Position numbers and translations under genes: made by a program. From Rubripirellula tenax (lineage in GTDB: Bacteria > Planctomycetota > Planctomycetia > Pirellulales > Pirellulaceae), in assembly GCF_007860125.1 (NCBI RefSeq), contig NZ_SJPW01000007.1, forward strand, positions 1 to 64,000: 64,000 bases of DNA, in the 5' to 3' direction. Below, one piece after another: positions 1 through 64,000 of the stretch. The notes under the pieces are model-generated. The model did not search any database and was not told the DNA's origin. It saw only the letters and a list, made by a program, of their open reading frames with translations. The stretch's first letter is position 1, and each line of letters begins with the position of its first letter.

Positions 1-1
1 G

Positions 2-37
2 TATGATTTCTTGTTGGAAATCGAACGCGACGCATAG
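2..37 (+). CDS. C-terminal end of a cassette gene cut by the window edge
   Basis: Reading from base 2 gives YDFLLEIERDA followed by TAG at 35-37. The stop lies 4 bases before the attC core at 42, the usual place for a cassette ORF to end. Only the tail is visible and no function can be proposed. Confidence 0.4.
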   Translation, partial: YDFLLEIERDA

Positions 38-41
38 AGGC

Positions 42-131
42 ATCGAACCATCGCATGCAACGGAGCCGGGCTTGCGAGTCTTAACGAATGGAACATCAAC
101 TGTCCCGGCCCGCTGATGCGTACCGTTCCCC
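42..131 (+). repeat. attC site A1 (type A, 90 bp)
   Basis: Starts with core ATCGAAC (42-48) and ends with core GTTCCCC (125-131). The interior is an imperfect palindrome (GGAGCCGGG at 62-70 against CCCGGCCCGC near 104-113) with the family-conserved AATGG in the loop. It separates the partial first cassette from the cassette carrying the 158-568 ORF. Confidence 0.88.
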
Positions 132-157
132 GACTGACGTGTTCGCACGGAATCGCG

Positions 158-568
158 ATGTCTCGCAATGACCCGATGCTGATCGACAACACGGCAGCAC
201 TGCTAGCTCATCTCGAATCTTCTCGGATGACATTCCAATGGCTGATTCCGCCTAAAGCAGGACAGTCCATCTTGCTTTCACCTTCACATCTTCGACTACT
301 CGTTGACGATGCTCCGGTGGCGAGTTGTCCGCTAATGGGCTCGTTCATAAGGTTCGTTTGTGCTTCCATTGGTGAGATTAAACACACGCCGGGTACGACA
401 AACTCTGCGACTGGTACCTTGAAACTATCGACTTGCATGTCTGATCGCATGCTCGACATCGACTACGATTGCACTGAGTTGCCCGGCGTCGAGGGATCAT
501 GCTACTCTGGTGGTGGTTTGATTTCCGTTCCGCTGACGGACTTCCTCCTAGATCACGAAATCCGATGA
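158..568 (+). CDS. Cassette-borne protein of unknown function
   Basis: A 136-residue protein filling the first complete cassette (125-583). I start at the ATG at 158; a longer frame from 116 begins inside attC A1 and would translate attC sequence, so it is unlikely. The protein has no signal peptide or membrane segment I can see. It carries several cysteines in its second half and I recognise no family. The stop codon is 8 bases before the attC core at 577, typical cassette packing. It presumably depends on transcription from outside or from a neighbouring cassette. Confidence 0.6.
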   Translation: MSRNDPMLIDNTAALLAHLESSRMTFQWLIPPKAGQSILLSPSHLRLLVDDAPVASCPLMGSFIRFVCASIGEIKHTPGTTNSATGTLKLSTCMSDRMLDIDYDCTELPGVEGSCYSGGGLISVPLTDFLLDHEIR

Positions 569-576
569 AAGACGGC

Positions 577-666
577 GGGGAACCAAACGATGCAACCGAG
601 CGGCGAAGTCGGGCGTCTTGAAGTGGTTGATCTTCCGTCGCCGCCGGCTGATCGTCAACGTTCGCC
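577..666 (+). repeat. attC site A2 (type A, 90 bp)
   Basis: Core GGGGAAC (577-583) is the exact reverse complement of the entry core of its cassette (125-131). It ends with GTTCGCC (660-666). The interior keeps the GATGCA..CCG..GGC / CGCCGGCTGATCG arms of the family but lacks the AATGG loop word. Confidence 0.85.
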
Positions 667-1040
667 AACTGAAGAAGACTCTGCGGTGGAAGCCAGCTAC
701 GTTTGCAAGCAAAAGAGATTTGCGCGATTTGTTGCGCGGACGATTCGGCGCTCACGACAACATGCGGGGTGATCGCACGGACGATGCGCGGGCGAACTGT
801 TTGCGGCCCTTGATCTGGATCGATTGATACTCGCTCGCTGCCGACAATCTGGTCGCACATGGACTTCCACGTTCGGCCATCACCGAGATTCCTGGCTGAA
901 CCTTTTGCCGCAACGGTTGCTCTGTCGATCGATTCCGGTGGGTGCGATGACCCGAGCGGCCGATTTGCCGACGGTCGATGGGCATGGTACGATTGGTGCA
1001 ACGCCGATCAACGTGGTTGGCGACAACCCGCTGCAAATGT
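661..1040. other. Gene cassette without a recognisable gene
   Basis: Cassette bounded by GTTCGCC (660-666) and its exact complement GGCGAAC (1041-1047), 380 bases. No frame gives a convincing protein: open frames on both strands are short, start inside neighbouring attC sites or have compositions typical of shadow frames (many Arg and His). A 71-residue frame from 859 ends inside the following attC and cannot be excluded. The cassette may be non-coding or hold a decayed gene. Confidence 0.6.
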
Positions 1041-1129
1041 GGCGAACCATGAAATGCACGGGAGATCGCCATGACGGTCTCGCAAATGGATCGTCTTGGG
1101 GGCGATCCCCGTGATTTCGGACGTTACAC
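1041..1129 (+). repeat. attC site A3 (type A, 89 bp)
   Basis: Cores GGCGAAC (1041-1047) and GTTACAC (1123-1129). Conserved words CCATGAAATGCACGGGAG and GCAAATGGAT are present; the stem arms GGGAGATCGCC and GGCGATCCCC (1101-1110) are complementary. Confidence 0.88.
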
Positions 1130-1470
1130 GAATCGAATCAAAGACAACGCGGATTCGTTGTGGTTGATCTGACTTTGCATCGCCTGCGCGGTCGATTGTT
1201 GCGCGGTCGGCAGGCTCGTGATTCAGTCCGAGATGCGCGGTCGTCGGTACGCGGGGCAGTTCATGCTCGAGATTGGTGCGCGGTTGCAATTCCGCAGCGA
1301 GTGCCCGTGGCGTTTCCTTGATCTACTATCCAATCTTCGAGCAATCATCCACAGTCAACGTTCAACTTGGCGTGCTCGGTCAAGCTTGCTCGGTCTTGCT
1401 TCGGTCGGCTACAATGGGCGGGCACGTCGATCGGACTGGCCAATCGGCAACCACACCGTCAGCACCCATC
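1130..1470. other. Gene cassette without a recognisable gene
   Basis: Cassette between GTTACAC (1123-1129) and ATGTAAC (1471-1477), the only complete cassette whose core pair has a mismatch, at the outermost base. No convincing protein is encoded on either strand. Its right end holds a promoter-like sequence reading toward the next cassette gene, so it could be a promoter-bearing or decayed cassette. Confidence 0.55.
1386..1415 (+). promoter_or_regulatory. Candidate sigma70-type promoter inside an ORF-less cassette
   Basis: TTGCTC (1386-1391), 18 bases, then TACAAT (1410-1415). The -10 matches 5 of 6 consensus bases and the -35 about 4 of 6. It points toward the membrane-protein gene starting at 1570, with attC A4 in between. 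Inferred from sequence only. Confidence 0.3.
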
Positions 1471-1560
1471 ATGTAACCATGCCGTGCACCGGAGCACGGC
1501 ATGAGAATTTTACAAATGGACACCACAATGGCCGTGCCGCAGTGACGGCGGCCGTTCGCC
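1471..1560 (+). repeat. attC site A4 (type A, 90 bp)
   Basis: Cores ATGTAAC (1471-1477) and GTTCGCC (1554-1560). The arms GCCGTGCACCGGAGCACGGC and GCCGTGCCGCAGTGACGGC fold onto each other almost completely, with the loop ACAAATGGACACCACAATG. Confidence 0.9.
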
Positions 1561-1569
1561 GACTGAAAC

Positions 1570-2019
1570 ATGACAGCGATCCGAATGGAAACCGTCAACC
1601 CATATCAACCGCCCTCATCACCGACACCGGAGGCGGTTCCTGATTCGCGTCTGCGGTTCCTCGCTTACCTCGTGCCTACCACACTAGCAGTCGGGCTTAC
1701 TCTGCTGCTCTGGGTTGTACTTGTCTCGATTCTCAATGGCCTAATAGGACACCGTTTCTCGATGCTGCTTTGGGCGTTCACCCTTTTTCTTTCTTCGTCG
1801 ATTTCGATCGTTACGCTCAATCGCCTTTGGCGAACACGAGCCCAACCGCTCGCCTTTGGTTTGGCCTTCGCGGTATTTAGTATTGTCTTTGCTTTTGCCG
1901 AAGGCGACACCTCGAATGGCACCGATTATTGGATTATGACTATCGTTTACGGTAGCTTGCTGTCTTTGCCTATCGCCATGTTTTTTCTCGCTCGGCGTAT
2001 CGTGCGCAATGTCGTGTGA
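1570..2019 (+). CDS. Cassette-borne small membrane protein with NPYQPP N-terminus
   Basis: 149 residues; four hydrophobic segments (about residues 30-55, 62-82, 92-110 and 122-145), so an inner-membrane protein. It begins MTAIRMETVNPYQPPSS; a short cytoplasmic lead with an NPYxPP word is common in small planctomycete membrane proteins of unknown function (family knowledge). Translation could begin at the second Met (1585). The cassette is bounded by GTTCGCC (1554) and the exact complement GGCGAAC (2032). Function unknown. Confidence 0.65.
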   Translation: MTAIRMETVNPYQPPSSPTPEAVPDSRLRFLAYLVPTTLAVGLTLLLWVVLVSILNGLIGHRFSMLLWAFTLFLSSSISIVTLNRLWRTRAQPLAFGLAFAVFSIVFAFAEGDTSNGTDYWIMTIVYGSLLSLPIAMFFLARRIVRNVV

Positions 2020-2031
2020 CCTCAAACCGAC

Positions 2032-2121
2032 GGCGAACCATCCGATGCACCGAAGGACCGGTGGTCAGTTTTCACGAATGGATGCTCAGCTCCCGGTCCT
2101 CGGTGATCGGTACCGTTCCGT
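2032..2121 (+). repeat. attC site A5 (type A, 90 bp)
   Basis: Core GGCGAAC (2032-2038) exactly complements the entry core at 1554-1560; ends with GTTCCGT (2115-2121). Arms GATGCACCGAAGGACCGG and CCGGTCCTCGGTGATCGG pair, with loop TTTTCACGAATGGATG. Confidence 0.9.
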
Positions 2122-2130
2122 CAATAAACG

Positions 2131-2628
2131 ATGACTGAAATCGAAGACCAAGCCGAGTCGCAGGGCACGAGTTCTCCGTCAAGACGATCGCTCGTTGGCG
2201 GGGCTGGACTTGCGTTTGCCCTGCTGGGATTGGTCGCCGCGATTATGTCGCCCTGGATCATCGACGCGATTGAACCTGAACGGAAGCCAATCGACGAGGT
2301 CGCGGTTGAGTTCGCCACAAAGATCAAGGACCGGCTCGTTGCTAAGGCGAAGCGTCAAGAATATGTCTCGCCTGTTGAGGCGAATACAGGATTCAACGTT
2401 GCGAAATGGTATCCGGCAGGCACTATCGCTTTAGGATTGTGTGGAATCTGCCTTGGGGTTGGAGGATTTTGCCGACATGAAGACTTGCGAATTACTGGTT
2501 CGTCGGTTGCCGTCGGTCTGGCTGCAATCGTATTTCAGTACTTTTTGCTACTGGCGGCTGCTATCATATTCTTGATGTTGGTCGGGATCATCCTGTCGGC
2601 GATGGGCATCGACCTGCCAACGCCTTGA
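2131..2628 (+). CDS. Cassette-borne membrane protein of unknown function
   Basis: 165 residues. A polar Ser-rich N-terminus precedes a hydrophobic segment (about 24-46), a polar loop rich in Lys/Arg/Glu (about 50-90), and further hydrophobic segments (about 96-113 and 124-160), so probably three or four membrane passes. The cassette lies between GTTCCGT (2115) and ACGGAAC (2652), an exact core pair. The ATG is 10 bases after the entry core. I do not recognise the family. Confidence 0.65.
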   Translation: MTEIEDQAESQGTSSPSRRSLVGGAGLAFALLGLVAAIMSPWIIDAIEPERKPIDEVAVEFATKIKDRLVAKAKRQEYVSPVEANTGFNVAKWYPAGTIALGLCGICLGVGGFCRHEDLRITGSSVAVGLAAIVFQYFLLLAAAIIFLMLVGIILSAMGIDLPTP

Positions 2629-2651
2629 ACGTTCGCTAACCCAAAGTGAAG

Positions 2652-2741
2652 ACGGAACCATGCGATGCACCGGAGCCGGGCTTGCAAGGTTTCACAAATG
2701 GAACGTCAACTGTCCCGGCCCGCTGATCGCCGCCGTTATCG
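2652..2741 (+). repeat. attC site A6 (type A, 90 bp)
   Basis: Core ACGGAAC (2652-2658) matches the entry core at 2115; ends with GTTATCG (2735-2741). Nearly identical in sequence to A1 across the conserved arms (CACCGGAGCCGGGCTTGC and GTCCCGGCCCGCTGAT). It is the last type A site; all later sites are type B. Confidence 0.9.
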
Positions 2742-2748
2742 GACTGAG

Positions 2749-2937
2749 ATGAAAACGCTCGCTCTACTGCTAACGCTCTTCGCTTGCATTGCGTCCAACG
2801 CAATGGCTGAGCCACTGCGTATTGCGACGTACAATCTGAACTGGGGCAATCGACGTGGCGACGTTCCCACTGGTGCAAACCCGCGATCACCTTGGCTCTT
2901 TGGCAACGGGCCCTCGCATTGGTACAATCTTTCGTAA
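2749..2937 (+). pseudogene. Truncated endonuclease/exonuclease/phosphatase-family gene
   Basis: The frame from ATG 2749 gives a signal peptide (MKTLALLLTLFACIASNAMA) followed by EPLRIATYNLNWGNRRGD, the first strand of the endonuclease/exonuclease/phosphatase fold, where the N of YNLNWG is normally a metal-site residue. Homology is then lost: the frame runs into type B attC sequence near 2868 and stops at 2935-2937, after 62 residues. Full-length members have about 250-350 residues. The cassette has thus lost most of its gene together with the left half of its attC, probably by deletion. The entry core GTTATCG (2735) has no matching CGATAAC downstream, which agrees. Confidence 0.7.
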
Positions 2938-2990
2938 CTCAGAGTCACTCGCTTCGTTCAGGGCGGTGACGTAAAAACCTCCCGTTACAC
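2868..2990 (+). repeat. Right half of a type B attC site (B1, truncated)
   Basis: Contains GCAAACCCGCGATC (shared with 4576-4589 in site B4), then CGCATTGGTACAATCTTTCG and the terminal block GGCGGTGACGTAAAAACC, ending with core GTTACAC (2984-2990). The left arm (GGTTTTTACG and preceding core) is absent. Confidence 0.75.
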
Positions 2991-3005
2991 GCCCCTAGAT
3001 TTCTC

Positions 3006-3440
3006 ATGAGCGACGTCACCGTTTACGACAAGGCAAAATGGCACTTCGGTGGCGACTACCCCGCCGACCTCGACGCGGACTACGCCTACACTCACGCTGG
3101 CTACTTTTTCGGCTGGATCGTCGACAACGACTTGGTTGACTCCGACTTCCTCGACGACATCGGGGATGAGATCGCCCGTTTTCGGGCGCGCGAAATTTCC
3201 GCCCGTGAGCTGTTCATCATCACTGACGGCGCACTCGTTGACGACATGATGAACGACACCGGCAATGCATTTGCTGCACACTACTTCGATTTCACGAATG
3301 GCCAATACCTCGCCGACTACGAGTCTTTGCTGTGCGACGGACTACCAACAATGTACCACGCCGAAGATACGCCGGAGAATTACGAGACGATCTGCGCCAA
3401 AATCACGGAACGCTTTGACGAATGGAACGCGTCTCGGTAG
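3006..3440 (+). CDS. Cassette-borne acidic protein of the 'YDxAKWH' conserved hypothetical type
   Basis: 144 residues, strongly acidic and soluble. The opening MSDVTVYDKAKWHFGGDYP and the following YTHAGYFFGWIVDN resemble a family of conserved bacterial proteins of about 140 residues without assigned function (recognised from memory of the family). There is no signal peptide. The cassette is bounded by GTTACAC (2984) and its exact complement GTGTAAC (3452). The ATG lies 15 bases inside the cassette and the stop 11 bases before attC. Confidence 0.7.
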   Translation: MSDVTVYDKAKWHFGGDYPADLDADYAYTHAGYFFGWIVDNDLVDSDFLDDIGDEIARFRAREISARELFIITDGALVDDMMNDTGNAFAAHYFDFTNGQYLADYESLLCDGLPTMYHAEDTPENYETICAKITERFDEWNASR

Positions 3441-3451
3441 TTCGCCGGGGC

Positions 3452-3587
3452 GTGTAACATGGTTTTTACGCTAGGCCTTCGGCACACCTTCGTTGGTAGG
3501 CAACGTGCGTTGGCATTGGTACAATTTCTCGTGATTCAAACTCCACCGCTTCGTTTGGGGCGGTGTCGTAAAAACCTTCCGTTATCC
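3452..3587 (+). repeat. attC site B2 (type B, 136 bp)
   Basis: Cores GTGTAAC (3452-3458) and GTTATCC (3581-3587). Inner arms GGTTTTTACG (3461-3470) and CGTAAAAACC are perfect complements. Between them lie GGCCTTCGGCACACC and GGGGCGGTGTCG, and a long loop with ATTGGTACAATTTCTCG. Confidence 0.93.
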
Positions 3588-3601
3588 GCCGCAGGTTTTC
3601 C

Positions 3602-4096
3602 ATGAATGCCACCGCTCACTTGGTGTTTGACCGCGCGTACTACGAATCCAACTACGACGCTTGGCTCCGACATCGCGCCAAGCTCCGCCCGTACGCGGTT
3701 TACCTTTCGCTGGCCTTGCTCGCTTTTGGCGTCATCATGGCTTTTGCTTTCCGCGCCCAGTGGTTTGTTGGCGTCCTGTTCGTCTGCGCTGGCATCTACG
3801 AACTCATCGAGGCGTTGACTCACAAATCGCGCTGGATCAACGCCCGCGTCAAGGCAACCCGTGAGAACAAAACCGTTGACATGCAACTCTCGGAGACAGA
3901 ACTGACCACAACATCTTCGGTCGCGCATGGGACGATCCAGATTGATGCTTTTTCCGACATCATCCCAGCACCCGACGGTGTGTGTCTGATCCCCGAATCT
4001 GGCGTGTCCATCTACATTCCCGCTGCAACCGTCGAGCCGACCGACGCATTTCGCCCTCTGGTGGATGCGTGGATGGCAGCGCGTAGCGGCGGATAA
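3602..4096 (+). CDS. Cassette-borne YcxB-like membrane protein
   Basis: 164 residues. A short N-terminal strand region (LVFDRAYYESNYDAWLRHR) is followed by two adjacent hydrophobic segments (about 31-50 and 52-70) and a C-terminal soluble domain of beta-strand character. This is the layout of YcxB-like proteins, which are inner-membrane anchored and of unknown role. Its stop codon TAA (4094-4096) lies inside the attC core GGATAAC (4091-4097), so part of the ORF end is provided by the recombination site. The core pair GTTATCC/GGATAAC is exact. Confidence 0.7.
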   Translation: MNATAHLVFDRAYYESNYDAWLRHRAKLRPYAVYLSLALLAFGVIMAFAFRAQWFVGVLFVCAGIYELIEALTHKSRWINARVKATRENKTVDMQLSETELTTTSSVAHGTIQIDAFSDIIPAPDGVCLIPESGVSIYIPAATVEPTDAFRPLVDAWMAARSGG

Positions 4097-4227
4097 CAGG
4101 GTTTTTACGCAAGGCCTTCGGCACACCTTCCTTGGTTGGTCACGCGGGCTCGCATTGGTACAATCTCTCGTAGTTCAGGCATCGCTCGCTTCGTTTAGGG
4201 CGGTGTCGTAAAAACCTTCCGTTATGC
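4091..4227 (+). repeat. attC site B3 (type B, 137 bp)
   Basis: Cores GGATAAC (4091-4097) and GTTATGC (4221-4227). Arms GGTTTTTACG and CGTAAAAACC are perfect complements. The loop contains CGCATTGGTACAATCTCTCG. Confidence 0.93.
4136..4164 (+). promoter_or_regulatory. Promoter-like sequence inside attC B3
   Basis: TTGGTC (4136-4141), 17 bases, TACAAT (4159-4164), reading into the next cassette. The TACAAT word recurs in B1 (near 2911) and B2 (3520-3525) and as TATACAAT in B5, but a -35 at the right distance is clear only here. It may instead be part of the attC loop. Confidence 0.3.
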
Positions 4228-4473
4228 AACCGACCGATCAACCGCTTCGCTTTTGCTTTACTCTCGGGTGCAACCAAACGCGTTGATCCGCGGCCCTTGC
4301 GATGGAGGCCGGGACGTTCGCTTCGATCGCGCTGAAAGGTGTCGCTGGGTTTTCCTGAATTGGCGATATTGTTCGTCCCCGAGCCCTGGTGCTAAACCGT
4401 TTTCATCGGCAACGTTCACTGGCGATTCCACGCAAGGGCCGCTCAGCTTTTTTGTTGGTCGTGGCGGTCGGTC
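4228..4473. other. Gene cassette without a recognisable gene
   Basis: Bounded by GTTATGC (4221-4227) and GCATAAC (4474-4480), an exact pair, leaving 246 bases. Open frames on either strand run on into attC sequence and look like shadows. A 20-codon frame opens with the ATG within the entry core (4224). No function can be assigned. Confidence 0.55.
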
Positions 4474-4684
4474 GCATAACATGGTGTTCACGCTAAGTCA
4501 GGGCTTACGTCATTGCTGAATCTTCCGTTGATCAAAGCTCAACCGCTTCGGTCACGGGCTCTCCGCTGCAAACCCGCGATCGCCTTCGCTGTTTGGCAAA
4601 CCGCGTCTGCATTGCTAAACTTTTGTCTAATTCAATGTCGTTCGCTTCGGTGAAGAACGGCGACGTAAAAACCTTCCGTTGTCG
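4474..4684 (+). repeat. attC site B4 (type B, enlarged, 211 bp)
   Basis: Cores GCATAAC (4474-4480) and GTTGTCG (4678-4684). Arms GGTGTTCACG and CGTAAAAACC pair at 8 of 10 positions. The loop is about 74 bases longer than in the other B sites and contains an extra CTTCCGTTGATC near 4519, possibly a remnant of a second site. Confidence 0.8.
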
Positions 4685-4688
4685 GTCG

Positions 4689-5003
4689 CTAGCTTTTTGT
4701 GATTTCGACGTCCATGTGCTGACCTCCACGCAACACTCTTACGACCTCGATCGAATCTTCTCTTTCGATGTAGAACACGACATGGTTGGAAAAATCCTTC
4801 ACCAGCCTCGTTCTCAGGCCCGCTAGTTCGGGAACGCTGGTGGCGAACGGCCCACCACTTTCGGGGAGCATCGCCAGCCCCTTGATCGTCTGCTCGGCTC
4901 TTTCGAGAAACCGCAACGCAGCATCAATGCTGCCATCCGCGATGTACATTGCGTGTGACTCAACGTCCTCGACGGCTTTGGGCCGTCGCGTAATTGGTTT
5001 CAT
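4689..5003 (-). CDS. ParE/RelE-family toxin (cassette TA module)
   Basis: 104 residues from ATG 5003, with an alternative GTG at 5012. The pattern is that of ParE-type toxins: an N-terminal basic strand (ITRRPKAVEDVESHAMYIA), a helix pair (DAALRFLERAEQTIKGLAMLP), then G..R..LV.....VVFYIEREDSIEVVRVLRGGQ. ParE toxins act on gyrase and RelE toxins cleave mRNA; which applies here is not visible. It lies directly downstream of its antitoxin gene. It is encoded against the array direction, so it needs its own promoter, expected near 5256-5286 inside the cassette. Confidence 0.85.
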   Translation of the reverse strand: MKPITRRPKAVEDVESHAMYIADGSIDAALRFLERAEQTIKGLAMLPESGGPFATSVPELAGLRTRLVKDFSNHVVFYIEREDSIEVVRVLRGGQHMDVEITKS

Positions 5004-5012
5004 GCTCGCCAC

Positions 5013-5255
5013 TTACTTGACGCTCTTTGAAACCACACGTTCTTTAATCGCCTGCCATTCTTCGTCTGTCCATGGTTCGGCTGGCCCACTCGATATGCCA
5101 GCCATCAACGCATGCTCAATTTCGAGTTGCTTTTCGTTCGCTGCCGCGACTAACGCGACAATAAACTCGCTCGGATTCGCAAATCCGCCTTTTTCCGTGG
5201 CTTGATCCACAAATTGCATCAAATCGTCTGGCAAATCGACTGGTATATTGGACAT
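5013..5255 (-). CDS. ParD/CopG-like ribbon-helix-helix antitoxin
   Basis: 80 residues from ATG 5255 (MSNIPVDLPDDL). The N-terminus fits a ribbon-helix-helix domain: strand NIPVDLP, helix DDLMQFVDQATEKG, then FANPSEFIVALVAAA. The C-terminal acidic tail (PWTDEEWQAIKERV) would bind the toxin. It precedes the toxin gene with almost no gap, as in parDE operons, and probably represses its own promoter. Cassette core pair GTTGTCG (4678)/CGACAAC (5287) is exact. Confidence 0.83.
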   Translation of the reverse strand: MSNIPVDLPDDLMQFVDQATEKGGFANPSEFIVALVAAANEKQLEIEHALMAGISSGPAEPWTDEEWQAIKERVVSKSVK

Positions 5256-5286
5256 AGGGATTAACCTCACTCGTATGGTTCGCGAC

Positions 5287-5425
5287 CGACAACATGGTGT
5301 TTACGCAGAGGCCCTTCGGGCACACCTTCGATGTGGTGCTGGCCTCGCTTCCATTATACAATCAAATCCAATTCAATTCACCTTCGCTTCGGCTGCGTCG
5401 GTGTCGTAAAAACCTTCCGTTGTGC
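5287..5425 (+). repeat. attC site B5 (type B, 139 bp)
   Basis: Cores CGACAAC (5287-5293) and GTTGTGC (5419-5425). Arms GGTGTTTACG and CGTAAAAACC pair at 9 of 10 positions. The loop contains TATACAATC. Confidence 0.92.
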
Positions 5426-5446
5426 GGCCTACTCCAAGGAAACCTG

Positions 5447-5662
5447 ATGCTCACACCAAACTACAACGCTGTGATTCGCCAAGACGGCGAATGGTGGATC
5501 GGCTGGATCGAAGAGGTTCCTGGCGTGAACTCACAGGGCGCGACCCGTGACGAGTTGATATCGAACCTTCGCGAAGCACTCGCTGAAGCGATCGAGATGA
5601 ATCGCGACGACGCTCGCAAGGCCGCTGGCGCGGCCTATGAAGAGGTGGCGATCCAGCCGTGA
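5447..5662 (+). CDS. HicB-like antitoxin
   Basis: 71 residues from ATG 5447, preceded by AAGGAAACCTG. The sequence follows the HicB/UPF0150 fold: YNAVIRQDGEWWIGWIEEVPGVNSQG, then ATRDELISNLREALAEAIEM, the partial RNase H-like domain of short HicB proteins. No separate DNA-binding domain is present. The stop overlaps the start of the next gene by 4 bases (GTGA at 5659), so toxin and antitoxin are translationally coupled. The gene is in array orientation and could be read from an upstream promoter. Confidence 0.85.
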   Translation: MLTPNYNAVIRQDGEWWIGWIEEVPGVNSQGATRDELISNLREALAEAIEMNRDDARKAAGAAYEEVAIQP

Positions 5663-5844
5663 AACGTCGCGACCTCATTCGACATCGTATGGACAACGGT
5701 TGCGTTCTGATCCGCGAGGGCGGCAGTCATTCGTGGTGGGGCCAACCCGTGACTGGCGCGCGGTCGGCGTTGCCTCGTCATCGTGAAATCTCCGATCATC
5801 TTGCCCGGAAAATCTGTCGCGATCTCGGAATCCCAGATCCGTAG
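5659..5844 (+). CDS. HicA-like mRNA interferase toxin
   Basis: 61 residues starting at GTG 5659. It fits the small HicA double-stranded-RNA-binding-like fold: KRRDLIRHRMDNGCVLIREGGSHSWW with the catalytic His in GGSH (residue 24), then PRHREISDHLARKICRDLGI, the usual C-terminal helix. HicA toxins cleave mRNA and are neutralised by HicB. The stop at 5842-5844 is 3 bases before attC core GCACAAC (5848). Confidence 0.83.
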   Translation: MKRRDLIRHRMDNGCVLIREGGSHSWWGQPVTGARSALPRHREISDHLARKICRDLGIPDP

Positions 5845-5847
5845 GCC

Positions 5848-5986
5848 GCACAACATGGTTTTTACGCTAGGCCTTCGGCACACCTTCGTTGGTTCGTCAC
5901 GCGGGCTGGCCTTGGTGCAATCTTTCGTACCGATAGGCATCGCTCGCTTCGTTCAGGGCGGTGACGTAAAAACCTTCCGGTCGCGA
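5848..5986 (+). repeat. attC site B6, last of the array, with a degenerate right core
   Basis: Core GCACAAC (5848-5854) exactly complements the entry core at 5419. Arms GGTTTTTACG and CGTAAAAACC are perfect. After CCTTCCG (5973-5979) the expected GTTNNNN is replaced by GTCGCGA, so the array ends here, at a non-canonical junction with the flanking chromosome. Confidence 0.85.
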
Positions 5987-6092
5987 GTTGCGTAAAGCCT
6001 GGGGTGTGAAGAGGCTGTAGCTCGTTTCGATCGTGCAGGCGTCAGGTTCCCGACGACACCTTTGGTTCGTGCGGTACAAACAATGCGAAAAT

Positions 6093-6509
6093 CTAAGCGT
6101 CGGCAAGGAAACGAATCAAATCCGTGGACGTCACGATCCCCACGAGATTCTCGCCATCGACGACAGGTAGTGCGTGAAAGTTTTTTGAGCCGAGCATTCT
6201 TGCCGCCTCACGAACAGTTCCCGATATCGGGATCGTGGTGACATTGGCATTCATCACATCACGCATCTTGTAAGTGTGGTCAAGAATTTCGTCCAACTCC
6301 CTGCCGTCTTGGTTGCCAAATTCACCAAACGAAATCCTCATATAGTCATTCCAACTGACGATTCCAATGAGCTTCTGGCCGCTCGTAACAGGGATATGGT
6401 GGATATCGTCTTCCTCAAAGATCGTCCGCAGCTTCGAAACGGCTTCTCCGTCTTGAACGTATTTCACATTGGATGACATGATCTTTGAAATGGGTTCGTT
6501 CTTACGCAT
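6093..6509 (-). CDS. Two-CBS-domain protein
   Basis: 138 residues from ATG 6509, preceded on the minus strand by AAGGTGATTTATCTC, which decides this start over longer frames. Two CBS motifs fill the protein: ISKIMSSNVKYVQDGEAVSKL...IHHIPVTSGQKLIGIVSWNDY and MNANVTTIPISGTVREAARML...FHALPVVDGENLVGIVTSTDL. CBS pairs usually bind adenine nucleotides and regulate partner proteins. It stands alone here with no fused effector, so the partner is unknown. First gene outside the cassette array. Confidence 0.88.
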   Translation of the reverse strand: MRKNEPISKIMSSNVKYVQDGEAVSKLRTIFEEDDIHHIPVTSGQKLIGIVSWNDYMRISFGEFGNQDGRELDEILDHTYKMRDVMNANVTTIPISGTVREAARMLGSKNFHALPVVDGENLVGIVTSTDLIRFLADA

Positions 6510-7071
6510 GAGATAAATCACCTTTGTATGATGGATGGACTGAGAACAACGAGAACCAAGAACCGTGCCAGATTCGTCTTGGCATCTGACACAATTGCTC
6601 AAGCCGTCGGCAACTGTGTTAAGTTACTGGCCGTCGCAAATCACGTGCCGTACGGCATTCAGATCGACGTTCAGGGAAAACACGTTCGTTGCCCATACGT
6701 CATGTGCGGGCCCGCACGCTTGCGGTGCTAGCTCGCGCGCTTGCGGAAAGGTGTCAAGTCACCGTCACGGTCGCAATGCCAGGGGGGGAAAGATGTCGAA
6801 CGCCTTTTCCGACCCAGGTCTCTCTGAGACTCGGCTACACGAACGCTGCTCGATAGATGGCATAGGGCGCTGGCCGGTTATCCAGTCAGGTGACTGGCGA
6901 TGTGGTTCGCTTCGCTCGTGCGTTCCAATCTGGCGACAAAAGGCGTCGACGAAACAATACGTTGCCAATTCGACGGCGTTATACTGCGTCGACAGTCGGT
7001 TGGAGACGCACCGATCTCACACTCGCCATTATTTTTATTTATCGTTCTCGTGATCCAATTGGGAAATCACC
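6510..7071. other. Intergenic region without a recognised gene
   Basis: 562 bases upstream of both the CBS gene (minus) and the TIM-barrel gene (plus). Frames here (for example 6565-7053 plus) have shadow-like composition, rich in Ser, Arg, His and Cys. The final part (7020-7060) is AT-rich (CCATTATTTTTATTTATCG) and probably carries the promoter of the 7072 gene. Confidence 0.5.
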
Positions 7072-8061
7072 ATGTCTGCAATGAATCGTCGACGCATGCT
7101 GACCGGTTCGGCGGGAACTTTGGCGGCGCTGGGATTGGTCCGCGTCGCCGCTGGCGAAACCTTTCCGGAGACCAAGGTCGCCGCGACTGCGACAGGGACG
7201 ACATCGACAGCGAATCCGATCGCCGTATCGACGTATTCTTATTGGCGATACCGCGACGACAGCAAGTTGACGATCGAGCAGTGCGTCGACCTTGCCGCCG
7301 ACGCTGGCTTCGACGCGGTCGAAGTCTTGCACGTCCAAATGGAAGACACATCGAACGCGACGCTGCAACGCATCAAACAGCGTTCGTTTCGCCACGGGAT
7401 GTCGCTATGCGGCATGTCGACCCACCAGTCGTTTGTCTTCCCAGATCCGGCCGAGCGTCGAAGCAATGTCGATCATACGATTGATTGCATCGAACTGGCT
7501 TACGCGATGGGGATTCCCACGATCCGCGTCAATACCGGGCGTTGGGGGACGTCGGGCAGTTTCGATGAACTGATGGCGAACAAGGGCATCGAGCCACGGT
7601 TGGAGGGGCACACCGATGACGAGGCATTCGACTGGATCCGTGATGGTTTTGAAAAGTGTTTGCCGGTGGCTGAAAAGTGTGGCGTCGTGATGGGATTGGA
7701 GAATCACTGGGGCCTAGGACGCACCGCCGACGGTGTCTTGAAAGTCATCAACGACGTGAATTCACCTTGGCTGCAAGCGACACTGGACACGGGAAATTTT
7801 CTGGAAGACCAATACACCCAGTACGCCAAACTCGCCCCCAAAGCAGTTCTCGTCCAAGCGAAAACGTACTTCGGTGGCGGAACGTGGTATTCGCTGGACA
7901 TCGATTATGCTCGCGTCGCGGAAATCCTGCGGAGCGTCAACTATCAGGGTTACATCAGCTTGGAATTTGAGGGCAAGGAAGACCACGCCACGGCGATCCC
8001 CAAGAGCCTTGCTCTGCTACGTAGCGCATTTGCTGTCGCAGGCTCTCGCAAGAACGAATAA
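7072..8061 (+). CDS. Tat-exported sugar phosphate isomerase/epimerase-like TIM-barrel protein
   Basis: 329 residues. The N-terminus carries a twin-arginine signal (NRRRMLTGSAGTLAALGLVRVAAG), so the folded protein is probably exported. The rest fits the AP-endonuclease-2/xylose-isomerase-like TIM barrel: VDLAADAGFDAVEV early, metal-ligand candidates in GLENHWG, TLDTGNF, VQAKTYF and LEFEGKED at the ends of barrel strands. Members act on sugars or sugar phosphates with a divalent metal; the substrate is not visible. It is followed by a strong inverted repeat that may terminate transcription. Confidence 0.85.
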   Translation: MSAMNRRRMLTGSAGTLAALGLVRVAAGETFPETKVAATATGTTSTANPIAVSTYSYWRYRDDSKLTIEQCVDLAADAGFDAVEVLHVQMEDTSNATLQRIKQRSFRHGMSLCGMSTHQSFVFPDPAERRSNVDHTIDCIELAYAMGIPTIRVNTGRWGTSGSFDELMANKGIEPRLEGHTDDEAFDWIRDGFEKCLPVAEKCGVVMGLENHWGLGRTADGVLKVINDVNSPWLQATLDTGNFLEDQYTQYAKLAPKAVLVQAKTYFGGGTWYSLDIDYARVAEILRSVNYQGYISLEFEGKEDHATAIPKSLALLRSAFAVAGSRKNE

Positions 8062-8070
8062 TGCAGACCT

Positions 8071-8130
8071 CTGCGGTCTTCGAATCTCTTGCGCTGCAAA
8101 ATCTACACCGCAAAGTTTGGAAGACCGCAG
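8071..8130. terminator. Inverted repeat after the TIM-barrel gene, possible terminator
   Basis: CTGCGGTCTTC (8071-8081) and GAAGACCGCAG (8120-8130) are perfect 11-base complements separated by 38 bases, whose inner parts (CTTGCG..CGCAAAG) can extend the stem. No U-run follows, so a rho-independent terminator is not certain; a small mobile palindrome is the alternative. Confidence 0.45.
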
Positions 8131-8155
8131 TGATCAGTTCGGAACGGGTTGGGGT

Positions 8156-8402
8156 CTATCGCGACAGGATTGCGAGTGTGGCGCCGAAGTACCAGGTGTC
8201 GGCGCTGCGGCCTTCGGTGGTGATCATGTAACGTCCGAAGCCGCTTAGGCGAATTCGGGGTGACCACCAGAAGTGAACACCACTCTCGGGATAGACGGCC
8301 GCGAGTGCGCCGTCGAAACTGAACTCCGTTTCGCCATCCTCGTCGACCGATCCGTCGTCGTCATTCTCCTCTCGCTCGGTTGCCCTCGCTGGTTGTCGCC
8401 GG
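8156..8402 (-). pseudogene. Orphan C-terminal coding fragment downstream of the BlaR1-like gene
   Basis: On the minus strand, in a frame shifted relative to the upstream gene, about 80 codons read through ENDDDGSVDEDGETEFSF, then GALAAVYPESGVHFWWSP and GRYMITTEGRSADTWYFGA, ending at TAG (8156-8158). Composition looks like a real protein end. The frame has no ATG/GTG/TTG start after the preceding in-frame stop near 8417. It is either the remains of a gene or an extension of the preceding protein reached by frameshift. Family not recognised. Confidence 0.4.
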
Positions 8403-11400
8403 CCCGAGCGTTTCGTTGATCATGTTGATCAAGGCGTCGCCCCGGATGTCCTTGGCAATGACTTTTCCATCAGGATCAATCAGGAACGTCGCTGGGATAC
8501 TCTGGATGCCGTAGTCCGATGACGCGTCGCTGCTATCTCCCACATGAACTGGAGTCCAAGGCATCGGGTTTTCGGTGACGTATTCATTCGCGGTCTCGGC
8601 TTCTGCGTCCATGCTCAAACTGATGATCACCAGTCGTTCATCGTCTTGATGTTTCTCGTAAACCTTCTGCAAGTTTGGCATCTCGGCCAAGCAGGGACCG
8701 CACCAAGTCGCCCAAAAATCCAGCAGCACATATTTGCCGGCGTAGTCCGATAGTTCGATCGATTCATTGTCGAACGTTTTCGCTGTGAAGGCCGGGGCAG
8801 GATCGCCGACGTTGACGAACTGACGCAATTTCAACGTCAACTCGCCGACATCCAAGGGTTCGTCACTACGACCGCTGGGCATTTCGGGGACTGGAAAGTG
8901 ATGAACGACACTGCCCAGTGATTCGCCGAACCCGCATTGGTTGGTCGCCGTGGCGGCATGGATCGACAGTGAAAGCGTGTAGTCATCGGCGGGCACGTCG
9001 TCGACGCGGAATGTTCCATCGTCACGGATCACAACCGCATACAGTCTGTTTTGCTTATTCGTGTACGCGATACCTTCGTCTGTTTCGCTCCACTGGGCGT
9101 ACCACTTCTGTTTTTCCTCGTTCGTCAACTTATCTACCGCGTCGGGATACTTGAACTTGGACGAATCCGGCATGATCAAATTCGTCCCCCAGTCGTACTT
9201 GGCATCGGTGTCAGGAACAAAGACTCGTCCGATCACGGGACGACCATCGCCGCCGATTCGGACCTCGTGATCGCCGCCCGGTTCGGTCGTCAACCGCACG
9301 GTATGCGAGAAAAGTTCGCCTTGGGTTTTCCTCGGGATGACTCGTTGCATCGAGAACGATTCGCCTGGCAAAACTCGTTTCAACACAAACCGTCCTTCGT
9401 TATCCGTGGTGGCGCGTCCCTCGATCCTAAATCGCGTTTGATCGTAGGGAACAGAGTCGGTGTGGTGCAGCGCCACGTCGGTTTCGGATGCCGGTTCGCT
9501 ACCGATACGGACCGTGCCACTGATCGTCGCCCATGGTTCAATTTTCACCGTTTGGCCAGTCGTGAATGCTTCGCCCGCGATCAACTTTCCGCCGAAGGGG
9601 TGCAAGAACATCAACCGGAACGCGTCCGACTGGGACGGCAATTCAAATCGTCCTTGTTCATCCGTCGTGACCATCAATTCGTCTCTGGCATCGGATAAGC
9701 GGCCGTTGACGATGCGTACATCATATTGACCCGTCAGGGCAACGACGACCTGCGCTCCCGCGGCAGGCAGGCCGCCGTCCAGCGTCACGACACCCTTGAG
9801 CGGCGCAGAGGGTTCGAGTTCAAACGAAAGCGAAACTTCGCCCTCGTCAGACCGCAACACCCGCGAGTCCATCGGAGCGTACCCTTTGGCTTCGATCCGC
9901 AGCAGGTGGCCAGGTCGCGGGAAACCGAAGGTGCTTTGAAACGTGCCCGCGCTGCCGAGTTTGCTACTCTGTCGCTCCCAGTTAATCCAGTCGCTTCCCT
10001 CGAACTGCATCCCTTGAATGACTTCAAATTCTTCGATGGGCTGCTTGGTTGTCGCATCGACAACCTTCCCGCTGACCATCAACGGGCGAATGAATGTTAC
10101 GACTTGTTCCTCGTCGCTGGCCGACAACTTGTATTGGCGTTTGTCCAAGAAGCCTTCCGCCAGCATGTCGAACGCGATCTCGTCCACCGGCCCGTTGTCC
10201 CACTGGTAGATTCCCTGCTTGTTCGACTTTTGAGGGATACTCGCATCGACCAACGAACGGTGACCACGCCACGTATCAGGAACGATCCACACACCGGGCA
10301 GCGGATTGCCCGCAGCGTCCACGGTGCGCAGTCGGAATGGATTGCCGGGTAGCAGCTCAATCGCGATCACACCGGTGTCCGCCGTTACGTCAATCTCTTT
10401 CAGTTCCGGTGCAAACTTGTCGGCCACGATCGTCAAGATCAACTGTCCCAGCTTTCTTTGCTTAAATTCAAACTCGCCCGCCGCGTCAGATGTTGTTCGA
10501 GGGTAGTCCGAACCGAATCGATCACTGCCTTGGAAAATCGTTGCTCCTTTGATCGGATTACCGCTCGTGTCGACGATTTTGCCTTTCACGGTGATGCCTT
10601 GTTTCATCACCATGCGATGCGTTCCCGAGCGAACTTCATCGACGGACACTTGGCCCGCGGTTTCGCCAAACGTTGAATCGCTGATATAGTCGGGATGAGT
10701 GAGTTTCAGCCAGACTTGCGAAAACTCCTTTGGCATCACGTCGCAAACCCAGCGTCCTTCCGAGTCGGTTTGCACGTCGTGCTTATACACTCGAGCTTGT
10801 GGTCGAGAGCTATCTTTCACGCCCGATGCATCAAGCACGGAGACGGTGGCATCTTTGATCGGGCTGCCCGCTTCATCCAGCACGTGCCCGCTAATCGTTG
10901 TGCCCACAGGCATACGGAATTCAAATGTCTCGCCGAGTTCCGTCTTTAACTCGTCTTCACGCCACGTCGCAACATGAGGATTGCGTTGCGGTGCCTTCGC
11001 TTTCAAACTCAAGAAGCGAGCGTCGCTAGGAAATGTGATTTTGTAGACGCCGTCGTCGGTCGGTTCCGGGCTGATCTTTTTAGAGTTGTACCAGGCATTG
11101 AACTCAACGCCGCTGATCGGCTTGCCTTGCTCATCGCCAATGCGAACGGTCAAAGAACGTTCGGCATCGTCATCAACCGCAATCTCAACAGCATCGTCAT
11201 TCGGTTTGGCATCAACGGGCGGTTGAGCGTACACGAACCGAAAAGTTCCTAGCATCAAGAAAACGAATGAGGCCGAGACAATCGTTGCCGTGATTTGTCG
11301 GCGGGTCAGCGGCAGTAATTGGAACGTCTGCTTCACGCGATCGAGTCGGCGACGCACATCGCTGACTCGGGCCATGGCTAGCCCTACGGGACGCTTTCCG

Positions 11401-12077
11401 GCGGTGACGCTGAGGGCCACCTTCGCGAGTGTCCGCGAGTAGATTTCGGTTTCACCAAGTCGACACGTGGACTCAGCATCGGCCGCGTCCTCGCAAGCTT
11501 GCAGGTGGGCCGATCCAATCCGCCAAGCAAGCGGATGCGGCCACAGCAATCCAGTAACGATTCGTAGAAGTCGGTTCCAACCCAAATCGCCCGATCGCAA
11601 GTGTGATAACTCATGCATCAGGATCGCCGTGATCTCTGAGCGATCGGCTGTTGATGCGATGGATTGGGGGATCAAGATCACGGGGCCTCCGAAAGTCATG
11701 CACAAACACGGCGAGCCATCGATCGGCGTCTGAAGGGCAGGGCACCGACGAACCTTCAGCTCACGACACAAGTGGTCTGCCTGTTCGTTGATCCAATCGC
11801 TCGCTGGTTGCGACTTGCGAACCAGGTTTCGAACTTGGAACACGCCGACGAGCCAACGCATCGATAACAGCACGAGTCCAGTGATCCAGGTTGTGATCAA
11901 AATCGTGCTCGTTGACCAAGCGAAACCCGTGAATGGTTGTGCGGTGGCATCGGTTGTTTGTGGTGTTGTCACTGCCTGCGATTGTGTTGTCAACGAGAAC
12001 TCGTCCGCCGGTGCCGCGGAAACGCCGGGTGTATGGTTTGGCTGGCCGTGACCCGTGATCGAGGAAACCAAGTTCAC
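8361..12077 (-). CDS. BlaR1-like M56 metallopeptidase fused to carboxypeptidase-regulatory repeats and a TlpA thioredoxin domain; N-terminus probably lost
   Basis: 1238 residues starting at GTG 12077. A membrane segment (about 53-80) precedes the M56 zinc motif HELSH (residues 155-159); another membrane segment (about 270-293) is followed by a series of beta-sandwich 'carboxypeptidase regulatory-like' domains (about 310-1060; recurring patterns such as VSGKVVDATTKQPI). A C-terminal TlpA/AhpC-type thioredoxin domain carries WCGPC near residue 1120. M56 proteins normally have two more N-terminal membrane helices; here an in-frame TAG lies 8 codons upstream of the GTG and an IS3 remnant sits close by, suggesting 5' truncation. 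No BlaI repressor gene is adjacent. A role in sensing or redox processing at the membrane is inference. Confidence 0.78.
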   Translation of the reverse strand: MNLVSSITGHGQPNHTPGVSAAPADEFSLTTQSQAVTTPQTTDATAQPFTGFAWSTSTILITTWITGLVLLSMRWLVGVFQVRNLVRKSQPASDWINEQADHLCRELKVRRCPALQTPIDGSPCLCMTFGGPVILIPQSIASTADRSEITAILMHELSHLRSGDLGWNRLLRIVTGLLWPHPLAWRIGSAHLQACEDAADAESTCRLGETEIYSRTLAKVALSVTAGKRPVGLAMARVSDVRRRLDRVKQTFQLLPLTRRQITATIVSASFVFLMLGTFRFVYAQPPVDAKPNDDAVEIAVDDDAERSLTVRIGDEQGKPISGVEFNAWYNSKKISPEPTDDGVYKITFPSDARFLSLKAKAPQRNPHVATWREDELKTELGETFEFRMPVGTTISGHVLDEAGSPIKDATVSVLDASGVKDSSRPQARVYKHDVQTDSEGRWVCDVMPKEFSQVWLKLTHPDYISDSTFGETAGQVSVDEVRSGTHRMVMKQGITVKGKIVDTSGNPIKGATIFQGSDRFGSDYPRTTSDAAGEFEFKQRKLGQLILTIVADKFAPELKEIDVTADTGVIAIELLPGNPFRLRTVDAAGNPLPGVWIVPDTWRGHRSLVDASIPQKSNKQGIYQWDNGPVDEIAFDMLAEGFLDKRQYKLSASDEEQVVTFIRPLMVSGKVVDATTKQPIEEFEVIQGMQFEGSDWINWERQSSKLGSAGTFQSTFGFPRPGHLLRIEAKGYAPMDSRVLRSDEGEVSLSFELEPSAPLKGVVTLDGGLPAAGAQVVVALTGQYDVRIVNGRLSDARDELMVTTDEQGRFELPSQSDAFRLMFLHPFGGKLIAGEAFTTGQTVKIEPWATISGTVRIGSEPASETDVALHHTDSVPYDQTRFRIEGRATTDNEGRFVLKRVLPGESFSMQRVIPRKTQGELFSHTVRLTTEPGGDHEVRIGGDGRPVIGRVFVPDTDAKYDWGTNLIMPDSSKFKYPDAVDKLTNEEKQKWYAQWSETDEGIAYTNKQNRLYAVVIRDDGTFRVDDVPADDYTLSLSIHAATATNQCGFGESLGSVVHHFPVPEMPSGRSDEPLDVGELTLKLRQFVNVGDPAPAFTAKTFDNESIELSDYAGKYVLLDFWATWCGPCLAEMPNLQKVYEKHQDDERLVIISLSMDAEAETANEYVTENPMPWTPVHVGDSSDASSDYGIQSIPATFLIDPDGKVIAKDIRGDALINMINETLGPATTSEGNRARGE

Positions 12078-12235
12078 GATTGGGAGTTTGCAATGAGGCT
12101 ATCGCTGCTTGGGTGTCGTCTCGCCAGGGCGCGAGTTTACGCGGCCAATTGATGGTTCGTGGTAGCTTTGGGTGCGTAAGGTCGTATCGACGCCTCATTA
12201 GCCTTCAAGACCGCGCCATAGGTTGACTCCCACGT

Positions 12236-12454
12236 TCGTACCTGCATCAAACGGACTTGATCAATGAAGACGACGCACGGACGAAGGCACGAGCTTGGCG
12301 GGAGGACTTCAACACACGCCGCCCGCACAGTTCGCTTGGTTACCTGACCCCATCGGAGTTCGCGATTCGCAGTGCTGCTTCCGTTCGGCCTACGGCCTCA
12401 CTCCAGCAGCACTGCGAATCACCGATCCCAATTCCCCAACCCAATCTTTCATAA
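12236..12454 (+). mobile_element. IS3-family transposase remnant (C-terminal part of OrfB)
   Basis: The frame ending at 12452-12454 contains RAWREDFNTRRPHSSLGYLTPSEFA, the conserved C-terminal end of IS3-family integrase-core transposases (ending NxxRPHSSLGYxTPxEFA). Only about 65 codons remain, from 12257; the DDE core, OrfA and clear terminal inverted repeats are missing. It lies between the BlaR1-like gene's 5' end and the next gene, and probably marks the event that removed the start of the former. Confidence 0.8.
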
Positions 12455-12551
12455 CGCCTGGTACAGGAATTGGGGGCATCCCAAATTGAGCTCCAAAGCT
12501 GTGCGAACAAATGCTCACAGCAACGAATCCATTAATTCCAGGAATTTTCGC

Positions 12552-13160
12552 ATGTCACGAGTCATTCTTTCGGCGGCCTGCTGGATGACCGTTGCGGTCG
12601 TTTGTAGCGCTCAGGGCAAACTGGAAACACCACCGCATTGGAATGCGGATCTCAGTGACAGCATCAATCCCAACAGCGAGCTAAAACAGCTCAATCACCA
12701 ACGTTATCCGATCGGGTGGAAAGAGGAGGCAACATTTGCGTCAGGGAACGCAGTCGCACTAAGAATTCACAAAGGCGTTGTTTTGCCAACCTGTCCAGAC
12801 GATGGCAAAAAAACGACCATATCGACGACGATTGATCTGCCCAAACCGATTCAATTTGCAACCATCGTGTCTCGAATGCGAAGCGTGGACTTCCAGCCGG
12901 GCGAATCGGAAACAGCGGGTGCTGGGATCACATGCACTCTGTTGATGCCAAACGGTCGAACTCGTGAATTTCCGCGGGTCCAACCGATCCACGGATACGG
13001 ATCGCTAGGAGGATGGAAGACGTACCGCCACACCATTCGCGTGCTTCCCGGTTACACCAAGTTAAATATTCGTGCATTCATTGAAGACGCCAGCGGTAGT
13101 TTAAGTAGGGTGCGTGCTCGCCACGCACCAGACGCCACGCAGACGCGTTCAAATCGTTAA
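12552..13160 (+). CDS. Secreted protein of unknown function, 3' end altered by a palindromic element
   Basis: 202 residues from ATG 12552, with a signal peptide (VILSAACWMTVAVVCSAQG). The body is beta-rich, with no family I recognise (KTTISTTIDLPKPIQFATIV, GGWKTYRHTIRVLPGYTKLN), resembling a jelly-roll or carbohydrate-binding-like domain. The last 20 or so residues (SRVRARHAPDATQTRSNR) are encoded by a GC-rich palindrome and following bases, and look unlike the rest. The natural C-terminus has probably been replaced. Confidence 0.6.
   Translation: MSRVILSAACWMTVAVVCSAQGKLETPPHWNADLSDSINPNSELKQLNHQRYPIGWKEEATFASGNAVALRIHKGVVLPTCPDDGKKTTISTTIDLPKPIQFATIVSRMRSVDFQPGESETAGAGITCTLLMPNGRTREFPRVQPIHGYGSLGGWKTYRHTIRVLPGYTKLNIRAFIEDASGSLSRVRARHAPDATQTRSNR
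13106..13131. repeat. REP-like palindrome inside the 3' end of the secreted-protein gene
   Basis: GGTGCGTG (13109-13116), CTCGC loop, CACGCACC (13122-13129): perfect 8-base stem with a 5-base loop, preceded by TAG. Seen once in this window. The compact hairpin resembles dispersed extragenic palindromes, here within an ORF. Confidence 0.6.
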
Positions 13161-13245
13161 GCTATATCGGGCACACCTGATTCGTTTGTCCCCATTCGCT
13201 TGACTTGCTCAGCCGACCCTTCACTCAATACGAAAGCGTACTCTG

Positions 13246-13950
13246 ATGAACCGATCGCTCGGAATGCTCTTTGCTTTGCTTGTCTCTGCTGGCTTGGCGA
13301 CGGCCCAGTCGTGGCCCATCCAGGTCGGTGACGGAACGGGTTGGGTAACGTTGGGCGAGAACGATTTCACGCGGGTCAACGGTGATGAAAACACGTTGAC
13401 TTGGAAAGGCGGAATCGCAATCGGAAGTGGCCAACCGATCGGCGTCACGCGAACAAAAAGATCGTACAAGAATTTCGAGCTTTCGATCGAGTGGCAGCAT
13501 CAAACCGACGGCGGCAACTCGGGGGTTTTCGCCTGGGTGCCGATGTCTGCGCTGGAAAACCTGCCGCCCGATGATCTTCCCGATAGCGGTATCGAGATTC
13601 AAATGCTCGATCACGGGTTCACCGACCAGTACGAAAGGAGGACGGGGAAGCCGGGTGATTGGTTTTCGACCAATGGCGATATCTTTGCGGTCGGCAAATC
13701 CACGATGAAACCGTTTCCGCCGCTGTCACCCAACGGCAGTCGCAGCTTCCCGTCGAAGAACCTAAGCAAAGGTTTTGGTAAATGGAACCATTACTACGTA
13801 CGCGCGATCGATGGCGAAGTTCGTTTGTGGGTCAACGGTGAAGAAGTATCGGGCGGCAACAAATGTCAGCCCGACGAAGGCTATCTGTGCCTGGAGTCCG
13901 AGGGCGCACCGATTCACTTTCGCAACATCCGCGTGCGTGAATTGCCGTAG
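13246..13950 (+). CDS. DUF1080 (3-keto-disaccharide hydrolase-type) secreted protein
   Basis: 234 residues with a signal peptide (MNRSLGMLFALLVSAGLATAQ). The body is a concanavalin-like sandwich typical of DUF1080: GWVTLGENDFTRVNGDENTLTWKGG, then YKNFELSIEWQHQTDGGNSGVF, GIEIQMLDHG, and near the end GEVRLWVNGEEVSGG...GYLCLESEGAPIHFRNIRV. DUF1080 proteins are abundant in planctomycetes and some hydrolyse 3-keto-glycosides; substrate unknown here. It ends 3 bases before the convergent tdk gene. Confidence 0.88.
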   Translation: MNRSLGMLFALLVSAGLATAQSWPIQVGDGTGWVTLGENDFTRVNGDENTLTWKGGIAIGSGQPIGVTRTKRSYKNFELSIEWQHQTDGGNSGVFAWVPMSALENLPPDDLPDSGIEIQMLDHGFTDQYERRTGKPGDWFSTNGDIFAVGKSTMKPFPPLSPNGSRSFPSKNLSKGFGKWNHYYVRAIDGEVRLWVNGEEVSGGNKCQPDEGYLCLESEGAPIHFRNIRVRELP

Positions 13951-13953
13951 CCT

Positions 13954-14562
13954 TCAATCCAACAACGGCAGTTGCCGCTGGCCGCCTTTTTCCATGCCTT
14001 CTTTGAAGTGCTTTCGACACACCGGTACGTAACGCTCGTTCCCGCCGATTTGCACTTGTTGGCCTTCCTTGACGACGCGACCGGTGTCGTCGACGCGAAG
14101 GACCATCGTTGCCTTGCTACCACAGTGACAGATCGTCTTGATCTCGGTCAGCGAGTCCGCCCACGCCAACAACGCATCACTTCCCTCGAACAAGTTGCCT
14201 TGAAAATCGGTTCGCAACCCATATGCCAGTACGGGAATGTTCATGGTGTCGCAAACGTCGCTCAATTGGTGAACTTGTTTCTTGGTCAAAAACTGTGCTT
14301 CGTCGATCAAGACGCAATGGATCGGTGATCGCTTGTGTTCATGTTCGACAATCACGAAAAGGTTGTCGGCGGTATTGAAGACTTCTGCATCGGCGTCGAT
14401 ACCGATGCGGGAGGAAACCTTGCCTGCGCCCATCCGATTGTCGATCTCCGGCGCAAGCACCAACGTGTTCATTCCCCGTTCGCGATAGTTGTAGCTCGAC
14501 TGCAACAGGATCGTCGATTTCCCGGCGTTCATCGTCGAATAGTAGAAGTACAACTTTGCCAT
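13954..14562 (-). CDS. tdk: Thymidine kinase
   Basis: 202 residues from ATG 14562 ([17 protein letters not shown]), matching the start of the E. coli enzyme; a longer frame to 14592 adds residues without support. The P-loop is MNAGKST. Further on come [14 protein letters not shown] (catalytic Glu region), the lasso-loop zinc cysteines ([12 protein letters not shown] and PVCRKHF) and [12 protein letters not shown]. The enzyme phosphorylates thymidine to dTMP in the salvage pathway. Type II (bacterial/vaccinia type) organisation. Confidence 0.96.
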
Positions 14563-14694
14563 GGCATTGGGGGCGTTGGTCTCGCGGGGCAAATGGCGTT
14601 AGGAATGAGCCATTTAATGTAATCGAACTACGGAAAACGCCAGCGGCCGATTCGTCTGACAACCGATCCGAGTCGCGATTGAGGTAGCGAACAC

Positions 14695-15309
14695 TCAGAT
14701 TGCGCCGGTAAAACGGTGTCGCGCCAGAGCAACGGCGGCTAGAACGGCCCCAAACCACGCAAGCGTCATGTCCTTCTGCGGATCCCAGACGTCGCCTTGT
14801 TGACCGTTGTAGGATTCCGCTTGAGCCGGGGAAAGGATCGTCGCGATCTGCCATTCGACGATTTCGTAGACAGCGCCGATCGCCAACACGACCGCCACGG
14901 AGGTCATCGCGGCCGCCATCGGACGCATCCCGCCAAGTCGTTGTAGCGATTCCGCCGCCGGCGGCGCCAGCAAAATGCCCGACGCCAAGTGAACGAAGCG
15001 GTCGTAGTGGTTCCGCTGCCATCCGAAGTGATCCGAAATCGAAGTCCCCAAAATCGCCATCGACCACTCATCATATGGCACGAAAGAATAGATCCAACGG
15101 GCTCCGACGATGTGGATGATCAAGAACGAAATGATGCAGACGAATGATAGGTTCGACATGCGGAAGTAAAACGACGAAACGGCCAAGCCGAGCAAGATGG
15201 TAAGCGTCGGGGCGTGCTGTAATTTCAATTCATCGGGATAGGGTGCGTCCCAGAACGAAATCGCCATCAACGCAAACGCGATCACGATCAAGCCGAGTTG
15301 AAATTTCAC
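14695..15309 (-). CDS. DUF2238 / YjdF-family inner membrane protein
   Basis: 204 residues with five or six hydrophobic segments. Recognisable family blocks are WIYSFVPYDEW, RNHYDRFVHLASGILL, VYEIVEWQIA and QGDVWDPQKDMTLAWFGA, the conserved polar motifs of YjdF/DUF2238 proteins. Function unknown. It lies just downstream of the LRR lipoprotein gene on the same strand (10-base gap), so the two are probably cotranscribed. Confidence 0.85.
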   Translation of the reverse strand: MKFQLGLIVIAFALMAISFWDAPYPDELKLQHAPTLTILLGLAVSSFYFRMSNLSFVCIISFLIIHIVGARWIYSFVPYDEWSMAILGTSISDHFGWQRNHYDRFVHLASGILLAPPAAESLQRLGGMRPMAAAMTSVAVVLAIGAVYEIVEWQIATILSPAQAESYNGQQGDVWDPQKDMTLAWFGAVLAAVALARHRFTGAI

Positions 15310-15319
15310 GAGCCGTGCT

Positions 15320-16366
15320 TTACTGATCGCCGAGGTAAAGCAATTGAATCTTCGTATCCGGTAGCGACGCTTGCAGTTCTTCGGCGCCCACTTTCGTGAC
15401 GCCTGTTCGCGTCACAATCAGATCCTTCAATTTCGTTAGGGCCTTCAAGCGAACCACGCCGGCGTCTGAAATCGGCGTCGATCCGAGATGCAAGAACGTT
15501 AATTCCGTCAAGCCGGTCAGCATGGAAATGCCATCATCGCTCAATCGTGTGTTGTCCAAATTCAACGACTGTAGCTGAACGAGTCCCGAAAGCGGTTTGA
15601 TACCCTCGTCCGAGATCGGGACGCGCCAAAGGTTTAACTTCTTAAGCGATTTCATCTCGGCCATTGGCGGCATCGCATTGTCGGATAGCTTCGCACACTC
15701 GCTGGCGTCGAACTCTTCCAACTTGGACAGCTTTGGAAGTGCGGCGATTGCTTCCGCCCCAATACCGGTGCTTGCGACTCGTAACTTTTTCAGTTTCGGG
15801 AAACCCGCCATCACCGTGATCGCTTCGTCGCCGATCGTGGTGCCGGCCAGATACAGTTCTTGCAATTGTTTGAGCGACGGGAGTTTCGCGAGCCCGACTT
15901 CGCTGACCCACAAATGGTCGAGGGCAAGCACTTTCAAATTCGTCAGTTTTCCGACGTGCTGCATGCCTTCATCGCTAACACTACACGCACCGTCTTTGTT
16001 GGACAGTCGCAGTGCCTTTAGCTTCGCGAGCTTCACCAGATGACTGAGTCCTTGGTCACTGATCTCGCATTCACGAAGATCCAACTGTTCCAGCGAAAGG
16101 AGTTTGCCGACCGATTTCAGAACTTCATCTTTGACCTGGGTGCCGCGAAAATCGATCGCGACGATCGATCCGTTTCCGTCGCGGCGAATGCTTTCCGTAA
16201 TGGCTTCGATCACAGCAACCGCCGCCGGATCGTCGGACGCTTTCACAGCCGAAACGACAGGCGGTTTCGCCTTGGCCGAATCAGTGTCGGCGTCCGGTTG
16301 AGAAACGGTCGTGCCGCAACCCACAAGGACTGTGAATCCGAATCCGAGAATCATTTTCCGAGACAA
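15320..16366 (-). CDS. Leucine-rich-repeat lipoprotein
   Basis: 348 residues if started at TTG 16366, which has GGAG 7 bases upstream; the ATG at 16354 is the alternative. Signal with lipobox VLVGC. After a Thr/Asp/Lys linker come about ten repeats of 23-25 residues of the pattern LxxLxxLxLxxTxIxDxGLxxL (for example LKQLQELYLAGTTIGDEAI, LVQLQSLNLDNTRLSDDGI), the cysteine-poor LRR type common in planctomycetes. Probably anchored to a membrane and protein-binding; partner unknown. Confidence 0.87.
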   Translation of the reverse strand: MSRKMILGFGFTVLVGCGTTVSQPDADTDSAKAKPPVVSAVKASDDPAAVAVIEAITESIRRDGNGSIVAIDFRGTQVKDEVLKSVGKLLSLEQLDLRECEISDQGLSHLVKLAKLKALRLSNKDGACSVSDEGMQHVGKLTNLKVLALDHLWVSEVGLAKLPSLKQLQELYLAGTTIGDEAITVMAGFPKLKKLRVASTGIGAEAIAALPKLSKLEEFDASECAKLSDNAMPPMAEMKSLKKLNLWRVPISDEGIKPLSGLVQLQSLNLDNTRLSDDGISMLTGLTELTFLHLGSTPISDAGVVRLKALTKLKDLIVTRTGVTKVGAEELQASLPDTKIQLLYLGDQ

Positions 16367-16383
16367 GTTGTTTCTCCGTCGTT

Positions 16384-17703
16384 TCAATTTGTAGCGTCGG
16401 CAAGTACCAGCGGTCCGACTTCCCAACCGGCTCGATACGTTTTGTTGACCAGGGCGTCCGCTTCGGGACAATTGGTTGCCTTCAAGTTAACAGCATCCCA
16501 GTCCAGTTGCTTGCCTGTTCGATAGGCAACGTTCCCCAGCAACACCGATTCGGACAACGCGCCCGAGTAATCGAAATTGCATGTGGTCGGCGTCCCGTCT
16601 TTGCAGGCAGCGATCCATTCGGCGTGGTGGCCGATCGATTTGGGAATCGACTGGGGCGGCGGTTGGAAATCGGCAAACTTGCCTTGCGGGAACAGTTTGT
16701 AATTGGTGTAGCTGGCAAACAGATTGCCTTCGCTGCCGACAAACATCACTCCGCTGCCGGGCACCCGTTCACCGGCAACTTCGCGAGGACATTGATCACC
16801 GTCGTACCAAGTCAGGTCGACGGGCGGCAAGTCACCTCGCTTGGGATACTTGTACCGGACGATCAAACCCAGCGGACAGGTTTCTGGATGAACGGCGGGC
16901 CCTTCGGCTTCGCACGATGTTGGGTGTCGAAGATCTAGCGCCCAGAATGGTAAATCCATGTAGTGGCAACCCATGTCACCGAGCGTGCCTTGTCCGAAAT
17001 CCCACCATCGACGCCACTGGGCCGGATGATAGCGACCGATCGCAAACGGACGTTCCGCTGCCGGGCCCAGCCACAGGTCCCAATTCAAGTGCGCGGGGAC
17101 TGGGTCTGCTTTCGCCGGCCGATCACCGCCGCCCCACCCTTTGCCGACCCAAACGTGTACTTCGCCGACATCGCCGATCGCGCCGGATTTGACCAGCTCG
17201 ACCACGCGGCGGTAATTGTCTTCGGCATGGATTTGGGTTCCCATTTGCGTGACGATTCCCGCTGTTTTCGCGGCTTCGGCAATCATCCTGGCTTCGCCCA
17301 CGGTGTGGGTCAGCGGTTTCTCGCAATAGACGTGCAAGCCCGCGCGGATCGCCTGCATCGTTGCCGGCGCGTGATGGTGGTCGGCCGTCCCAATCACGAC
17401 GGCGTCGACACGATCCGCCGCGGCGGCGATCATTTCGCGATAGTCGGCATAGGTTTTCGCAGAAGGGAACTTTCCCGCCGCACGATCGAGGTAATTCTTG
17501 TCGACGTCGCAAAGCCCGACAATGTCTTCACCCTCGACGCCGTTGATATCCTCGGCGGCTCGATTGGCAGTACCAATGCACAGAATCTTCAGTTTCTGAT
17601 TCGCAGAATTGGTTCCCTGAGCTTTTGATTCGGTGAAGTAGCCGCCTGCAATCGTGGCCACTGCGGCGGATTGTAAAAACTGACGCCGATGAATGGCATT
17701 CAT
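16384..17703 (-). CDS. Tat-exported Gfo/Idh/MocA-family oxidoreductase
   Basis: 439 residues. N-terminal twin-arginine-like signal (HRRQFLQSAAVATIAGGYF). A Rossmann domain follows (KILCIGTANRAAEDINGVEGEDIVGLCDVD), with the family EKP motif in YCEKPLTHTVGEA (about residue 133) that binds cofactor and substrate, then an alpha/beta domain with GTLGDMGCHYMDLPFWAL. Enzymes of this family are NAD(P)-dependent sugar oxidoreductases; exported planctomycete members often neighbour sulfatases, as here. Specific substrate unknown. Confidence 0.9.
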   Translation of the reverse strand: MNAIHRRQFLQSAAVATIAGGYFTESKAQGTNSANQKLKILCIGTANRAAEDINGVEGEDIVGLCDVDKNYLDRAAGKFPSAKTYADYREMIAAAADRVDAVVIGTADHHHAPATMQAIRAGLHVYCEKPLTHTVGEARMIAEAAKTAGIVTQMGTQIHAEDNYRRVVELVKSGAIGDVGEVHVWVGKGWGGGDRPAKADPVPAHLNWDLWLGPAAERPFAIGRYHPAQWRRWWDFGQGTLGDMGCHYMDLPFWALDLRHPTSCEAEGPAVHPETCPLGLIVRYKYPKRGDLPPVDLTWYDGDQCPREVAGERVPGSGVMFVGSEGNLFASYTNYKLFPQGKFADFQPPPQSIPKSIGHHAEWIAACKDGTPTTCNFDYSGALSESVLLGNVAYRTGKQLDWDAVNLKATNCPEADALVNKTYRAGWEVGPLVLADATN

Positions 17704-17736
17704 ATTTGTCTTTCGTTCGTTGAAGAGATCATTCGT

Positions 17737-19302
17737 TTAGTCCCTCGTTGTTGCACTGCCCCACCAATCGGCGTTGGGCTGCCAATCGGGATCAAGCATC
17801 GCGGCGTGTTGCCGTTCCAAGTCTGCTTTGCCAACCGTTTGAGCCCGCTCGAAATGCTTTTCAGCCTTCGCCGGGTCAAACCGCGGATCTTGTTCGGGGA
17901 ACAAAGCGCCCACCGACAGCAACCAGTCATGCAGTTGAGTCGCCATTCGCTTGGCACGTATCGGATACGTCAACGACAAGTCGCTTTCTTCGGCTGGATC
18001 AGCCGCCAAATTGTATAGCTCGTCACGTCCGTCCTCGTAATAGTGAATCAATTTCCAATCCCCGTCGCGCAACAACGAACTCGGTTCGCCGCCTTGGTTG
18101 TCGTACTGTGGATAGTGCCAATACAGTGGCCTCTCGCTGATCGAACCATCGGTCAACAGCGGCACAAGGCTAGCACCGTCGACATGCTGTTCGTTCCGCG
18201 CCGGCAGACCGCACAGTTCCATCAACGTCGGGTAGAAATCGGCACCCGTGACCGGGACGTTGCACGTCGATCCCGACTTCACCTTGGACGGAAAGCGAAT
18301 GTAAAAGGGTTCGCGGATCCCGCCTTCCCATTGTCGGCCCTTGCCGCCGCGTTGGGGCAGATTACTTGTCGAGTATGCATCGCCGGACGAAACACCACCA
18401 TTGTCACTGGTGAAAATCACGATGGTGTTCTCAGCCAACCCCGTTTCTTCCAACGTTTTCATGACGTTACCCACGGCGTCGTCCATCAGTTCGATCATGC
18501 CCGCATAGATGGGGTTATCTTGAACCTGACGAACGGGCAAGGTGCGGTCCACCTTAAATCGTCCGGCACCCTCGGGAAGCTCCGGTGCAATCGATTGATA
18601 TTTTGACCAAAGGTCTTTCGTCGTCTGGATCGGTCCGTGTACGGTATAGAACGACAGCATCGCGAAGAACGGTTCGTCTTGATTCGCCTTGATGAAGTCC
18701 GACGTTTCGCGAGCTAGTCGCAGCGTCAAGGACTCGCCGGGCGGTCCGTCATCAAGTTTCGGGTTTCTGTACGGCGAGAAATATCCGCCGGGCGGGGATC
18801 CCGAATGGTGTCCGCCCTTGTTGATGTCGAACCCGTGGTCGGTGGGCAGCGAACCTTCGCCCCCAAGGTGCCATTTGCCGGCGAAGAACGTTTTATACCC
18901 CCCTTCCTTAAGCGCCTCGGCCAAGGTGATGTCTTCACTGGGCAACGCGTGCAGGTAATCCGCCGGAAGCAAGCGGTCGCCGCGGTTCCAATCGGTACCC
19001 GATTTCGCACCGATCCACTGGGTGATGCCGTGGCGAGCCGTGAAGTTACCCAATTGGATGCTGGCACGCGACGGGCTGCAAACGCGGCATGTGGCGTAAC
19101 CCTGCGTGAATCGCATCCCGCCACGAGCGATCGCATCAATGTTTGGACTTTGGTAATACGTGCTACCCTCGATCGATAAATCATGCAGTCCTAGGTCGTC
19201 CGCCAAAATGAAGACGATATTCGGACGATCCGGCGTTGCACCCACGACGGTCGATGTCGTGATCAGTGACAAAACGGTAAAGACAGAGAACAGAGTTTTC
19301 AT
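17737..19302 (-). CDS. Secreted type I sulfatase (formylglycine, Cys type)
   Basis: 521 residues from ATG 19302; a TTG at 19317 overlapping the preceding stop is possible. Signal peptide MKTLFSVFTVLSLITTSTVVGA, then PNIVFILADDLG with metal-binding Asp pair, and the modification motif CSPSR (residues 75-79), where Cys becomes formylglycine. Later HHSGSPPGGYFSPY and FTSDNGG complete the active-site pattern. Hydrolyses sulfate esters, in marine planctomycetes usually of algal polysaccharides. The anaerobic or aerobic maturase is not in the window. Confidence 0.95.
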   Translation of the reverse strand: MKTLFSVFTVLSLITTSTVVGATPDRPNIVFILADDLGLHDLSIEGSTYYQSPNIDAIARGGMRFTQGYATCRVCSPSRASIQLGNFTARHGITQWIGAKSGTDWNRGDRLLPADYLHALPSEDITLAEALKEGGYKTFFAGKWHLGGEGSLPTDHGFDINKGGHHSGSPPGGYFSPYRNPKLDDGPPGESLTLRLARETSDFIKANQDEPFFAMLSFYTVHGPIQTTKDLWSKYQSIAPELPEGAGRFKVDRTLPVRQVQDNPIYAGMIELMDDAVGNVMKTLEETGLAENTIVIFTSDNGGVSSGDAYSTSNLPQRGGKGRQWEGGIREPFYIRFPSKVKSGSTCNVPVTGADFYPTLMELCGLPARNEQHVDGASLVPLLTDGSISERPLYWHYPQYDNQGGEPSSLLRDGDWKLIHYYEDGRDELYNLAADPAEESDLSLTYPIRAKRMATQLHDWLLSVGALFPEQDPRFDPAKAEKHFERAQTVGKADLERQHAAMLDPDWQPNADWWGSATTRD

Positions 19303-19313
19303 AGCTTGAGATT

Positions 19314-20555
19314 TCAAATGTCTGATTTGATATTGAGTTTTGCTGCGGCCATCAAACGCTGAATTTCATCGGCCGCTCGCTCGGATGCATCACCTTGGAT
19401 TCTTTGTTTGATCGCTTCTGTCGAAGCGATGATCTTTGCATCGTTTAAAACGGTTTGTAACGCTTCGGTGATTCGGTAATCGTTTCGCAACCAACGCCCA
19501 CAGTTTAACCGCTCGACGCGTGTGGTGTTGTCGAACTGGTCAAACGCCATCGGGCGAACGACTTGCGGAACGCCAGCGGCAAAACACTGGGACGTGGTTC
19601 CGATTCCGCCGTGGTGCACGACTGCGGAGGCAACGGAAAACAATTTCGCGAACGATACGTATCCGGTCGTTTCCATGTTTGGCGGCAAACGATCGGGAAA
19701 GTTTTTGGCATGCGTTGAAACCAACAAGCCAGGCCGCCCGAGCGAATGACACGCCTTGGCAGCCGCCGAAAAGAACTCGCGACAATGGTGATGGGCGGTT
19801 CCGGCGGTGAACACAATCGGACGGTTTATCGGCAGACTCGAAGGACTGTCAGCGGCATCGTGAAGCGGAAAGCCGCAGTGCACTAAACGCGGCGCAAATT
19901 GATGGGTTGCCGGCGCAAACCAATCCGGATACATCGCCAGGATACGGTCGGGGGACAACCACCAATCGTGCATCACACGGCGAATCGGCGGCAAACCGAC
20001 GTCGGCTCTTGCACGATTGACGTTGCCAGCGATAACCGGATCGACGGCAATTTTATCGATCGCGTAGTAGGCGGCGCGAACCAACCATTGCGGGCGACGG
20101 ACTTCGATCGGCCACGGCGACAGACGCGGCGGATCATCGAACGTTCTTAGAATGGACGGGGCTAAATGGACGCCGGCAAGAGGCGTTGAAGGATCGGCAT
20201 CACGATGAATCCGCGATGCCAGGTCCAATGGATGCGACACCAGAACCGTTTCGCCTGGCCGGTGATACCTTTGGATCACGTCGGCATGCCGAGGCAAAAA
20301 ATCACTGACGATTTCTCGCAAGATCGCTCGAGCGCCGCGGATGGGTTTCCACATCGCGGGGTTGGAAAGCAGTTCTTCGAACCGCGCCGTTTCGATCACG
20401 GGCTCGGCGATCAGTCCGGCGTCCTGAGCGACCTTCGCATAGGGCTGGGCGAGCGAGATGATGACTTCATAGCCGCGCCGGCGCAACGCCACGCCGATCG
20501 CCACCATCGGGTTGACATCGCCTCGCGAACCGGGAGCGGAAAGGATGGCACGCAC
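19314..20555 (-). CDS. UGT-type glycosyltransferase
   Basis: 413 residues from GTG 20555, two bases after the stop of the sigma54 regulator gene; a longer frame reading back into that gene is rejected. The N-terminal domain begins VRAILSAPGSRGDVNPMVAIG, the standard opening of GT1/UGT enzymes acting on lipids or natural products. The donor-binding region has VHHGGIGTTSQCFAAGVPQV and DQFDNTTRVERL. It transfers a sugar from a nucleotide donor to a small acceptor; neither is visible. Tight spacing suggests one operon with the regulator and the sulfatase. Confidence 0.88.
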   Translation of the reverse strand: MRAILSAPGSRGDVNPMVAIGVALRRRGYEVIISLAQPYAKVAQDAGLIAEPVIETARFEELLSNPAMWKPIRGARAILREIVSDFLPRHADVIQRYHRPGETVLVSHPLDLASRIHRDADPSTPLAGVHLAPSILRTFDDPPRLSPWPIEVRRPQWLVRAAYYAIDKIAVDPVIAGNVNRARADVGLPPIRRVMHDWWLSPDRILAMYPDWFAPATHQFAPRLVHCGFPLHDAADSPSSLPINRPIVFTAGTAHHHCREFFSAAAKACHSLGRPGLLVSTHAKNFPDRLPPNMETTGYVSFAKLFSVASAVVHHGGIGTTSQCFAAGVPQVVRPMAFDQFDNTTRVERLNCGRWLRNDYRITEALQTVLNDAKIIASTEAIKQRIQGDASERAADEIQRLMAAAKLNIKSDI

Positions 20556-20557
20556 GG

Positions 20558-22396
20558 CTAGCGATCGATCTCGTATTCGGTGATCTTGCGATACGCGGTC
20601 GCCCGACTGATCCCCAGCAACTTTGCCGCTTCGGGTACGCTGCCGGCCGTTCGGTGAAGCGCCTTTCGAATCAACCGCCGCTCCCACTCGTCGATACGAA
20701 GCGTATCGAGCTGGCTTAACCCGGCGTCGCGCAGTCCAAGGTCTTCGACTTCAATCGTTGGATCGTCGGCCATCACAACGGCACTATCGATCACGTTTCG
20801 CAGTTGCCGCACGTTACCCGGCCAAGCGTATTGTCGAAGTCGGTCGCGTGCGAGTTCGTTCAACTTCAATGATCCGCGTCCATGTTGACGACGAAAGTGA
20901 TCCAAGAAGTGATCAATCAATACATCAATGTCGTCACCGCGTTCTCGCAGCGGCGGCACGAACAGTTCAAAAACGCTCAGGCGATAAAACAGGTCTTCAC
21001 GAAACTTTCGTTCGCGAACAAATTCGGCCAAGTCGCGGTTCGTTGCCGCCAGGACTCGGACGTCCACCAAGACTTCCTCGGTCGCGCCCACGGGCAAGAA
21101 TGGATGGCCCTCTAAAATTCGCAGCAGCTTGGCTTGCCCTTCGAGCGGAAGCTCGCCGATCTCGTCAAGGAACAGAGTTCCGGTATGCGATTGCTGGAAC
21201 CACCCGACGTGATCATTGTCGGCGCCGGTGAACGAACCTTTCTTGTGGCCGAACAATTGGCTTTCAATCAGTTCGCTAGGTATCGCCGCGCAATTGACCG
21301 TCAACATTGGGCGCCGGGATCGTTGGCTCGAACGATGCACCGCCCGGGCGACCAGTTCTTTGCCAGCGCCGCTTTCACCGCGGATCAGCACCGAACCGTT
21401 CGCGTTGCCGACACGATCGATCTTCGCTTTTAACTTCAACATGATCGGGCTGGTCCCGATGAAGTCATCCGAGTCCGCATTTCGATCAGCGACTCGGCGA
21501 CGTTCCGCCCTCAACGTGTCATTCTCTAAGGCTCGCGCTAGCCCCACGGTCAATAACCGCCCGGCCGCGACAGACAAGTCGAAATGCTTCTCCTCGAATT
21601 GCGGTTTCGAACGATAGAGATGCAACACGCCCGGATAACTAGTGCCGCTTTCCAACGGAACATAGATCACGTCCGACCATTGCGGGTCGATTTTCAGATC
21701 CTCGTAGCTGGAACCGTCCGAATTTTTGATCGTTTCGTCGTTGATCCAAATCGCTTCGCCGCCGCGAACGACGCGGCGCACTAAGGCGCGGCTGATCGTG
21801 ACTGCTTCGGATTGTTCAGGCGGATCGACGCGTAGCGGTTTCAGCCGCCCGTCGCCAATATCGATCGATACGGCCACCACGTCGGCCTGAGTCCGGTCGC
21901 GCAGCAACTGCAAAGTCGTCTCGATCACTTCGTCGGATCGTTCGCTATGAAGCAGGTGAAGACTGAGCGAGTACAAATCGATCAGATGGCCCGCCTCGGC
22001 GATGCCGGCAACCGGATCGTCCATATCCATTCGCCAATTCCGCTGAGTCGGCGCGTCATGGGTCATCGCCAGAGTGTTCATGGTCTCGTCGTGCGAATCT
22101 AAATCGGGTTCGACCAATTGCAGATCTGTGCTGCCGATCGAGACGACGGATTCGTGAAGCAAGCGGGCATGATCCGTTTTTTGACCGTTGACACGAGTCC
22201 CATTGCGACTGCTGGTGTCGCGCAGATGCCAATTGCTGTCTTCGAAGTACACGACGGCGTGGAATCGCGAGCTGACGGGGTCCGTCAACATGATCTCACA
22301 AGAAGTTCCACGACCGATATGCAACGGACGAGCCCGATCAAGTGGAAATTGCTTGCCCTTCTCGGGACCGCTGCGGACTGCCAGATAGGCCACCAT
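20558..22396 (-). CDS. FHA-GAF sigma54-dependent transcriptional activator
   Basis: 612 residues from ATG 22396 (MVAYLAVRSGPEKGKQF); an ATG-less extension to 22435 is possible. An FHA domain (1-95; IGRGTSCEI, SRFHAVV, SSRNGTRVNG) is followed by a GAF-like region (about 130-320) and an AAA+ domain with Walker A GESGAGKE, loop GSFTGAD (a Ser variant of GAFTGA), Walker B GTLFLDEIGELP and arginine finger region. The C-terminal Fis-type helix-turn-helix is AAKLLGISRATAYRKITEY. It probably responds to a phosphothreonine signal through FHA. Targets unknown. Confidence 0.93.
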   Translation of the reverse strand: MVAYLAVRSGPEKGKQFPLDRARPLHIGRGTSCEIMLTDPVSSRFHAVVYFEDSNWHLRDTSSRNGTRVNGQKTDHARLLHESVVSIGSTDLQLVEPDLDSHDETMNTLAMTHDAPTQRNWRMDMDDPVAGIAEAGHLIDLYSLSLHLLHSERSDEVIETTLQLLRDRTQADVVAVSIDIGDGRLKPLRVDPPEQSEAVTISRALVRRVVRGGEAIWINDETIKNSDGSSYEDLKIDPQWSDVIYVPLESGTSYPGVLHLYRSKPQFEEKHFDLSVAAGRLLTVGLARALENDTLRAERRRVADRNADSDDFIGTSPIMLKLKAKIDRVGNANGSVLIRGESGAGKELVARAVHRSSQRSRRPMLTVNCAAIPSELIESQLFGHKKGSFTGADNDHVGWFQQSHTGTLFLDEIGELPLEGQAKLLRILEGHPFLPVGATEEVLVDVRVLAATNRDLAEFVRERKFREDLFYRLSVFELFVPPLRERGDDIDVLIDHFLDHFRRQHGRGSLKLNELARDRLRQYAWPGNVRQLRNVIDSAVVMADDPTIEVEDLGLRDAGLSQLDTLRIDEWERRLIRKALHRTAGSVPEAAKLLGISRATAYRKITEYEIDR

Positions 22397-22886
22397 GAAT
22401 CGTTCAGGCTTTCGATATCGAGTATCTAGGAACAATCAGCAGCCTCGACGGGCGGCTAAGGAATGCGCGAAAATGAGTGTCGACCTCGGCTCGCCGGATA
22501 GGCTCTTCGGTTGCTTGGCACGAAAGGGGGCAGACACCATTTTCGCACCACGCTAATGCGAATCTATGCGACGTTAAGGACGCTGTCTCATTTTAGGGCG
22601 CGATCAACACTCTGGCGACCCACTTGAGCGCGAAAGTTGCCTTGACGTCCGTAGTCACCCGAATGGGGATGTTGCCCTGAATCGGTCTGGATCGCCGAAT
22701 TCGCACCTGCCCGATACGTTGCTGGTTGGGTACTTTAGAAGCCGGGTGAAGTCGAAATAAGTCGGAATTCACTCATTGCGAAACGGTCGTTTTGGAATCA
22801 GGATCGTTTCATTCTTAGTTTACGTTCGCGGCGAATCGTTATTCCGCAGCACCATTTTGGTCCAAAGCCATCAACTGAACGGGCCC
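22397..22886. other. Divergent intergenic region between sigma54 activator and type III PKS
   Basis: 490 bases between two divergent genes, so it should hold promoters for both. An upstream in-frame extension of the PKS frame (22776-22886) has no family match and is treated as leader. No hairpin or clear sigma70 pair stands out. A sigma54-like word was examined and rejected because its spacing is wrong. Confidence 0.5.
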
Positions 22887-24059
22887 ATGAAGCCGATCGC
22901 AACTCTCGCCGAAACCGCCGCCGACCTAGAAATCGTCATTCGCGGAATGGGAACATCGATCCCCAAATTTCGCGCCGACAACACGGCCAGTGCTCGGTTC
23001 GCCGACCAGATGTCGTGCACCACTTCAAGCCAGTCTCGCAAAGTCGCGGCGCTGTATCGCCGAACCGGTATCGAACATCGCGGCAGCGTTTTGCTGGACA
23101 GGAACGCGGAATCAGAAATCATCAACGATTTTTATCCGCCACTGCTCTCACCCGAAGACCGCGGGCCAACGACCCAGCATCGCAGTGATCGGTACGCCGT
23201 CGAGGCGCCGCAGTTGGCAACCGAAGCCTCGCGCGAGGCGTTGACCAACAGCGGAGTGTCGGCCGATGCGATCACCCACTTGGTCACCGTATCCTGTACC
23301 GGGTTCAGCGCCCCAGGCGTCGACATCGAGCTGATTGACCGCCTTGGACTGCCCGCGACGACACAGCGCGTCCAGGTAGGATTCATGGGGTGCCACGGCG
23401 CGATCAACGGACTCCGTACGGCCGCAGGCTTGGTCGCAGCATCACCGAATGCGAACGTCTTAATGTGCTGTGTCGAACTATGTAGTCTTCACTACCAATA
23501 TGGATACGACCCCGATCGTATCGTCAGCGGAGCCCTCTTCGCTGACGGCTCGGCCGCTGCAGTGCTCGGACGCGGATCCCTCAAGGATTCAGATCTGATC
23601 GACGCATTGGACCAATGCGATGATTCGGAAACATCGATCGGGATCGTTGCCGCAACGGGATCATGCTTGGTCCCCGCCAGCCGTGAAGCGATGACATGGC
23701 GCATCGGCGACTTTGGTTACGAAATGACGCTGTCGGCGAAGGTTCCCGGCTTGATCGAGAAGCACTTGTCGTCCTTCTTGGAACCGTGGTTGGCCGCGCA
23801 AGGTGAAACCATCGAATCAGTCCAAGGATGGGCGGTCCACCCCGGCGGCTCACGTATCCTCAGCGCTTCGGAAAGCTGCCTAAAACTCGATACCGATGCC
23901 TTAGATGTGTCTCGCGGAGTGCTTTCCGATCACGGCAACATGTCGTCGGCAACCATGATGTTCATCTTGCGTCGGTTTGCCGAACAAGGTCGCCCCAAAC
24001 CGTGGGTGATGCTCGGTTTCGGGCCGGGCCTGGAAATCGAAGTCGCGCTGATCCGCTAG
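22887..24059 (+). CDS. Type III polyketide synthase (chalcone/stilbene synthase-like)
   Basis: 390 residues from ATG 22887, the usual length for the family. The catalytic triad is intact: Cys137 in VTVSCTGFSAPG, His318 in WAVHPGG and Asn351 in SDHGNMSSATM. The enzyme would extend an acyl-CoA starter with malonyl-CoA units and cyclise the product, in the cytoplasm. The convergent methyltransferase gene 26 bases beyond its stop could modify the product. Starter unit and product are not predictable here. Confidence 0.95.
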   Translation: MKPIATLAETAADLEIVIRGMGTSIPKFRADNTASARFADQMSCTTSSQSRKVAALYRRTGIEHRGSVLLDRNAESEIINDFYPPLLSPEDRGPTTQHRSDRYAVEAPQLATEASREALTNSGVSADAITHLVTVSCTGFSAPGVDIELIDRLGLPATTQRVQVGFMGCHGAINGLRTAAGLVAASPNANVLMCCVELCSLHYQYGYDPDRIVSGALFADGSAAAVLGRGSLKDSDLIDALDQCDDSETSIGIVAATGSCLVPASREAMTWRIGDFGYEMTLSAKVPGLIEKHLSSFLEPWLAAQGETIESVQGWAVHPGGSRILSASESCLKLDTDALDVSRGVLSDHGNMSSATMMFILRRFAEQGRPKPWVMLGFGPGLEIEVALIR

Positions 24060-24085
24060 CTTAAACCCCTGAGCGTTCCGCCTGC

Positions 24086-24967
24086 TCAACTGGGCAACCA
24101 TATCGACGGAGCCGACTGGGGTCGGCTGGCGTCGGATTCTGCGACCGATGTCCCCTTGCGCCGTGCCTTGATTCGGACGTAGGGTGGAATGAATTGGGCT
24201 CGATGGGCAAACGAACCGAGCTCGGCGTCCGGCTTGGCATGGAACGGTTCGCTGAGATCTTCGACCACGAAGCCTGCGCGGCACATGCCCCCCACGATCT
24301 CTTCCCAGCGGTGTAGGTACTCGATCGCGCCGTGTTCTCGTAGGCGTTTTGCCGCACGCATCGACGCAGCCGACGTTTGCTTGGACGCCACCGGCGCGGG
24401 GACCGGGCGATTCGTCTTTTGGGCGTGCCGATAATAGGTGTGTAGCAATGGATAGCCTCCCCCGGACGCCGGTTCCATCGAAGCCTGCAGGCTGACCGGT
24501 TGCTTGTGCTGGCTGACGTAAACGGCGCCGCCACGCGATACCCGCGCGACTTCGGCATAGACACGAGCCAGGTTGGGAACATAACACGTGCTCACAGGCT
24601 GAATCACGATGTCGAATTCGCCGTCGCGAAGCATCGAAAGATCGTCCATCGAGGTTTCAAACAATCGGATCGAAAAACCTCGCTCTGACGCCACACGGCG
24701 ATCCAGTTCCAACATCGCCCCGCTCAAATCAACCACCGTCACATCGGCGCCCGCTGCCGCATAGAGCGAACTTTGCCGACCTCCACCCGCCGCCAAACAC
24801 AACAGCCGACACCCTTGGATCGATGCCCCCAGCCATCCCGCACCATCGACCGTCGCCAGCGGATTGGCAAGTTCATTGTCCTTAGCGGGCCGACACAGCG
24901 GGTCGCCAGCCGTCGCCATCGAGTCGTAGACCCGTCGATTGACGCGAAGATGCTCGTCAGATGTCAT
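24086..24967 (-). CDS. Class I SAM-dependent methyltransferase
   Basis: 293 residues. Motif I is degenerate but visible in LLCLAAGGGRQSSLYAAAGADVTVVDLS, followed by MLELDRRVA and GEFDIVIQPVSTCYVPN, the AdoMet-binding Rossmann pattern. An inserted region of about 70 residues follows the core (PASGGGYPLLHTYYRHAQ). It faces the type III PKS gene tail to tail, so a role in tailoring the polyketide is possible but unproved. The C-terminal 25 residues are low-complexity Ser/Pro/Arg. Confidence 0.8.
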   Translation of the reverse strand: MTSDEHLRVNRRVYDSMATAGDPLCRPAKDNELANPLATVDGAGWLGASIQGCRLLCLAAGGGRQSSLYAAAGADVTVVDLSGAMLELDRRVASERGFSIRLFETSMDDLSMLRDGEFDIVIQPVSTCYVPNLARVYAEVARVSRGGAVYVSQHKQPVSLQASMEPASGGGYPLLHTYYRHAQKTNRPVPAPVASKQTSAASMRAAKRLREHGAIEYLHRWEEIVGGMCRAGFVVEDLSEPFHAKPDAELGSFAHRAQFIPPYVRIKARRKGTSVAESDASRPQSAPSIWLPS

Positions 24968-25332
24968 GTGCGGGCAGCCGAAATTAAGTAACGTTTGGTG
25001 TCCAAATGTGCGCCTTTCGCAGACGATCGAGTCGACGGTTCAACGAAAAATCTGGAGCGGTCTCTCAAGGGAGGGAACTCTCGCCCACGGGACTCTGATA
25101 AGCAACATCAGAGCGATACCGGACGCGATTTCGCCCTTGATGTACTCACAAAAAATCGAAAAAAGGCACCTTCAAGGAAGTTTTGGATCACCTGAAGGGA
25201 ACTTTGGCAACCGGCCTCGCATCCCAACAAAGTCGAAAGCAACGAATGCTTTCCAATACCGCTATCATGCCTGCCCATTGGCAACGCGTGGAAACTTGCT
25301 GGAATCAGAGTACTTTTCTGATACGTACCCGA
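24968..25332. other. Intergenic region between methyltransferase and anti-sigma-like genes
   Basis: 365 bases between divergent genes; no protein-coding frame is convincing and no sigma factor gene is present, although the downstream gene resembles an anti-sigma factor. The stretch CACAAAAAATCGAAAAAAGGCACC near 25147-25170 is A-rich. Promoters for both neighbours should lie here. Confidence 0.45.
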
Positions 25333-26550
25333 ATGACAATCTCTCAAGAATACATCGACCAAATGCTGAGCGGCTATCTGGATGATGCCCTCAGCCCCGA
25401 CCAGATCGATGAAGTCCAACGCTGGCTTCGTAGTGATCCGTCGATTGCATCGCAATTGAATCAGTGGAAAGAGCTGCGCGGATCGCTTCAGCACGTCGCC
25501 ACCGCCGACCGCAATGTAAAACTGGATCAGGGATTTTCCGGTCGAGTCCTCGAGGCCGCCGTGGCTCGCGCACGGGCTGAAGGCCTTGGCGAAGACAATC
25601 CTTTGGTCCGAGTTTCCGAGCAAGCCACATCCGTCCGCACAGCCGCCGCATCCATGTCATGGCAACGCTGGGCCGCCGTCGCTGTCGGGCTGGCCGCCAC
25701 CGTCGCCTTCGCTTCCCTGTCGCTTCGTAACGACCCCGTCGAGGTCGCTGAACAGTCTGGTCCGGTGCCGACCCCCCGGGCAATCGTCGAATTGACCGAT
25801 CCGGCAAACAAGGCCATCGAATCGATCGCATCGGTGACTGAAAATCAAGACGCAGAGACGCCGCAACTTGCTCCACGAATCAAATCAACCGATATAGCGG
25901 ACACAACCCAGCCGACGGACGCGTCCGATTCACCGGCCATTCTGGCGACAGTGGACGCTGACCGCGCCGCCAAAATGGACCCAGTATCAGTCGCACGGGA
26001 TCGCGAGGTATCGCCACTCAGCGTGGCATCGACCGGGGATGTTGCCAGCCGGATGACGACTCGCCCGATCATGGTCATCCAAGTCACACAAACAGAGCTC
26101 GGCCGGGCTCGAAAGAGCGTCCGCCAAGCACTCAGGGCTAGCGGAATCGCGCCAACCCCCAGCAGCGATGTCGAGGACGGATTGAAAGAAGCTGCCGTCG
26201 ACGTGGTTTCAACCTCGGGTGACACCAGTCGCGTTTCAATGTTCTATCTGAAGACGACAGGCAAGAACTTCGATCGCTTCCACGTTGCATTGCTTAATGA
26301 CGACACGGCCATCGAGTCTGTCGAACTTGCTCTATCAAGCGATGTCAGTCTTCGGTCGGACTTCGAAACTTCGGTGGGTGACCCGACAGCGATTCGCCAT
26401 GACGATTTGGTGCTCATGAAGCAACGCAACTCGCTGACGCAGGAACTAGCCCAGGGGATCCACCAATTGGATTTCGTATCGATGCCCCGCGGGACCGTCG
26501 GCGATGCGGGCGCCGACGTCAAAGTCCAAGTCATTCTGGTCGTCAAATAG
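25333..26550 (+). CDS. Anti-sigma-factor-like single-pass membrane protein
   Basis: 405 residues from ATG 25333. The N-terminus (SQEYIDQMLSGYLDDALSPDQIDEVQRWL) has the short helical layout of planctomycete anti-sigma-like proteins, without a HxxxCxxC zinc motif. A membrane segment lies at about residues 115-135 (WAAVAVGLAATVAFASLSL). The outer part has a low-complexity linker and a C-terminal alpha/beta domain (PIMVIQVTQTELGRARKSV...). No ECF sigma gene is adjacent, so the partner is unknown. It ends well before the microcompartment locus. Confidence 0.65.
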   Translation: MTISQEYIDQMLSGYLDDALSPDQIDEVQRWLRSDPSIASQLNQWKELRGSLQHVATADRNVKLDQGFSGRVLEAAVARARAEGLGEDNPLVRVSEQATSVRTAAASMSWQRWAAVAVGLAATVAFASLSLRNDPVEVAEQSGPVPTPRAIVELTDPANKAIESIASVTENQDAETPQLAPRIKSTDIADTTQPTDASDSPAILATVDADRAAKMDPVSVARDREVSPLSVASTGDVASRMTTRPIMVIQVTQTELGRARKSVRQALRASGIAPTPSSDVEDGLKEAAVDVVSTSGDTSRVSMFYLKTTGKNFDRFHVALLNDDTAIESVELALSSDVSLRSDFETSVGDPTAIRHDDLVLMKQRNSLTQELAQGIHQLDFVSMPRGTVGDAGADVKVQVILVVK

Positions 26551-26722
26551 CGACCAGCCGGCAAAGTGTCAGAAGCGTCTGACTAGAAAGCGCGATGCCC
26601 CGAGAGGGAGTCACAGACAACATTTGAACGCAGCCGTTAAAATGCGACATCAGCTACCTGTGCACCCATCTCGAAGCATCGCGAAACCTTACTTTAATCA
26701 AAACGCGGGCCTTCGCGAGCCC

Positions 26723-27658
26723 CTATCCGACGCGTTTCATAACGGTCTCGAGCGTCTTGCGTAACGCGGCGCCGCTTGCCCGCAACCCTTGGACTTCCTT
26801 GGGCCATAGATCGATCTCTAAACGGCCTAAAACGCCTGTGCGTCCGACCAGTGTTGGCACCGACAGTGCAACGTCGTTGATGCCGAAGCAACCCGATTGC
26901 ACGCTGCTGACCGGCAGCAGGGTCTGTTGGTCCAGGGCAATCGCATCGATCACATCGCGAATCGCGATTCCGACGGCGAACCCGGCGCCACCTTTGCGTT
27001 TGATCACTTCCGCACCACTGCCACGCGTCCGCGTGAACAGTTGGTTCGCTAGGTTCGGGCTCCAGCCTGGATACTTGTCCAGCGGCAAACCCGCGATCGT
27101 AGCGCTGCTCCAAATCGGCACCATCGACTCACCATGCTCGCCCAAAATCAACGCCTTGGTTTGCGTCGGCGGTGCTTTCAACTCGCCGGCAATCAGTGAG
27201 CAGAAACGAATCGTGTCCAACTGAGTCCCTAAGCCAATCACTTGATTGACGGGCAATCCCAGTTGCTGGGCCGCAACATATGTCAGAATGTCGACGGGGT
27301 TGCTGACGACCAACACGATCGCCGAAGGCTTTGGCTTACCAGCTTTGACGTCGCGAAGAATTTGAACGAACAGGTCCGTGTTACGGTTGATCAAGTCCAA
27401 TCGCGACTCGTCGGGCTTCCGGCGAAGTCCAGCGGTGATGCAAATCACATCGCTGTCGGCAATGTGTTCGTAACCGCCGCCGGCAATCACTTGGTTGCCG
27501 GTGCTGGGGGTGCCGTGTTGCAAGTCGAGCGCTTGCCCGACCGCCAATTCTTGGTTGACGTCCAACAACGCAATTTCACTTGCAATGCCGCCGCACTGCA
27601 GCGCGAACGCTGCGCACGAGCCGACGAGTCCGCCGGCACCGATGATGGAAACTTTCAT
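26723..27658 (-). CDS. Lactate/malate dehydrogenase-family enzyme of the PVM microcompartment locus
   Basis: 311 residues. NAD-binding SIIGAGGLVGSCAAFAL, Asp of LLDVNQE, catalytic His in ILGEHGES and substrate Arg in LDTIRF are present. The active-site loop reads GLRRKPDESRLDL; the residue that is Gln in lactate dehydrogenases is Arg here, as in malate dehydrogenases. It is the last gene of the locus. From the pathway one expects NAD recycling or lactate oxidation; the Arg argues for a dicarboxylate substrate. Confidence 0.85.
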   Translation of the reverse strand: MKVSIIGAGGLVGSCAAFALQCGGIASEIALLDVNQELAVGQALDLQHGTPSTGNQVIAGGGYEHIADSDVICITAGLRRKPDESRLDLINRNTDLFVQILRDVKAGKPKPSAIVLVVSNPVDILTYVAAQQLGLPVNQVIGLGTQLDTIRFCSLIAGELKAPPTQTKALILGEHGESMVPIWSSATIAGLPLDKYPGWSPNLANQLFTRTRGSGAEVIKRKGGAGFAVGIAIRDVIDAIALDQQTLLPVSSVQSGCFGINDVALSVPTLVGRTGVLGRLEIDLWPKEVQGLRASGAALRKTLETVMKRVG

Positions 27659-27704
27659 GATTCTAAATCGAGGTAAGAGTAAACGTGCTGCTTCGCTGGC
27701 ATTC

Positions 27705-28586
27705 TTAGTTCTGACGCATTTGACGCATGACTTCGTCGGTGATCGCTTTCACCAAAGCTTCTTCGTTCATGCCCGATGCCGCACCCGACGAGGCAACGGT
27801 TGAGGCTGCCGTGTCGGCCGCTTTCTTCAGTGCCGGTGGTGCCGCAAACGCACGACGCGCTACACCCGAATCGGCCCACGAATCGCGAAAAATATCGTTG
27901 GCGCAGATATCACAGTCTTCGTACTCAGGCGTATTGCGTGGATCCTTGTAGCCCCACTTGTCCTTCAAATCGAGCAGTTCTTTTGACTTCTCGCCGCTGA
28001 GGTACGAGATGTTTCCGAGTTGTTTCGCCAAGATCAGCATGCGGCAATAAGCATCCAAGATCTCAGTCCACCAGAAAGCCTGCTCAACGTTCTCGCCGTA
28101 GCTGACCGTACCGTGATTGGCCAAAATTATCACGTTGGTTCGATTCACGAACGGGACGATTGTGTCCGCAAAACCTTGGCCGCCGGGCGTTTCATACTTG
28201 GTGATCGGCACGTCGCCCAAGAACACTTCGACTTCGGGCAGGATGCACTGTGGAATGGGTTCGCGAGCGATCGCGAACGCGGTGGCGTGCGGCGGGTGAC
28301 AGTGAACCACGCTCTTGATGTCGTCGCGTTGGCGATAGATTTCAAGGTGCAGCAACGCTTCGCTGGACCGTTTCTTGCGTCCCGACAACTGCTTGCCCGT
28401 CATGTCGACCAACGAAATGTCGTCGGGCGTCAAAAAGCCTTTGCAGTGCAATGTCGGCGTGCAAAGCACTTCATTTTCGCTAACGCGGACGGTGATGTTT
28501 CCATCGTTCGCAGCCGCGAATTGACGGTTGTAAATGCGTCGACCGATGTCGCACATGTCTTGCTTGATTTTATGAAGGTTTTGCAT
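27705..28586 (-). CDS. pvmN: Class II aldolase (fuculose/rhamnulose-1-phosphate type) with encapsulation peptide
   Basis: 293 residues. The aldolase/adducin core covers about 1-215: ANDGNITVRVSENEVLCTP, zinc histidines in VVHCHPPHATAFAIA, catalytic Glu in ILPEVEVFLG and NHGTVSYGENVEQAFWWTE. An Ala/Ser linker leads to a C-terminal amphipathic helix (MNEEALVKAITDEVMRQM), the form of a microcompartment targeting peptide. It splits deoxyhexulose-1-phosphate to DHAP and L-lactaldehyde. The gene position after the last BMC-P gene matches pvmN of the Planctopirus limnophila locus as I remember it. Confidence 0.92.
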   Translation of the reverse strand: MQNLHKIKQDMCDIGRRIYNRQFAAANDGNITVRVSENEVLCTPTLHCKGFLTPDDISLVDMTGKQLSGRKKRSSEALLHLEIYRQRDDIKSVVHCHPPHATAFAIAREPIPQCILPEVEVFLGDVPITKYETPGGQGFADTIVPFVNRTNVIILANHGTVSYGENVEQAFWWTEILDAYCRMLILAKQLGNISYLSGEKSKELLDLKDKWGYKDPRNTPEYEDCDICANDIFRDSWADSGVARRAFAAPPALKKAADTAASTVASSGAASGMNEEALVKAITDEVMRQMRQN

Positions 28587-28676
28587 TTCCGAGTTCTCAA
28601 TAAGGTGTCAATTCAGTGTTCGTATTGATGGGCAACCGATCATCGCTGTACGATTCGGTCGCCCCATTTTCGGCCG

Positions 28677-28958
28677 TCATCCGAGGTCGACTTCATCCAA
28701 CAGAGCGACGATCGACGCATCGATCGGCTTGACGTCCGGTCGAAACGGCTGAGCCGCCTCAGGTCCTTCTGCCATCGCCACCAAGTCTCCGACTCCGGCG
28801 CCACACAGATCCCATGTCACAATCATTTCACCGCCAAGCGGCTGTGTTTCGATGCGGTCGATCGATTCGACCACTTCCACACATTTCAACGTCGCGCCAC
28901 GCATCGCCGGATGAGACCGGGCCAGCGTGACCGTTCCAATGGTTCGTGCTATTTTCAT
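28677..28958 (-). CDS. BMC-P (EutN/CcmL-type) pentameric vertex shell protein
   Basis: 93 residues from ATG 28958 (MKIARTIGTVTLARSHPAM); a longer frame to 29060 lies within the preceding gene. The oligonucleotide-binding-like fold of EutN/CcmL is indicated by IGTVTLARSHPAMRGATLKCVE, GGEMIVTWDLCGAGVGDLVAMAEG and the C-terminal SIVALLDEVD. Pentamers cap the vertices of the shell. The start overlaps the stop of the preceding gene by 4 bases. First of three divergent BMC-P paralogues here. Confidence 0.92.
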   Translation of the reverse strand: MKIARTIGTVTLARSHPAMRGATLKCVEVVESIDRIETQPLGGEMIVTWDLCGAGVGDLVAMAEGPEAAQPFRPDVKPIDASIVALLDEVDLG

Positions 28959-29590
28959 GCCCGTGACTTCCCTAATTGGACGGACTTTCGAAATTGAACG
29001 ATCGAGGCAATCACGTTGACTGCGGCGATCATGTTCAATCGTTTCATGTCCAGTACCCAAACTTGCGGATCCACTTCGCCGCCAAATCTCGCAACGTCGC
29101 TTAAAACGCCGATCATCACTGCACGTTTGCCTTGCCCGCCTTGGTCAACGACCTCACGTGCCGGTGTATCGCTTAGCACCACGTCCGCGGTGATCCCCGG
29201 GATGCCCCGACGGCGCAATTGGTTTTCGATCGCGGTTCGTCGCTGATCGTCTTGGTCAATCAAATTCTTGGTGCTGTTGGTCTGCCTCGTCGTGCCAATC
29301 GCGGCACCCGACTGGCGAACCAGTTGGATGTTTTTTCGTTTGGCTTCGTCCTTGGCTGCCGGCGTGACAACGGCCTTGGGCGATAGGATGAGGGTGGATC
29401 CCGCTTCGGTTTCGGCAATGATTCGTACGTCGACGACTTTAGCCAACAGTGCTTCGCCGCCAACGTTTGTCGTGACGTCCGCAGTCGCAGCTTTATGTGC
29501 CGTCGCCGCATTCAACCGCGCAACCACTTCCGCGACGATCCTGGCTACCCAGGCTGGGTCGATCGACATGGCGGAAGCGTGTTCACTCAT
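28955..29590 (-). CDS. PVM microcompartment protein of unknown role with N-terminal targeting helix
   Basis: 211 residues. An amphipathic helix at 10-27 (DPAWVARIVAEVVARLN) resembles encapsulation peptides. After a linker comes an alpha/beta block LLAKVVDVRIIAETEAGS and LSPKAVVTPAAKDEAKRKNI, seen in several BMC-associated proteins, and a C-terminal half (GIPGITADVVLSDTPAREVV, GKRAVMIGVLSDVARFGG) with a faint RpiB-like look. It lies between two BMC-P genes with 4-base overlaps on both sides, so it is part of the core operon. Catalytic role unknown. Confidence 0.75.
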   Translation of the reverse strand: MSEHASAMSIDPAWVARIVAEVVARLNAATAHKAATADVTTNVGGEALLAKVVDVRIIAETEAGSTLILSPKAVVTPAAKDEAKRKNIQLVRQSGAAIGTTRQTNSTKNLIDQDDQRRTAIENQLRRRGIPGITADVVLSDTPAREVVDQGGQGKRAVMIGVLSDVARFGGEVDPQVWVLDMKRLNMIAAVNVIASIVQFRKSVQLGKSRA

Positions 29591-29850
29591 ACGGCCGAGT
29601 CCAAAATCCCCATCACAGTCCAGCGAGCTGGTGTGTTTTCGTTGTTCGTAAATTCTCTTGCTAATGTTCCGTCGCTGGTCAACAAGACCCGGTCACCCTG
29701 TCGGCAACCGAGGTTGTCCAGTGCAATCAACGGTGATCCGTCTGCGGCTTCGTTCAAGAGCAGCGGTTGCACAATCACCAACCGTCGGCCTTTCAGGCTG
29801 ACGTCTTTGACGGTCGCACGCGTTGATCCAAGGACGATGGCGGTTTGCAT
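29587..29850 (-). CDS. BMC-P (EutN/CcmL-type) vertex shell protein, second copy
   Basis: 87 residues from ATG 29850 (MQTAIVLGSTRATVKDVSL). Family pattern: GSTRATVKDVSLKGRRLVIVQPL, then SPLIALDNLGCRQGDRVLLTSDG and the terminal MGILDSAV. Five bases separate it from the upstream aldehyde dehydrogenase gene and its stop overlaps the next start. It is the shortest of the three pentamer proteins. Confidence 0.92.
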   Translation of the reverse strand: MQTAIVLGSTRATVKDVSLKGRRLVIVQPLLLNEAADGSPLIALDNLGCRQGDRVLLTSDGTLAREFTNNENTPARWTVMGILDSAV

Positions 29851-29855
29851 CTGGC

Positions 29856-31280
29856 TTATACCACTCGCAATTCGTCGATCATGCTGCAACGACGTTCGCG
29901 AGTGAACGTGTTGGGCGTCGTGACACCCTCACCGGTTGGTCCGGCGATCGAAAACGACAAATAGCCTTCACCGCCCAATCCGAGCGAAGCCATGCAAGGC
30001 CCGTTCTTGACGTACAGGGTCGTGTCCAATTCACGACCCATTTTGGTCATGTTGTGGACGTTTCGAGAGTGAATGATGGCGGTGTGTCGGAAACCGTGTT
30101 CGTAGAACTTGGCAAGCTCGATTGCGTGATCGACATCGCGGGCTCGAACGAACGGAATGAACGGCATCATCTGTTCTACGGTGACAAAGGGATGATGCTC
30201 GTCGGTTTCACCGAACAACAACTCGGTGCCCTCGGGAACCGATACGCCTGCTGCCTGGGCAAGAACGGATGCGTCGCGACCAATGAAGTCCTTGCAAGCC
30301 GCATCGTGTTGATCGTCGCCGACCTTGACGATGGCCTTGCTGGTCAGCTTGCTGATTTGATCGGCATCGAGTTGCACGGCACCTGCGCGACGCATCGCTG
30401 CCATCATCGCATCGAAAACACTGTCGACGACGAAGACTTCTTTTTCTGCGATGCAAAGCAGGTTGTTGTCGTAGGAACCGCCTTGAATGATGCACCGCGC
30501 CGCGTTGTCCAAATCAGCAGTTTCATCAACCACGACGGGCGGGTTGCCCGGTCCTGCTACAATCGCGCGTTTGCCGCTGTTCAATGCAGCGCGGCCGACG
30601 GCCGGTCCGCCGGTCACACAAATCAATGCAACCTGGCGATGTTTGAACAGGGCTTCCGCCGTTTCCAACGTCGGTTCGGCAATCACGCAGATCAAGTTGT
30701 CGATGCCGATCTCGCGAACGATCGCTTCATTGAATCGACGCACACCCTCGGTGGCAACCAGCTTGCCGGACGGGTGGGGATTGACCACGACGGTGTTTCC
30801 ACCTGCCAACATGCTGACCGCGTTGCCCGTGATGGTGGGCAAACTGTGCGTCACGGGAGTGATAGCACCGATGACTCCAAACGGCGCTCGTTCGATGATC
30901 GCCAACCCGTGATCACCGCTGTAACACTTGGTTTCTAAGAACTCGGTTCCTGGTGACAATTCGCCGAGTGTTCGCAACTTTTCGATCTTGTGTTCGGGGC
31001 GACCGATCTTTGTTTCGTTCATCTCCATCATGCCGAGTTCTTCGCAGTTCTCGATCGAGACACGGCGAATGATATCGATGACTTGTTTTCGTGTCGCCAT
31101 CGACTGGGCGCGAAATTGCTCGAACGCGGTACGAGCAGCATTGACCGCGGAATCCGCGTCATAGAACACGCCATACTGGCCACCGGCATGTGAAGACGAT
31201 CCGTTCGCCTTGGGCAACGGCCCCACTTCGGCCAAGACTTGAGCGACAACGCTGCGGATGGTGTTTTCGTCGAATTGCAT
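29856..31280 (-). CDS. CoA-acylating aldehyde dehydrogenase (PduP/EutE-like) of the microcompartment
   Basis: 474 residues. The N-terminal helix FDENTIRSVVAQVLAEVG is an encapsulation-peptide candidate, followed by a Gly/Ser linker. The dehydrogenase core has GVIGAITPVTHSLPTITGNA, NPHPSGK, and the catalytic Cys in GGSYDNNLLCIAEKE (about residue 280). From the family and context it oxidises L-lactaldehyde to lactyl-CoA with NAD inside the shell. PduL and the acetate kinase then make lactyl-phosphate and lactate plus ATP. Confidence 0.93.
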   Translation of the reverse strand: MQFDENTIRSVVAQVLAEVGPLPKANGSSSHAGGQYGVFYDADSAVNAARTAFEQFRAQSMATRKQVIDIIRRVSIENCEELGMMEMNETKIGRPEHKIEKLRTLGELSPGTEFLETKCYSGDHGLAIIERAPFGVIGAITPVTHSLPTITGNAVSMLAGGNTVVVNPHPSGKLVATEGVRRFNEAIVREIGIDNLICVIAEPTLETAEALFKHRQVALICVTGGPAVGRAALNSGKRAIVAGPGNPPVVVDETADLDNAARCIIQGGSYDNNLLCIAEKEVFVVDSVFDAMMAAMRRAGAVQLDADQISKLTSKAIVKVGDDQHDAACKDFIGRDASVLAQAAGVSVPEGTELLFGETDEHHPFVTVEQMMPFIPFVRARDVDHAIELAKFYEHGFRHTAIIHSRNVHNMTKMGRELDTTLYVKNGPCMASLGLGGEGYLSFSIAGPTGEGVTTPNTFTRERRCSMIDELRVV

Positions 31281-31335
31281 AAGAAGTAGATACTAGGCGT
31301 AAGGTATTAGGTTTTAGAGTTCAACTGGCGAACTT

Positions 31336-31650
31336 TTATTCACGATTCCGGTCGTAGACGTTTAGCTTTTCGATATGGACGCTGTCGACGATGCCGATCA
31401 CAACGGCATCGATGGGCAGGTCCTTTGTTTCGGGAGTCAATCGTGCGCTGCTCCCCTGGCAAATCAAAACGAAGTCTCCTTCGCCGCTGCCAAGCGTATC
31501 AACGGCGATGAATGTGCGCCCCGTCGTCACCATGGATCCACGCTTCTTCTCGTCTAGTCGGTAGGGTTCAACCACCAACAATTTGTGTCCTCTCATCGAG
31601 TCCACTTTTTGCGTTGCGACAACCGAACCGGTAACCTTTGCGATAAACAT
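31336..31650 (-). CDS. BMC-P (EutN/CcmL-type) vertex shell protein, third copy
   Basis: 104 residues from ATG 31650 (MFIAKVTGSVVATQKVDSM); the frame upstream to 31698 overlaps ackA and is rejected. Family blocks: GHKLLVVEPYRLDEKKRG, FIAVDTLGSGEGDFVLICQGSSAR and AVVIGIVDSV. The charged C-terminal tail (HIEKLNVYDRNRE) is longer than in the other two copies. It follows the acetate kinase gene by 8 bases. Confidence 0.92.
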   Translation of the reverse strand: MFIAKVTGSVVATQKVDSMRGHKLLVVEPYRLDEKKRGSMVTTGRTFIAVDTLGSGEGDFVLICQGSSARLTPETKDLPIDAVVIGIVDSVHIEKLNVYDRNRE

Positions 31651-31658
31651 AAGTGTCT

Positions 31659-32858
31659 TTAACCGGGGTTTCGCGGGTCTTGCAAACGCTCGACACATTG
31701 TCGAGCGACGATGACTTCTTCGTTTGTCGGAATCACCAACAACTGTGTGCGACTGCCGGTGGCGTGGAACGATCCTTCACCCTTGATCGCGTCGTTGGCA
31801 TCCACGTCAACCACGATGCCAAGCTCTTCCAAGTTGGCACAAACGTTCTTGCGAACATCCTTGCCCTTTTCACCGATTCCGCCCGTGAACACGATCGCAT
31901 CGACGCCACCCATCGCCACGATCATTCCCCCCATGTGCCGACGAACTTCTTCGACAAACGCGTCCAAAGCGAGTTGCGATTTCTCGTCGCCCGCAGCGGC
32001 CGCCTCTTCCAGGTCTCGCATGTCGCCACTGCGATCGCTCAATCCCAAAAGCCCGCCTTCACTCGCCAACTTTCTCAACACTTCGTCGAGCGTTAGACCG
32101 GTTTTTTCGATGATCAAAGGCAAAGCAAACGGGTCGAAATCGCCGACACGATTGTTTTGAGGCAATCCTGTTTGAGGTGTCATTCCCATCGTTGTCATCA
32201 CGCTCTTCCCGCCGACGATCGCAGTCAGTGAACTGCTGCCACCCAAGTGACACGAGATCACGCGAGCGTCGTTGCATCCAAGAACTTCTGCGGCGCGGCC
32301 GGCGATAAATCGATGGCTTGCGCCGTGGAATCCATACCGACGGATGTGAAACCCATCTGCCCATTCACGCGGAATCGCATACTCTCGTCGCGGCGCCGGA
32401 ACAGTTTGGTGAAAATCGGTTTCAAATGCCGCAATGAGCGGAAGATCCGGAAACCGCTCGCGAAGCAACTTCATCGCCGCGATGTAGGGAGGATTGTGCG
32501 CCGGAGCCGCAGCGTTCATTTCCCCCATCGCATCAAGCACATTGTCGTCGACGACAAAGACACCCGATAGACGACCACCGTGAACGGCTTTGAATCCGAT
32601 CGCGGCAACCTCCGATGCATCCTTCAGCACTCCATGCTCAGGATTGGTCAACTGTTCCAAGCACGCAGCAACCGCCACGCCATGGTCAGCCACCGGCATC
32701 GATCGTTCATCCTTCCAATCGCCGATCTCGACTTCACAATGGCTCATGGGGTCACCGATGCGATCGACTGCCCCTCGCGCCAAACAACGCTCGTCGGACA
32801 TATCGAACAATCGATACTTGAAGCTGGTCGATCCTAGGTTCGCTACAAGAACAAGCAC
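31659..32858 (-). CDS. ackA: Acetate kinase-family acyl kinase
   Basis: 399 residues. ASKHA-family motifs: VLVANLGSTSFKYRLFD (phosphate 1), HGGRLSG, HNPPYIAAMK, catalytic Asp in AFETDFHQTVP, RYGFHGASHRFI, SCHLGGSSSLTAI and VFTGGIGEKG. In this setting it should turn lactyl- or propionyl-phosphate plus ADP into acid plus ATP. No obvious targeting peptide is present, so it may act outside the shell. Confidence 0.95.
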   Translation of the reverse strand: MLVLVANLGSTSFKYRLFDMSDERCLARGAVDRIGDPMSHCEVEIGDWKDERSMPVADHGVAVAACLEQLTNPEHGVLKDASEVAAIGFKAVHGGRLSGVFVVDDNVLDAMGEMNAAAPAHNPPYIAAMKLLRERFPDLPLIAAFETDFHQTVPAPRREYAIPREWADGFHIRRYGFHGASHRFIAGRAAEVLGCNDARVISCHLGGSSSLTAIVGGKSVMTTMGMTPQTGLPQNNRVGDFDPFALPLIIEKTGLTLDEVLRKLASEGGLLGLSDRSGDMRDLEEAAAAGDEKSQLALDAFVEEVRRHMGGMIVAMGGVDAIVFTGGIGEKGKDVRKNVCANLEELGIVVDVDANDAIKGEGSFHATGSRTQLLVIPTNEEVIVARQCVERLQDPRNPG

Positions 32859-32981
32859 GGAAGTAACAATCTCGGGTTAGGGAAGCCTTGGCCAATACGA
32901 TCCTCGATACGGACTCCGCCCTCTAGGTCATCAACTCAGCGCTGACACTCGACGGCACGAACCGATTCGAAAAACGAAGAA

Positions 32982-33251
32982 CTACGACAACAATGCGGCG
33001 GCAAGACCTTCGGCCGGACGCGGGATGATGTGGCTGCCGACCAATTCGCCGACTTGCGCGGCGGCGGCGGCACCAGCTTCGACAGCAGCGCGAACGCTGC
33101 CGACGTCACCGCTGACGATGGTGGTGACGTAAGCGCCACCGATGTCAACACGCTTTACGATTTGCACGTTGGCAGCTTTGGCCATCGCATCCGTCGCTTC
33201 GATCAGGGGCAACAAACCTTTGGTTTCAATCAAGCCGATTGCATCATTCAT
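32982..33251 (-). CDS. BMC-H hexameric shell protein
   Basis: 89 residues: MNDAIGLIETKGLLPLIEA, ADAMAKAANVQIVKRVDIGGAYVTTIVSGDV, then VRAAVEAGAAAAAQVGELVGSHIIPRP, the full single BMC domain. Hexamers tile the shell facets; the short form lacks C-terminal extensions. It is next to a second BMC-H gene, fitting the pvmD/pvmE pair. Confidence 0.96.
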   Translation of the reverse strand: MNDAIGLIETKGLLPLIEATDAMAKAANVQIVKRVDIGGAYVTTIVSGDVGSVRAAVEAGAAAAAQVGELVGSHIIPRPAEGLAAALLS

Positions 33252-33328
33252 GGGAGTTTCTCTTCGACAGTGGTTTCAATGGTTGGGTGATAGTTTTGGA
33301 ACACCGATCACATAGATCGTGGTCGTGT

Positions 33329-33622
33329 TTACTTTTTGGGTGCGGGGAACTTCAAGACCTTGGTCACATCCTCGTGAGGACGAGGGATGACTTGCACACT
33401 GACAACTTCGCCGACACGGCCGGCTGCTGCTGCACCCGCGTCGGTCGCTGCCTTCACCGCAGCAACGTCGCCGGTGACGAATGCGCTGCACAAGCCGCTG
33501 CCGACTTTGTCCCAGCCCATGAATTGAACGTTTGCTGCCTTCATCATTGCGTCGCAAGCTTCGACCAAGGAGATGAAACCTTTGCACTCGATCATGCCGA
33601 GCGCTTCGCTAACTTTTGCCAT
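33329..33622 (-). CDS. BMC-H hexameric shell protein, second copy
   Basis: 97 residues: [53 protein letters not shown], then [29 protein letters not shown] and a basic tail KFPAPKK. Single BMC domain. The pore-region sequence (around KVGSGL) differs from that of the other copy (IGGAY), so the two hexamers probably have different pores. Its stop is 77 bases before the next BMC-H gene. Confidence 0.96.
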
Positions 33623-33721
33623 CGTTAAAAATGCCTTACTGAGTAGGGAAAGAGGTGTTTGGTGTTAGGACAGGAGAAAAGGATTTAGGAGATTCGTTAC
33701 CTAAGACCCAATCTTTCAAAC

Positions 33722-34450
33722 CTATTTTTTCTCGCAGCCGCAGCCGCTTTTCTTCAGAACGACTTCGGTGGCTGCGTCCAAGTTGCAGGCGTTGCCTTCG
33801 TCTGTATCGATGTGAACTTCCAACTTGGCTGCCTTGTCGGCTCGAACCAACACGTCTTCAAAAGTGACGCTGCAGTCGGGGCTGGAAATTTTCAGTTTCA
33901 TCATGTCGCCATCGTGAACACCAAAGTGTTCGCAATCGGCAAAGTTCATGTGAACGTGTCGGGCGGCGCGAATGACGCCTTGCGTCAACTGGACGCTGCC
34001 GGCGGGGCCGACCAGCACACATCCAGGTGTGCCATCGATTTTGCCGCTATGGCGAACCGGTGCGTCGATGCCCAGTGAAATGGAATCCGTGAGTGCCAAT
34101 TCAACTTGGCTGAATGGACGTGTTGGGCCGAGAACCCGGACGCTGCCAAGCATCCGGCGACGCGGACCGACCACCATCACGGTTTGTTCGGCCGCATAGA
34201 AACCGTCCTGGTACAGATCCTTTTCGGCTTTCAAAACCGAACCGGCTCCAAAAAGGATCTCGACGTGTTCGTCTGTTAGGTGGCAATGCCGCGCCGAAAT
34301 GCTGACACGCAGATTGGGTTTGCCGTCGACCCATCCAGGCGCATTGGCTGAAGCGACTGCGGGGCTTGCCGTCGAAGTTGGGGAAGATTGGCGAAGCGCT
34401 TGCCTTACCAATTGTTCAACGAGACTTCGATCGAGGGAAGTTGAATTCAT
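33722..34450 (-). CDS. pduL: PduL-type phosphate acyltransferase
   Basis: 242 residues. N-terminal helix [14 protein letters not shown] is a targeting-peptide candidate, followed by an Ala/Ser-rich linker. The duplicated PduL domain shows metal-binding His motifs: [20 protein letters not shown] and [19 protein letters not shown], plus PARPFS-like [13 protein letters not shown] and [18 protein letters not shown] [11 protein letters not shown] region. It exchanges CoA for phosphate on acyl-CoA (lactyl-CoA to lactyl-phosphate), regenerating CoA in the lumen. Short cysteine-rich end (KSGCGCEKK). Confidence 0.93.
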
Positions 34451-34466
34451 ATCGGAACGTGTTCGC

Positions 34467-35258
34467 TCAAGTTGCTGATTGATTTTCGGGTGATGCCAAG
34501 ACTAATTCGACACCTGTCGATTCCAACTGTTCTTTCCACTGGCTTTGTAGTCCGGTGTCGGTAATGACCGTGTCTACTTCGTCTAATCCGCACAAACGGC
34601 TCAAACTGACCTTTCCAAACTTGCTGCTGTCCGCGACGACCACGGAACGGTCGGCCGATTCGAGCATCGCTTTTTCGCTTTCTACCAACATCATGTTGCT
34701 GTTGAAGAAACCTCGCTCAGTGATTCCTGCCACCGATAAAAATGCTTTTCCGACATTGATGCTTCGCAACATTGCGTCGGCCATTGGGCCGATCGTCACG
34801 GCCGTCCGACCCCGCACGCATCCACCAATCATCACTAAGTCGATCGACTCGCTGGTCGATAGCAGGTGAGCGACCGGCAAACTGTTTGTCACAACTTGCA
34901 GAGGACGTTGGACCAATTGACGGGCCAATTCGTACGTCGTGCTTCCACCATCAAGCAAAATCGTGTCGTGATCTTCAACCATCGCCGCCGCCGCTTCGCC
35001 GATCGCAACCTTGGCCGGCCAGGAATCGTCTCGCCGGTTTTCAAACACCTGAATCGTGTCCGATTCACCCGTCCAGAACGCACCACCGTGAGTCCGTCGT
35101 GCCAGTCCTTCACGCTCAAGTTGTTCCAAGTCTCGGCGAATCGTCGACTCGCTGACCTCCAACGACGCTGCAAGTTCACCCAGCGACGCGAATCCGCGAG
35201 CCTGCACAAATTCGCGAAGTCGCTCTCGTCGATTTTCGCTCGTAATCATGCCAGCCAT
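34467..35258 (-). CDS. DeoR-family transcriptional regulator of the microcompartment locus
   Basis: 263 residues from ATG 35258 (ATG 35249 possible). The N-terminal helix-turn-helix is the DeoR signature [26 protein letters not shown]; the effector domain has [16 protein letters not shown], a sugar-phosphate isomerase-like fold, and [16 protein letters not shown]. DeoR repressors usually respond to phosphorylated sugars. It is the first gene of the minus-strand locus, 16 bases before pduL, and probably represses it and the divergent genes until the substrate is present. Confidence 0.93.
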
Positions 35259-35271
35259 CGCAGGACGCCCA

Positions 35272-35318
35272 TGTCACCGATATTCCAAGAATGACAGATT
35301 CCTCTCATTCGTGACAGA
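35272..35318. promoter_or_regulatory. Candidate regulator binding repeats in the divergent region
   Basis: TGACAGA occurs at 35292-35298 and 35312-35318, exactly 20 bases apart (two helical turns), and an inverted TGTCA lies at 35272-35276. They sit in the 217-base gap between the DeoR gene and the SDR gene. Binding by the DeoR protein is inferred from position only. Confidence 0.35.
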
Positions 35319-35475
35319 AATCAATCACCCCGCTGAGTATTTGAGAGAATTTTCGCAAGAAAAACGGTTCCGGCCAGGAATCGACCGCGCCAAGCCAGCG
35401 CGTTACGCTGGGACACGCCGCTCGGCAATCGAACAGATCCCCCTTGGCCTCACCTCGCTAACCCAGATTCGACCG

Positions 35476-36276
35476 ATGACATCTTTGACAGGAAAACGAG
35501 CCATTGTCTCTGGCGCCTCACGCGGGATTGGGCGTGGAATCGCTATCCAATTGGCCAGGGCCGGCGCCGAGGTCATTGTCAATTTTCGTGGCCATGCCGA
35601 GGAGGCCGACGAAGTGGTGGCGAAGTGTCATGAAGTTGGCGGAAAGGCTCACAAGATTGCTGCGGATCTTGGCATTCAAGCGGACGTTGAACGCTTGGTC
35701 GCCGAATCCGTCGAGATCATGGGCGGCTTGGACATCGTGGTCAGCAATGCCGCCTACAGCGACCGACACTTGATGCTGGAATCCGATCTTGATGAGTTTC
35801 GCAAAACTATCGACGTCAGCATGTGGGGCGCTTTTTATCTGATTCGCAGCGGCGCCAGAGTCATGGTCGATGCCGGCAACGGCGGAAACATGGTCGTCAT
35901 CAGCAGCCCTCATGCCCACATGCCGATTCCCGGTGCGATGGCGTACAACATGGCGAAAGCCGCCAATGACCAGATGGGTAAGACTGCCGCTTGCGAACTG
36001 GCCCCGCACGGCATTCGCGTCAACATCATCCACCCAGGCTGGACAGACACACCGGGCGAGCGAAAGTTCTTCTCCGAAGAAACGCTTGCCCAGGAAGCCG
36101 CCAAGTTGCCGATGGGACGCCTCGGAGCCCCCGAAGAGATCGGCCACGGAGTCGTTTTTCTATGCGCCCCCAACAGCAGTTACATTACCGGAAGCACGTT
36201 GACGATCGACGGCGGCATTCAATTACCTTGGCGCGAAATGTATCGTGTCAAAGAGAAACCCGCGGGCGCACAGTAG
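35476..36276 (+). CDS. Short-chain dehydrogenase/reductase divergent from the BMC locus
   Basis: 266 residues from ATG 35476; the frame is open further upstream but the SDR fold starts at MTSLTGKRAIVSGASRGIGRG. Cofactor motif SGASRGIGRG, NNAG-equivalent VSNAAYS, catalytic Ser in VVISSPHAH and YNMAK (YxxxK). C-terminal GAPEEIGHGVVFLCAPNSSYITGSTLTIDGG is typical. An NAD(P)-dependent sugar or polyol dehydrogenase is likely, perhaps in deoxyhexose use given the neighbours. Confidence 0.92.
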   Translation: MTSLTGKRAIVSGASRGIGRGIAIQLARAGAEVIVNFRGHAEEADEVVAKCHEVGGKAHKIAADLGIQADVERLVAESVEIMGGLDIVVSNAAYSDRHLMLESDLDEFRKTIDVSMWGAFYLIRSGARVMVDAGNGGNMVVISSPHAHMPIPGAMAYNMAKAANDQMGKTAACELAPHGIRVNIIHPGWTDTPGERKFFSEETLAQEAAKLPMGRLGAPEEIGHGVVFLCAPNSSYITGSTLTIDGGIQLPWREMYRVKEKPAGAQ

Positions 36277-36366
36277 GCTGAACCCGTATTGCCACGCCGG
36301 TATCGTCGTCAACATCGAATCGCGCAGCCCTCGGTCCGCATTCACATCCTTTGCGAAGTTATTAAC

Positions 36367-37212
36367 ATGGAAAACTGGCCTCTTGGTGTGTTCGCGTCCG
36401 TTGACGCAGGACTAGGTGTGGGCTGGAACGTGATCTCGGAATTAAAACTTCCGACGATTCAATTACACGCGCCCCACCCCGACAAACGAAACTCGGCAAC
36501 GGCGAAATCGTTGGCCGATCAACTCGCTGACATGGGCGTTCGATGCACGGCGGTGTTTGGCGGATTCGACGGCGAAAGCTATGCCGACATTCCGACGGTG
36601 GTCCGAACGATCGGATTGGTGCCTGAGTCGTCTCGCGCGGCGCGGCTGCAAGAAATGAAGGACATCTCGGACTTCACCAAGACGCTTCGTTGCGACGCAA
36701 TCGCGCTGCACCTGGGGTTTGTCCCCGAGGGTCCGTCTGCCGACGGTTACGACGGAATCGTTGCTGTGACTCGCGAATTGTGCGACCACGCAGCCGCGAA
36801 TGACCAGTATCTGCATTTGGAAACAGGTCAAGAAACGGCTGACGGATTGCTCGAATTCATCCATCACGTCGAGCGTGACAACCTGAAGATCAACTTCGAT
36901 CCCGCAAACATGATTCTTTATGGAACGGGTGAGCCGATCGATGCGCTTCGCAAAGTCGCCAAGCATGTCCGCAGCATCCATTGCAAAGACGGAACGTGGA
37001 GCGATCAGCCGGGCGTGACCTGGGGCGCCGAAGTCGCACTTGGTCAAGGCGACGTGAATATGGCCGCGTACTTGAAGGCGCTTAAAGAGATTGGTTACGA
37101 AGGACCGCTGACGATCGAACGCGAAATCCCTCAGGATCCCGTGCGACAAAAAAGCGAGATCGGTGCGGCGATTGATCTGCTAACGAAACTCCGCAGCGAG
37201 ATACTTGCTTAG
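36367..37212 (+). CDS. Sugar phosphate isomerase/epimerase (TIM barrel)
   Basis: 281 residues from ATG 36367. No signal peptide, so cytoplasmic. TIM-barrel strands end with likely metal ligands: LHLETGQETADG, INFDPANMILYG, HVRSIHCKDGTW and LTIEREIPQ. Family members isomerise keto-sugars or epimerise them. It follows the SDR gene by 90 bases on the same strand, so both may be coregulated and may supply substrate to the BMC pathway (inference). It ends 4 bases into the overlap with the next convergent gene. Confidence 0.9.
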   Translation: MENWPLGVFASVDAGLGVGWNVISELKLPTIQLHAPHPDKRNSATAKSLADQLADMGVRCTAVFGGFDGESYADIPTVVRTIGLVPESSRAARLQEMKDISDFTKTLRCDAIALHLGFVPEGPSADGYDGIVAVTRELCDHAAANDQYLHLETGQETADGLLEFIHHVERDNLKINFDPANMILYGTGEPIDALRKVAKHVRSIHCKDGTWSDQPGVTWGAEVALGQGDVNMAAYLKALKEIGYEGPLTIEREIPQDPVRQKSEIGAAIDLLTKLRSEILA

Positions 37213-37937
37213 CGTGATGGCACCGAAACGTTCACGTCGTCAACCCACGCTTCGCGATTGACGGCCAATCGAATTCGATTTTTGGTCGGGTGCCCGATGC
37301 CGGGTGACGAGAACTGACCAACTTCGCTTCCATCAATGGCAACGATCATGGTGTCACCCGAGAGCGTGACGACAAGTTGATGCCATTGATCGGGGGTCAG
37401 TTTCACCGGAACGTACTTCACGGCTTTCTTGATTGCGAGATTGTCATTTTCGCTCGCCAAGCCGTCGAGTCGACGTTTGCGGACTTCCAAATTCATCCGC
37501 CCCGTTTTTAGGTCTGTCATTTCAACTTGGTTCGCCTTCACCTTTGCCATGCAGATATGGCCTGCGTGAACGGATTTCTCTTTCATGTCCGCGATATTGA
37601 TTCCCAAATCGTCTTTGGGTCCTAGCTTAAATCGCAATGCAATCGTGGCGTCACCAAAAGCAATGTCTTGAGTGACCGAGACACCGTGGTCGGCTTCGGC
37701 ATGCTTGACGATGTGGATCGCGCCGTCGACCAAATCGACCTGCTTGTTGCCCTTAGCCCGGCTCTTGCTGTTTGTCCCCCAATTCTTCCCGACTTCCTCC
37801 AGCTCGGGCTTGGATTCAGTCCGTTCGAAATCGTCTTGAAATAGGACTTTCGTCGCCGGAGCGTCGGCTTGAAGCTCAACGAATTGAGCGGAAACGGACA
37901 AGCTGGCAACGGCGGCGAACGCGAACAATATTCTCAT
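37209..37937 (-). CDS. Secreted lectin-like (concanavalin-fold) protein of unknown function
   Basis: 242 residues from ATG 37937 with a signal peptide (MRILFAFAAVASLSVSAQF). The body resembles laminin-G/DUF1080-type sandwiches: VLFQDDFERTESKPELEEVG, DATIALRFKLGPKDDLGINI, WHQLVVTLSGDTMIVAIDG and IRLAVNREAWVDDVNVSVP. Probably binds or processes carbohydrate outside the cytoplasm. Convergent with and overlapping the TIM-barrel gene by 4 bases. Confidence 0.75.
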   Translation of the reverse strand: MRILFAFAAVASLSVSAQFVELQADAPATKVLFQDDFERTESKPELEEVGKNWGTNSKSRAKGNKQVDLVDGAIHIVKHAEADHGVSVTQDIAFGDATIALRFKLGPKDDLGINIADMKEKSVHAGHICMAKVKANQVEMTDLKTGRMNLEVRKRRLDGLASENDNLAIKKAVKYVPVKLTPDQWHQLVVTLSGDTMIVAIDGSEVGQFSSPGIGHPTKNRIRLAVNREAWVDDVNVSVPSR

Positions 37938-38043
37938 GGTTTTGAATCCAAAATGGAGCACGAAAGAAGCAAACGGGGGACACGATCGTTGGCGCGAGAA
38001 GCAGTACGAACGACTGCCACAAACGTCTAAAACGGTTGGATGC

Positions 38044-39477
38044 TTAAAGCAAGTGCTTTGCTTTGACTTCCAGATATTGGTTCACCAACGGGGCGGTCAG
38101 CTCATCCGGGAACGCGTCAACGATCAACACGCCGCGATGTTCCAAGTCTTTGACGACTTGATTGCGCCAAAGCAAAATCTCCGCGGCGGCCGCGGCGCGG
38201 TACATCGTGAATGAGTCGCCATCGGGGGAATCGGCGGCGTCGAACATCTCGCGGTCTCTTAGCAGCACGCCAAGCGGCAGGTGTTGTCCATTGATATTGC
38301 CCAGATAGTCGACAACGGCGCCCGCGTTGACTTCATCGATCACGTTGGTCGCCAAAACGACAAGTGACCGGCGTTTGCAATGCGACGACAGATACAGGAA
38401 CGCTTGGTCGTAACGAGATTCAACCAATCTCGGAAACTGGTCAAAGCCCGCTTGGATCAGGCGATTCATTTGACTCTTGCCACCGGCGGGCGGAATGTAC
38501 GAATGGATTGTGTCGGAAAAACAAAGCATCCCAACGGCGTCGCCCTGCGACAGCGCGACATAGGCCATCATCAGGATCGAATTCAAGGCGTGGTCGAGCA
38601 GCGTGTAGCCATCGCGTTGGTTCGTCATCATCCGCCCACAATCGAGAAGAAAGATCACCCGTTGGCTTTGGTCACTTTGAAATTGTCGGACGGTCAGCTT
38701 GCGGCGACGGGCGGTGCTGCGCCAATCGATGTGGCGATAGTTGTCGTCTCGGGAGTAATCACGTAGGCGCTCGAATTCGCTGTCCTGCCCAATCCGCCGC
38801 GTCTTACGAACACCGATCAGACTCAACCGATTGGTCCTCGCCAACAACGCATAGTCTGCCAATTGCTTCATGTCGGGATAGACGTTCAGCGGGTTTTGCA
38901 GCGGCAAGGCGATGTGCCGCTTCCACAAGCGGCACAAACTGGACAGCCGCAGGTACACCGTGCTCAGCTCGAAAGCGCCGCGTCGGCCCGGCGTCAACTT
39001 TCGTTTCAACGTCAACTGTCCAAGCGGCGCTAACCGGATTTCATGCTGTTCGGGTGTCGACGAAAAATGCTCCGGCAAATCGTCCCTCAACTCACCGATC
39101 AGATTCATACCGCATCGATTTTCGAGCGTGACTTCGCTCGGAATCGAGATTCCCAACGAACACGTTCGCGCAATCGTCCGCCGAACTTCAATGCCCTGGC
39201 TGGTGAGCACATAGAGCAGCACCAAATCGCCCGTCGCGACCAACACGAGAGCCAAGTCAACGACCGCAGCAACAACCAAAAAGTTTGGGAAGAAGATCGT
39301 CATCACGCAAACGATCAGCGACACGGCTAGCAAAACCACCCATGCAATCGACGGGTAAACCTTCAGCTTCCAAGCGACCATTAACAGCGGTGCGGCCAAC
39401 GCGACCAAAACCAGCCACGGCAGTTGACTTTGCCATTGGATCTGGTTTTCGAGAGACTGCCGTATCGAATCATTCAT
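38044..39477 (-). CDS. DUF58-family membrane protein
   Basis: 477 residues from ATG 39477 (ATG 39489 also in frame). Two or three hydrophobic segments at about 25-100, then an Ig-like region and the DUF58 signature DSEFERLRDYSRDDNYRHIDWRST (only part is needed: LRDYSRDDNYRHIDW) followed by a von Willebrand-like fold (VIFLLDCGRMM, ALVQGDAVGMLCFS-like LSQGDAVGMLCFSD). DUF58 proteins usually go with MoxR ATPases, absent here. Role probably in envelope processes. Confidence 0.88.
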   Translation of the reverse strand: MNDSIRQSLENQIQWQSQLPWLVLVALAAPLLMVAWKLKVYPSIAWVVLLAVSLIVCVMTIFFPNFLVVAAVVDLALVLVATGDLVLLYVLTSQGIEVRRTIARTCSLGISIPSEVTLENRCGMNLIGELRDDLPEHFSSTPEQHEIRLAPLGQLTLKRKLTPGRRGAFELSTVYLRLSSLCRLWKRHIALPLQNPLNVYPDMKQLADYALLARTNRLSLIGVRKTRRIGQDSEFERLRDYSRDDNYRHIDWRSTARRRKLTVRQFQSDQSQRVIFLLDCGRMMTNQRDGYTLLDHALNSILMMAYVALSQGDAVGMLCFSDTIHSYIPPAGGKSQMNRLIQAGFDQFPRLVESRYDQAFLYLSSHCKRRSLVVLATNVIDEVNAGAVVDYLGNINGQHLPLGVLLRDREMFDAADSPDGDSFTMYRAAAAAEILLWRNQVVKDLEHRGVLIVDAFPDELTAPLVNQYLEVKAKHLL

Positions 39478-39594
39478 GGTGAATTGCAAACCGGCGAAGA
39501 AAGCGTATGCGTTGCGGGATTGTAACGGATCGAATCGCTATTTAGGTTGCCATGCCGACTTACTGATATTCGAAAAGACAAACCGAGCCGAATC

Positions 39595-40497
39595 GTGGAA
39601 CAATCATTTCTGGCCTATTTGCGAGGCCGTTGCCGCAACCTTCCCCAGGTCACCGTTGGAATCGGTGACGATGCGGCGGTCATCGAACCGGTCGTCGGCC
39701 AGCAAATCGCTTGTACCGACCAGATCATCGACGGTGTCGATTTCCTGTCGGCCGAGCACGCTTTGGCGGACATCGGATACAAGTCGATGGCCATCAATTT
39801 AAGCGATGTCGCAGCAATGGGCGCGGTGCCGACGTCTGCCTTGGTGACTCTTGCGCTACCCAAAACGAACGCGACTCGCATCGCGGGTGAGGTTTACGAG
39901 GGCATTTTTGAAGCGGCGACCACCTTCGGCATCGCCATCGCCGGCGGTGATATCTCGACATACGAAGGCCCGCTGGCGATTGGCGTCACCCTGCTCGGTC
40001 ACGTTCCCACCGGTGGTGCATGGCTGCGCAGCGGGGCAAGTGTCGACGAAGCTATTTTGGTCAGCGGGGCTTTCGGCGGCAGCCTCGCTGGTCGCCACCT
40101 GCGTCCGATCCCGCGAATCGAATTGGCTTCGCGATTGCGCGAACTCGTCGATGTCACGGCTGCGATCGACGTCAGCGACGGACTTTCGCTGGACTTGGAT
40201 CGATTGCTGGCCAAAAGCGATGTAGGTTGCGAATTGAACGTCGATACGATTCCTATTCACGAGGATGCGATCGAGATGTCGAAAACATCCGGTCGAACGC
40301 CATTCCAGCATGCATGGAGTGACGGCGAAGATTTTGAGCTGATCCTTACGATGAGCCAAGCGGACGCCAACAAAGTGCTCTCGCAAGACGTTGGCGTACG
40401 ACTGTCACAGATAGGGAAAACGACAAGCCGAACCGGATTGTGGAAACTCGAAAACGGCCGGCATGAACGCTTGTCGCCACAAGGATTTACTCACTAG
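39595..40497 (+). CDS. thiL: Thiamine-monophosphate kinase
   Basis: 300 residues from GTG 39595 (VEQSFLAYLRGR), which aligns with the usual ThiL opening; a TTG at 39547 is less likely. Motifs: GIGDDAAVIEP (Mg-ATP), ACTDQIIDGVDFL, YKSMAINLSDVAAMGA, IAIAGGDISTY, AAIDVSDGLSLDLDRL and AWSDGEDFELILT. It phosphorylates thiamine monophosphate to thiamine diphosphate. Monocistronic by position, divergent from the DUF58 gene. Confidence 0.95.
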   Translation: MEQSFLAYLRGRCRNLPQVTVGIGDDAAVIEPVVGQQIACTDQIIDGVDFLSAEHALADIGYKSMAINLSDVAAMGAVPTSALVTLALPKTNATRIAGEVYEGIFEAATTFGIAIAGGDISTYEGPLAIGVTLLGHVPTGGAWLRSGASVDEAILVSGAFGGSLAGRHLRPIPRIELASRLRELVDVTAAIDVSDGLSLDLDRLLAKSDVGCELNVDTIPIHEDAIEMSKTSGRTPFQHAWSDGEDFELILTMSQADANKVLSQDVGVRLSQIGKTTSRTGLWKLENGRHERLSPQGFTH

Positions 40498-40524
40498 GAT
40501 TCAATCACAGGCCGGCAAAACGGG

Positions 40525-42507
40525 CTAAGCGTTTCCTTCGCGATTTGGAACCGCTGCCGGCGTCTCGAGGATCCCCCTGACTCGCGGCCACAAGATCGCG
40601 GCTTCGATCAACATCCATGCTTCTAGAACAAGTGTTGCGATTCCGACGCCGATAACGACCCAGTTCGGATTGTCTTCGCTCAGCCAACCGGGCAGCTCCG
40701 ATAGCATCGCCCAGGCCGGGACGATCAGCATGAAAATCATGGGGATAACGATGAACCAAACGGGAACTCTCCGTCGCCACAAGAAGAATGAAATCACCAA
40801 GAACGCCAGCCCGGCCAACAACTGATTCGTCGCACCAAACAGTGGCCACAAAATCAATCCGCCCTTGCCGGCAAACGTGGTCAGCCACCATGCCGCGCCG
40901 CCAAGCCCGCCCGCCGTCGCAGCAGTCGGCAAGTCGGAATTCGCAGCAACATAGTCCGCTGGCAGGTTACCGGTGATGGACTCGGCGAAGGTGACCGGAG
41001 TCTGGGGTGCCGGCAGTGCGGCAATGATAACCCCCAACGTTACCGCAAAGATGGTGGCTCCGTGTTTGTTCGTTAACCAGACCATCGGATTGAACGACCG
41101 TTTCGGCTTGCCGAGTTTGTCACGATCGGCTTGATCGCCCACGAAAGTCGCTGCGAGTTCTTGGATCACGTAGCGTTGCAATCGGCACGCCGTGTCCAGC
41201 GTCGTGCCCGCGAACGAAGCGACCAGAACGCCCATGATGGCGACCGCAATCTGCGAAGGTACCGCGATGGCTTTCAAGAAGTTTGCCGATCCATCGACGA
41301 ACGCGCCTACGGTTGGCCCCAACCCCTTCGCCGACGCCCATGTCGCATACCTCGCATTGAACGCATCGGCGCCCGTCAAGACGTCGGTGCTGCCAACGGC
41401 ACTGGCCCCCAATCCCAATCCGGCGACGCAGGCCAGGATGACGATCGTCGCCAAAAATCCTTCGGCCAACATCGATCCATAGCCAACGAACAAGGCGTCG
41501 GATTCATTCTTGATTTGCTTGCTGGATGTCCCCGACGAAACCAAGCAATGAAATCCGCTGCAAGCGCCGCAAGCGATCGTGATGAACAGGAACGGTATCA
41601 CCGATGGTGCACCGACCGGATCCATGCGAATCATCGGCGCAACGATCTCAAGCGGGATCCGCTTCCCCGACGCTTCGATCGGGGCACCGCCGAACAAACC
41701 CGCCACGACCAAGCCGACAACGACCAGCCCCAGCGCAGTGATCAACTGCAACGAATTGATGTAGTCACGTGGTTGCAGCAGCAACCAGACGGGCAATACC
41801 GATGCGACGTAAGAATAAATCAGCAACAGCAACACCCAAGTGATCACGGACCACTGGGACATGGCTTGATTGATGCTGCCCAAAAATCCGTCGTTTCCAT
41901 GGATCAACGAGACATACATCGCCACCAGCGCAAGGATCGATGGAATCAACAGGTTGACGTTCTTACGATGCAACCACATTCCGATCGCAACGGCGATCGG
42001 AATCTGGACCAAGCACGGGATGATGGACGCAGGGTACTGTTTGAAAACGGTCGCGATGACCAAACCAAAGATGGCCAGCACGATGGTCAGTGCCATGAAC
42101 AGGATCAGCAAGAACAGCATCCGGACCCTTCGATTCAACACCCGACCTGCTACGTCGCCGACGGTTTGCCCACGGCTGCGAATGGAAACGACCAGCGACC
42201 CGAAATCATGAACCGCACCGACCAAGATAGAACCCAGCAAGACCCAAACAAGCGCTGGCAACCACCCCCACATCACTGCGATGGCGGGGCCCACAATCGG
42301 ACCGGTCCCCGCAATGGACGTGAAGTGGTGTCCAAACAGCACCGATTTGTTCGTCGGCACGAAGTCGCAATCGTCGTTTAGCTCGACGCTGGGAACGCCG
42401 GCCAACGGATCGAGCCGGAAGATTTTCCGAGCCAACCACCGGCCATACGTATGGTATGCAACCAAATACGCCACCATCGCGCCGACGGCAATCAAAAGAG
42501 TACTCAT
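40525..42507 (-). CDS. cstA: Carbon starvation protein CstA-like peptide/pyruvate transporter
   Basis: 660 residues with about 16-18 hydrophobic segments. CstA blocks: YHTYGRWLARKIFRLD, PTNKSVLFGHHFTSIAGTGP, WVLLGSILVGAVHDF, IACGACSGFHCLVSSGTSSK and FGATNQLLAGLAFLVIS. E. coli CstA takes up peptides and related BtsT/CstA proteins take up pyruvate; the substrate here is not visible. Length is slightly below the E. coli protein (701). Confidence 0.94.
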   Translation of the reverse strand: MSTLLIAVGAMVAYLVAYHTYGRWLARKIFRLDPLAGVPSVELNDDCDFVPTNKSVLFGHHFTSIAGTGPIVGPAIAVMWGWLPALVWVLLGSILVGAVHDFGSLVVSIRSRGQTVGDVAGRVLNRRVRMLFLLILFMALTIVLAIFGLVIATVFKQYPASIIPCLVQIPIAVAIGMWLHRKNVNLLIPSILALVAMYVSLIHGNDGFLGSINQAMSQWSVITWVLLLLIYSYVASVLPVWLLLQPRDYINSLQLITALGLVVVGLVVAGLFGGAPIEASGKRIPLEIVAPMIRMDPVGAPSVIPFLFITIACGACSGFHCLVSSGTSSKQIKNESDALFVGYGSMLAEGFLATIVILACVAGLGLGASAVGSTDVLTGADAFNARYATWASAKGLGPTVGAFVDGSANFLKAIAVPSQIAVAIMGVLVASFAGTTLDTACRLQRYVIQELAATFVGDQADRDKLGKPKRSFNPMVWLTNKHGATIFAVTLGVIIAALPAPQTPVTFAESITGNLPADYVAANSDLPTAATAGGLGGAAWWLTTFAGKGGLILWPLFGATNQLLAGLAFLVISFFLWRRRVPVWFIVIPMIFMLIVPAWAMLSELPGWLSEDNPNWVVIGVGIATLVLEAWMLIEAAILWPRVRGILETPAAVPNREGNA

Positions 42508-42663
42508 GGCGATCGGACCGATGAAAAAACTAGATAGAAAACAGTATTCGACTGAGACACACTGCCACCGCTACGTCTGGCGGCCGACGAGCCGTATACT
42601 GAGCGTCCAACAATCTTAACAACTTTCCCATTGCATACGACTTTCTCGCGGAGCGATTTGAAC

Positions 42664-43737
42664 GTGTCGGAAAACATTGAAAAAACAGTCATCATCGGCA
42701 GTGGCCCCGCAGGCTGGTCCGCCGCCATCTACGCGGCTCGAGCCAATTTGAGTCCCGTCGTCTACGAAGGAACTTTCAAACCCGAGATGATTCCGCTGGG
42801 CCAGCTCGCTTTCACAACCGAAGTGGAAAACTACGCCGGATTCCCGGCTGGGAATGTTCGCGCGTTCGTTGAATCGGCGGTCAGCCAAGATCGTCACTAC
42901 AATCTGCCGCCCGCCCCGGCTGGACACGAAAAGGACGGCCAGCCGCACTACGCCGTTCAAGGCACCGAGTTGATGGAGTTGATGAAACAGCAAGCACTCA
43001 ACTTCGAAACGCGTGTTGTGGGCGATGACATCGAACGTGTCGAGTTCTCGAATTCGGGACCTCATACGCTCTATCCAGGATCAGGCGATCCGATCAAGAC
43101 CCACACCGTCATCGTGGCAACTGGCGCGCGAGCCAACTATCTGGGTTTACCGTCGGAAGAGAAGTACAAGAACAAGGGCGTCAGTGCGTGTGCCGTATGC
43201 GACGGCGCACTTCCAATCTATCGAAGCAAGCCGTTGGCCGTTGTCGGCGCCGGCGATTCGGCGGTGGAAGAAGCCACTTATTTGGCAAACCTGAAGGGCG
43301 CGGCAACGATCTACATGATCGTTCGACGCGACCAAATGCGTGCTTCGAAGGTGATGCAGGATCGTGCACTCAATCACCCCAACATCGAAGTCTTGTGGAA
43401 TAGCGTTGTTGGCGAAGTCTATGGCGACGAAAAACTGGTAACCGGACTGAAGATCAACAGCACGGTTGACGATACGACTCGCGATTTGGCCGTCGGTGGC
43501 ATGTTCGTTGCCATCGGGCACACGCCCAATACGGCGTTCTTGGATGGCGCCCTGGACGTTAACGAAGCAGGCTATGTGAAGTGGACCAAGCCGTTCCGGA
43601 CGAATACCAGCGTTCGCGCAGTTTTTGCGGCAGGTGATGTCGCCGACGATTATTATCGTCAAGCGATCACTTCGGCCGGTACGGGCTGCATGGCTGCCCT
43701 GGATGCGGAACGTTACCTGGCCGAACTTGAATCATAG
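42664..43737 (+). CDS. trxB: Thioredoxin reductase with an extra loop
   Basis: 357 residues from GTG 42664, which has GGAG 10 bases upstream. FAD-binding [20 protein letters not shown], redox pair C176-A-V-C179 in [14 protein letters not shown]-binding [15 protein letters not shown] and C-terminal [22 protein letters not shown]. It reduces thioredoxin with NADPH. About 30 residues more than usual lie between the first FAD block and the central domain (around 65-98: [16 protein letters not shown]), an insertion relative to E. coli TrxB. Confidence 0.95.
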
Positions 43738-43755
43738 CCGAATTCCCTGCCTCCT

Positions 43756-43797
43756 TTCTTCTCGTCAGCACCCCGCTTCTTCTCGTCAGCACCCCGC
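43756..43797. repeat. Perfect 21-bp tandem duplication before the NRAMP-like gene
   Basis: The 21-base unit TTCTTCTCGTCAGCACCCCG+C occupies 43756-43776 and again 43777-43797, ending 3 bases before the ATG at 43801. It occupies the place where a ribosome binding site would be expected, and no purine-rich motif is present. Confidence 0.9.
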
Positions 43798-43800
43798 TTT

Positions 43801-45453
43801 ATGAACAATCAAACCGACTTTTCGCGTGAAGACGCGATGTTAGCCGACGCCGCGACGAAGGGGCCACTTGGAAAATCCCTCATTTACACGCGGCTTTCCG
43901 GTCCTGGATGGCTGCAAGGCGCGATCACGCTTGGCGGCGGGTCGCTGGCCGGTGCGTTGTATCTGGGCGTCATCGCCGGCTATGACCTGATGTGGTTACA
44001 GCCGATTGCGATGGTTTTGGGAGTCATCATGTTGAGCGCGATTAGCTATGTCGCGCTGTCAACGGGCGAACGTCCCTTTCAAACGTTGAAGACGCACATC
44101 AGCCCCGTGTTAGCATGGGGATGGCTGATCGCCACGATGATGGCCAACATCGTTTGGTGCTTGCCACAGTTCGCCCTTGGGACGGCATCGGTCCAGCAGA
44201 ATCTGCTTCCATCGACCAACACTGACTCTGGTAAAGCGATCGTGGCAGTGACCATCTTGGTTGTGGCTTCGATTGTGGTCTGGTTTTACAACTCGGGCAG
44301 CAAAGGGATCAAAGCGTTTGAGCTGATCTTGAAAGCGATGGTAGGTGTGGTCGTGCTTTCGTTCTTTGGCGTTGTTTTGGCGATGACGTTCGAGGGAGCA
44401 CTCGATTGGGGCAAGATTTTTGCCGGCTTCGTTCCCAACTTGACCTATCTATTCGAACCAGTGCCAAGCCTTGCCGCCTCGGTTTCGGAAACGGGTGAGT
44501 ACAGTGATTGGTGGACGAACATGATCGCGGGCATTCAAAAAGACCGAATCATCACGGCGTTCGCGACCGCCGTCGGCATTAACATGACGTTCCTGTTGCC
44601 TTATTCGATGCTTCGCAAGGGCTGGGGCGTCAAGCACCGCACGCTCGCGATTTTCGATTTGTCGATCGGTTTGATCGTGCCGTTCGTTTTGGCAACCAGT
44701 TGCGTTGTGATTGCGGCGGCAAGCCAATTTCATGGCAACACCTCGGACGTCATGCGAATGCTAGATAATGGGCAAACCGACGCCAGCGAAGTGAAGGAGT
44801 ATTTCAAATTCCTGGACAAACGAATTTTGCAGGAGTCACCCAATGCCAGCGAGAGCGAAATCGTGCTCGCCCGTGAATCCCTTCCCGAAGCAGACAAGCA
44901 AATCGCAGCCATGTTGGTCGGACGCGATAACTTTGCTTTGGCCGGAACGCTTGAACCATTGGTTGGTCGCACGGTCGCTCAGACCCTGTTCGGCGTCGGC
45001 GTTTTGGGGATGGCCGTATCGACCATCATCATTTTGATGCTGATTAATGGGTTCGCGTTTTGCGAACTGATGAATGTACCGCCCGAAGGAACGATGCACC
45101 GAATCGGAAGCTTTATCCCCGCGGTCGGTGTCCTCGGACCGTTTGTCTGGGGACAAGCCGCGCCGGCGCTTGCGGTTCCGACATCGGTCATCGGTGGTGC
45201 GATGTTGCCGATCGCCTACCTTTCGTTTCTGTTGCTGATGAACTCGCGGCGAGCACTCGGCGATGCGATGCCAACAGGCGGCAAACGATTCGTTTGGAAT
45301 ACGCTGATGATTCTGGCAACCGGTGTGGCCGGCTTCGGATCGGCCTGGGGATTGCTGAGCAAAGGGATGATCGGATACGTCGCCCTCGGTGGTATTGCGG
45401 TGATGCTACTTCTAGGCATCGGCGGATTCATCAAGAAGCAATCAGAGAACTAA
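43801..45453 (+). CDS. NRAMP-like divalent metal transporter
   Basis: 550 residues with about 11-12 membrane segments. The NRAMP opening ([23 protein letters not shown]) occurs at about 34-56, but the metal-binding DPGN of Mn/Fe transporters reads ITLGGGS here, so the substrate may differ. Related planctomycete proteins are annotated as NRAMP family. A large hydrophilic insertion (about 325-375) carries many charged residues. A tandem repeat precedes the start and no Shine-Dalgarno is visible. Sits between trxB and asnS on the same strand. Confidence 0.75.
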
Positions 45454-45524
45454 TTACCATCCGGCGGCCGGAACCTCTGCGAGGCTGTCCGCCGGTAAGG
45501 ATGAAACTTATTCAGGATGGACTC

Positions 45525-46919
45525 ATGAGCAACTGGATCAGCGTCGACAAGGCCCGTCAAACATCGGCGATCGCACCCGATGCAGAAATTCGCGGTTGGG
45601 TGCGAACAAGACGAGACAGCAAGGGCGGCTTCAGCTTTATCGAAATCAACGATGGAAGCTGCTTCGGTAATTTGCAAGTCGTTGCGCCGGCCGAGCTGCC
45701 CAACTATGCAGACGAGATTCAAAAGCTGTCCGTTGGGTGCAGCGTCGTCATCGTTGGTGAAATCAAAGAGTCACCGGCGGCTGGACAGCCCACCGAATTG
45801 CACGCCACCAACGTCCGGGTGCTGGGGTGGGCCGACCCCGAAACGTATCCGATGCAAAAGAAGCGTCACACGTTCGAAAAGCTTCGCGAGTGGGCTCACC
45901 TACGTCCGCGTACAAACACGTTTGGCGCCGTCGCACGCGTCCGCAATCAAATCAGTCAATCAATTCACCATTTCTTCAACGACAATGGTTTTTTCTATAC
46001 ACACACACCCATCATCACGGCCAGTGATTGCGAAGGCGCCGGCGAGATGTTTCGCGTCACGTCGCTGGACCTCGAGATGCTGGCCAAGAAGGGCGGACCG
46101 GTCAACTACAAGTACGACTTTTTCGAAAAACCGGCGCACTTGACCGTCAGCGGTCAGCTGAACGGAGAAGCCTACGCGACCGCGATGGGGCGGATCTATA
46201 CATTCGGCCCAACCTTTCGCGCCGAGAACAGCAACACGTCGCGGCACCTCGCTGAATTTTGGATGGTCGAACCGGAAGCTGCGTTCTTTGACCTGTCGGA
46301 CAATATGAAGCTTGCCGAAGACTTTTTGAAACGCATCTTCACCGATTGCTTGAACAAGTGCGGCGAAGACATGAAGTTCTTTGACGAACGAATCGAGAAG
46401 GGAAAGATCGAACAGCTGACCGCCGTGATCGAAAAACCGTTCGCTCACATGACCTACACCGACGCGGTGGATGTACTGACATCATCGAGTGAAAAATTCG
46501 AGTATCCGGTCCAATGGGGTACCGATCTACAAGCCGAACACGAACGCTTTCTGACGGAAAAGCATGTCGGCGGACCACTGATTTTGACCGACTATCCGTC
46601 GACCATCAAACCGTTTTACATGCGTGTTTCCGATGACGGAAAAACGGTCGCGGCGATGGACGTTCTGGTCCCTGGCGTCGGTGAAATCATCGGTGGCAGC
46701 CAGCGGGAAGAACGGCTCGATGTGCTGCTATCGCGAATGGACGAAGCGGGGCTCAATCAAGCCGACTACGACTGGTACATCGATCTGCGTCGGTTCGGCA
46801 CGGTTCCTCACGCCGGGTTTGGGCTAGGACTCGAACGCGCGGTTCAGTACGCCACCGGGATGGCCAACATCCGTGACGTCATCCCGTTCCCGCGAACGCC
46901 GGGCAACGCTGATTTCTAG
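45525..46919 (+). CDS. asnS: Asparaginyl-tRNA synthetase
   Basis: 464 residues from ATG 45525 ([13 protein letters not shown]); the ORF is open far upstream through the previous gene's 3' region, but only this start fits family length (466 in E. coli). OB-fold [27 protein letters not shown] N-terminus, class II motif 2 ([21 protein letters not shown]) and motif 3 ([15 protein letters not shown]). It charges tRNA-Asn directly. The stop overlaps the convergent SBP gene's stop by 4 bases. Confidence 0.97.
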
Positions 46920-47935
46920 TCAGATCCGTTCATCAGAAATTGGTCGGTGAAACAGTCTTCGGCTTTCACCTTTCCGGCGGCACCTGGGTCGAGTGCGTCC
47001 ATTTGATCCACCAGTGTTTTCCAACGGGCTTGCGACATTGCGCCGATTTGATCAATGGCCATGCCCTCGGGCAGAGCCAACGGAGTCAACTCTTTGCTGC
47101 CGAAGTCCAATGCTTCCTGGGTCATTCCGTGTTCGTTGGCCGATAGGATCGCCTCGTTGCCCAACTTGGAATCGGCGAGGTAGTTTGCCCATCCTTGCTG
47201 AGTCGCCTTCACAAACGTTCGAACCAATTCGGGTTGCTCACGAATCAGCTTGCCGGACGTGATCAACACACTGCTGTACGGGTTCCAACCTAACTCGCTT
47301 ACCATCAGCGTGCGAACTTCAACACCTTGCTCTCGGGCAAGCAACGGTTCGGCGAACGAATAAGCCTGGATAGCAATCTTGGGATCGGCAATCATCGACG
47401 ACACGCTGCCGTGGTAGGGGACCTCGGTGACTTTGTCAAGGAAACCCTTCGACCGCATGAACTCGAGAAACATGCGACCGGCTTGTCGTTGCAGCGTCAT
47501 ACCGGCCAATCCCTTAAAATCCTCCACGCCACTGTCTTCACGCACCAGGATGCAGCGCGGACTGTTTTGCAGCACCGCCAACACGGCAACAATGTCCATC
47601 CCTTCGCGGCGGAACAAGACAACGTCATCGGCGTTGGCCATCGCAAATTGGACACGCCCAAGTTGCAGTTCCGGCGCCACAGGCGTTGCACGTCCACCCG
47701 GGCGGACGTCAACCGTTAAACCCGCGGACTTGTAGGTCCCATCGGCCCAGGCTTGGTAAACCCCACCGTGTTCGGCTTCGGGGTACCAGTTCAATTGGAC
47801 GGCAACTTTGTCGCTGGCCGGTACGGGAACCGAATCGGACGTTGGCGACTTCGCCGAATCCCTGGAACCACCACAACCAACGACTGTGGCAATTAAAAAG
47901 ACGGCGACGCAAAAGACGTTTGGTTTTACCGACAT
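46916..47935 (-). CDS. NMT1/THI5-like ABC transporter substrate-binding lipoprotein
   Basis: 339 residues from ATG 47935 with a lipoprotein signal ([12 protein letters not shown]). Ligand domain: [58 protein letters not shown], typical of the NMT1/SsuA/TauA superfamily, with pyrimidine (HMP), sulfonate or nitrate ligands. Third gene of an ABC operon; 122 bases separate it from the permease gene. Ligand not determined by sequence alone. Confidence 0.87.
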
Positions 47936-48057
47936 GGAATCTTGATTTCGCGTAGGGATCAATGAACCGGAACACCCTTCTATGATTGTCGATCGTCAAT
48001 CCGGGAGGAACCGGAGTGCGAACACAATCACAAATCCGGTCACCAAGGCGCACTCGG

Positions 48058-48864
48058 CTACCGAGTCGGCCGCGTTGATGTCCATCGCCTCAAAAGCGTT
48101 GCCGACACCAATTGGACGCTCCCGAACAGAGCTAGACCCAGAAAAGCTGACGCAAATAAGGCCGCGATCAGTGCATCCGTCTTGGTCAGCGCCTGCCATC
48201 CGGTCATCAATGTCCCCAGCCCGTCATAGCTGGTTCCGTTGCCGACAAAGAACTCGGCCACAATTGCACCGATGACCGCAAGTCCGCTGCTGGTTTTCGC
48301 GCCAAGCATCAGATGGCGGATGGCCGAAGGGATTTGTAGTTTCGTCAATTGCCGTCGCCGACTGGCACCGTAGAGTCGAAAGAGGTCCGACGCGTCACGG
48401 TCGATCGACATCAGCCCCGAAGTCACACTGTTGACGATCGGAAACAGACACACGATCACCGTGACAATCACGACGGTTCGGAACGTGTAGCCGCTCCAAA
48501 TGATCAACAGCGGAGCGATCGCAACGATGGGCACCGTTTGCAGCAAAATGACATAAGGAAAGAAGGCCAAACGCAGACGACGCGACAGACTAAACACGAC
48601 CGCGATCAACGATCCCACCACGATCGCGACGACCAGCCCCGTGACGGCCGAAACTCCCGTCGATAGCGTCCCGCGAAACAACGCATCGCGATTCTCGATC
48701 GCGGCCAACAGACACTCAATCGGCGTTGGCAGAAGCGCCTTGGGCAAGTCGAACCAACGCACGACGGCGTACCAGATCGAGATCCCCAGTACCGCCACCA
48801 AGGTGACCAATACGGCGCTGGTGGTCGCATCGGCGACGCTGAAGCGGCGGCGACGTTCGATCAT
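48058..48864 (-). CDS. ABC transporter permease (NitT/TauT type)
   Basis: 268 residues with about six membrane segments. BPD_transp_1 signature region: DLFRLYGASRRRQLTKLQIPSAI, the EAA loop contacting the ATPase. Its ATG overlaps the ATPase stop by 4 bases (ATGA). Belongs with the substrate-binding lipoprotein and ATPase genes. Confidence 0.9.
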   Translation of the reverse strand: MIERRRRFSVADATTSAVLVTLVAVLGISIWYAVVRWFDLPKALLPTPIECLLAAIENRDALFRGTLSTGVSAVTGLVVAIVVGSLIAVVFSLSRRLRLAFFPYVILLQTVPIVAIAPLLIIWSGYTFRTVVIVTVIVCLFPIVNSVTSGLMSIDRDASDLFRLYGASRRRQLTKLQIPSAIRHLMLGAKTSSGLAVIGAIVAEFFVGNGTSYDGLGTLMTGWQALTKTDALIAALFASAFLGLALFGSVQLVSATLLRRWTSTRPTR

Positions 48865-49628
48865 GCTTCACCTCGAAGCGTAGCGCTGACCACACCATAA
48901 AAGCGACCGAACTGTGCGGTACTGCGAACGGAATCCGTCCTCGGAAACGGCAGTGGGTTGTCCACGACCGTCTTCACTTGTCCGGAACGCATTACCGCGA
49001 TTCGGTGCGACAGAAAAATCGACTCGCCGATGTTGTGCGTTACCATCACTGCGGTAAATCGCTGGTCGTCCCACAACTGCAACAGCATTTCGCCCAACTG
49101 GGTCCGCAGCATATCGTCGAGCGCCGCAAACGGTTCGTCGAGCAACAAAATGCTGGGGCCGGTCACCAATGCTCGAGCGATCGATACTCGCATCTTCATC
49201 CCCCCTGACAATTGGTGGGGATATCGATCCAGAGCGTCCGATAAGCCCACGCGCGTGAGCATCTCCATCGCAGCATCTTTTCGCTCGTGTCGGTTGCCCC
49301 GCGATATCAATTCCAACGGTAACGCAACGTTTTCAACCGCTGTTCGCCAAGGCAGCAACGAAGGCTGCTGAAAAACAAATGCGATTTGCCCAAGTTTCCC
49401 CGCCGTTGGTGGTTCAAGAACGACCCTACCATCGGTCGGGGATTCCAACCCGGCCATCAGCCGCAGAAGCGTCGTTTTGCCGCAACCGCTCGGACCGACC
49501 AGCGACAAGATTTGGCCCGCGGCGGCGACCAGTTGGACATTCGCGACGGCGCGAATGCCACCACCGAATTCCATTGAAACGCCCTCACAGCGGATCGTTG
49601 ATTCATTGGCGGTGGCGATCTTCGTCAA
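48861..49628 (-). CDS. ABC transporter ATP-binding protein (NitT/TauT type)
   Basis: 255 residues starting at TTG 49628, whose TTGA overlaps the stop of the PilO-like gene; no other start precedes the first ABC strand. Walker A GPSGCGKTT, Q-loop FVFQQPSLLPWRT, signature LSGGMKMRVSIARALV, Walker B ILLLDEPFAALDD and the H-loop MVTHNIGES. Energises the adjacent permease. Its start is embedded in the secretion operon, so it probably depends on that transcript. Confidence 0.92.
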   Translation of the reverse strand: MTKIATANESTIRCEGVSMEFGGGIRAVANVQLVAAAGQILSLVGPSGCGKTTLLRLMAGLESPTDGRVVLEPPTAGKLGQIAFVFQQPSLLPWRTAVENVALPLELISRGNRHERKDAAMEMLTRVGLSDALDRYPHQLSGGMKMRVSIARALVTGPSILLLDEPFAALDDMLRTQLGEMLLQLWDDQRFTAVMVTHNIGESIFLSHRIAVMRSGQVKTVVDNPLPFPRTDSVRSTAQFGRFYGVVSATLRGEA

Positions 49629-50806
49629 TCTTCTTCCGACGCTTTGGCGGCTTCGCTGAGGTTACCCGACTGTTGTAAGTTAAACCGTCGGCCATCGATT
49701 TCCAAAACAGCATAGCGACGTGTCACCTCGATGACTTCGCCTTTGAGTGTCCCGATTTCGAACTTATCACCGACCCTTAACTTCAGCGTTTTATCACGGG
49801 TCCGAACGTGCATCCATGCCTCCCAATCGTCACGCCCTTTCACCAATCCGGTCAACACGGTTTGAGTCGCGTCGTCAAACTTTGGTTTCTCGGGTTCAAC
49901 GGCGGGCGGCGGTGGAGGGTCAACGACCTTGACCGTCAGTGTTTGCTCCGTCGATTGTGCCGGGTGTCCGTTATCGGTAACGCGGACCGAGATGGGGAAC
50001 TCTTTCTTGTCGGGGCTGTTGATCTTTAGCGTTCCCGACTCGCTACTGAGTGACACCAAGTCGGTCGGCCCGTCGATCAGTTCATATCGAAGCGTATTTC
50101 CTTCGGCGTCCTTGAATGTCAACGGCGCAGGTGTTTCGCGACCGACGATCGCTTCGATCGTTGGGCTGCCTTCGTAACGCGGCGCTTGGTTGGGCGGTTG
50201 GAACAGGTTGCGATTCATGATCGGATCCTGATAGGCCGCCAAACTTCCGTCGACGCGCCATGAATCATCTTTCCGTTCTGGCAATTCATTGGGCGCGGTC
50301 ATCAACGCGATCGCATCAACCGTCAACTCGACGGTGAAGCTTCCCGTCTTGGTCGGACGCAGCGATAAGTCGCGAATGCGGTGCAAGTAATCTTTGGCAT
50401 AAAACGAATGCAGCAACGCAACCGTCTTGGGGACATCCGCTGTCCCCAGTACACGGAAGGACATTTGATGGTACAGACCACCGACCGGACGCGGCCCGAT
50501 CGGGTCGACGCTGTAACCAGCGATTTCGTTTTGCTGGACGATGCTGATCAACCACTGTTGATACATTCCTTGAGCGATTTCCAGATTTCCTGGTAGTGAT
50601 CGCACCATGTACTCGCCCATTTGGCGGTTGGCGTATTCACCTTGCAATTGTTGCTCGGTCAATCGTTGCTGCTCTTCTTGCAGCCGAGTGATTTCGTTGG
50701 TGCGCTTTTTGACAGCCGTTCGATACTTATCGAACCCCCACCAAACACCACCGGCAATCAACAGGCCACCAACCAAAATGGCTAGGAAACGTTCACGTTG
50801 AGTCAT
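49625..50806 (-). CDS. PilO/GspM-like type II secretion protein with cadherin-like and GspC-like regions
   Basis: 393 residues. N-terminal membrane anchor (FLAILVGGLLIAGGVWWGF) followed by a coiled-coil (KKRTNEITRLQEEQQRLTEQ), the PilO/GspM layout, and a PilO-like domain to about 185. A cadherin-like Ig domain (about 225-300; SPDKKEFPISVRVTDNGHP) and a short C-terminal beta domain (VRTRDKTLKLRVGDKFEIG) resembling PilP/GspC follow. Last gene of the gsp operon; ATGA overlap with the preceding gene. Confidence 0.72.
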   Translation of the reverse strand: MTQRERFLAILVGGLLIAGGVWWGFDKYRTAVKKRTNEITRLQEEQQRLTEQQLQGEYANRQMGEYMVRSLPGNLEIAQGMYQQWLISIVQQNEIAGYSVDPIGPRPVGGLYHQMSFRVLGTADVPKTVALLHSFYAKDYLHRIRDLSLRPTKTGSFTVELTVDAIALMTAPNELPERKDDSWRVDGSLAAYQDPIMNRNLFQPPNQAPRYEGSPTIEAIVGRETPAPLTFKDAEGNTLRYELIDGPTDLVSLSSESGTLKINSPDKKEFPISVRVTDNGHPAQSTEQTLTVKVVDPPPPPAVEPEKPKFDDATQTVLTGLVKGRDDWEAWMHVRTRDKTLKLRVGDKFEIGTLKGEVIEVTRRYAVLEIDGRRFNLQQSGNLSEAAKASEED

Positions 50807-52401
50807 GCTTGCACCTCCGAAGCAACGGATTCGGCTTCAACTTCGGTCGGGGTTCCCGTTTCGCCAGGCGATTCTGGTTCCGGTTCTGCCTCCGTTTCTG
50901 GTTCTAATGCTGTTTCTGGTTTCGGTTCCGGCTCTGCTTCCGATTTCGGTTCGGCCATCAACCGTTCCAAAATCCCCTCATACCGCTGATTGCGAACGGC
51001 TTCCGAATCGATCGTAATCGTTTCGTTGATTCCGTATCGATAGGCATCTTGGTTCTTGGATTCGACCACGCCGTCCCCGACAACACTGTGCGTGGCATCG
51101 CGAAGCGATTGTTCGAAACTGTCGATCACCGATGGTTCCGTCACCGCCGCCGTCACGACTAATTTGCCGCCGCCACGTCGCGGGTCGCTCGAACCTGAGA
51201 TGCTGCGCACGATCATTTTGTCGGCCGGAGGCATGGTCGCCGCTAGCCGCCGCATCTCATTCAACCAATTGACGTCGCCGTCAAGAAACTGATCCACCGT
51301 CTCCGTTCTCGCGGCGCTTGCCGACGCTAAATCGACAGCCGGCTTCATGCCAGCGTTGGCGGTTTTCAGCTCCGCAATCTCGCGGTCCATCCCGCTCAAA
51401 CGTCCAAACAACAGGTAACCGCCGACCAGCGTTAACAAGACGGGGGCCGCTACCATCGCAGCGGTTCGGAATCGGTTGGGCTCCTCTTCGACTCGCTTGC
51501 GAGGATTCAAAAAGTCGATCAAGCGATCGGCATGGTGCTCGTCGGCGGCAAGCAGACCCACCAAAGGCGCTAGTCGACCGACGTGATCGGGAAGCGAGTT
51601 GGCACATTCTTGGTCAACGTCCACCAAATCGAACGGGTTCAAGACCTCGACCGTCGCGCCGGACGCCTCGGCCAGCATCCTTTGATCGTCCACGTGAACG
51701 GATTCACGTCCCCAAAGAACCACCTTTTCTGGCGTCGCGCCTGCACCGCATGCGACCAGACTTCGCTTCAATTCGCCTGCCAATGCCCGTGGCCGCGCAG
51801 CTTGGTCGGTCGGCATCCGCACCGTTCGCACAAAAATCACTCGACCGGCACGGGCGATAACGATTTCCGCGTCACCGGCCAATAGATCGACCAGCACCAC
51901 ATCGCCCTCGCGAGCGGCAGCGGACTGGATCAAGTACAAGGCCGATGCAGCCAACGGGCGAAGCGAGACTCGCGATGCCGTGATGCCACATGCTTCACAG
52001 GCTTTGCGAATTTCGTTCAGCTTCGCCGGGCCGATCGCCGCCGCGATCATATCGACGCCGTTTTCCTTGCGACGCGTTACCAGAAAATCGACCGTTGCGC
52101 TGTCCCCGGCCGACGCAAAACTGCGAATGGCTTGGAACCGAACCATGTCGGGCAGTTCTTCGTCCGGCACCGGCGGCAGTTGCAGCTCTCGCAGTTCAGC
52201 GTATCCGCGTCCGATGGCGATCATCGCTTCGGTGCCCGTCAATCCCAGCGTTTTCATTGCGCCGCGAAGAGCCTCCGTCGCCGTTGTTCCTTCCAACGGA
52301 ATGATCATCGCATCGGTGACCTTAACCCGAGAGCCCGAAACTTGGCCAACCACCAGTCTCAGTTCGATCTCGTCCCAGTCGATCGCTATTTTTTTTGGCA
52401 T
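50803..52401 (-). CDS. PilM/GspL-like type II secretion platform protein
   Basis: 532 residues. N-terminal actin-like PilM/GspL domain (KKIAIDWDEIELRLVVGQV, then VVLVDLLAGDAEIVIARAGRVIFVRTV), one membrane segment at about 318-338 (AAMVAAPVLLTLVGGYLLFG) and a periplasmic part with a PilN-like coiled region. The last 50 residues are a Glu/Pro repeat tail (PEPKPETALEPETEAEPEPE). It would connect the secretion ATPase to the pseudopilus. Both neighbours overlap by 4 bases or lie close. Confidence 0.78.
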   Translation of the reverse strand: MPKKIAIDWDEIELRLVVGQVSGSRVKVTDAMIIPLEGTTATEALRGAMKTLGLTGTEAMIAIGRGYAELRELQLPPVPDEELPDMVRFQAIRSFASAGDSATVDFLVTRRKENGVDMIAAAIGPAKLNEIRKACEACGITASRVSLRPLAASALYLIQSAAAREGDVVLVDLLAGDAEIVIARAGRVIFVRTVRMPTDQAARPRALAGELKRSLVACGAGATPEKVVLWGRESVHVDDQRMLAEASGATVEVLNPFDLVDVDQECANSLPDHVGRLAPLVGLLAADEHHADRLIDFLNPRKRVEEEPNRFRTAAMVAAPVLLTLVGGYLLFGRLSGMDREIAELKTANAGMKPAVDLASASAARTETVDQFLDGDVNWLNEMRRLAATMPPADKMIVRSISGSSDPRRGGGKLVVTAAVTEPSVIDSFEQSLRDATHSVVGDGVVESKNQDAYRYGINETITIDSEAVRNQRYEGILERLMAEPKSEAEPEPKPETALEPETEAEPEPESPGETGTPTEVEAESVASEVQA

Positions 52402-52437
52402 GAAGTAACTCGTGATGATATATCGGAAAGGGGGACT

Positions 52438-54126
52438 CTACTGAGCCAATACAGCGTTTGCTCGAAGACCGAGCACAGATTGATCAAAGCCTCGTCCCAA
52501 GTGGCTTAGATCACGCCACGAAACGATTTTCGGATTGACGGTCGTCGCATCGATGATCACTTCGACTCGTGCCGAAGCACCGGCGCCTTCAAAGTACCCA
52601 ACGATTTGAGCCCGATACACGTCGCCACCACCTGTCAACAACGGTGTGACTTGCCGCAACTCGTCCAACGTCAACAGGCCTTCGACCAACAACCAAGACT
52701 CGTAGTTTCGGTTGGGATCATCGGACTGGGGATCGCGGGACTCCAAAATGGCTTGCACCGTTTCTTCGCTCAGCAATGGAATTCCATACAGCAACTCGGC
52801 GGGGCATTCATTCAGGTTAATCCGTCCCGGCATTGCGTCGACATCTTGTGTAGATAAAGCATCCATCAAAATGGGCATCACCAACGATGCCGTTACGGGA
52901 TCGCTCGCAAACGGTGACGTATACGACCTAGCACGGTCCCCATCGCCGACGGTGACGGTGGCGTCGACAAGGTCCAAAATTTGGTTGATCGACGTGCCGC
53001 CGCCACCGGTCAGATCCAACTGTTCGATCAGTTCGGCTGTCCATGCACCACCGGGCTGGGCGCTGGCTTGATCGTTGTTGCCCGTATCTCCACCAGCCGC
53101 AGCGCTAGCGATTGCCGAAGTCACCGAAGTCGACGTTCCCGCAATTCGGTAAGCGGCGATGAAGCTGGCGTACGTTTCGTCACCGATCGCATCGAGCAGT
53201 TCGTCGTAAAGGACCTGCAAATCATCCTGGTTGACATCGACGCGTGGCGAACCATCACGGCGGGTGTTCGCTTCGGCGCCGTGAACGGTCAAGTACGCCG
53301 CCCAGCCCAACGCACCGGGCGTATCAATGCTGACGCCGTAACGTTGTTGTTCGTCGGCATCGATGACACCGTTTCGATTTCCGTCGGCGCCAAATAGCAG
53401 AGTCGGCGTGACGCCTCGAACCAATAACAACTCTTCGACGCTTCGCAGCGGTCCGTTCGTAGCCGAATAGGGCGTCGACAAGGATTCGTAGTAGTCCGAT
53501 TCGGCGCCATACGGTCGCGATTCTTCATCGGTATCGATCCAATCCAAGATCGCATCGGCGACGTCTTCCGTCATGTTGGGTAACGACATTAGCAGCGAGA
53601 CAGCGATATTCTCGGAATCCAATTCAGAGTCAGCCGCCTCGTCGCTGGTCGCTGCGATGGCGGGAATCAACCCACCTCCGTTCTCTTCCAGCACCACCAA
53701 AGCATTGACGTTCAAACGTGCCGATTCGTTTTGCAGACCGAATCGAATCCCGCCCAACGTTCCCATTTCGGACAAGTCCGGTGCCAAAATCGTGAAATTA
53801 GACGGCAAGGAACCGTCGTTGCCACCGGCGATATTGATCGCCTGGAACATTTGTGGATTGTTGTAGAGGCCGCCAAAATCAGCTCGTGTTTCGGGCGGGT
53901 TTGATAAAATCAAACGAGCCACCTCGGTCGCCGATTCGACGTTCACCCGAGCTTGAACCAAGTCACCGGCAAGGTACGCCGAGTCGTCATATGCCAGCAT
54001 CAGTTCGGTGAAAGAGTAAACCGCCATCGTGGCAACAGCCACGACGATCAACACGATCACAAGAAAAAAGCCTTGCCGTGGACGCCGCGGACGCAATGAA
54101 ACGACAGGGTTGGCAATATCTTTCAT
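52438..54126 (-). CDS. gspK: GspK-like minor pseudopilin
   Basis: 562 residues, longer than the usual 330. Prepilin-like start: RQGFFLVIVLIVVAVATMAVYSF with the cleavage Gly before F; helix to about 45. Periplasmic GspK domain has a helical SAM-like repeat (LNVNALVVLEENGG, LSLPNMTEDVADAILDWIDTDEE, with EDVADAILDWID) and INLNECPAELLYGIPLLSE repeats. GspK caps the pseudopilus tip. Two HhH-like helical modules are evident, so the greater length may come from a duplication. Confidence 0.88.
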   Translation of the reverse strand: MKDIANPVVSLRPRRPRQGFFLVIVLIVVAVATMAVYSFTELMLAYDDSAYLAGDLVQARVNVESATEVARLILSNPPETRADFGGLYNNPQMFQAINIAGGNDGSLPSNFTILAPDLSEMGTLGGIRFGLQNESARLNVNALVVLEENGGGLIPAIAATSDEAADSELDSENIAVSLLMSLPNMTEDVADAILDWIDTDEESRPYGAESDYYESLSTPYSATNGPLRSVEELLLVRGVTPTLLFGADGNRNGVIDADEQQRYGVSIDTPGALGWAAYLTVHGAEANTRRDGSPRVDVNQDDLQVLYDELLDAIGDETYASFIAAYRIAGTSTSVTSAIASAAAGGDTGNNDQASAQPGGAWTAELIEQLDLTGGGGTSINQILDLVDATVTVGDGDRARSYTSPFASDPVTASLVMPILMDALSTQDVDAMPGRINLNECPAELLYGIPLLSEETVQAILESRDPQSDDPNRNYESWLLVEGLLTLDELRQVTPLLTGGGDVYRAQIVGYFEGAGASARVEVIIDATTVNPKIVSWRDLSHLGRGFDQSVLGLRANAVLAQ

Positions 54127-55127
54127 AGTGCCCCTTCCGCGTCGTCGGTTTCGGTCGTGTCGATCGAGCGTGCAAGTGGTAATCGCACCACGTGCGAGAA
54201 GGTCCGAATGGCATCGGGATCCAAGCCGGAACCATCTGCGTTCATGGCTGTCGGGTCGGCCATCGTCAATTCGACTTTGACGGCCAACGGCAGTTCCCCA
54301 TACTCGTCGCTACTCCACATCAATTGCCAAGTCACGCCGTCCCAATACTCAAACGAAATCGACAGCACTTCCGGTGCTAGCAGTTCACCGGTTTGATTGA
54401 GTAACGATAACGCTCCGGTTGATGCTGCGAAAACGGTAGCCGAACGATCGAGCGAGCGTCGAACCAATCCGCCGCCATCGACGTCGACCCTACTAGCAGA
54501 ATCACTTGCGGCGGAATCCGAGGCCAGACTTTCAAGTGTGTCTTGGACACCTCCGATCGTTCCCGCCGCCTGAACGAAGTAGCACACGGTTTTCAAATCG
54601 CTGGGCATGTCGTCAATGTCGGAAGTCGTTTCGTCCATCATGACGACGTACTCTTCCAGACGTGGCAACCGACTGAGGTCGAGCTGGATCTGGGTCTGGT
54701 TCCCGATCAACCCCGGCGTCTGCAGCACTGACGAACCGACGGCCAAATCCAGCGCTTCGGTATCGGCAGACAGTGTTTCATCGGTTTCGTCGATACCAGC
54801 GGCCGAAAGGTCTTCGCCCTCGGTGGCTGCGGGTGCTTCGCCGCCCGACGTTGCTTTCAACAACGCTTCCAGTCCGGCCATATCGGCTGGCTCACCGTGC
54901 AGCGTCGCCCGCAAATCGTCTTCGATCATTTGCATGACCGCCGCGGCAAGTTGTGTTTGGCGAATGTCCATGTCGCGGACATTCATGTCGCGCGCATAGA
55001 ACTGGATCGCACCGCCGATCAGAATCATCAGGACGACCGACATTGCCAGCGTCAACAGGATTTCAAGCAGCGTAAAGCCGGCACGACTGGCGCCGCCAAC
55101 GCTCCGGTGCATGCAATGGTGACTCAC
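54123..55127 (-). CDS. gspJ: GspJ-like minor pseudopilin
   Basis: 334 residues from GTG 55127, which overlaps the gspI stop (GTGA); ATG 55112 is the alternative. Prepilin signature RAGFTLLEILLTLAMSVVLM, with Gly(-1), Phe(+1) and Glu(+5). The C-terminal domain has ISFEYWDGVTWQLMWSSDEYGELPLAVKVEL, recalled from GspJ proteins as the end of the beta region. Residues 110-220 form a low-complexity Asp/Ser/Ala insert not typical of the family. Confidence 0.88.
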   Translation of the reverse strand: MSHHCMHRSVGGASRAGFTLLEILLTLAMSVVLMILIGGAIQFYARDMNVRDMDIRQTQLAAAVMQMIEDDLRATLHGEPADMAGLEALLKATSGGEAPAATEGEDLSAAGIDETDETLSADTEALDLAVGSSVLQTPGLIGNQTQIQLDLSRLPRLEEYVVMMDETTSDIDDMPSDLKTVCYFVQAAGTIGGVQDTLESLASDSAASDSASRVDVDGGGLVRRSLDRSATVFAASTGALSLLNQTGELLAPEVLSISFEYWDGVTWQLMWSSDEYGELPLAVKVELTMADPTAMNADGSGLDPDAIRTFSHVVRLPLARSIDTTETDDAEGAL

Positions 55128-55597
55128 AGCGCGGCCTCTTCTGATTCCAGTGCCTTCATCGCTTCGGCTTCCGCCTCGGCCGCCTCCAACCCCAATGCAG
55201 GATCCACTAGCCAACGCGTCAATACGAAAGTTGCGAGAGGCGACCCGCCATTCGGGTTTTCGGCAACCACAGTCACCCGGAGTGAAAGCAATCCATCAAG
55301 TGAGGCCGGTTGGACTTCGATGCTGTAGTTGAACGTGGTCATCGACCCCGAATCGAACGATGGCAGCGGCGCCGTGATGATCGTTTGCGGCGTGATGCCG
55401 GACGCGGCATCGAGAAGTGTTTCCGACAACTTCGATTGACACATCAAACGGGCTACCGACAAATCCCGGGCTTCGCGCGCCGCTGACGTACCGGTCTCGG
55501 CAATCTGGCTTAGCATGGCCAAAGCACCACCCAGGATTGCCAGCGCCAACAAGATTTCCAACAGCGAAAAGCCTCGCCGATTGCGGTGATGGGTCAA
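55124..55597 (-). CDS. gspI: GspI-like minor pseudopilin
   Basis: 157 residues. Prepilin signature RRGFSLLEILLALAILGGALA with Glu at +5. Then SVARLMCQSKLSETLLDA and a compact beta domain (SLRVTVVAENPNGGSPLATFVLTRWL-type sheet). Start overlaps the gspH stop by 4 bases. GspI joins GspJ and GspK in the pseudopilus tip complex. Confidence 0.88.
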   Translation of the reverse strand: MTHHRNRRGFSLLEILLALAILGGALAMLSQIAETGTSAAREARDLSVARLMCQSKLSETLLDAASGITPQTIITAPLPSFDSGSMTTFNYSIEVQPASLDGLLSLRVTVVAENPNGGSPLATFVLTRWLVDPALGLEAAEAEAEAMKALESEEAAL

Positions 55598-56196
55598 GGC
55601 AGCACCTCGGTGATGGTCGTGTCACCGGTGATGCCGCGCAGCTTGACGATCACCCGCCCGACTTCGCCGCCCGTCAACACGACGGCTGCGGTGCTGGTTG
55701 ATCCGTCGGGATAGAACATGATCGGGCGACTCCACCCTTCGGTTTGGTCGGCCAGGGTTTGTTGCTCGATCTCCGAAGCTCGCGCCGCGGACGCGACACC
55801 CACGGAACCAACAGTGACTCCTTCCGGCAACTCAACGGTTTTCTCGGCTTCTTCATCGACGTTGATCGCGACAACGTTGCCTTGGTCAGCGCCGGTAAGA
55901 AGCGCCGATTGAGATCCCGTCTGGTCGATGGCCTCGGTCGCGTCACTGGTTGAAAAGTATGGTTTGACGCGGATCGAATTGCCTTCAACCATCGCTTGCA
56001 GCATCAAGACGCGTCCGTCTCGCATCGCTTTGACACGGGCGACCGTCATTTCGACGCGCAGCTGTTCACCAGCACGAACGAGTTTGCGATCGCCCATCAA
56101 CAACCCGACCTGCGGGATCACGACGGACGCAATCGCCGCCAAGACGGATAGTGTCAACAACAGCTCAAGCAGGGTGAAGGCAACGCGAGATCTCAC
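55594..56196 (-). CDS. gspH: GspH-like minor pseudopilin
   Basis: 200 residues. Prepilin signature VAFTLLELLLTLSVLAAIASVV, with Ala instead of Gly at -1, which is tolerated by prepilin peptidases. Then LRVEMTVARVKAMRDGRVLML, the GspH/FimT pattern, and a beta domain. Five bases follow the gspG stop. Order G-H-I-J-K matches type II secretion operons. Confidence 0.87.
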   Translation of the reverse strand: MRSRVAFTLLELLLTLSVLAAIASVVIPQVGLLMGDRKLVRAGEQLRVEMTVARVKAMRDGRVLMLQAMVEGNSIRVKPYFSTSDATEAIDQTGSQSALLTGADQGNVVAINVDEEAEKTVELPEGVTVGSVGVASAARASEIEQQTLADQTEGWSRPIMFYPDGSTSTAAVVLTGGEVGRVIVKLRGITGDTTITEVLP

Positions 56197-56201
56197 GAGG
56201 A

Positions 56202-56654
56202 CTACGACCCTTCGACGATGATGTCGTCTTCGGTATTGGCTTGTCCGTCGATTCCGCCGCTGCGGATTTCGTAAGTGTTACCGTTGACCGTGTAGACCAA
56301 GCTGTTTTCCCAAGCGTCGGTGGGAATTTCCGTGATGATCGGCGCGACCCATTTAGCCTTCTTGGCTGCGTCACTGGGCCCGTCTCGAAGGGCGTCTAGG
56401 GTTTCGGGAAGCGTATTCATCCGAATTTGGTACATCTGGATGTTGTTCTTTAGCCCGTTCAGCTGGGTCTTGGTGGCATTGACCTTCGCTTCGGTGGACG
56501 CGCCGCCAATGTTGACGGTCACGATTCCGCCGATGACGACCAAAATCGCCAAGACCAGCAACAGTTCGAGCAGCGTAAAACCCAGGTTCTGGGCGCGTCG
56601 CTTACGATTCACGTGGTTGGTTCCGCGGTTTAACGGTGAAATTCGGCTTCTCAT
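56202..56654 (-). CDS. gspG: GspG major pseudopilin
   Basis: 150 residues from ATG 56654; GTG 56612 nearer the signature is possible. Prepilin signature LGFTLLELLLVLAILVVIGG, then the GspG blocks KTQLNGLKNNIQMYQIRMNTLP and ITEIPTDAWENSLVYTVNGN, ending with the calcium-loop region SGGIDGQANTEDDI. The major pseudopilin polymerises into the piston. It starts the operon; secretin, ATPase and GspF genes are not in the window. Confidence 0.93.
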   Translation of the reverse strand: MRSRISPLNRGTNHVNRKRRAQNLGFTLLELLLVLAILVVIGGIVTVNIGGASTEAKVNATKTQLNGLKNNIQMYQIRMNTLPETLDALRDGPSDAAKKAKWVAPIITEIPTDAWENSLVYTVNGNTYEIRSGGIDGQANTEDDIIVEGS

Positions 56655-57111
56655 GGCTAGTGGAGGGCTTCCAAGCTGGAGTGTTAGGGAGGGGTAATGG
56701 GGCATCGACAGTGATCATGTGTATACTCGCCGCTGTCGAGAACCACACGGTGACGCTGGTTTGTTCTGTTCACAAACGCGCATCACCGAATGGCTCCGCT
56801 TATATTAACCACGATCCGCCCAGTTGGTTCCGTCATCTTTGGGAACGGCGGGGTGATAGATCAGTCGGTTTTGGGGGTTTCGGTGCTCGACCCAACCGCC
56901 TTTCAACCGGATGACCCGGCACGATCGCGCTGATATGACGCATAGAATCAGCAAATGGAACCCAATTGGGAGACGGAAACGTTAATTCTGTCCTCCCAGC
57001 GGTAGAATAAACGTATCGATTAAATAGGGTGTAGTGGCGGCTGATTTCAGTCGCGCCAGCCCGCACGGCTTTTCCCCAGCTTCTTTCGCTTCCAAAACGC
57101 ACGAAACGACT
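56655..57111. other. Divergent promoter region of the gsp operon and coiled-coil gene
   Basis: 457 bases with no convincing gene. TATACA (minus strand, near 56719-56726) could be a -10 for gspG. AT-rich words (TTATATTAACC near 56798, GATTAAATAGGGTGT near 57017) precede the plus-strand gene. A short plus frame (56636-56914) is considered spurious. Confidence 0.4.
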
Positions 57112-58602
57112 ATGGTGGCTCGCGACGATTCCGTCATCCGCGGCAGTTTGATTGCCTGCATGATTTTCCTGGTGCTCTCATTGGCGCTGAACTTCTTCCT
57201 ATGGAGAAGCGGCAACTTTGCTGCGCAGGAGGCCGCCGCTACCGATGCGCGGCTGCAAACCATCAATTCGAACGTTCGGACGATGGAAAGCCAGATCAGC
57301 CGCTTCAAGGGCATGCTTGGCCAGGAACCGTTTACCCAAGCCCAGATCGATGAAATGAAGACTGGGACCTCGGAAGACCCTGTGATGCAGGCCATCGAAG
57401 AACAGTTCACCAAGGACATGTCGTACTTCGGCAGCGAAATCGAACCTCAAGATCGCAACTACCCGCGTTTGCCCGAGTATCTGGTCAACGCGATTCGCGA
57501 CCGCAACATCAACTATGCCAACGCTCGCAGCGAAGCAACTAAGATTCGAACCGACGCGGAAGCCGAAATTTCCAACGCCGAAAAGTCGATGGACCTTGCG
57601 AAGCAGCAAGCGGCCGATGCGAACAAGAAGGTCACTGTCTTGTCGACCGAGTTCGACGAAGATCGGGCGAGAATGAACCAAGAGAAGGAAGAGACTCGCG
57701 ACAAGCTGAACACGACCGTCCAAGACTTTGGACGCTTCCGATCCAAGGCCAGCGAAGAAACCAAAAAGCTTACGCAAGACAACAATCGCTTGATCGGAAC
57801 GATCGAGACGCAGAAGCAGCAACTTAACGAAATTCGCAACGACCAATTCGAAACCACGCAAGGCGAAGTTCGCTATGTCGTCCGTGGCGGCAACGTGGTC
57901 ACGATCAACTTGGGATCGGCTGATGCCCTGCGTCCCAACGTGACTTTCGGCGTGATCGACGCCGACGACATTCGTTTGAAAGACGCGAAAGTCAAAGCGA
58001 CAATCCAAGTCACGCAAATCCAAGGTCCCCACCTTGCGTTGGCTCGCGTGATTGCCACGCCCGAAATCAAGAACCCAATCATTCCTGGCGATAAAGTTTA
58101 CTCGCCGTTCTGGGCACCCGGTCGCCGCGTCAAGATCGCGTTGGCTGGCGACATCGACATCGATGGTGATGGGCGTCCCGACAACGAAGCGATGAAGGGA
58201 CAAATCAAGGCAGCAGGTGCCGAAGTGGTTGCCGAAGTTTCATCCTCGGGCGTGAAGACGGGAACCATGGACGCGAGCATTCGCTTCTTGGTCGTCGGCG
58301 ACGATCTGGAAGTCTCCGATGGCAGCGATGTAGCGGGTGACAACCGAGATGCTGTTGCCGCGATCGGAAAAGCGAAAGCCGAAGCAATCGAGTTGGGCAT
58401 CACAACGATTCCCGCTTGGAAACTGCAAAGCTATTTGAAGACGATCAACGACACGTTGACCACACCGTTGGGATCGGCCGTTCGCGGCGACGACTTCCCA
58501 CCAGAACCGATGAAGGGCCGTCCTCGTTTGCCGACGGACATCTCGGAGATGTACAAAGAACAACTAGAAGGCATGCAGAAGGGCAACGAAATCCTTCCTT
58601 AA
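57112..58602 (+). CDS. Membrane-anchored coiled-coil protein of unknown function
   Basis: 496 residues from ATG 57112. One membrane helix (about 10-32; GSLIACMIFLVLSLALNFFLW), then a long coiled-coil of about 220 residues (rich in K/E/Q/R, for example DAEAEISNAEKSMDLAKQQA), a beta-rich globular region (about 260-350, GEVRYVVRGGNVVTINLGSA) and a C-terminal part containing FLVVGDDLEV, a BRCT-like word. The beta region, a repeated binding-type fold, suggests a cytoplasmic or periplasmic scaffold. Divergent from the gsp operon. Function not assigned. Confidence 0.72.
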   Translation: MVARDDSVIRGSLIACMIFLVLSLALNFFLWRSGNFAAQEAAATDARLQTINSNVRTMESQISRFKGMLGQEPFTQAQIDEMKTGTSEDPVMQAIEEQFTKDMSYFGSEIEPQDRNYPRLPEYLVNAIRDRNINYANARSEATKIRTDAEAEISNAEKSMDLAKQQAADANKKVTVLSTEFDEDRARMNQEKEETRDKLNTTVQDFGRFRSKASEETKKLTQDNNRLIGTIETQKQQLNEIRNDQFETTQGEVRYVVRGGNVVTINLGSADALRPNVTFGVIDADDIRLKDAKVKATIQVTQIQGPHLALARVIATPEIKNPIIPGDKVYSPFWAPGRRVKIALAGDIDIDGDGRPDNEAMKGQIKAAGAEVVAEVSSSGVKTGTMDASIRFLVVGDDLEVSDGSDVAGDNRDAVAAIGKAKAEAIELGITTIPAWKLQSYLKTINDTLTTPLGSAVRGDDFPPEPMKGRPRLPTDISEMYKEQLEGMQKGNEILP

Positions 58603-58613
58603 TCCGGATCGAT

Positions 58614-59258
58614 TCAGCGCTGGCGTTCTTGTTGGTAGAGCGATTCGATGAACCACTTCACCTTGGTTTCCGATTGGCTCGCGACCAAAGATTCGAACAG
58701 AGCGTTGGCGGCATCGCGGCGCAGATCGGCTTGGTCGGTCAGCCCGTCAAACGTCGCAGCGGAATATCGGTCGGAATGAGACTCAAAGTATCGCCGTAAG
58801 TTTTCCGGTGTCATCTTGCTCTTCAAGTACTGAGTCCACGCGGTCGTCCATGCGATGTCCGCCAGCATCGCGTCCTCGGTTGCCTGTCGAGCCGCAGCAA
58901 GTTCCGCCACGCTTGTTCCCCGCCGTTTCGCTTCACCAGCGTAGGCTTGAAGTCGTCGGTCGATGCTGTCGCGAAGCGTTTCGCCGCCCAACTTGGACAT
59001 CGCTTTCATGGCCAAATGTCGACGAACCAGCACCAGCGCCGTAGCCCGTCGAACATCTTCACCGACTCGCGTCAAATCTGTCGCGGCGATTCGCTGAGTC
59101 AGCACCAAATTGATTTCACCGATATAGATAGGATCCCCATCGACGGCCGCGAACGGATCGCCGGGTTCCAAATCTTCTTTCGCCTCGGCGATATTCGCTC
59201 CGGCGAACAACAATCCGGGCACGACGAAGCATGCGATGGCGAGTGAGCGAATATTCAC
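58614..59258 (-). CDS. Exported SurA-N-like helical protein without a PPIase domain
   Basis: 214 residues with a signal peptide (SLAIACFVVPGLLFAGANIAEA). DPFAAVDGDPIYIGEINLVL resembles the start of the SurA/PpiC N-terminal chaperone domain, followed by helices (SIDRRLQAYAGEAKRRGTSV; MTPENLRRYFESHSDRYS). No parvulin PPIase domain is present, so it may be a chaperone-like remnant or cofactor. The next gene on the strand ends 4 bases away, suggesting cotranscription. Confidence 0.65.
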   Translation of the reverse strand: MNIRSLAIACFVVPGLLFAGANIAEAKEDLEPGDPFAAVDGDPIYIGEINLVLTQRIAATDLTRVGEDVRRATALVLVRRHLAMKAMSKLGGETLRDSIDRRLQAYAGEAKRRGTSVAELAAARQATEDAMLADIAWTTAWTQYLKSKMTPENLRRYFESHSDRYSAATFDGLTDQADLRRDAANALFESLVASQSETKVKWFIESLYQQERQR

Positions 59259-60577
59259 GGCAACAAGATATCCTGAATCACAAACGGTACTTCGCTGGGC
59301 AATACAGCCGTGGGCGAACGATAAATGAGCTTCGACTCGCCGACCGCATCGCCAAGCTCGAACAAATAGCCGACACCAACGCCGGTCGTCGTCTGGCGAT
59401 AGACCTCGTATCCGAGATGGTCTGCTCGCGACCCGTCTTTGCGTTCCACATGGACTTCATTTTCGAAGATCCAGTGCCGGTGACTTTCCAATGACCGTTC
59501 GGCATCCTTCAACTCGACCGACAAGCGAACCTCGTGTAGCGGACCGTTGGGTCGCACCGCTTCGACAACGACGGTCATGTCGTCGATCGTTTTTTCGTCA
59601 CCCGTCTGTGACAACGGCAATTCGAACGTTTGCTTTTTTCCCGGCAACAGGGCTCGAATCAATCCCGACAGCGATGCGATCTTTTGCGGTTGCCCGCCCG
59701 GCAACTTCATCGGCAAAAAGAATTCGCTGAACGCGATGTCAGTGTTCGTCGCGACGTCAATCGATTCGCCGGATTCCTGGGGTTGGAGCCTCGCGCCGTC
59801 GTCCAGCTTGCCCGACAACTGATCCACAGGCAACGTCAAGCCGATGGGTGTGGTACGCGGCTGCCACGCGATTTCGACGCTGATGTTCAAAGCCGAAAGC
59901 GACGGATTGTTCAAACTGCGGCGCGAGGTGACCGCCGTGGGCTCGATTCGATAGACGCCCGCATACGCGGCCGAGTCGACTCGCGAAGGTCGTTCGGGCG
60001 CGCGTGGCACCAATTTCAAAGTTGATTCGTCGCCCGCGTAGAAATTGATATCCAGATTGGCTTCGTCCAGCACGATGTCCAACGCGTGCCAAAACGACAG
60101 AGGACTCGTCACCGCATTGATGGAAAGAGACGCTTCAGCATCGTGATCGAATTCGACGCCGCTATCGCGACTGATCGCTTCGAGTGCTTCACCAAGATTA
60201 GAAACCTCAGCAAGCGAAACACGGATCGCATCTGATTCGGTTTCGCCTTGCGTCCGTTTTTGCATCAGCGTTTTGCGCACCCGCGCTAACCGCTCGGCGG
60301 CTTCAATCGAAATCCCGGGTTTCGATTCGGGCAAGAACGGCAGCGCTGGGGGACCGGCTTCGATCAAGGCCCGCTCGGCAGCTTTCCGCTTACTCAGGCT
60401 GTCGGCGTCGAGTTCGTCGATCCACTCCAACACGTCAGCCTTCAACGCGATCGGATCAAGATTCTTTGGCGAATTCGATATGTCTGTGTTCTGTGCCGTC
60501 GCCAACGTGGCACCGCCGACGATCAGTCCCAGCACAAATCCCAAGCGGCGACGTTTGCCCGTCATATTCCCAACCAT
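59255..60577 (-). CDS. Exported protein of unknown function
   Basis: 440 residues from ATG 60577; the frame reaching 60679 reads into the opposite gene's upstream region. Signal sequence RRRLGFVLGLIVGGATLATAQ. An N-terminal helical part (DVLEWIDELDADSLSKRKAAERAL) is of the type seen in planctomycete HEAT-like leaders, followed by a STN-like beta-alpha region (VSNLGEALEAISRDSGVEFD) and beta-rich domains to the end. Its stop overlaps the start of the SurA-like gene. No enzymatic motif recognised. Confidence 0.65.
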   Translation of the reverse strand: MVGNMTGKRRRLGFVLGLIVGGATLATAQNTDISNSPKNLDPIALKADVLEWIDELDADSLSKRKAAERALIEAGPPALPFLPESKPGISIEAAERLARVRKTLMQKRTQGETESDAIRVSLAEVSNLGEALEAISRDSGVEFDHDAEASLSINAVTSPLSFWHALDIVLDEANLDINFYAGDESTLKLVPRAPERPSRVDSAAYAGVYRIEPTAVTSRRSLNNPSLSALNISVEIAWQPRTTPIGLTLPVDQLSGKLDDGARLQPQESGESIDVATNTDIAFSEFFLPMKLPGGQPQKIASLSGLIRALLPGKKQTFELPLSQTGDEKTIDDMTVVVEAVRPNGPLHEVRLSVELKDAERSLESHRHWIFENEVHVERKDGSRADHLGYEVYRQTTTGVGVGYLFELGDAVGESKLIYRSPTAVLPSEVPFVIQDILLP

Positions 60578-60719
60578 CGATAGAATCCTGCGCGTTGTTC
60601 CGTCCCTTGACCGCTGTTTCGTTTCGATCACGGCCCGAGATGTGGGTGTACCGCTGGATTCTAACCTAGCCTTCACCAAGCCGTCTCGCCTGAAAACCGC
60701 CCGCTCGACAGATCAACTC

Positions 60720-61799
60720 ATGAAATCCTCACGCCTGGTTGCTGCTTTCGTCGTCTCGCTGCTCTTGTGCTGGGACCGATCGCTCGTCGCTCAGGCTCCG
60801 GCGATGGTCGAATTTTCGGCTCTGGGAAAAACTCAACAAGGCATTCCGTTGCTGAAACTGGCTCACGAAATGGTGATCCTGGGACGCGATGGTTGGATGC
60901 ACTCGCTGGACCCGCGAGAGCAAAGCTCAAAAATCCACGAAACCAATCGCCCGTATCAGCCGATCTCGGTCGTCGAATTTCGCAACGAACTGCGGGCCGA
61001 GTTTCGACCAGGATACGAAGTCATCGCGACACAAAATTTCCTAGTCGTCCAACCCGAAGGTCGCGGCGATCGGTGGCCCAAGCTGTTCGAGCAATCCCAC
61101 CGAGCGTTCACCGACTATATGTCCAAACGCGGTGTGACCATCCGCGAGGGCAACTTTCCCATGGTGGCGGTGGTGTTGCCGGATGAGAACACGATGTACC
61201 GCGAGTTTCGGAAACTGGACATTGAAATCAAACGGGTCGCCGGCCTGTACTCGGGCGAAAGCAACCGAGTGATGACGCATGACGGCGGACGAAGCGAGTA
61301 CACCGCGGCGACGGTCCGCCATGAAGCGGCTCATCAATCCGCTTACAATTCGGGCGTTCACAGCCGGTTGAGTGAAACGCCGCGCTGGATCACCGAAGGC
61401 ATCGGCCAGATGTTTGAACCAGCTGGCATGACGACCGCGCGATCGGCGACACAACTTGCCGACCGCATCAACCGGGATAGCTATGACTACATCAAGCAAA
61501 CCTACGACGGACGCAGCGACTATCGGTTTACGCAAACGGTGATGCAGTTGGTCAGCGACAATACGATGTTCGAATCGCAGAACTCGATCGACGAAGCCTA
61601 CAACGTTTCGTGGGCCATGATGTTTTACTTGGCCGAACGAGAAAGCCGCAAATTTGCCGAACTGTTAAACCACACGTCCAGTCGCCCACCGTTCCGCGAA
61701 TACTCGCGCACCGATCGCGTAAAGGATTTTGAACGTGTCGTCGGTTGTGACGTCGCCGAATTCAGCAAACGGGTCAGTTGGTTTGTTCAGTCGATGTAG
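60720..61799 (+). CDS. Secreted DUF1570 zincin-like protein
   Basis: 359 residues from ATG 60720 with a signal peptide (RLVAAFVVSLLLCWDRSLVAQA). A zinc-protease-like motif HEAAH (in VRHEAAHQSAYNSG) with downstream Glu in WITEGIGQMFEP gives the HExxH...E pattern of DUF1570/peptidase MA-like proteins. The C-terminal part (NVSWAMMFYLAERESRKFAELL) is helical. Probably a periplasmic or secreted protease or inactive relative. Divergent from the previous gene and overlapping the next gene's 3' end by 26 bases. Confidence 0.85.
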   Translation: MKSSRLVAAFVVSLLLCWDRSLVAQAPAMVEFSALGKTQQGIPLLKLAHEMVILGRDGWMHSLDPREQSSKIHETNRPYQPISVVEFRNELRAEFRPGYEVIATQNFLVVQPEGRGDRWPKLFEQSHRAFTDYMSKRGVTIREGNFPMVAVVLPDENTMYREFRKLDIEIKRVAGLYSGESNRVMTHDGGRSEYTAATVRHEAAHQSAYNSGVHSRLSETPRWITEGIGQMFEPAGMTTARSATQLADRINRDSYDYIKQTYDGRSDYRFTQTVMQLVSDNTMFESQNSIDEAYNVSWAMMFYLAERESRKFAELLNHTSSRPPFREYSRTDRVKDFERVVGCDVAEFSKRVSWFVQSM

Positions 61800-64000
61800 C
61801 GAGTCGTTCTTTCTGGGCCGCCAAAAAGGCAACCAAGTCCGCAGCTTGCTGGGCCGTGAATTCCGCAAGCAACCGGTCGGGCATCACAGACGTGTCCATC
61901 GACCGAACGGTTTCGATGTCGTCGCTGGCAATAAGGTGTCGCTTTCCCGATGTATCGACTAACTCGATGCCGTCTTTATCGTCGCGGATCAGCAGTCCCG
62001 AAATGACTTTCCCGTCGACAGTCAGAACCAGTTTCCCTCGATACTTTTCGTCGATCTTGGCCGAAGGATTCAGGATACTCTCTAGAATCTCCTGCCTTGT
62101 CCGTTCGGCGCCGATGCCACTCAAATCGGGGCCGACGGATTCGCCTTTTTCGCCGATCTTGTGGCACTGGCGACAACTCACCCCGGCTGCTTCGAAGTAC
62201 AAATCTTGCCCCGCATTCACATCGCCCGTCATCGATAACAGGGCGTTGGCATCGATGGACGCTCCCAACCGTTTGGTGCGACGTTCTTCCGGTAAGTAAC
62301 GTTCGAACAAGTCGCGGACGATCGATTGGGGATGGGCCGCCGCTATATCGGCGATCTCGGTCCGCTGCGCAGGTGAAACCGAGCCGTCGACACATTGATA
62401 GGCAAGCCGCAACGCGCCGGCGGTCGACGCCAACGACGGCTGTGCATCGGCGTCGCTGGAACGTGGCATGGACGCGATCCAGTCGTGGATCAATTGCACA
62501 CCCGCATCATCAATCAACGATGGTCCGAACTGCGGCATGTGCCCCCTTCCCGATTTCATCATCCGATAGAACAGGATGCTGTGGTAAGGATCGCCCGATG
62601 CAACAATTCGAGGATCCGTCATTTCAAATGTTCCCTGCGTCGGCATCGCGTCGACGATGTCCATGGATTCCACCGATGGACCAACGACAAGTTGAAACGC
62701 GCCCGTCCCGCCGCCGCCTCGTCGGTGACAGTGGGCACAATTCATGTGCAAATAGCTGCGCGCACGTGCCTCTAGCGAAACCGACAGATCATGCGGCGAC
62801 GCGATCGGCGTGACTTCGCCCGAAGGCCTTTCAAACAAACCGGATTGCACCAAACGATCAAGCTGGTTGCCGTTCGCAAACGGATCGTCACGATCAAGTT
62901 GTGCCAGCTTAAAACCGTGGATCGTGTTTGCGCTAAACGAATGACATTGCATGCACTCGTCGCGACTGGCGTGGTGCCAGACCTGTTGCGTCGATGTTCC
63001 GGTACGGGGATCGACAAGCGAAATCGTTCGATCGGTCGCCACGTTGTCTTGCAAGAACGCGTCGGTTTGATCGTCGTTCCAAACGTAGTTGTAGGCGTTC
63101 CACTGCATGCCATCGCGGTGCAGAATCTGGGTCTCTAACCGAACGATGGATTCGGGCGAATTCGGATCGGGACAGTAATGCACCGTCTTTGCCAAAACCG
63201 TTTCGGCGGGAAACAGGAAGTTGTCTTGGACTTCACCCGTGCGCCAGTCATCTTGCGGCGAGACGCCCAATGACTCTCCACTGGGCACACCGATCCACTG
63301 TTGCGATTGCGCGTGATCGGCCCAATGATGGGCGTTGATTTCGTACGCGATCACTCCGGGCGACGGGGCTTGATCGACGGTCGATTCGAATAACCCCGTT
63401 TCACTTAAGCCGCGTGGGAAATTGGAATCTGCCGCATCGGCTTCGTTGGGAACCAGCCGATAGATCTCGCCTCGATAATCGCAAACGTACACTTCGCCAT
63501 CGCGGTCTCTTGCGAAACAGATGACCTGCAAAGTTGTATCGGCAAGTTCTTGATGCCAGCGGAGTTCCGCACCGTCGTGACGAAGGCCCCAGATCTTGCC
63601 CGTCATCCAATCGCCATACAGATACGCGTTTTGAAGTTCGGGCAAACGCGATGATCCGTAAAATTCACCCCCGGATACCGACCGCGCTTCTAAGTGCGAA
63701 TGTTCGACGATGGGCGGAGTGATGGGGATCCCCATCGCCGGCGAGCCTTCTTTAACGGGCTGGCTGCCCTCCATCAGACTCCATCCGTAGTTCGCGCCCC
63801 GATCAATGCGATACACCATCTCTCGCATTTCCCATCCGACGTCACCGGCCCACAACGTGTCGGTGACGGGGTCGAACGCCATCTTCCAAGGATTGCGAAG
63901 CCCGAATGCCCACACTTCACCTCGCGCGCCGGGCACATCGACAAAGGGATTGTCCGGCGGGATCGAATACGGCAAGTCTTGTGACGAATGAAGCGCATCA
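61774..64000 (-). CDS. PQQ-type sugar dehydrogenase fused to multi-heme c region (5' cut by window)
   Basis: At least 741 residues; the frame continues past the window edge, so the N-terminus is missing. The visible N-terminal part is a glucose/sorbosone dehydrogenase-like propeller (GEVWAFGLRNPWKMAFDP, DVGWEMREMVYRID, YLYGDWMTGKIWGL). Then three CxxCH heme motifs: CMQCH, CAHCH and CRQCH. The last lies in a C-terminal cytochrome region of the planctomycete heme-binding type (DLSGIGAERTRQEILESILNPS). Probably a periplasmic sugar oxidoreductase passing electrons to heme c. Confidence 0.88.
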   Translation of the reverse strand, partial: DALHSSQDLPYSIPPDNPFVDVPGARGEVWAFGLRNPWKMAFDPVTDTLWAGDVGWEMREMVYRIDRGANYGWSLMEGSQPVKEGSPAMGIPITPPIVEHSHLEARSVSGGEFYGSSRLPELQNAYLYGDWMTGKIWGLRHDGAELRWHQELADTTLQVICFARDRDGEVYVCDYRGEIYRLVPNEADAADSNFPRGLSETGLFESTVDQAPSPGVIAYEINAHHWADHAQSQQWIGVPSGESLGVSPQDDWRTGEVQDNFLFPAETVLAKTVHYCPDPNSPESIVRLETQILHRDGMQWNAYNYVWNDDQTDAFLQDNVATDRTISLVDPRTGTSTQQVWHHASRDECMQCHSFSANTIHGFKLAQLDRDDPFANGNQLDRLVQSGLFERPSGEVTPIASPHDLSVSLEARARSYLHMNCAHCHRRGGGGTGAFQLVVGPSVESMDIVDAMPTQGTFEMTDPRIVASGDPYHSILFYRMMKSGRGHMPQFGPSLIDDAGVQLIHDWIASMPRSSDADAQPSLASTAGALRLAYQCVDGSVSPAQRTEIADIAAAHPQSIVRDLFERYLPEERRTKRLGASIDANALLSMTGDVNAGQDLYFEAAGVSCRQCHKIGEKGESVGPDLSGIGAERTRQEILESILNPSAKIDEKYRGKLVLTVDGKVISGLLIRDDKDGIELVDTSGKRHLIASDDIETVRSMDTSVMPDRLLAEFTAQQAADLVAFLAAQKERLATSTEQTN

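Follow-up and report, generated by a model that had tools for sequence, protein, structure and literature searches.

How were the cassettes assembled that open the window, a 64,000-nt stretch of Rubripirellula tenax DNA, and which recombinase put them there? The first base of the window is base 1 of contig C7, which opens within a cassette array, and the region in question spans positions 1-5986. The initial annotation had described ten complete cassettes there, each with an entry core complementary to the core of its own exit site, and had considered chance a poor explanation. Both points hold: all ten cassettes were recovered, their cores agreeing at 7/7 positions in nine and at 6/7 in one, and at the variable core positions (four per cassette) 39 of 40 matched, against a mean of 16.9 after permuting the exits of the ten cassettes, and 39 was reached in 1 of 20,000 permutations. 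A search against Rfam at gathering thresholds gave zero matches. Capture by a tyrosine recombinase, the explanation then offered, is well supported by the sequence; its placement in a single integron array has to be given up, since two site families are present. Over 12 core positions the first five cassettes match at 9, 9, 8, 10 and 9, and the last five at 12, 12, 11, 12 and 12. That the sites of cassettes 1-5 differ from those of cassettes 6-10 had escaped the earlier reader. We refer to the two families as type A and type B. Half of the region belongs to the second of them, whose home recombinase lacks the IntI-defining domain, which is why a single integron array does not describe the region. 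Our main reading, to which we give a probability of about 0.8, is that it represents the end of a chromosomal array derived from two capture systems, IntI-type on the left and a detached piece of type B on the right, the latter working by the mechanism proposed below.

The type-A block occupies positions 42-2741 and has attC sites of about 90 nt. Its features are as follows, the bit scores being matches to a model trained on those same sequences:

42..131, plus strand: type-A attC, 88.0 bits with CM R1, training sequence; the contig start truncates its own cassette
125..583, plus strand: type-A cassette 1, core 7/7; mechanical ORF 116-568, true start uncertain
577..666, plus strand: type-A attC, 79.8 bits, training sequence
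660..1047, plus strand: type-A cassette 2, core 7/7; a 92.6% identical copy lies within a type-A array on contig C6
1041..1129, plus strand: type-A attC, 77.8 bits, training sequence
1123..1477, plus strand: type-A cassette 3, core 6/7; a copy on contig C6 is 98.5% identical
1471..1560, plus strand: type-A attC, absent among the matches listed for the type-A model
1554..2038, plus strand: type-A cassette 4, core 7/7; 149-aa ORF 1570-2019
2032..2121, plus strand: type-A attC, 84.1 bits, training sequence
2115..2658, plus strand: type-A cassette 5, core 7/7; 165-aa ORF 2131-2628
2652..2741, plus strand: final attC of the type-A block, 91.2 bits, training sequence
2735..2873, plus strand: truncated type-A cassette without its own R'' core and attC; fusion junction

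In all five complete cassettes of this block (one at 6/7) the entry core complements the cassette's own R'' core, with crossover at GTT. Among 121 type-A cassettes on contig C10, picked by a 7-nt core match, position 8, which lies outside the selection, matches in 91% compared with 50% after shuffling. Across the genome, the type-A model finds 461 matches, spread over 24 stretches. The genome also contains integron integrase genes: four intI matches exceed the curated cut-off, three of them full and one partial. The gene at C1:5158-6099 scores 362.9 bits against a cut-off of 265 and is followed by type-A sites. For the full intI genes on C1, C8 and C4, the distance to the start of such sites is at most about 0.5, 0.8 and 2.5 kb, respectively. 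The stretch holding the IntI-specific domain measures 95 residues in 18 of the 19 measurable IntI tree rows and 112 in the remaining one. The left block is most probably an ordinary IntI-type integron array, which it fits in the features tested.

The type-B block, at 2874-5979, has sites of about 147 nt that form a distinct family:

2874..2995, plus strand: truncated type-B site, right part only, directly following the truncated type-A cassette; 85/114 positions identical to the long-form site at 4473-4690
2984..3458, plus strand: type-B cassette 1, core 7/7 and 12/12; DUF7832 protein 3006-3440 (PF25191, 1.1e-37)
3447..3592, plus strand: type-B attC; promoter-like TAGGCA 3497-3502 and TACAAT 3520-3525, spacer 17
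3581..4097, plus strand: type-B cassette 2, core 7/7 and 12/12; protein 3602-4096, DUF308-like below the Pfam cut-off
4086..4232, plus strand: type-B attC; promoter-like TGGTCA 4137-4142 and TACAAT 4159-4164, spacer 16
4221..4480, plus strand: type-B cassette 3, core 7/7 and 11/12
4469..4689, plus strand: type-B attC, long form
4678..5293, plus strand: type-B cassette 4, core 7/7 and 12/12
4689-5012, minus strand: ParE-type toxin in type-B cassette 4 (PF05016, 1.3e-9)
5013-5270, minus strand: 85-aa ORF upstream of this toxin, probably its antitoxin
5282..5430, plus strand: type-B attC
5419..5854, plus strand: type-B cassette 5, core 7/7 and 12/12
5447-5662: ORF in type-B cassette 5, UPF0150-like below the Pfam cut-off
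5659-5844: HicA toxin in type-B cassette 5 (PF07927, 1e-8)
5843..5979, plus strand: last type-B attC, without the GTT; its sequence diverges from the family once past the G of the expected GTT

The home of this second family is on contig C5, where 99 cassettes form a single chain of about 53.6 kb beside a recombinase gene, and where all but 3 of the 98 intervening stretches are in-register type-B sites. In a cassette list built without reference to the cores, these agree at 7/7 positions in 96 of 99 cassettes and at 12/12 in 57, the agreement dropping to background at position 13; the core match thus extends over 12 nt in type B versus 8 nt in type A. Complementarity is retained across the 72 distinct 12-mer cores of these 99 cassettes. 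A sigma70-like promoter motif (score of at least 7) is present in 143 of 157 type-B versus 2 of 113 type-A sites, and its spacer is 17 in 146 of the 157. In the type-B consensus the L stem pairs without bulges and one arm carries a side hairpin; covariation in the stems is thin because most stem pairs hardly vary. Folding energy favours neither strand, the bottom strand being lower in 47 of 92 sites. For attC, PMC4792948 attributes bottom-strand preference to extrahelical bases.

The recombinase encoded on C5 scores 180 bits against the IntI profile TIGR02249, below the cut-off of 265. XerC and XerD were considered as identities and rejected (149.5 bits against a cut-off of 335.15 and 145.7 against 329.6, respectively). 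Six residues are invariant in 18 aligned proteins (R180, K205, H290, R293, H316 and Y325), and we take them to be the catalytic ones. The additional domain of IntI comprises ca. 30 aa and is described in PMC7784347 and PMC9668308 as necessary to integron-mediated recombination. The stretch that would hold it spans 95 residues in all 115 measurable of 120 IntI proteins; for type B, where 109 of 120 proteins could be measured, it spans 52-79 residues. At 74 residues, that of the C5 protein is just 21 shorter than in IntI, its relative length being due to an insertion missing from the other 17 aligned proteins. The motif LPxALxxKYP occurs in 82/120 IntI and 0/120 type-B proteins. Given the short stretch, the absent motif and the sub-cut-off TIGR02249 score, we rejected the type-B recombinase as a carrier of the IntI additional domain. 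In the tree, relatives of the C5 recombinase group in a clade of their own, separate from the IntI proteins sampled; a topology uniting type B with IntI in one clade was not rejected (p 0.465). At the level of sequence we regard type B as integron-like, its recombinase not being an IntI.

Could one of the true IntI enzymes of the same genome nevertheless move both kinds of sites, with the type-B recombinase doing something else or merely helping? We surveyed 25 type-B recombinase loci from 24 genomes. IntI is also present in 20 of 23 genomes with a type-B recombinase, the GTT triplet and the entry/exit rule are common to the two kinds of site, and the window has them in one row, all of which such action in trans would accommodate. 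However, type-B sites adjoin the recombinase in fitting orientation in 20 of the 25 loci and were found nowhere else in those locus stretches, none of which contains an IntI match above 150 bits. The five loci without sites are those of G065 (in-frame stops), of G110, G117 and G183 (all three at contig ends), and of G566. One or more exact type-B motifs occur in 22 of 23 recombinase-bearing genomes versus 27 of 218 without the recombinase, and at least three sites occur in 9 of these 218. For IntI-positive genomes lacking the type-B recombinase the latter figure is just 6 of 110, which makes IntI alone a poor predictor. Moreover, all three recombinase genomes without detectable IntI carry type-B motifs (G209 has 12, G186 five and G183 two), although the absence of IntI from G183 and G186 has to be read against assemblies only 80-82% complete. 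The two site families also differ in length, core length and the promoter-like motif. Taken together, these data make action of IntI in trans unlikely, if still the most serious competitor.

Considerably less probable is a chromosomal integron that depends on IntI throughout and has two attC families unrelated to each other, in which the type-B block would be a foreign CALIN (a cluster of attC sites that has no integrase) and no new enzyme would be needed. A recombinase is indeed not seen beside the type-B block inside the window, nor within the 14-kb stretch around another type-B cluster at C1:773-777 kb. Yet the same site family has its 99-cassette home on C5, complete with recombinase and attI-like motif, and the arrangement of sites and recombinase recurs in other genera. 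The motif, TGTCG..A.A..GTT, lies beside the recombinase gene in 22 of the 25 loci and is a candidate attI.

In-frame stops fall within the match at 7 of 25 recombinase places. Some of them reflect matches that extend past the gene end (G110, locus L039); some of the genes are probably dead. Of 12 loci tested, 11 have a recombinase frame without interruption across 97% or more of the match, and that of L043 is broken. Further observations bear on the movement of cassettes. The first cassette beside the attI-like motif matches it at 7/7 core positions in 16 of 19 arrays, a figure favoured toward 7/7 because, where a locus offered several attI candidates, the one agreeing best with the core was taken. 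First-cassette duplication is weakly enriched (4/13 versus 13/150, p 0.032). Because genomes and sites are related, p values are overstated here. Identical cassettes occur at separate places within one type-B array, and R. tenax shares one cassette with G018 at 99.0% identity across 489 nt, the type-B recombinases of the two being 53% identical. That type-B arrays are instead dead repeats amplified by homologous recombination, their core complementarity an inherited relic, is the least credible explanation: the highly similar sites could let homologous recombination shuffle cassettes, some duplicates are adjacent (cassettes 4 and 5 of G165) and some recombinase genes contain stops, but the many distinct cores that keep their complement, the near-identical cassette in species with diverged recombinases, the first-cassette match and the mostly open frames all speak against it.

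Returning to two capture systems, we propose that a tyrosine recombinase related to archaeal Xer and to IntI, but lacking the additional domain of the latter, would recognise the folded single strand of a type-B site through two stems, one of 12 bp formed by the R box specific to each cassette and one of 10 bp that is conserved, together with a lateral mini-hairpin that might mark one strand. A circular cassette would then be recombined at GTT into the attI-like site adjoining the recombinase's own gene. A putative promoter inside most type-B sites may transcribe the next cassette, so that expression along the array would not have to depend on one platform promoter. On balance, we lean towards type B being an integron of a second kind. 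Its tyrosine recombinases would be a lineage of their own, which may have diverged before the acquisition by IntI of a single-strand-binding domain; they would capture cassettes at folded sites recognised in another way (12-nt R box, lateral mini-hairpin), and a promoter in nearly every site would keep the cassettes expressible anywhere in arrays of about 100.

If the system works without the IntI additional domain, surveys based on that domain overlook a class of integrons. As described in PMC9668308, IntegronFinder recognises IntI through two profiles, one of them for the IntI-specific domain; type-B arrays would therefore probably be filed as CALIN, provided that their sites were recognised at all. 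Their home arrays are not orphan clusters, because a recombinase is linked to them and an attI-like site is present. The origin of single-strand recognition in tyrosine recombinases and the expression of cassettes remote from the platform promoter would likewise become testable.

Among known systems, the type-A block matches a sedentary chromosomal integron in the features tested. Type B resembles an IntI superintegron such as that of Vibrio cholerae in having an attI-like site beside a tyrosine recombinase, large arrays of mostly co-directional cassettes, R''/R' complementarity, a GTT core and toxin-antitoxin cassettes. It differs in its recombinase without the IntI additional domain, the 12-nt R box, the lateral mini-hairpin and the promoter-like motif inside most sites. 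Xer recombinases work at dif in chromosome segregation. For the type-B recombinase, Foldseek puts IntI first, rather than archaeal Xer (4a8e, 5hxy) or XerC/XerD; unlike Xer, the type-B protein lies next to cassette arrays and carries an additional domain at its C-terminus. In the R. tenax genome the two systems stand side by side, with 461 matches to the type-A model and 113 to a type-B arm pattern.

The initial annotation had read the left end of the window as a single cassette array, and the cassettes themselves hold up: all ten complete ones were found, and the entry core is reverse-complementary to the core of the cassette's own attC at 7/7 positions in nine and 6/7 in one. Chance is indeed a poor explanation, as 39 of 40 variable positions match, a result equalled by 1 in 20,000 permutations. 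What it did not pick up is that the array combines two site families, laid out as follows.

42-2741: type-A sites, 89-90 nt, all of one kind
2873/2874: block junction, where the end of a type-A cassette and the left part of a type-B site have been lost
2874 onward: type-B sites, a different kind, ~147 nt, with one long form of 221 nt
5979/5980: last type-B site departs from its family just after the G of the expected crossover; GTT absent
6093-6602, minus strand: CBS-domain protein, immediately past the array end

Counted over 12 core positions, the left (type-A) cassettes give 9, 9, 8, 10 and 9 matches and the right (type-B) cassettes 12, 12, 11, 12 and 12. The ending at 5979/5980 is what would be expected after insertion at a non-attI site, or after deletion. 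The window cassettes encode a ParE-type and a HicA-type toxin, both of toxin-antitoxin pairs, and one DUF7832 protein; in a scan of eight cassette proteins plus one further ORF, others have no family above Pfam's cut-off. Copies of type-A cassettes 2 and 3 are present on contig C6, at 92.6% and 98.5% identity, respectively.

Type A fits the picture of a conventional IntI-based integron. The window makes up the initial 64 kb of contig C7 in a genome of 8.0 Mb and 42 contigs. In this genome four matches, one of them partial, exceed the TIGR02249 cut-off. A row of seven type-A cassettes obeying the core rule adjoins intI on contig C1 and continues past the contig end, and type-A sites likewise start ~0.8 kb away from intI on C8 and ~2.5 kb away from it on C4. 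A covariance model built from 13 type-A sites and run over 24 stretches (400.8 kb, E<=1e-4) returned 461 matches in these stretches, the 13 training sites among them; none of the 300 listed of the 461 falls in L030 or L090, the two stretches of type B that the search covered. On contig C10 (80,866 bases) type-A sites run all along the contig. For its 121 cassettes selected by a 7-nt match, core agreement is 91% versus 50% shuffled at position 8, 29% versus 17% at position 9 and 31% versus 30% at position 10.

On C10 (loci L091-L095), as well as at C6, C14, C17, C22 and C1 ends, type-A arrays take up the entire contig or its end, and the assembly seems to break within them. The partial intI (C2:845012-845668, L018) covers profile positions 97-315, lies beside masked bases and is 96.7% identical to the C4 IntI over 241 residues. 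In all three full IntI ORFs (C1 L017, C4 L015, C8 L016), ~120-140 residues precede the start of the TIGR02249 match.

Type B has a home locus of its own, on contig C5, where an unbroken series of 99 cassettes descends from 288,688 to 235,059; 3 of the 98 between-cassette stretches are not in-register type-B sites. In a list of 99 cassettes compiled without reference to cores, these match at 7/7 in 96, and agreement is 0.85 versus 0.34 shuffled at position 11, 0.58 versus 0.31 at position 12 and 0.18 versus 0.17 at position 13. The longest ORF runs along the array in 85 of 99 cassettes and opposite to it in 12. A tyrosine recombinase of 490 residues is encoded upstream of the array, and the interval from the stop codon of this gene to the initial cassette contains an attI-like site. 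A second type-B cluster in the same genome (C1:773,000-777,000, L090) comprises six or more sites and a separate attI-like site; no recombinase or IntI match was found within its 14-kb stretch.

Aligned across 13 loci of 9 genomes, 102 type-B sites share an L stem of 10 bp, with a few two-sided changes in two pairs, an inner stem of 5 bp, with one such change, and a lateral mini-hairpin on one arm, which may act as a strand mark. Covariation is thin because most stem pairs hardly vary. Most type-B sites also carry a sigma70-like motif (most commonly TTGGCA or TAGGCA, 17 nt, TACAAT) directed at the next cassette. Across 157 sites, which share descent and represent fewer than 157 independent cases, its mean score is 10.7, versus 3.4 on the other strand and 4.0 after shuffling; it lies above all 20 shuffles in 131 and has a spacer of 17 in 146. 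Scores of at least 7 occur in 143/157 type-B but 2/113 type-A sites. Cassettes are typically promoterless, with transcription starts within attC reported for one gene-less cassette (PMC11014356).

The link between this recombinase and type-B sites holds throughout the family. We surveyed 241 family genomes, the window's own included, scoring up to six candidates per genome (recombinase at E<=1e-60). The recombinase is present in 23 and at least one exact type-B motif in 49, while a reversed control motif gave 1 match. At least one motif occurs in 22/23 recombinase genomes versus 27/218 others (p 1e-16), and at least three sites in 20/23 versus 9/218 (p 2e-19), both p values being too small because the genomes are related. 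An IntI match at E<=1e-40 occurs in 130 of these 241 genomes (122 above the cut-off); three recombinase genomes, G183, G186 and G209, gave none at this threshold.

Recombinase surroundings were examined at 25 of the 26 places found (24 genomes; G200:C13 left out), some overlapping with another locus set used in the analysis. Type-B sites adjoin the recombinase at 20 of the 25: at 16 they lie downstream in the gene direction, the first site 532-1317 nt past the match in 15 and 3136 nt in one, and at four they lie upstream, directed away. No type-B site beyond the adjoining ones and no IntI match >150 bits was found in these stretches. An attI-like motif is present at 22/25 places; when the best-matching candidate motif was taken per locus, first-cassette cores agree with it at 7/7 in 16 of 19 arrays, 6/7 in one and 5/7 in two. 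In the survey of the 241 genomes, in-match stops occur at 7/25 recombinase places, some where the match extends beyond the gene end.

Cassettes recur both within and between genomes. C5 cassettes 2 and 10 are identical across 372 nt, and a second C5 pair across 330 nt. One C5 cassette shares 99.0% identity over 489 nt with a cassette of G018, a recombinase-bearing genome of the same genus; the two recombinases are 53% identical. Between G018 and K23_9, a genome from a different genus, one cassette shows 93.5% identity across 352 nt, and the recombinases (taken to be P0010 and P0009) are 51% identical. The attI-adjacent cassette is copied (>=98%) deeper in its own array in 4/13 arrays versus 13/150 other cassettes (p 0.032), some arrays having been followed over their first part only.

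Judged by the customary definition, the C5 recombinase falls outside IntI: it scores 180 bits on TIGR02249, whose cut-off is 265. As for XerC or XerD, it scores below both curated cut-offs. The additional domain of IntI, ca. 30 residues, takes part in single-strand binding (PMC7784347); it is said to be needed for integron-mediated recombination, and IntegronFinder relies on it (PMC9668308). Measured as the residue count between two conserved flanking motifs, this stretch is 95 residues in all 115 measurable IntI proteins (120 sampled), 52-79 across C5-protein relatives (109 measurable among 120; at most 67 in 107) and 55-66 in four Xer-like proteins. The C5 protein itself has 74, carrying an insertion missing from the other 17 aligned proteins. 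A predicted model (mean pLDDT 75, pTM 0.43) places it nearest to IntI and archaeal Xer. Inspection by eye of L041:4605-8526 shows a deeper relative of the type-B recombinase with an attI-like site and a cassette behind it; the site of this cassette shares the type-B layout and differs in sequence.

To our knowledge of the open-access literature, with subscription papers and preprints outside its scope, no non-IntI integron system has been described in planctomycetes, and a separate open-access search on promoters in attC likewise found none. A tree of 49 proteins (columns filled in <60% of rows dropped) resolves a type-B clade (98/97) and a separate IntI clade (100/99). Type B is not nested within the sampled IntI, which are mainly planctomycete or of unstated origin, and it may be the sister of IntI, because a joint clade is not rejected (p 0.465). 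Planctomycetes have been named among integron carriers (PMC2426708, PMC8618304, PMC8352920), and the planctomycete attC model constructed in PMC8352920 may include type-B sites.
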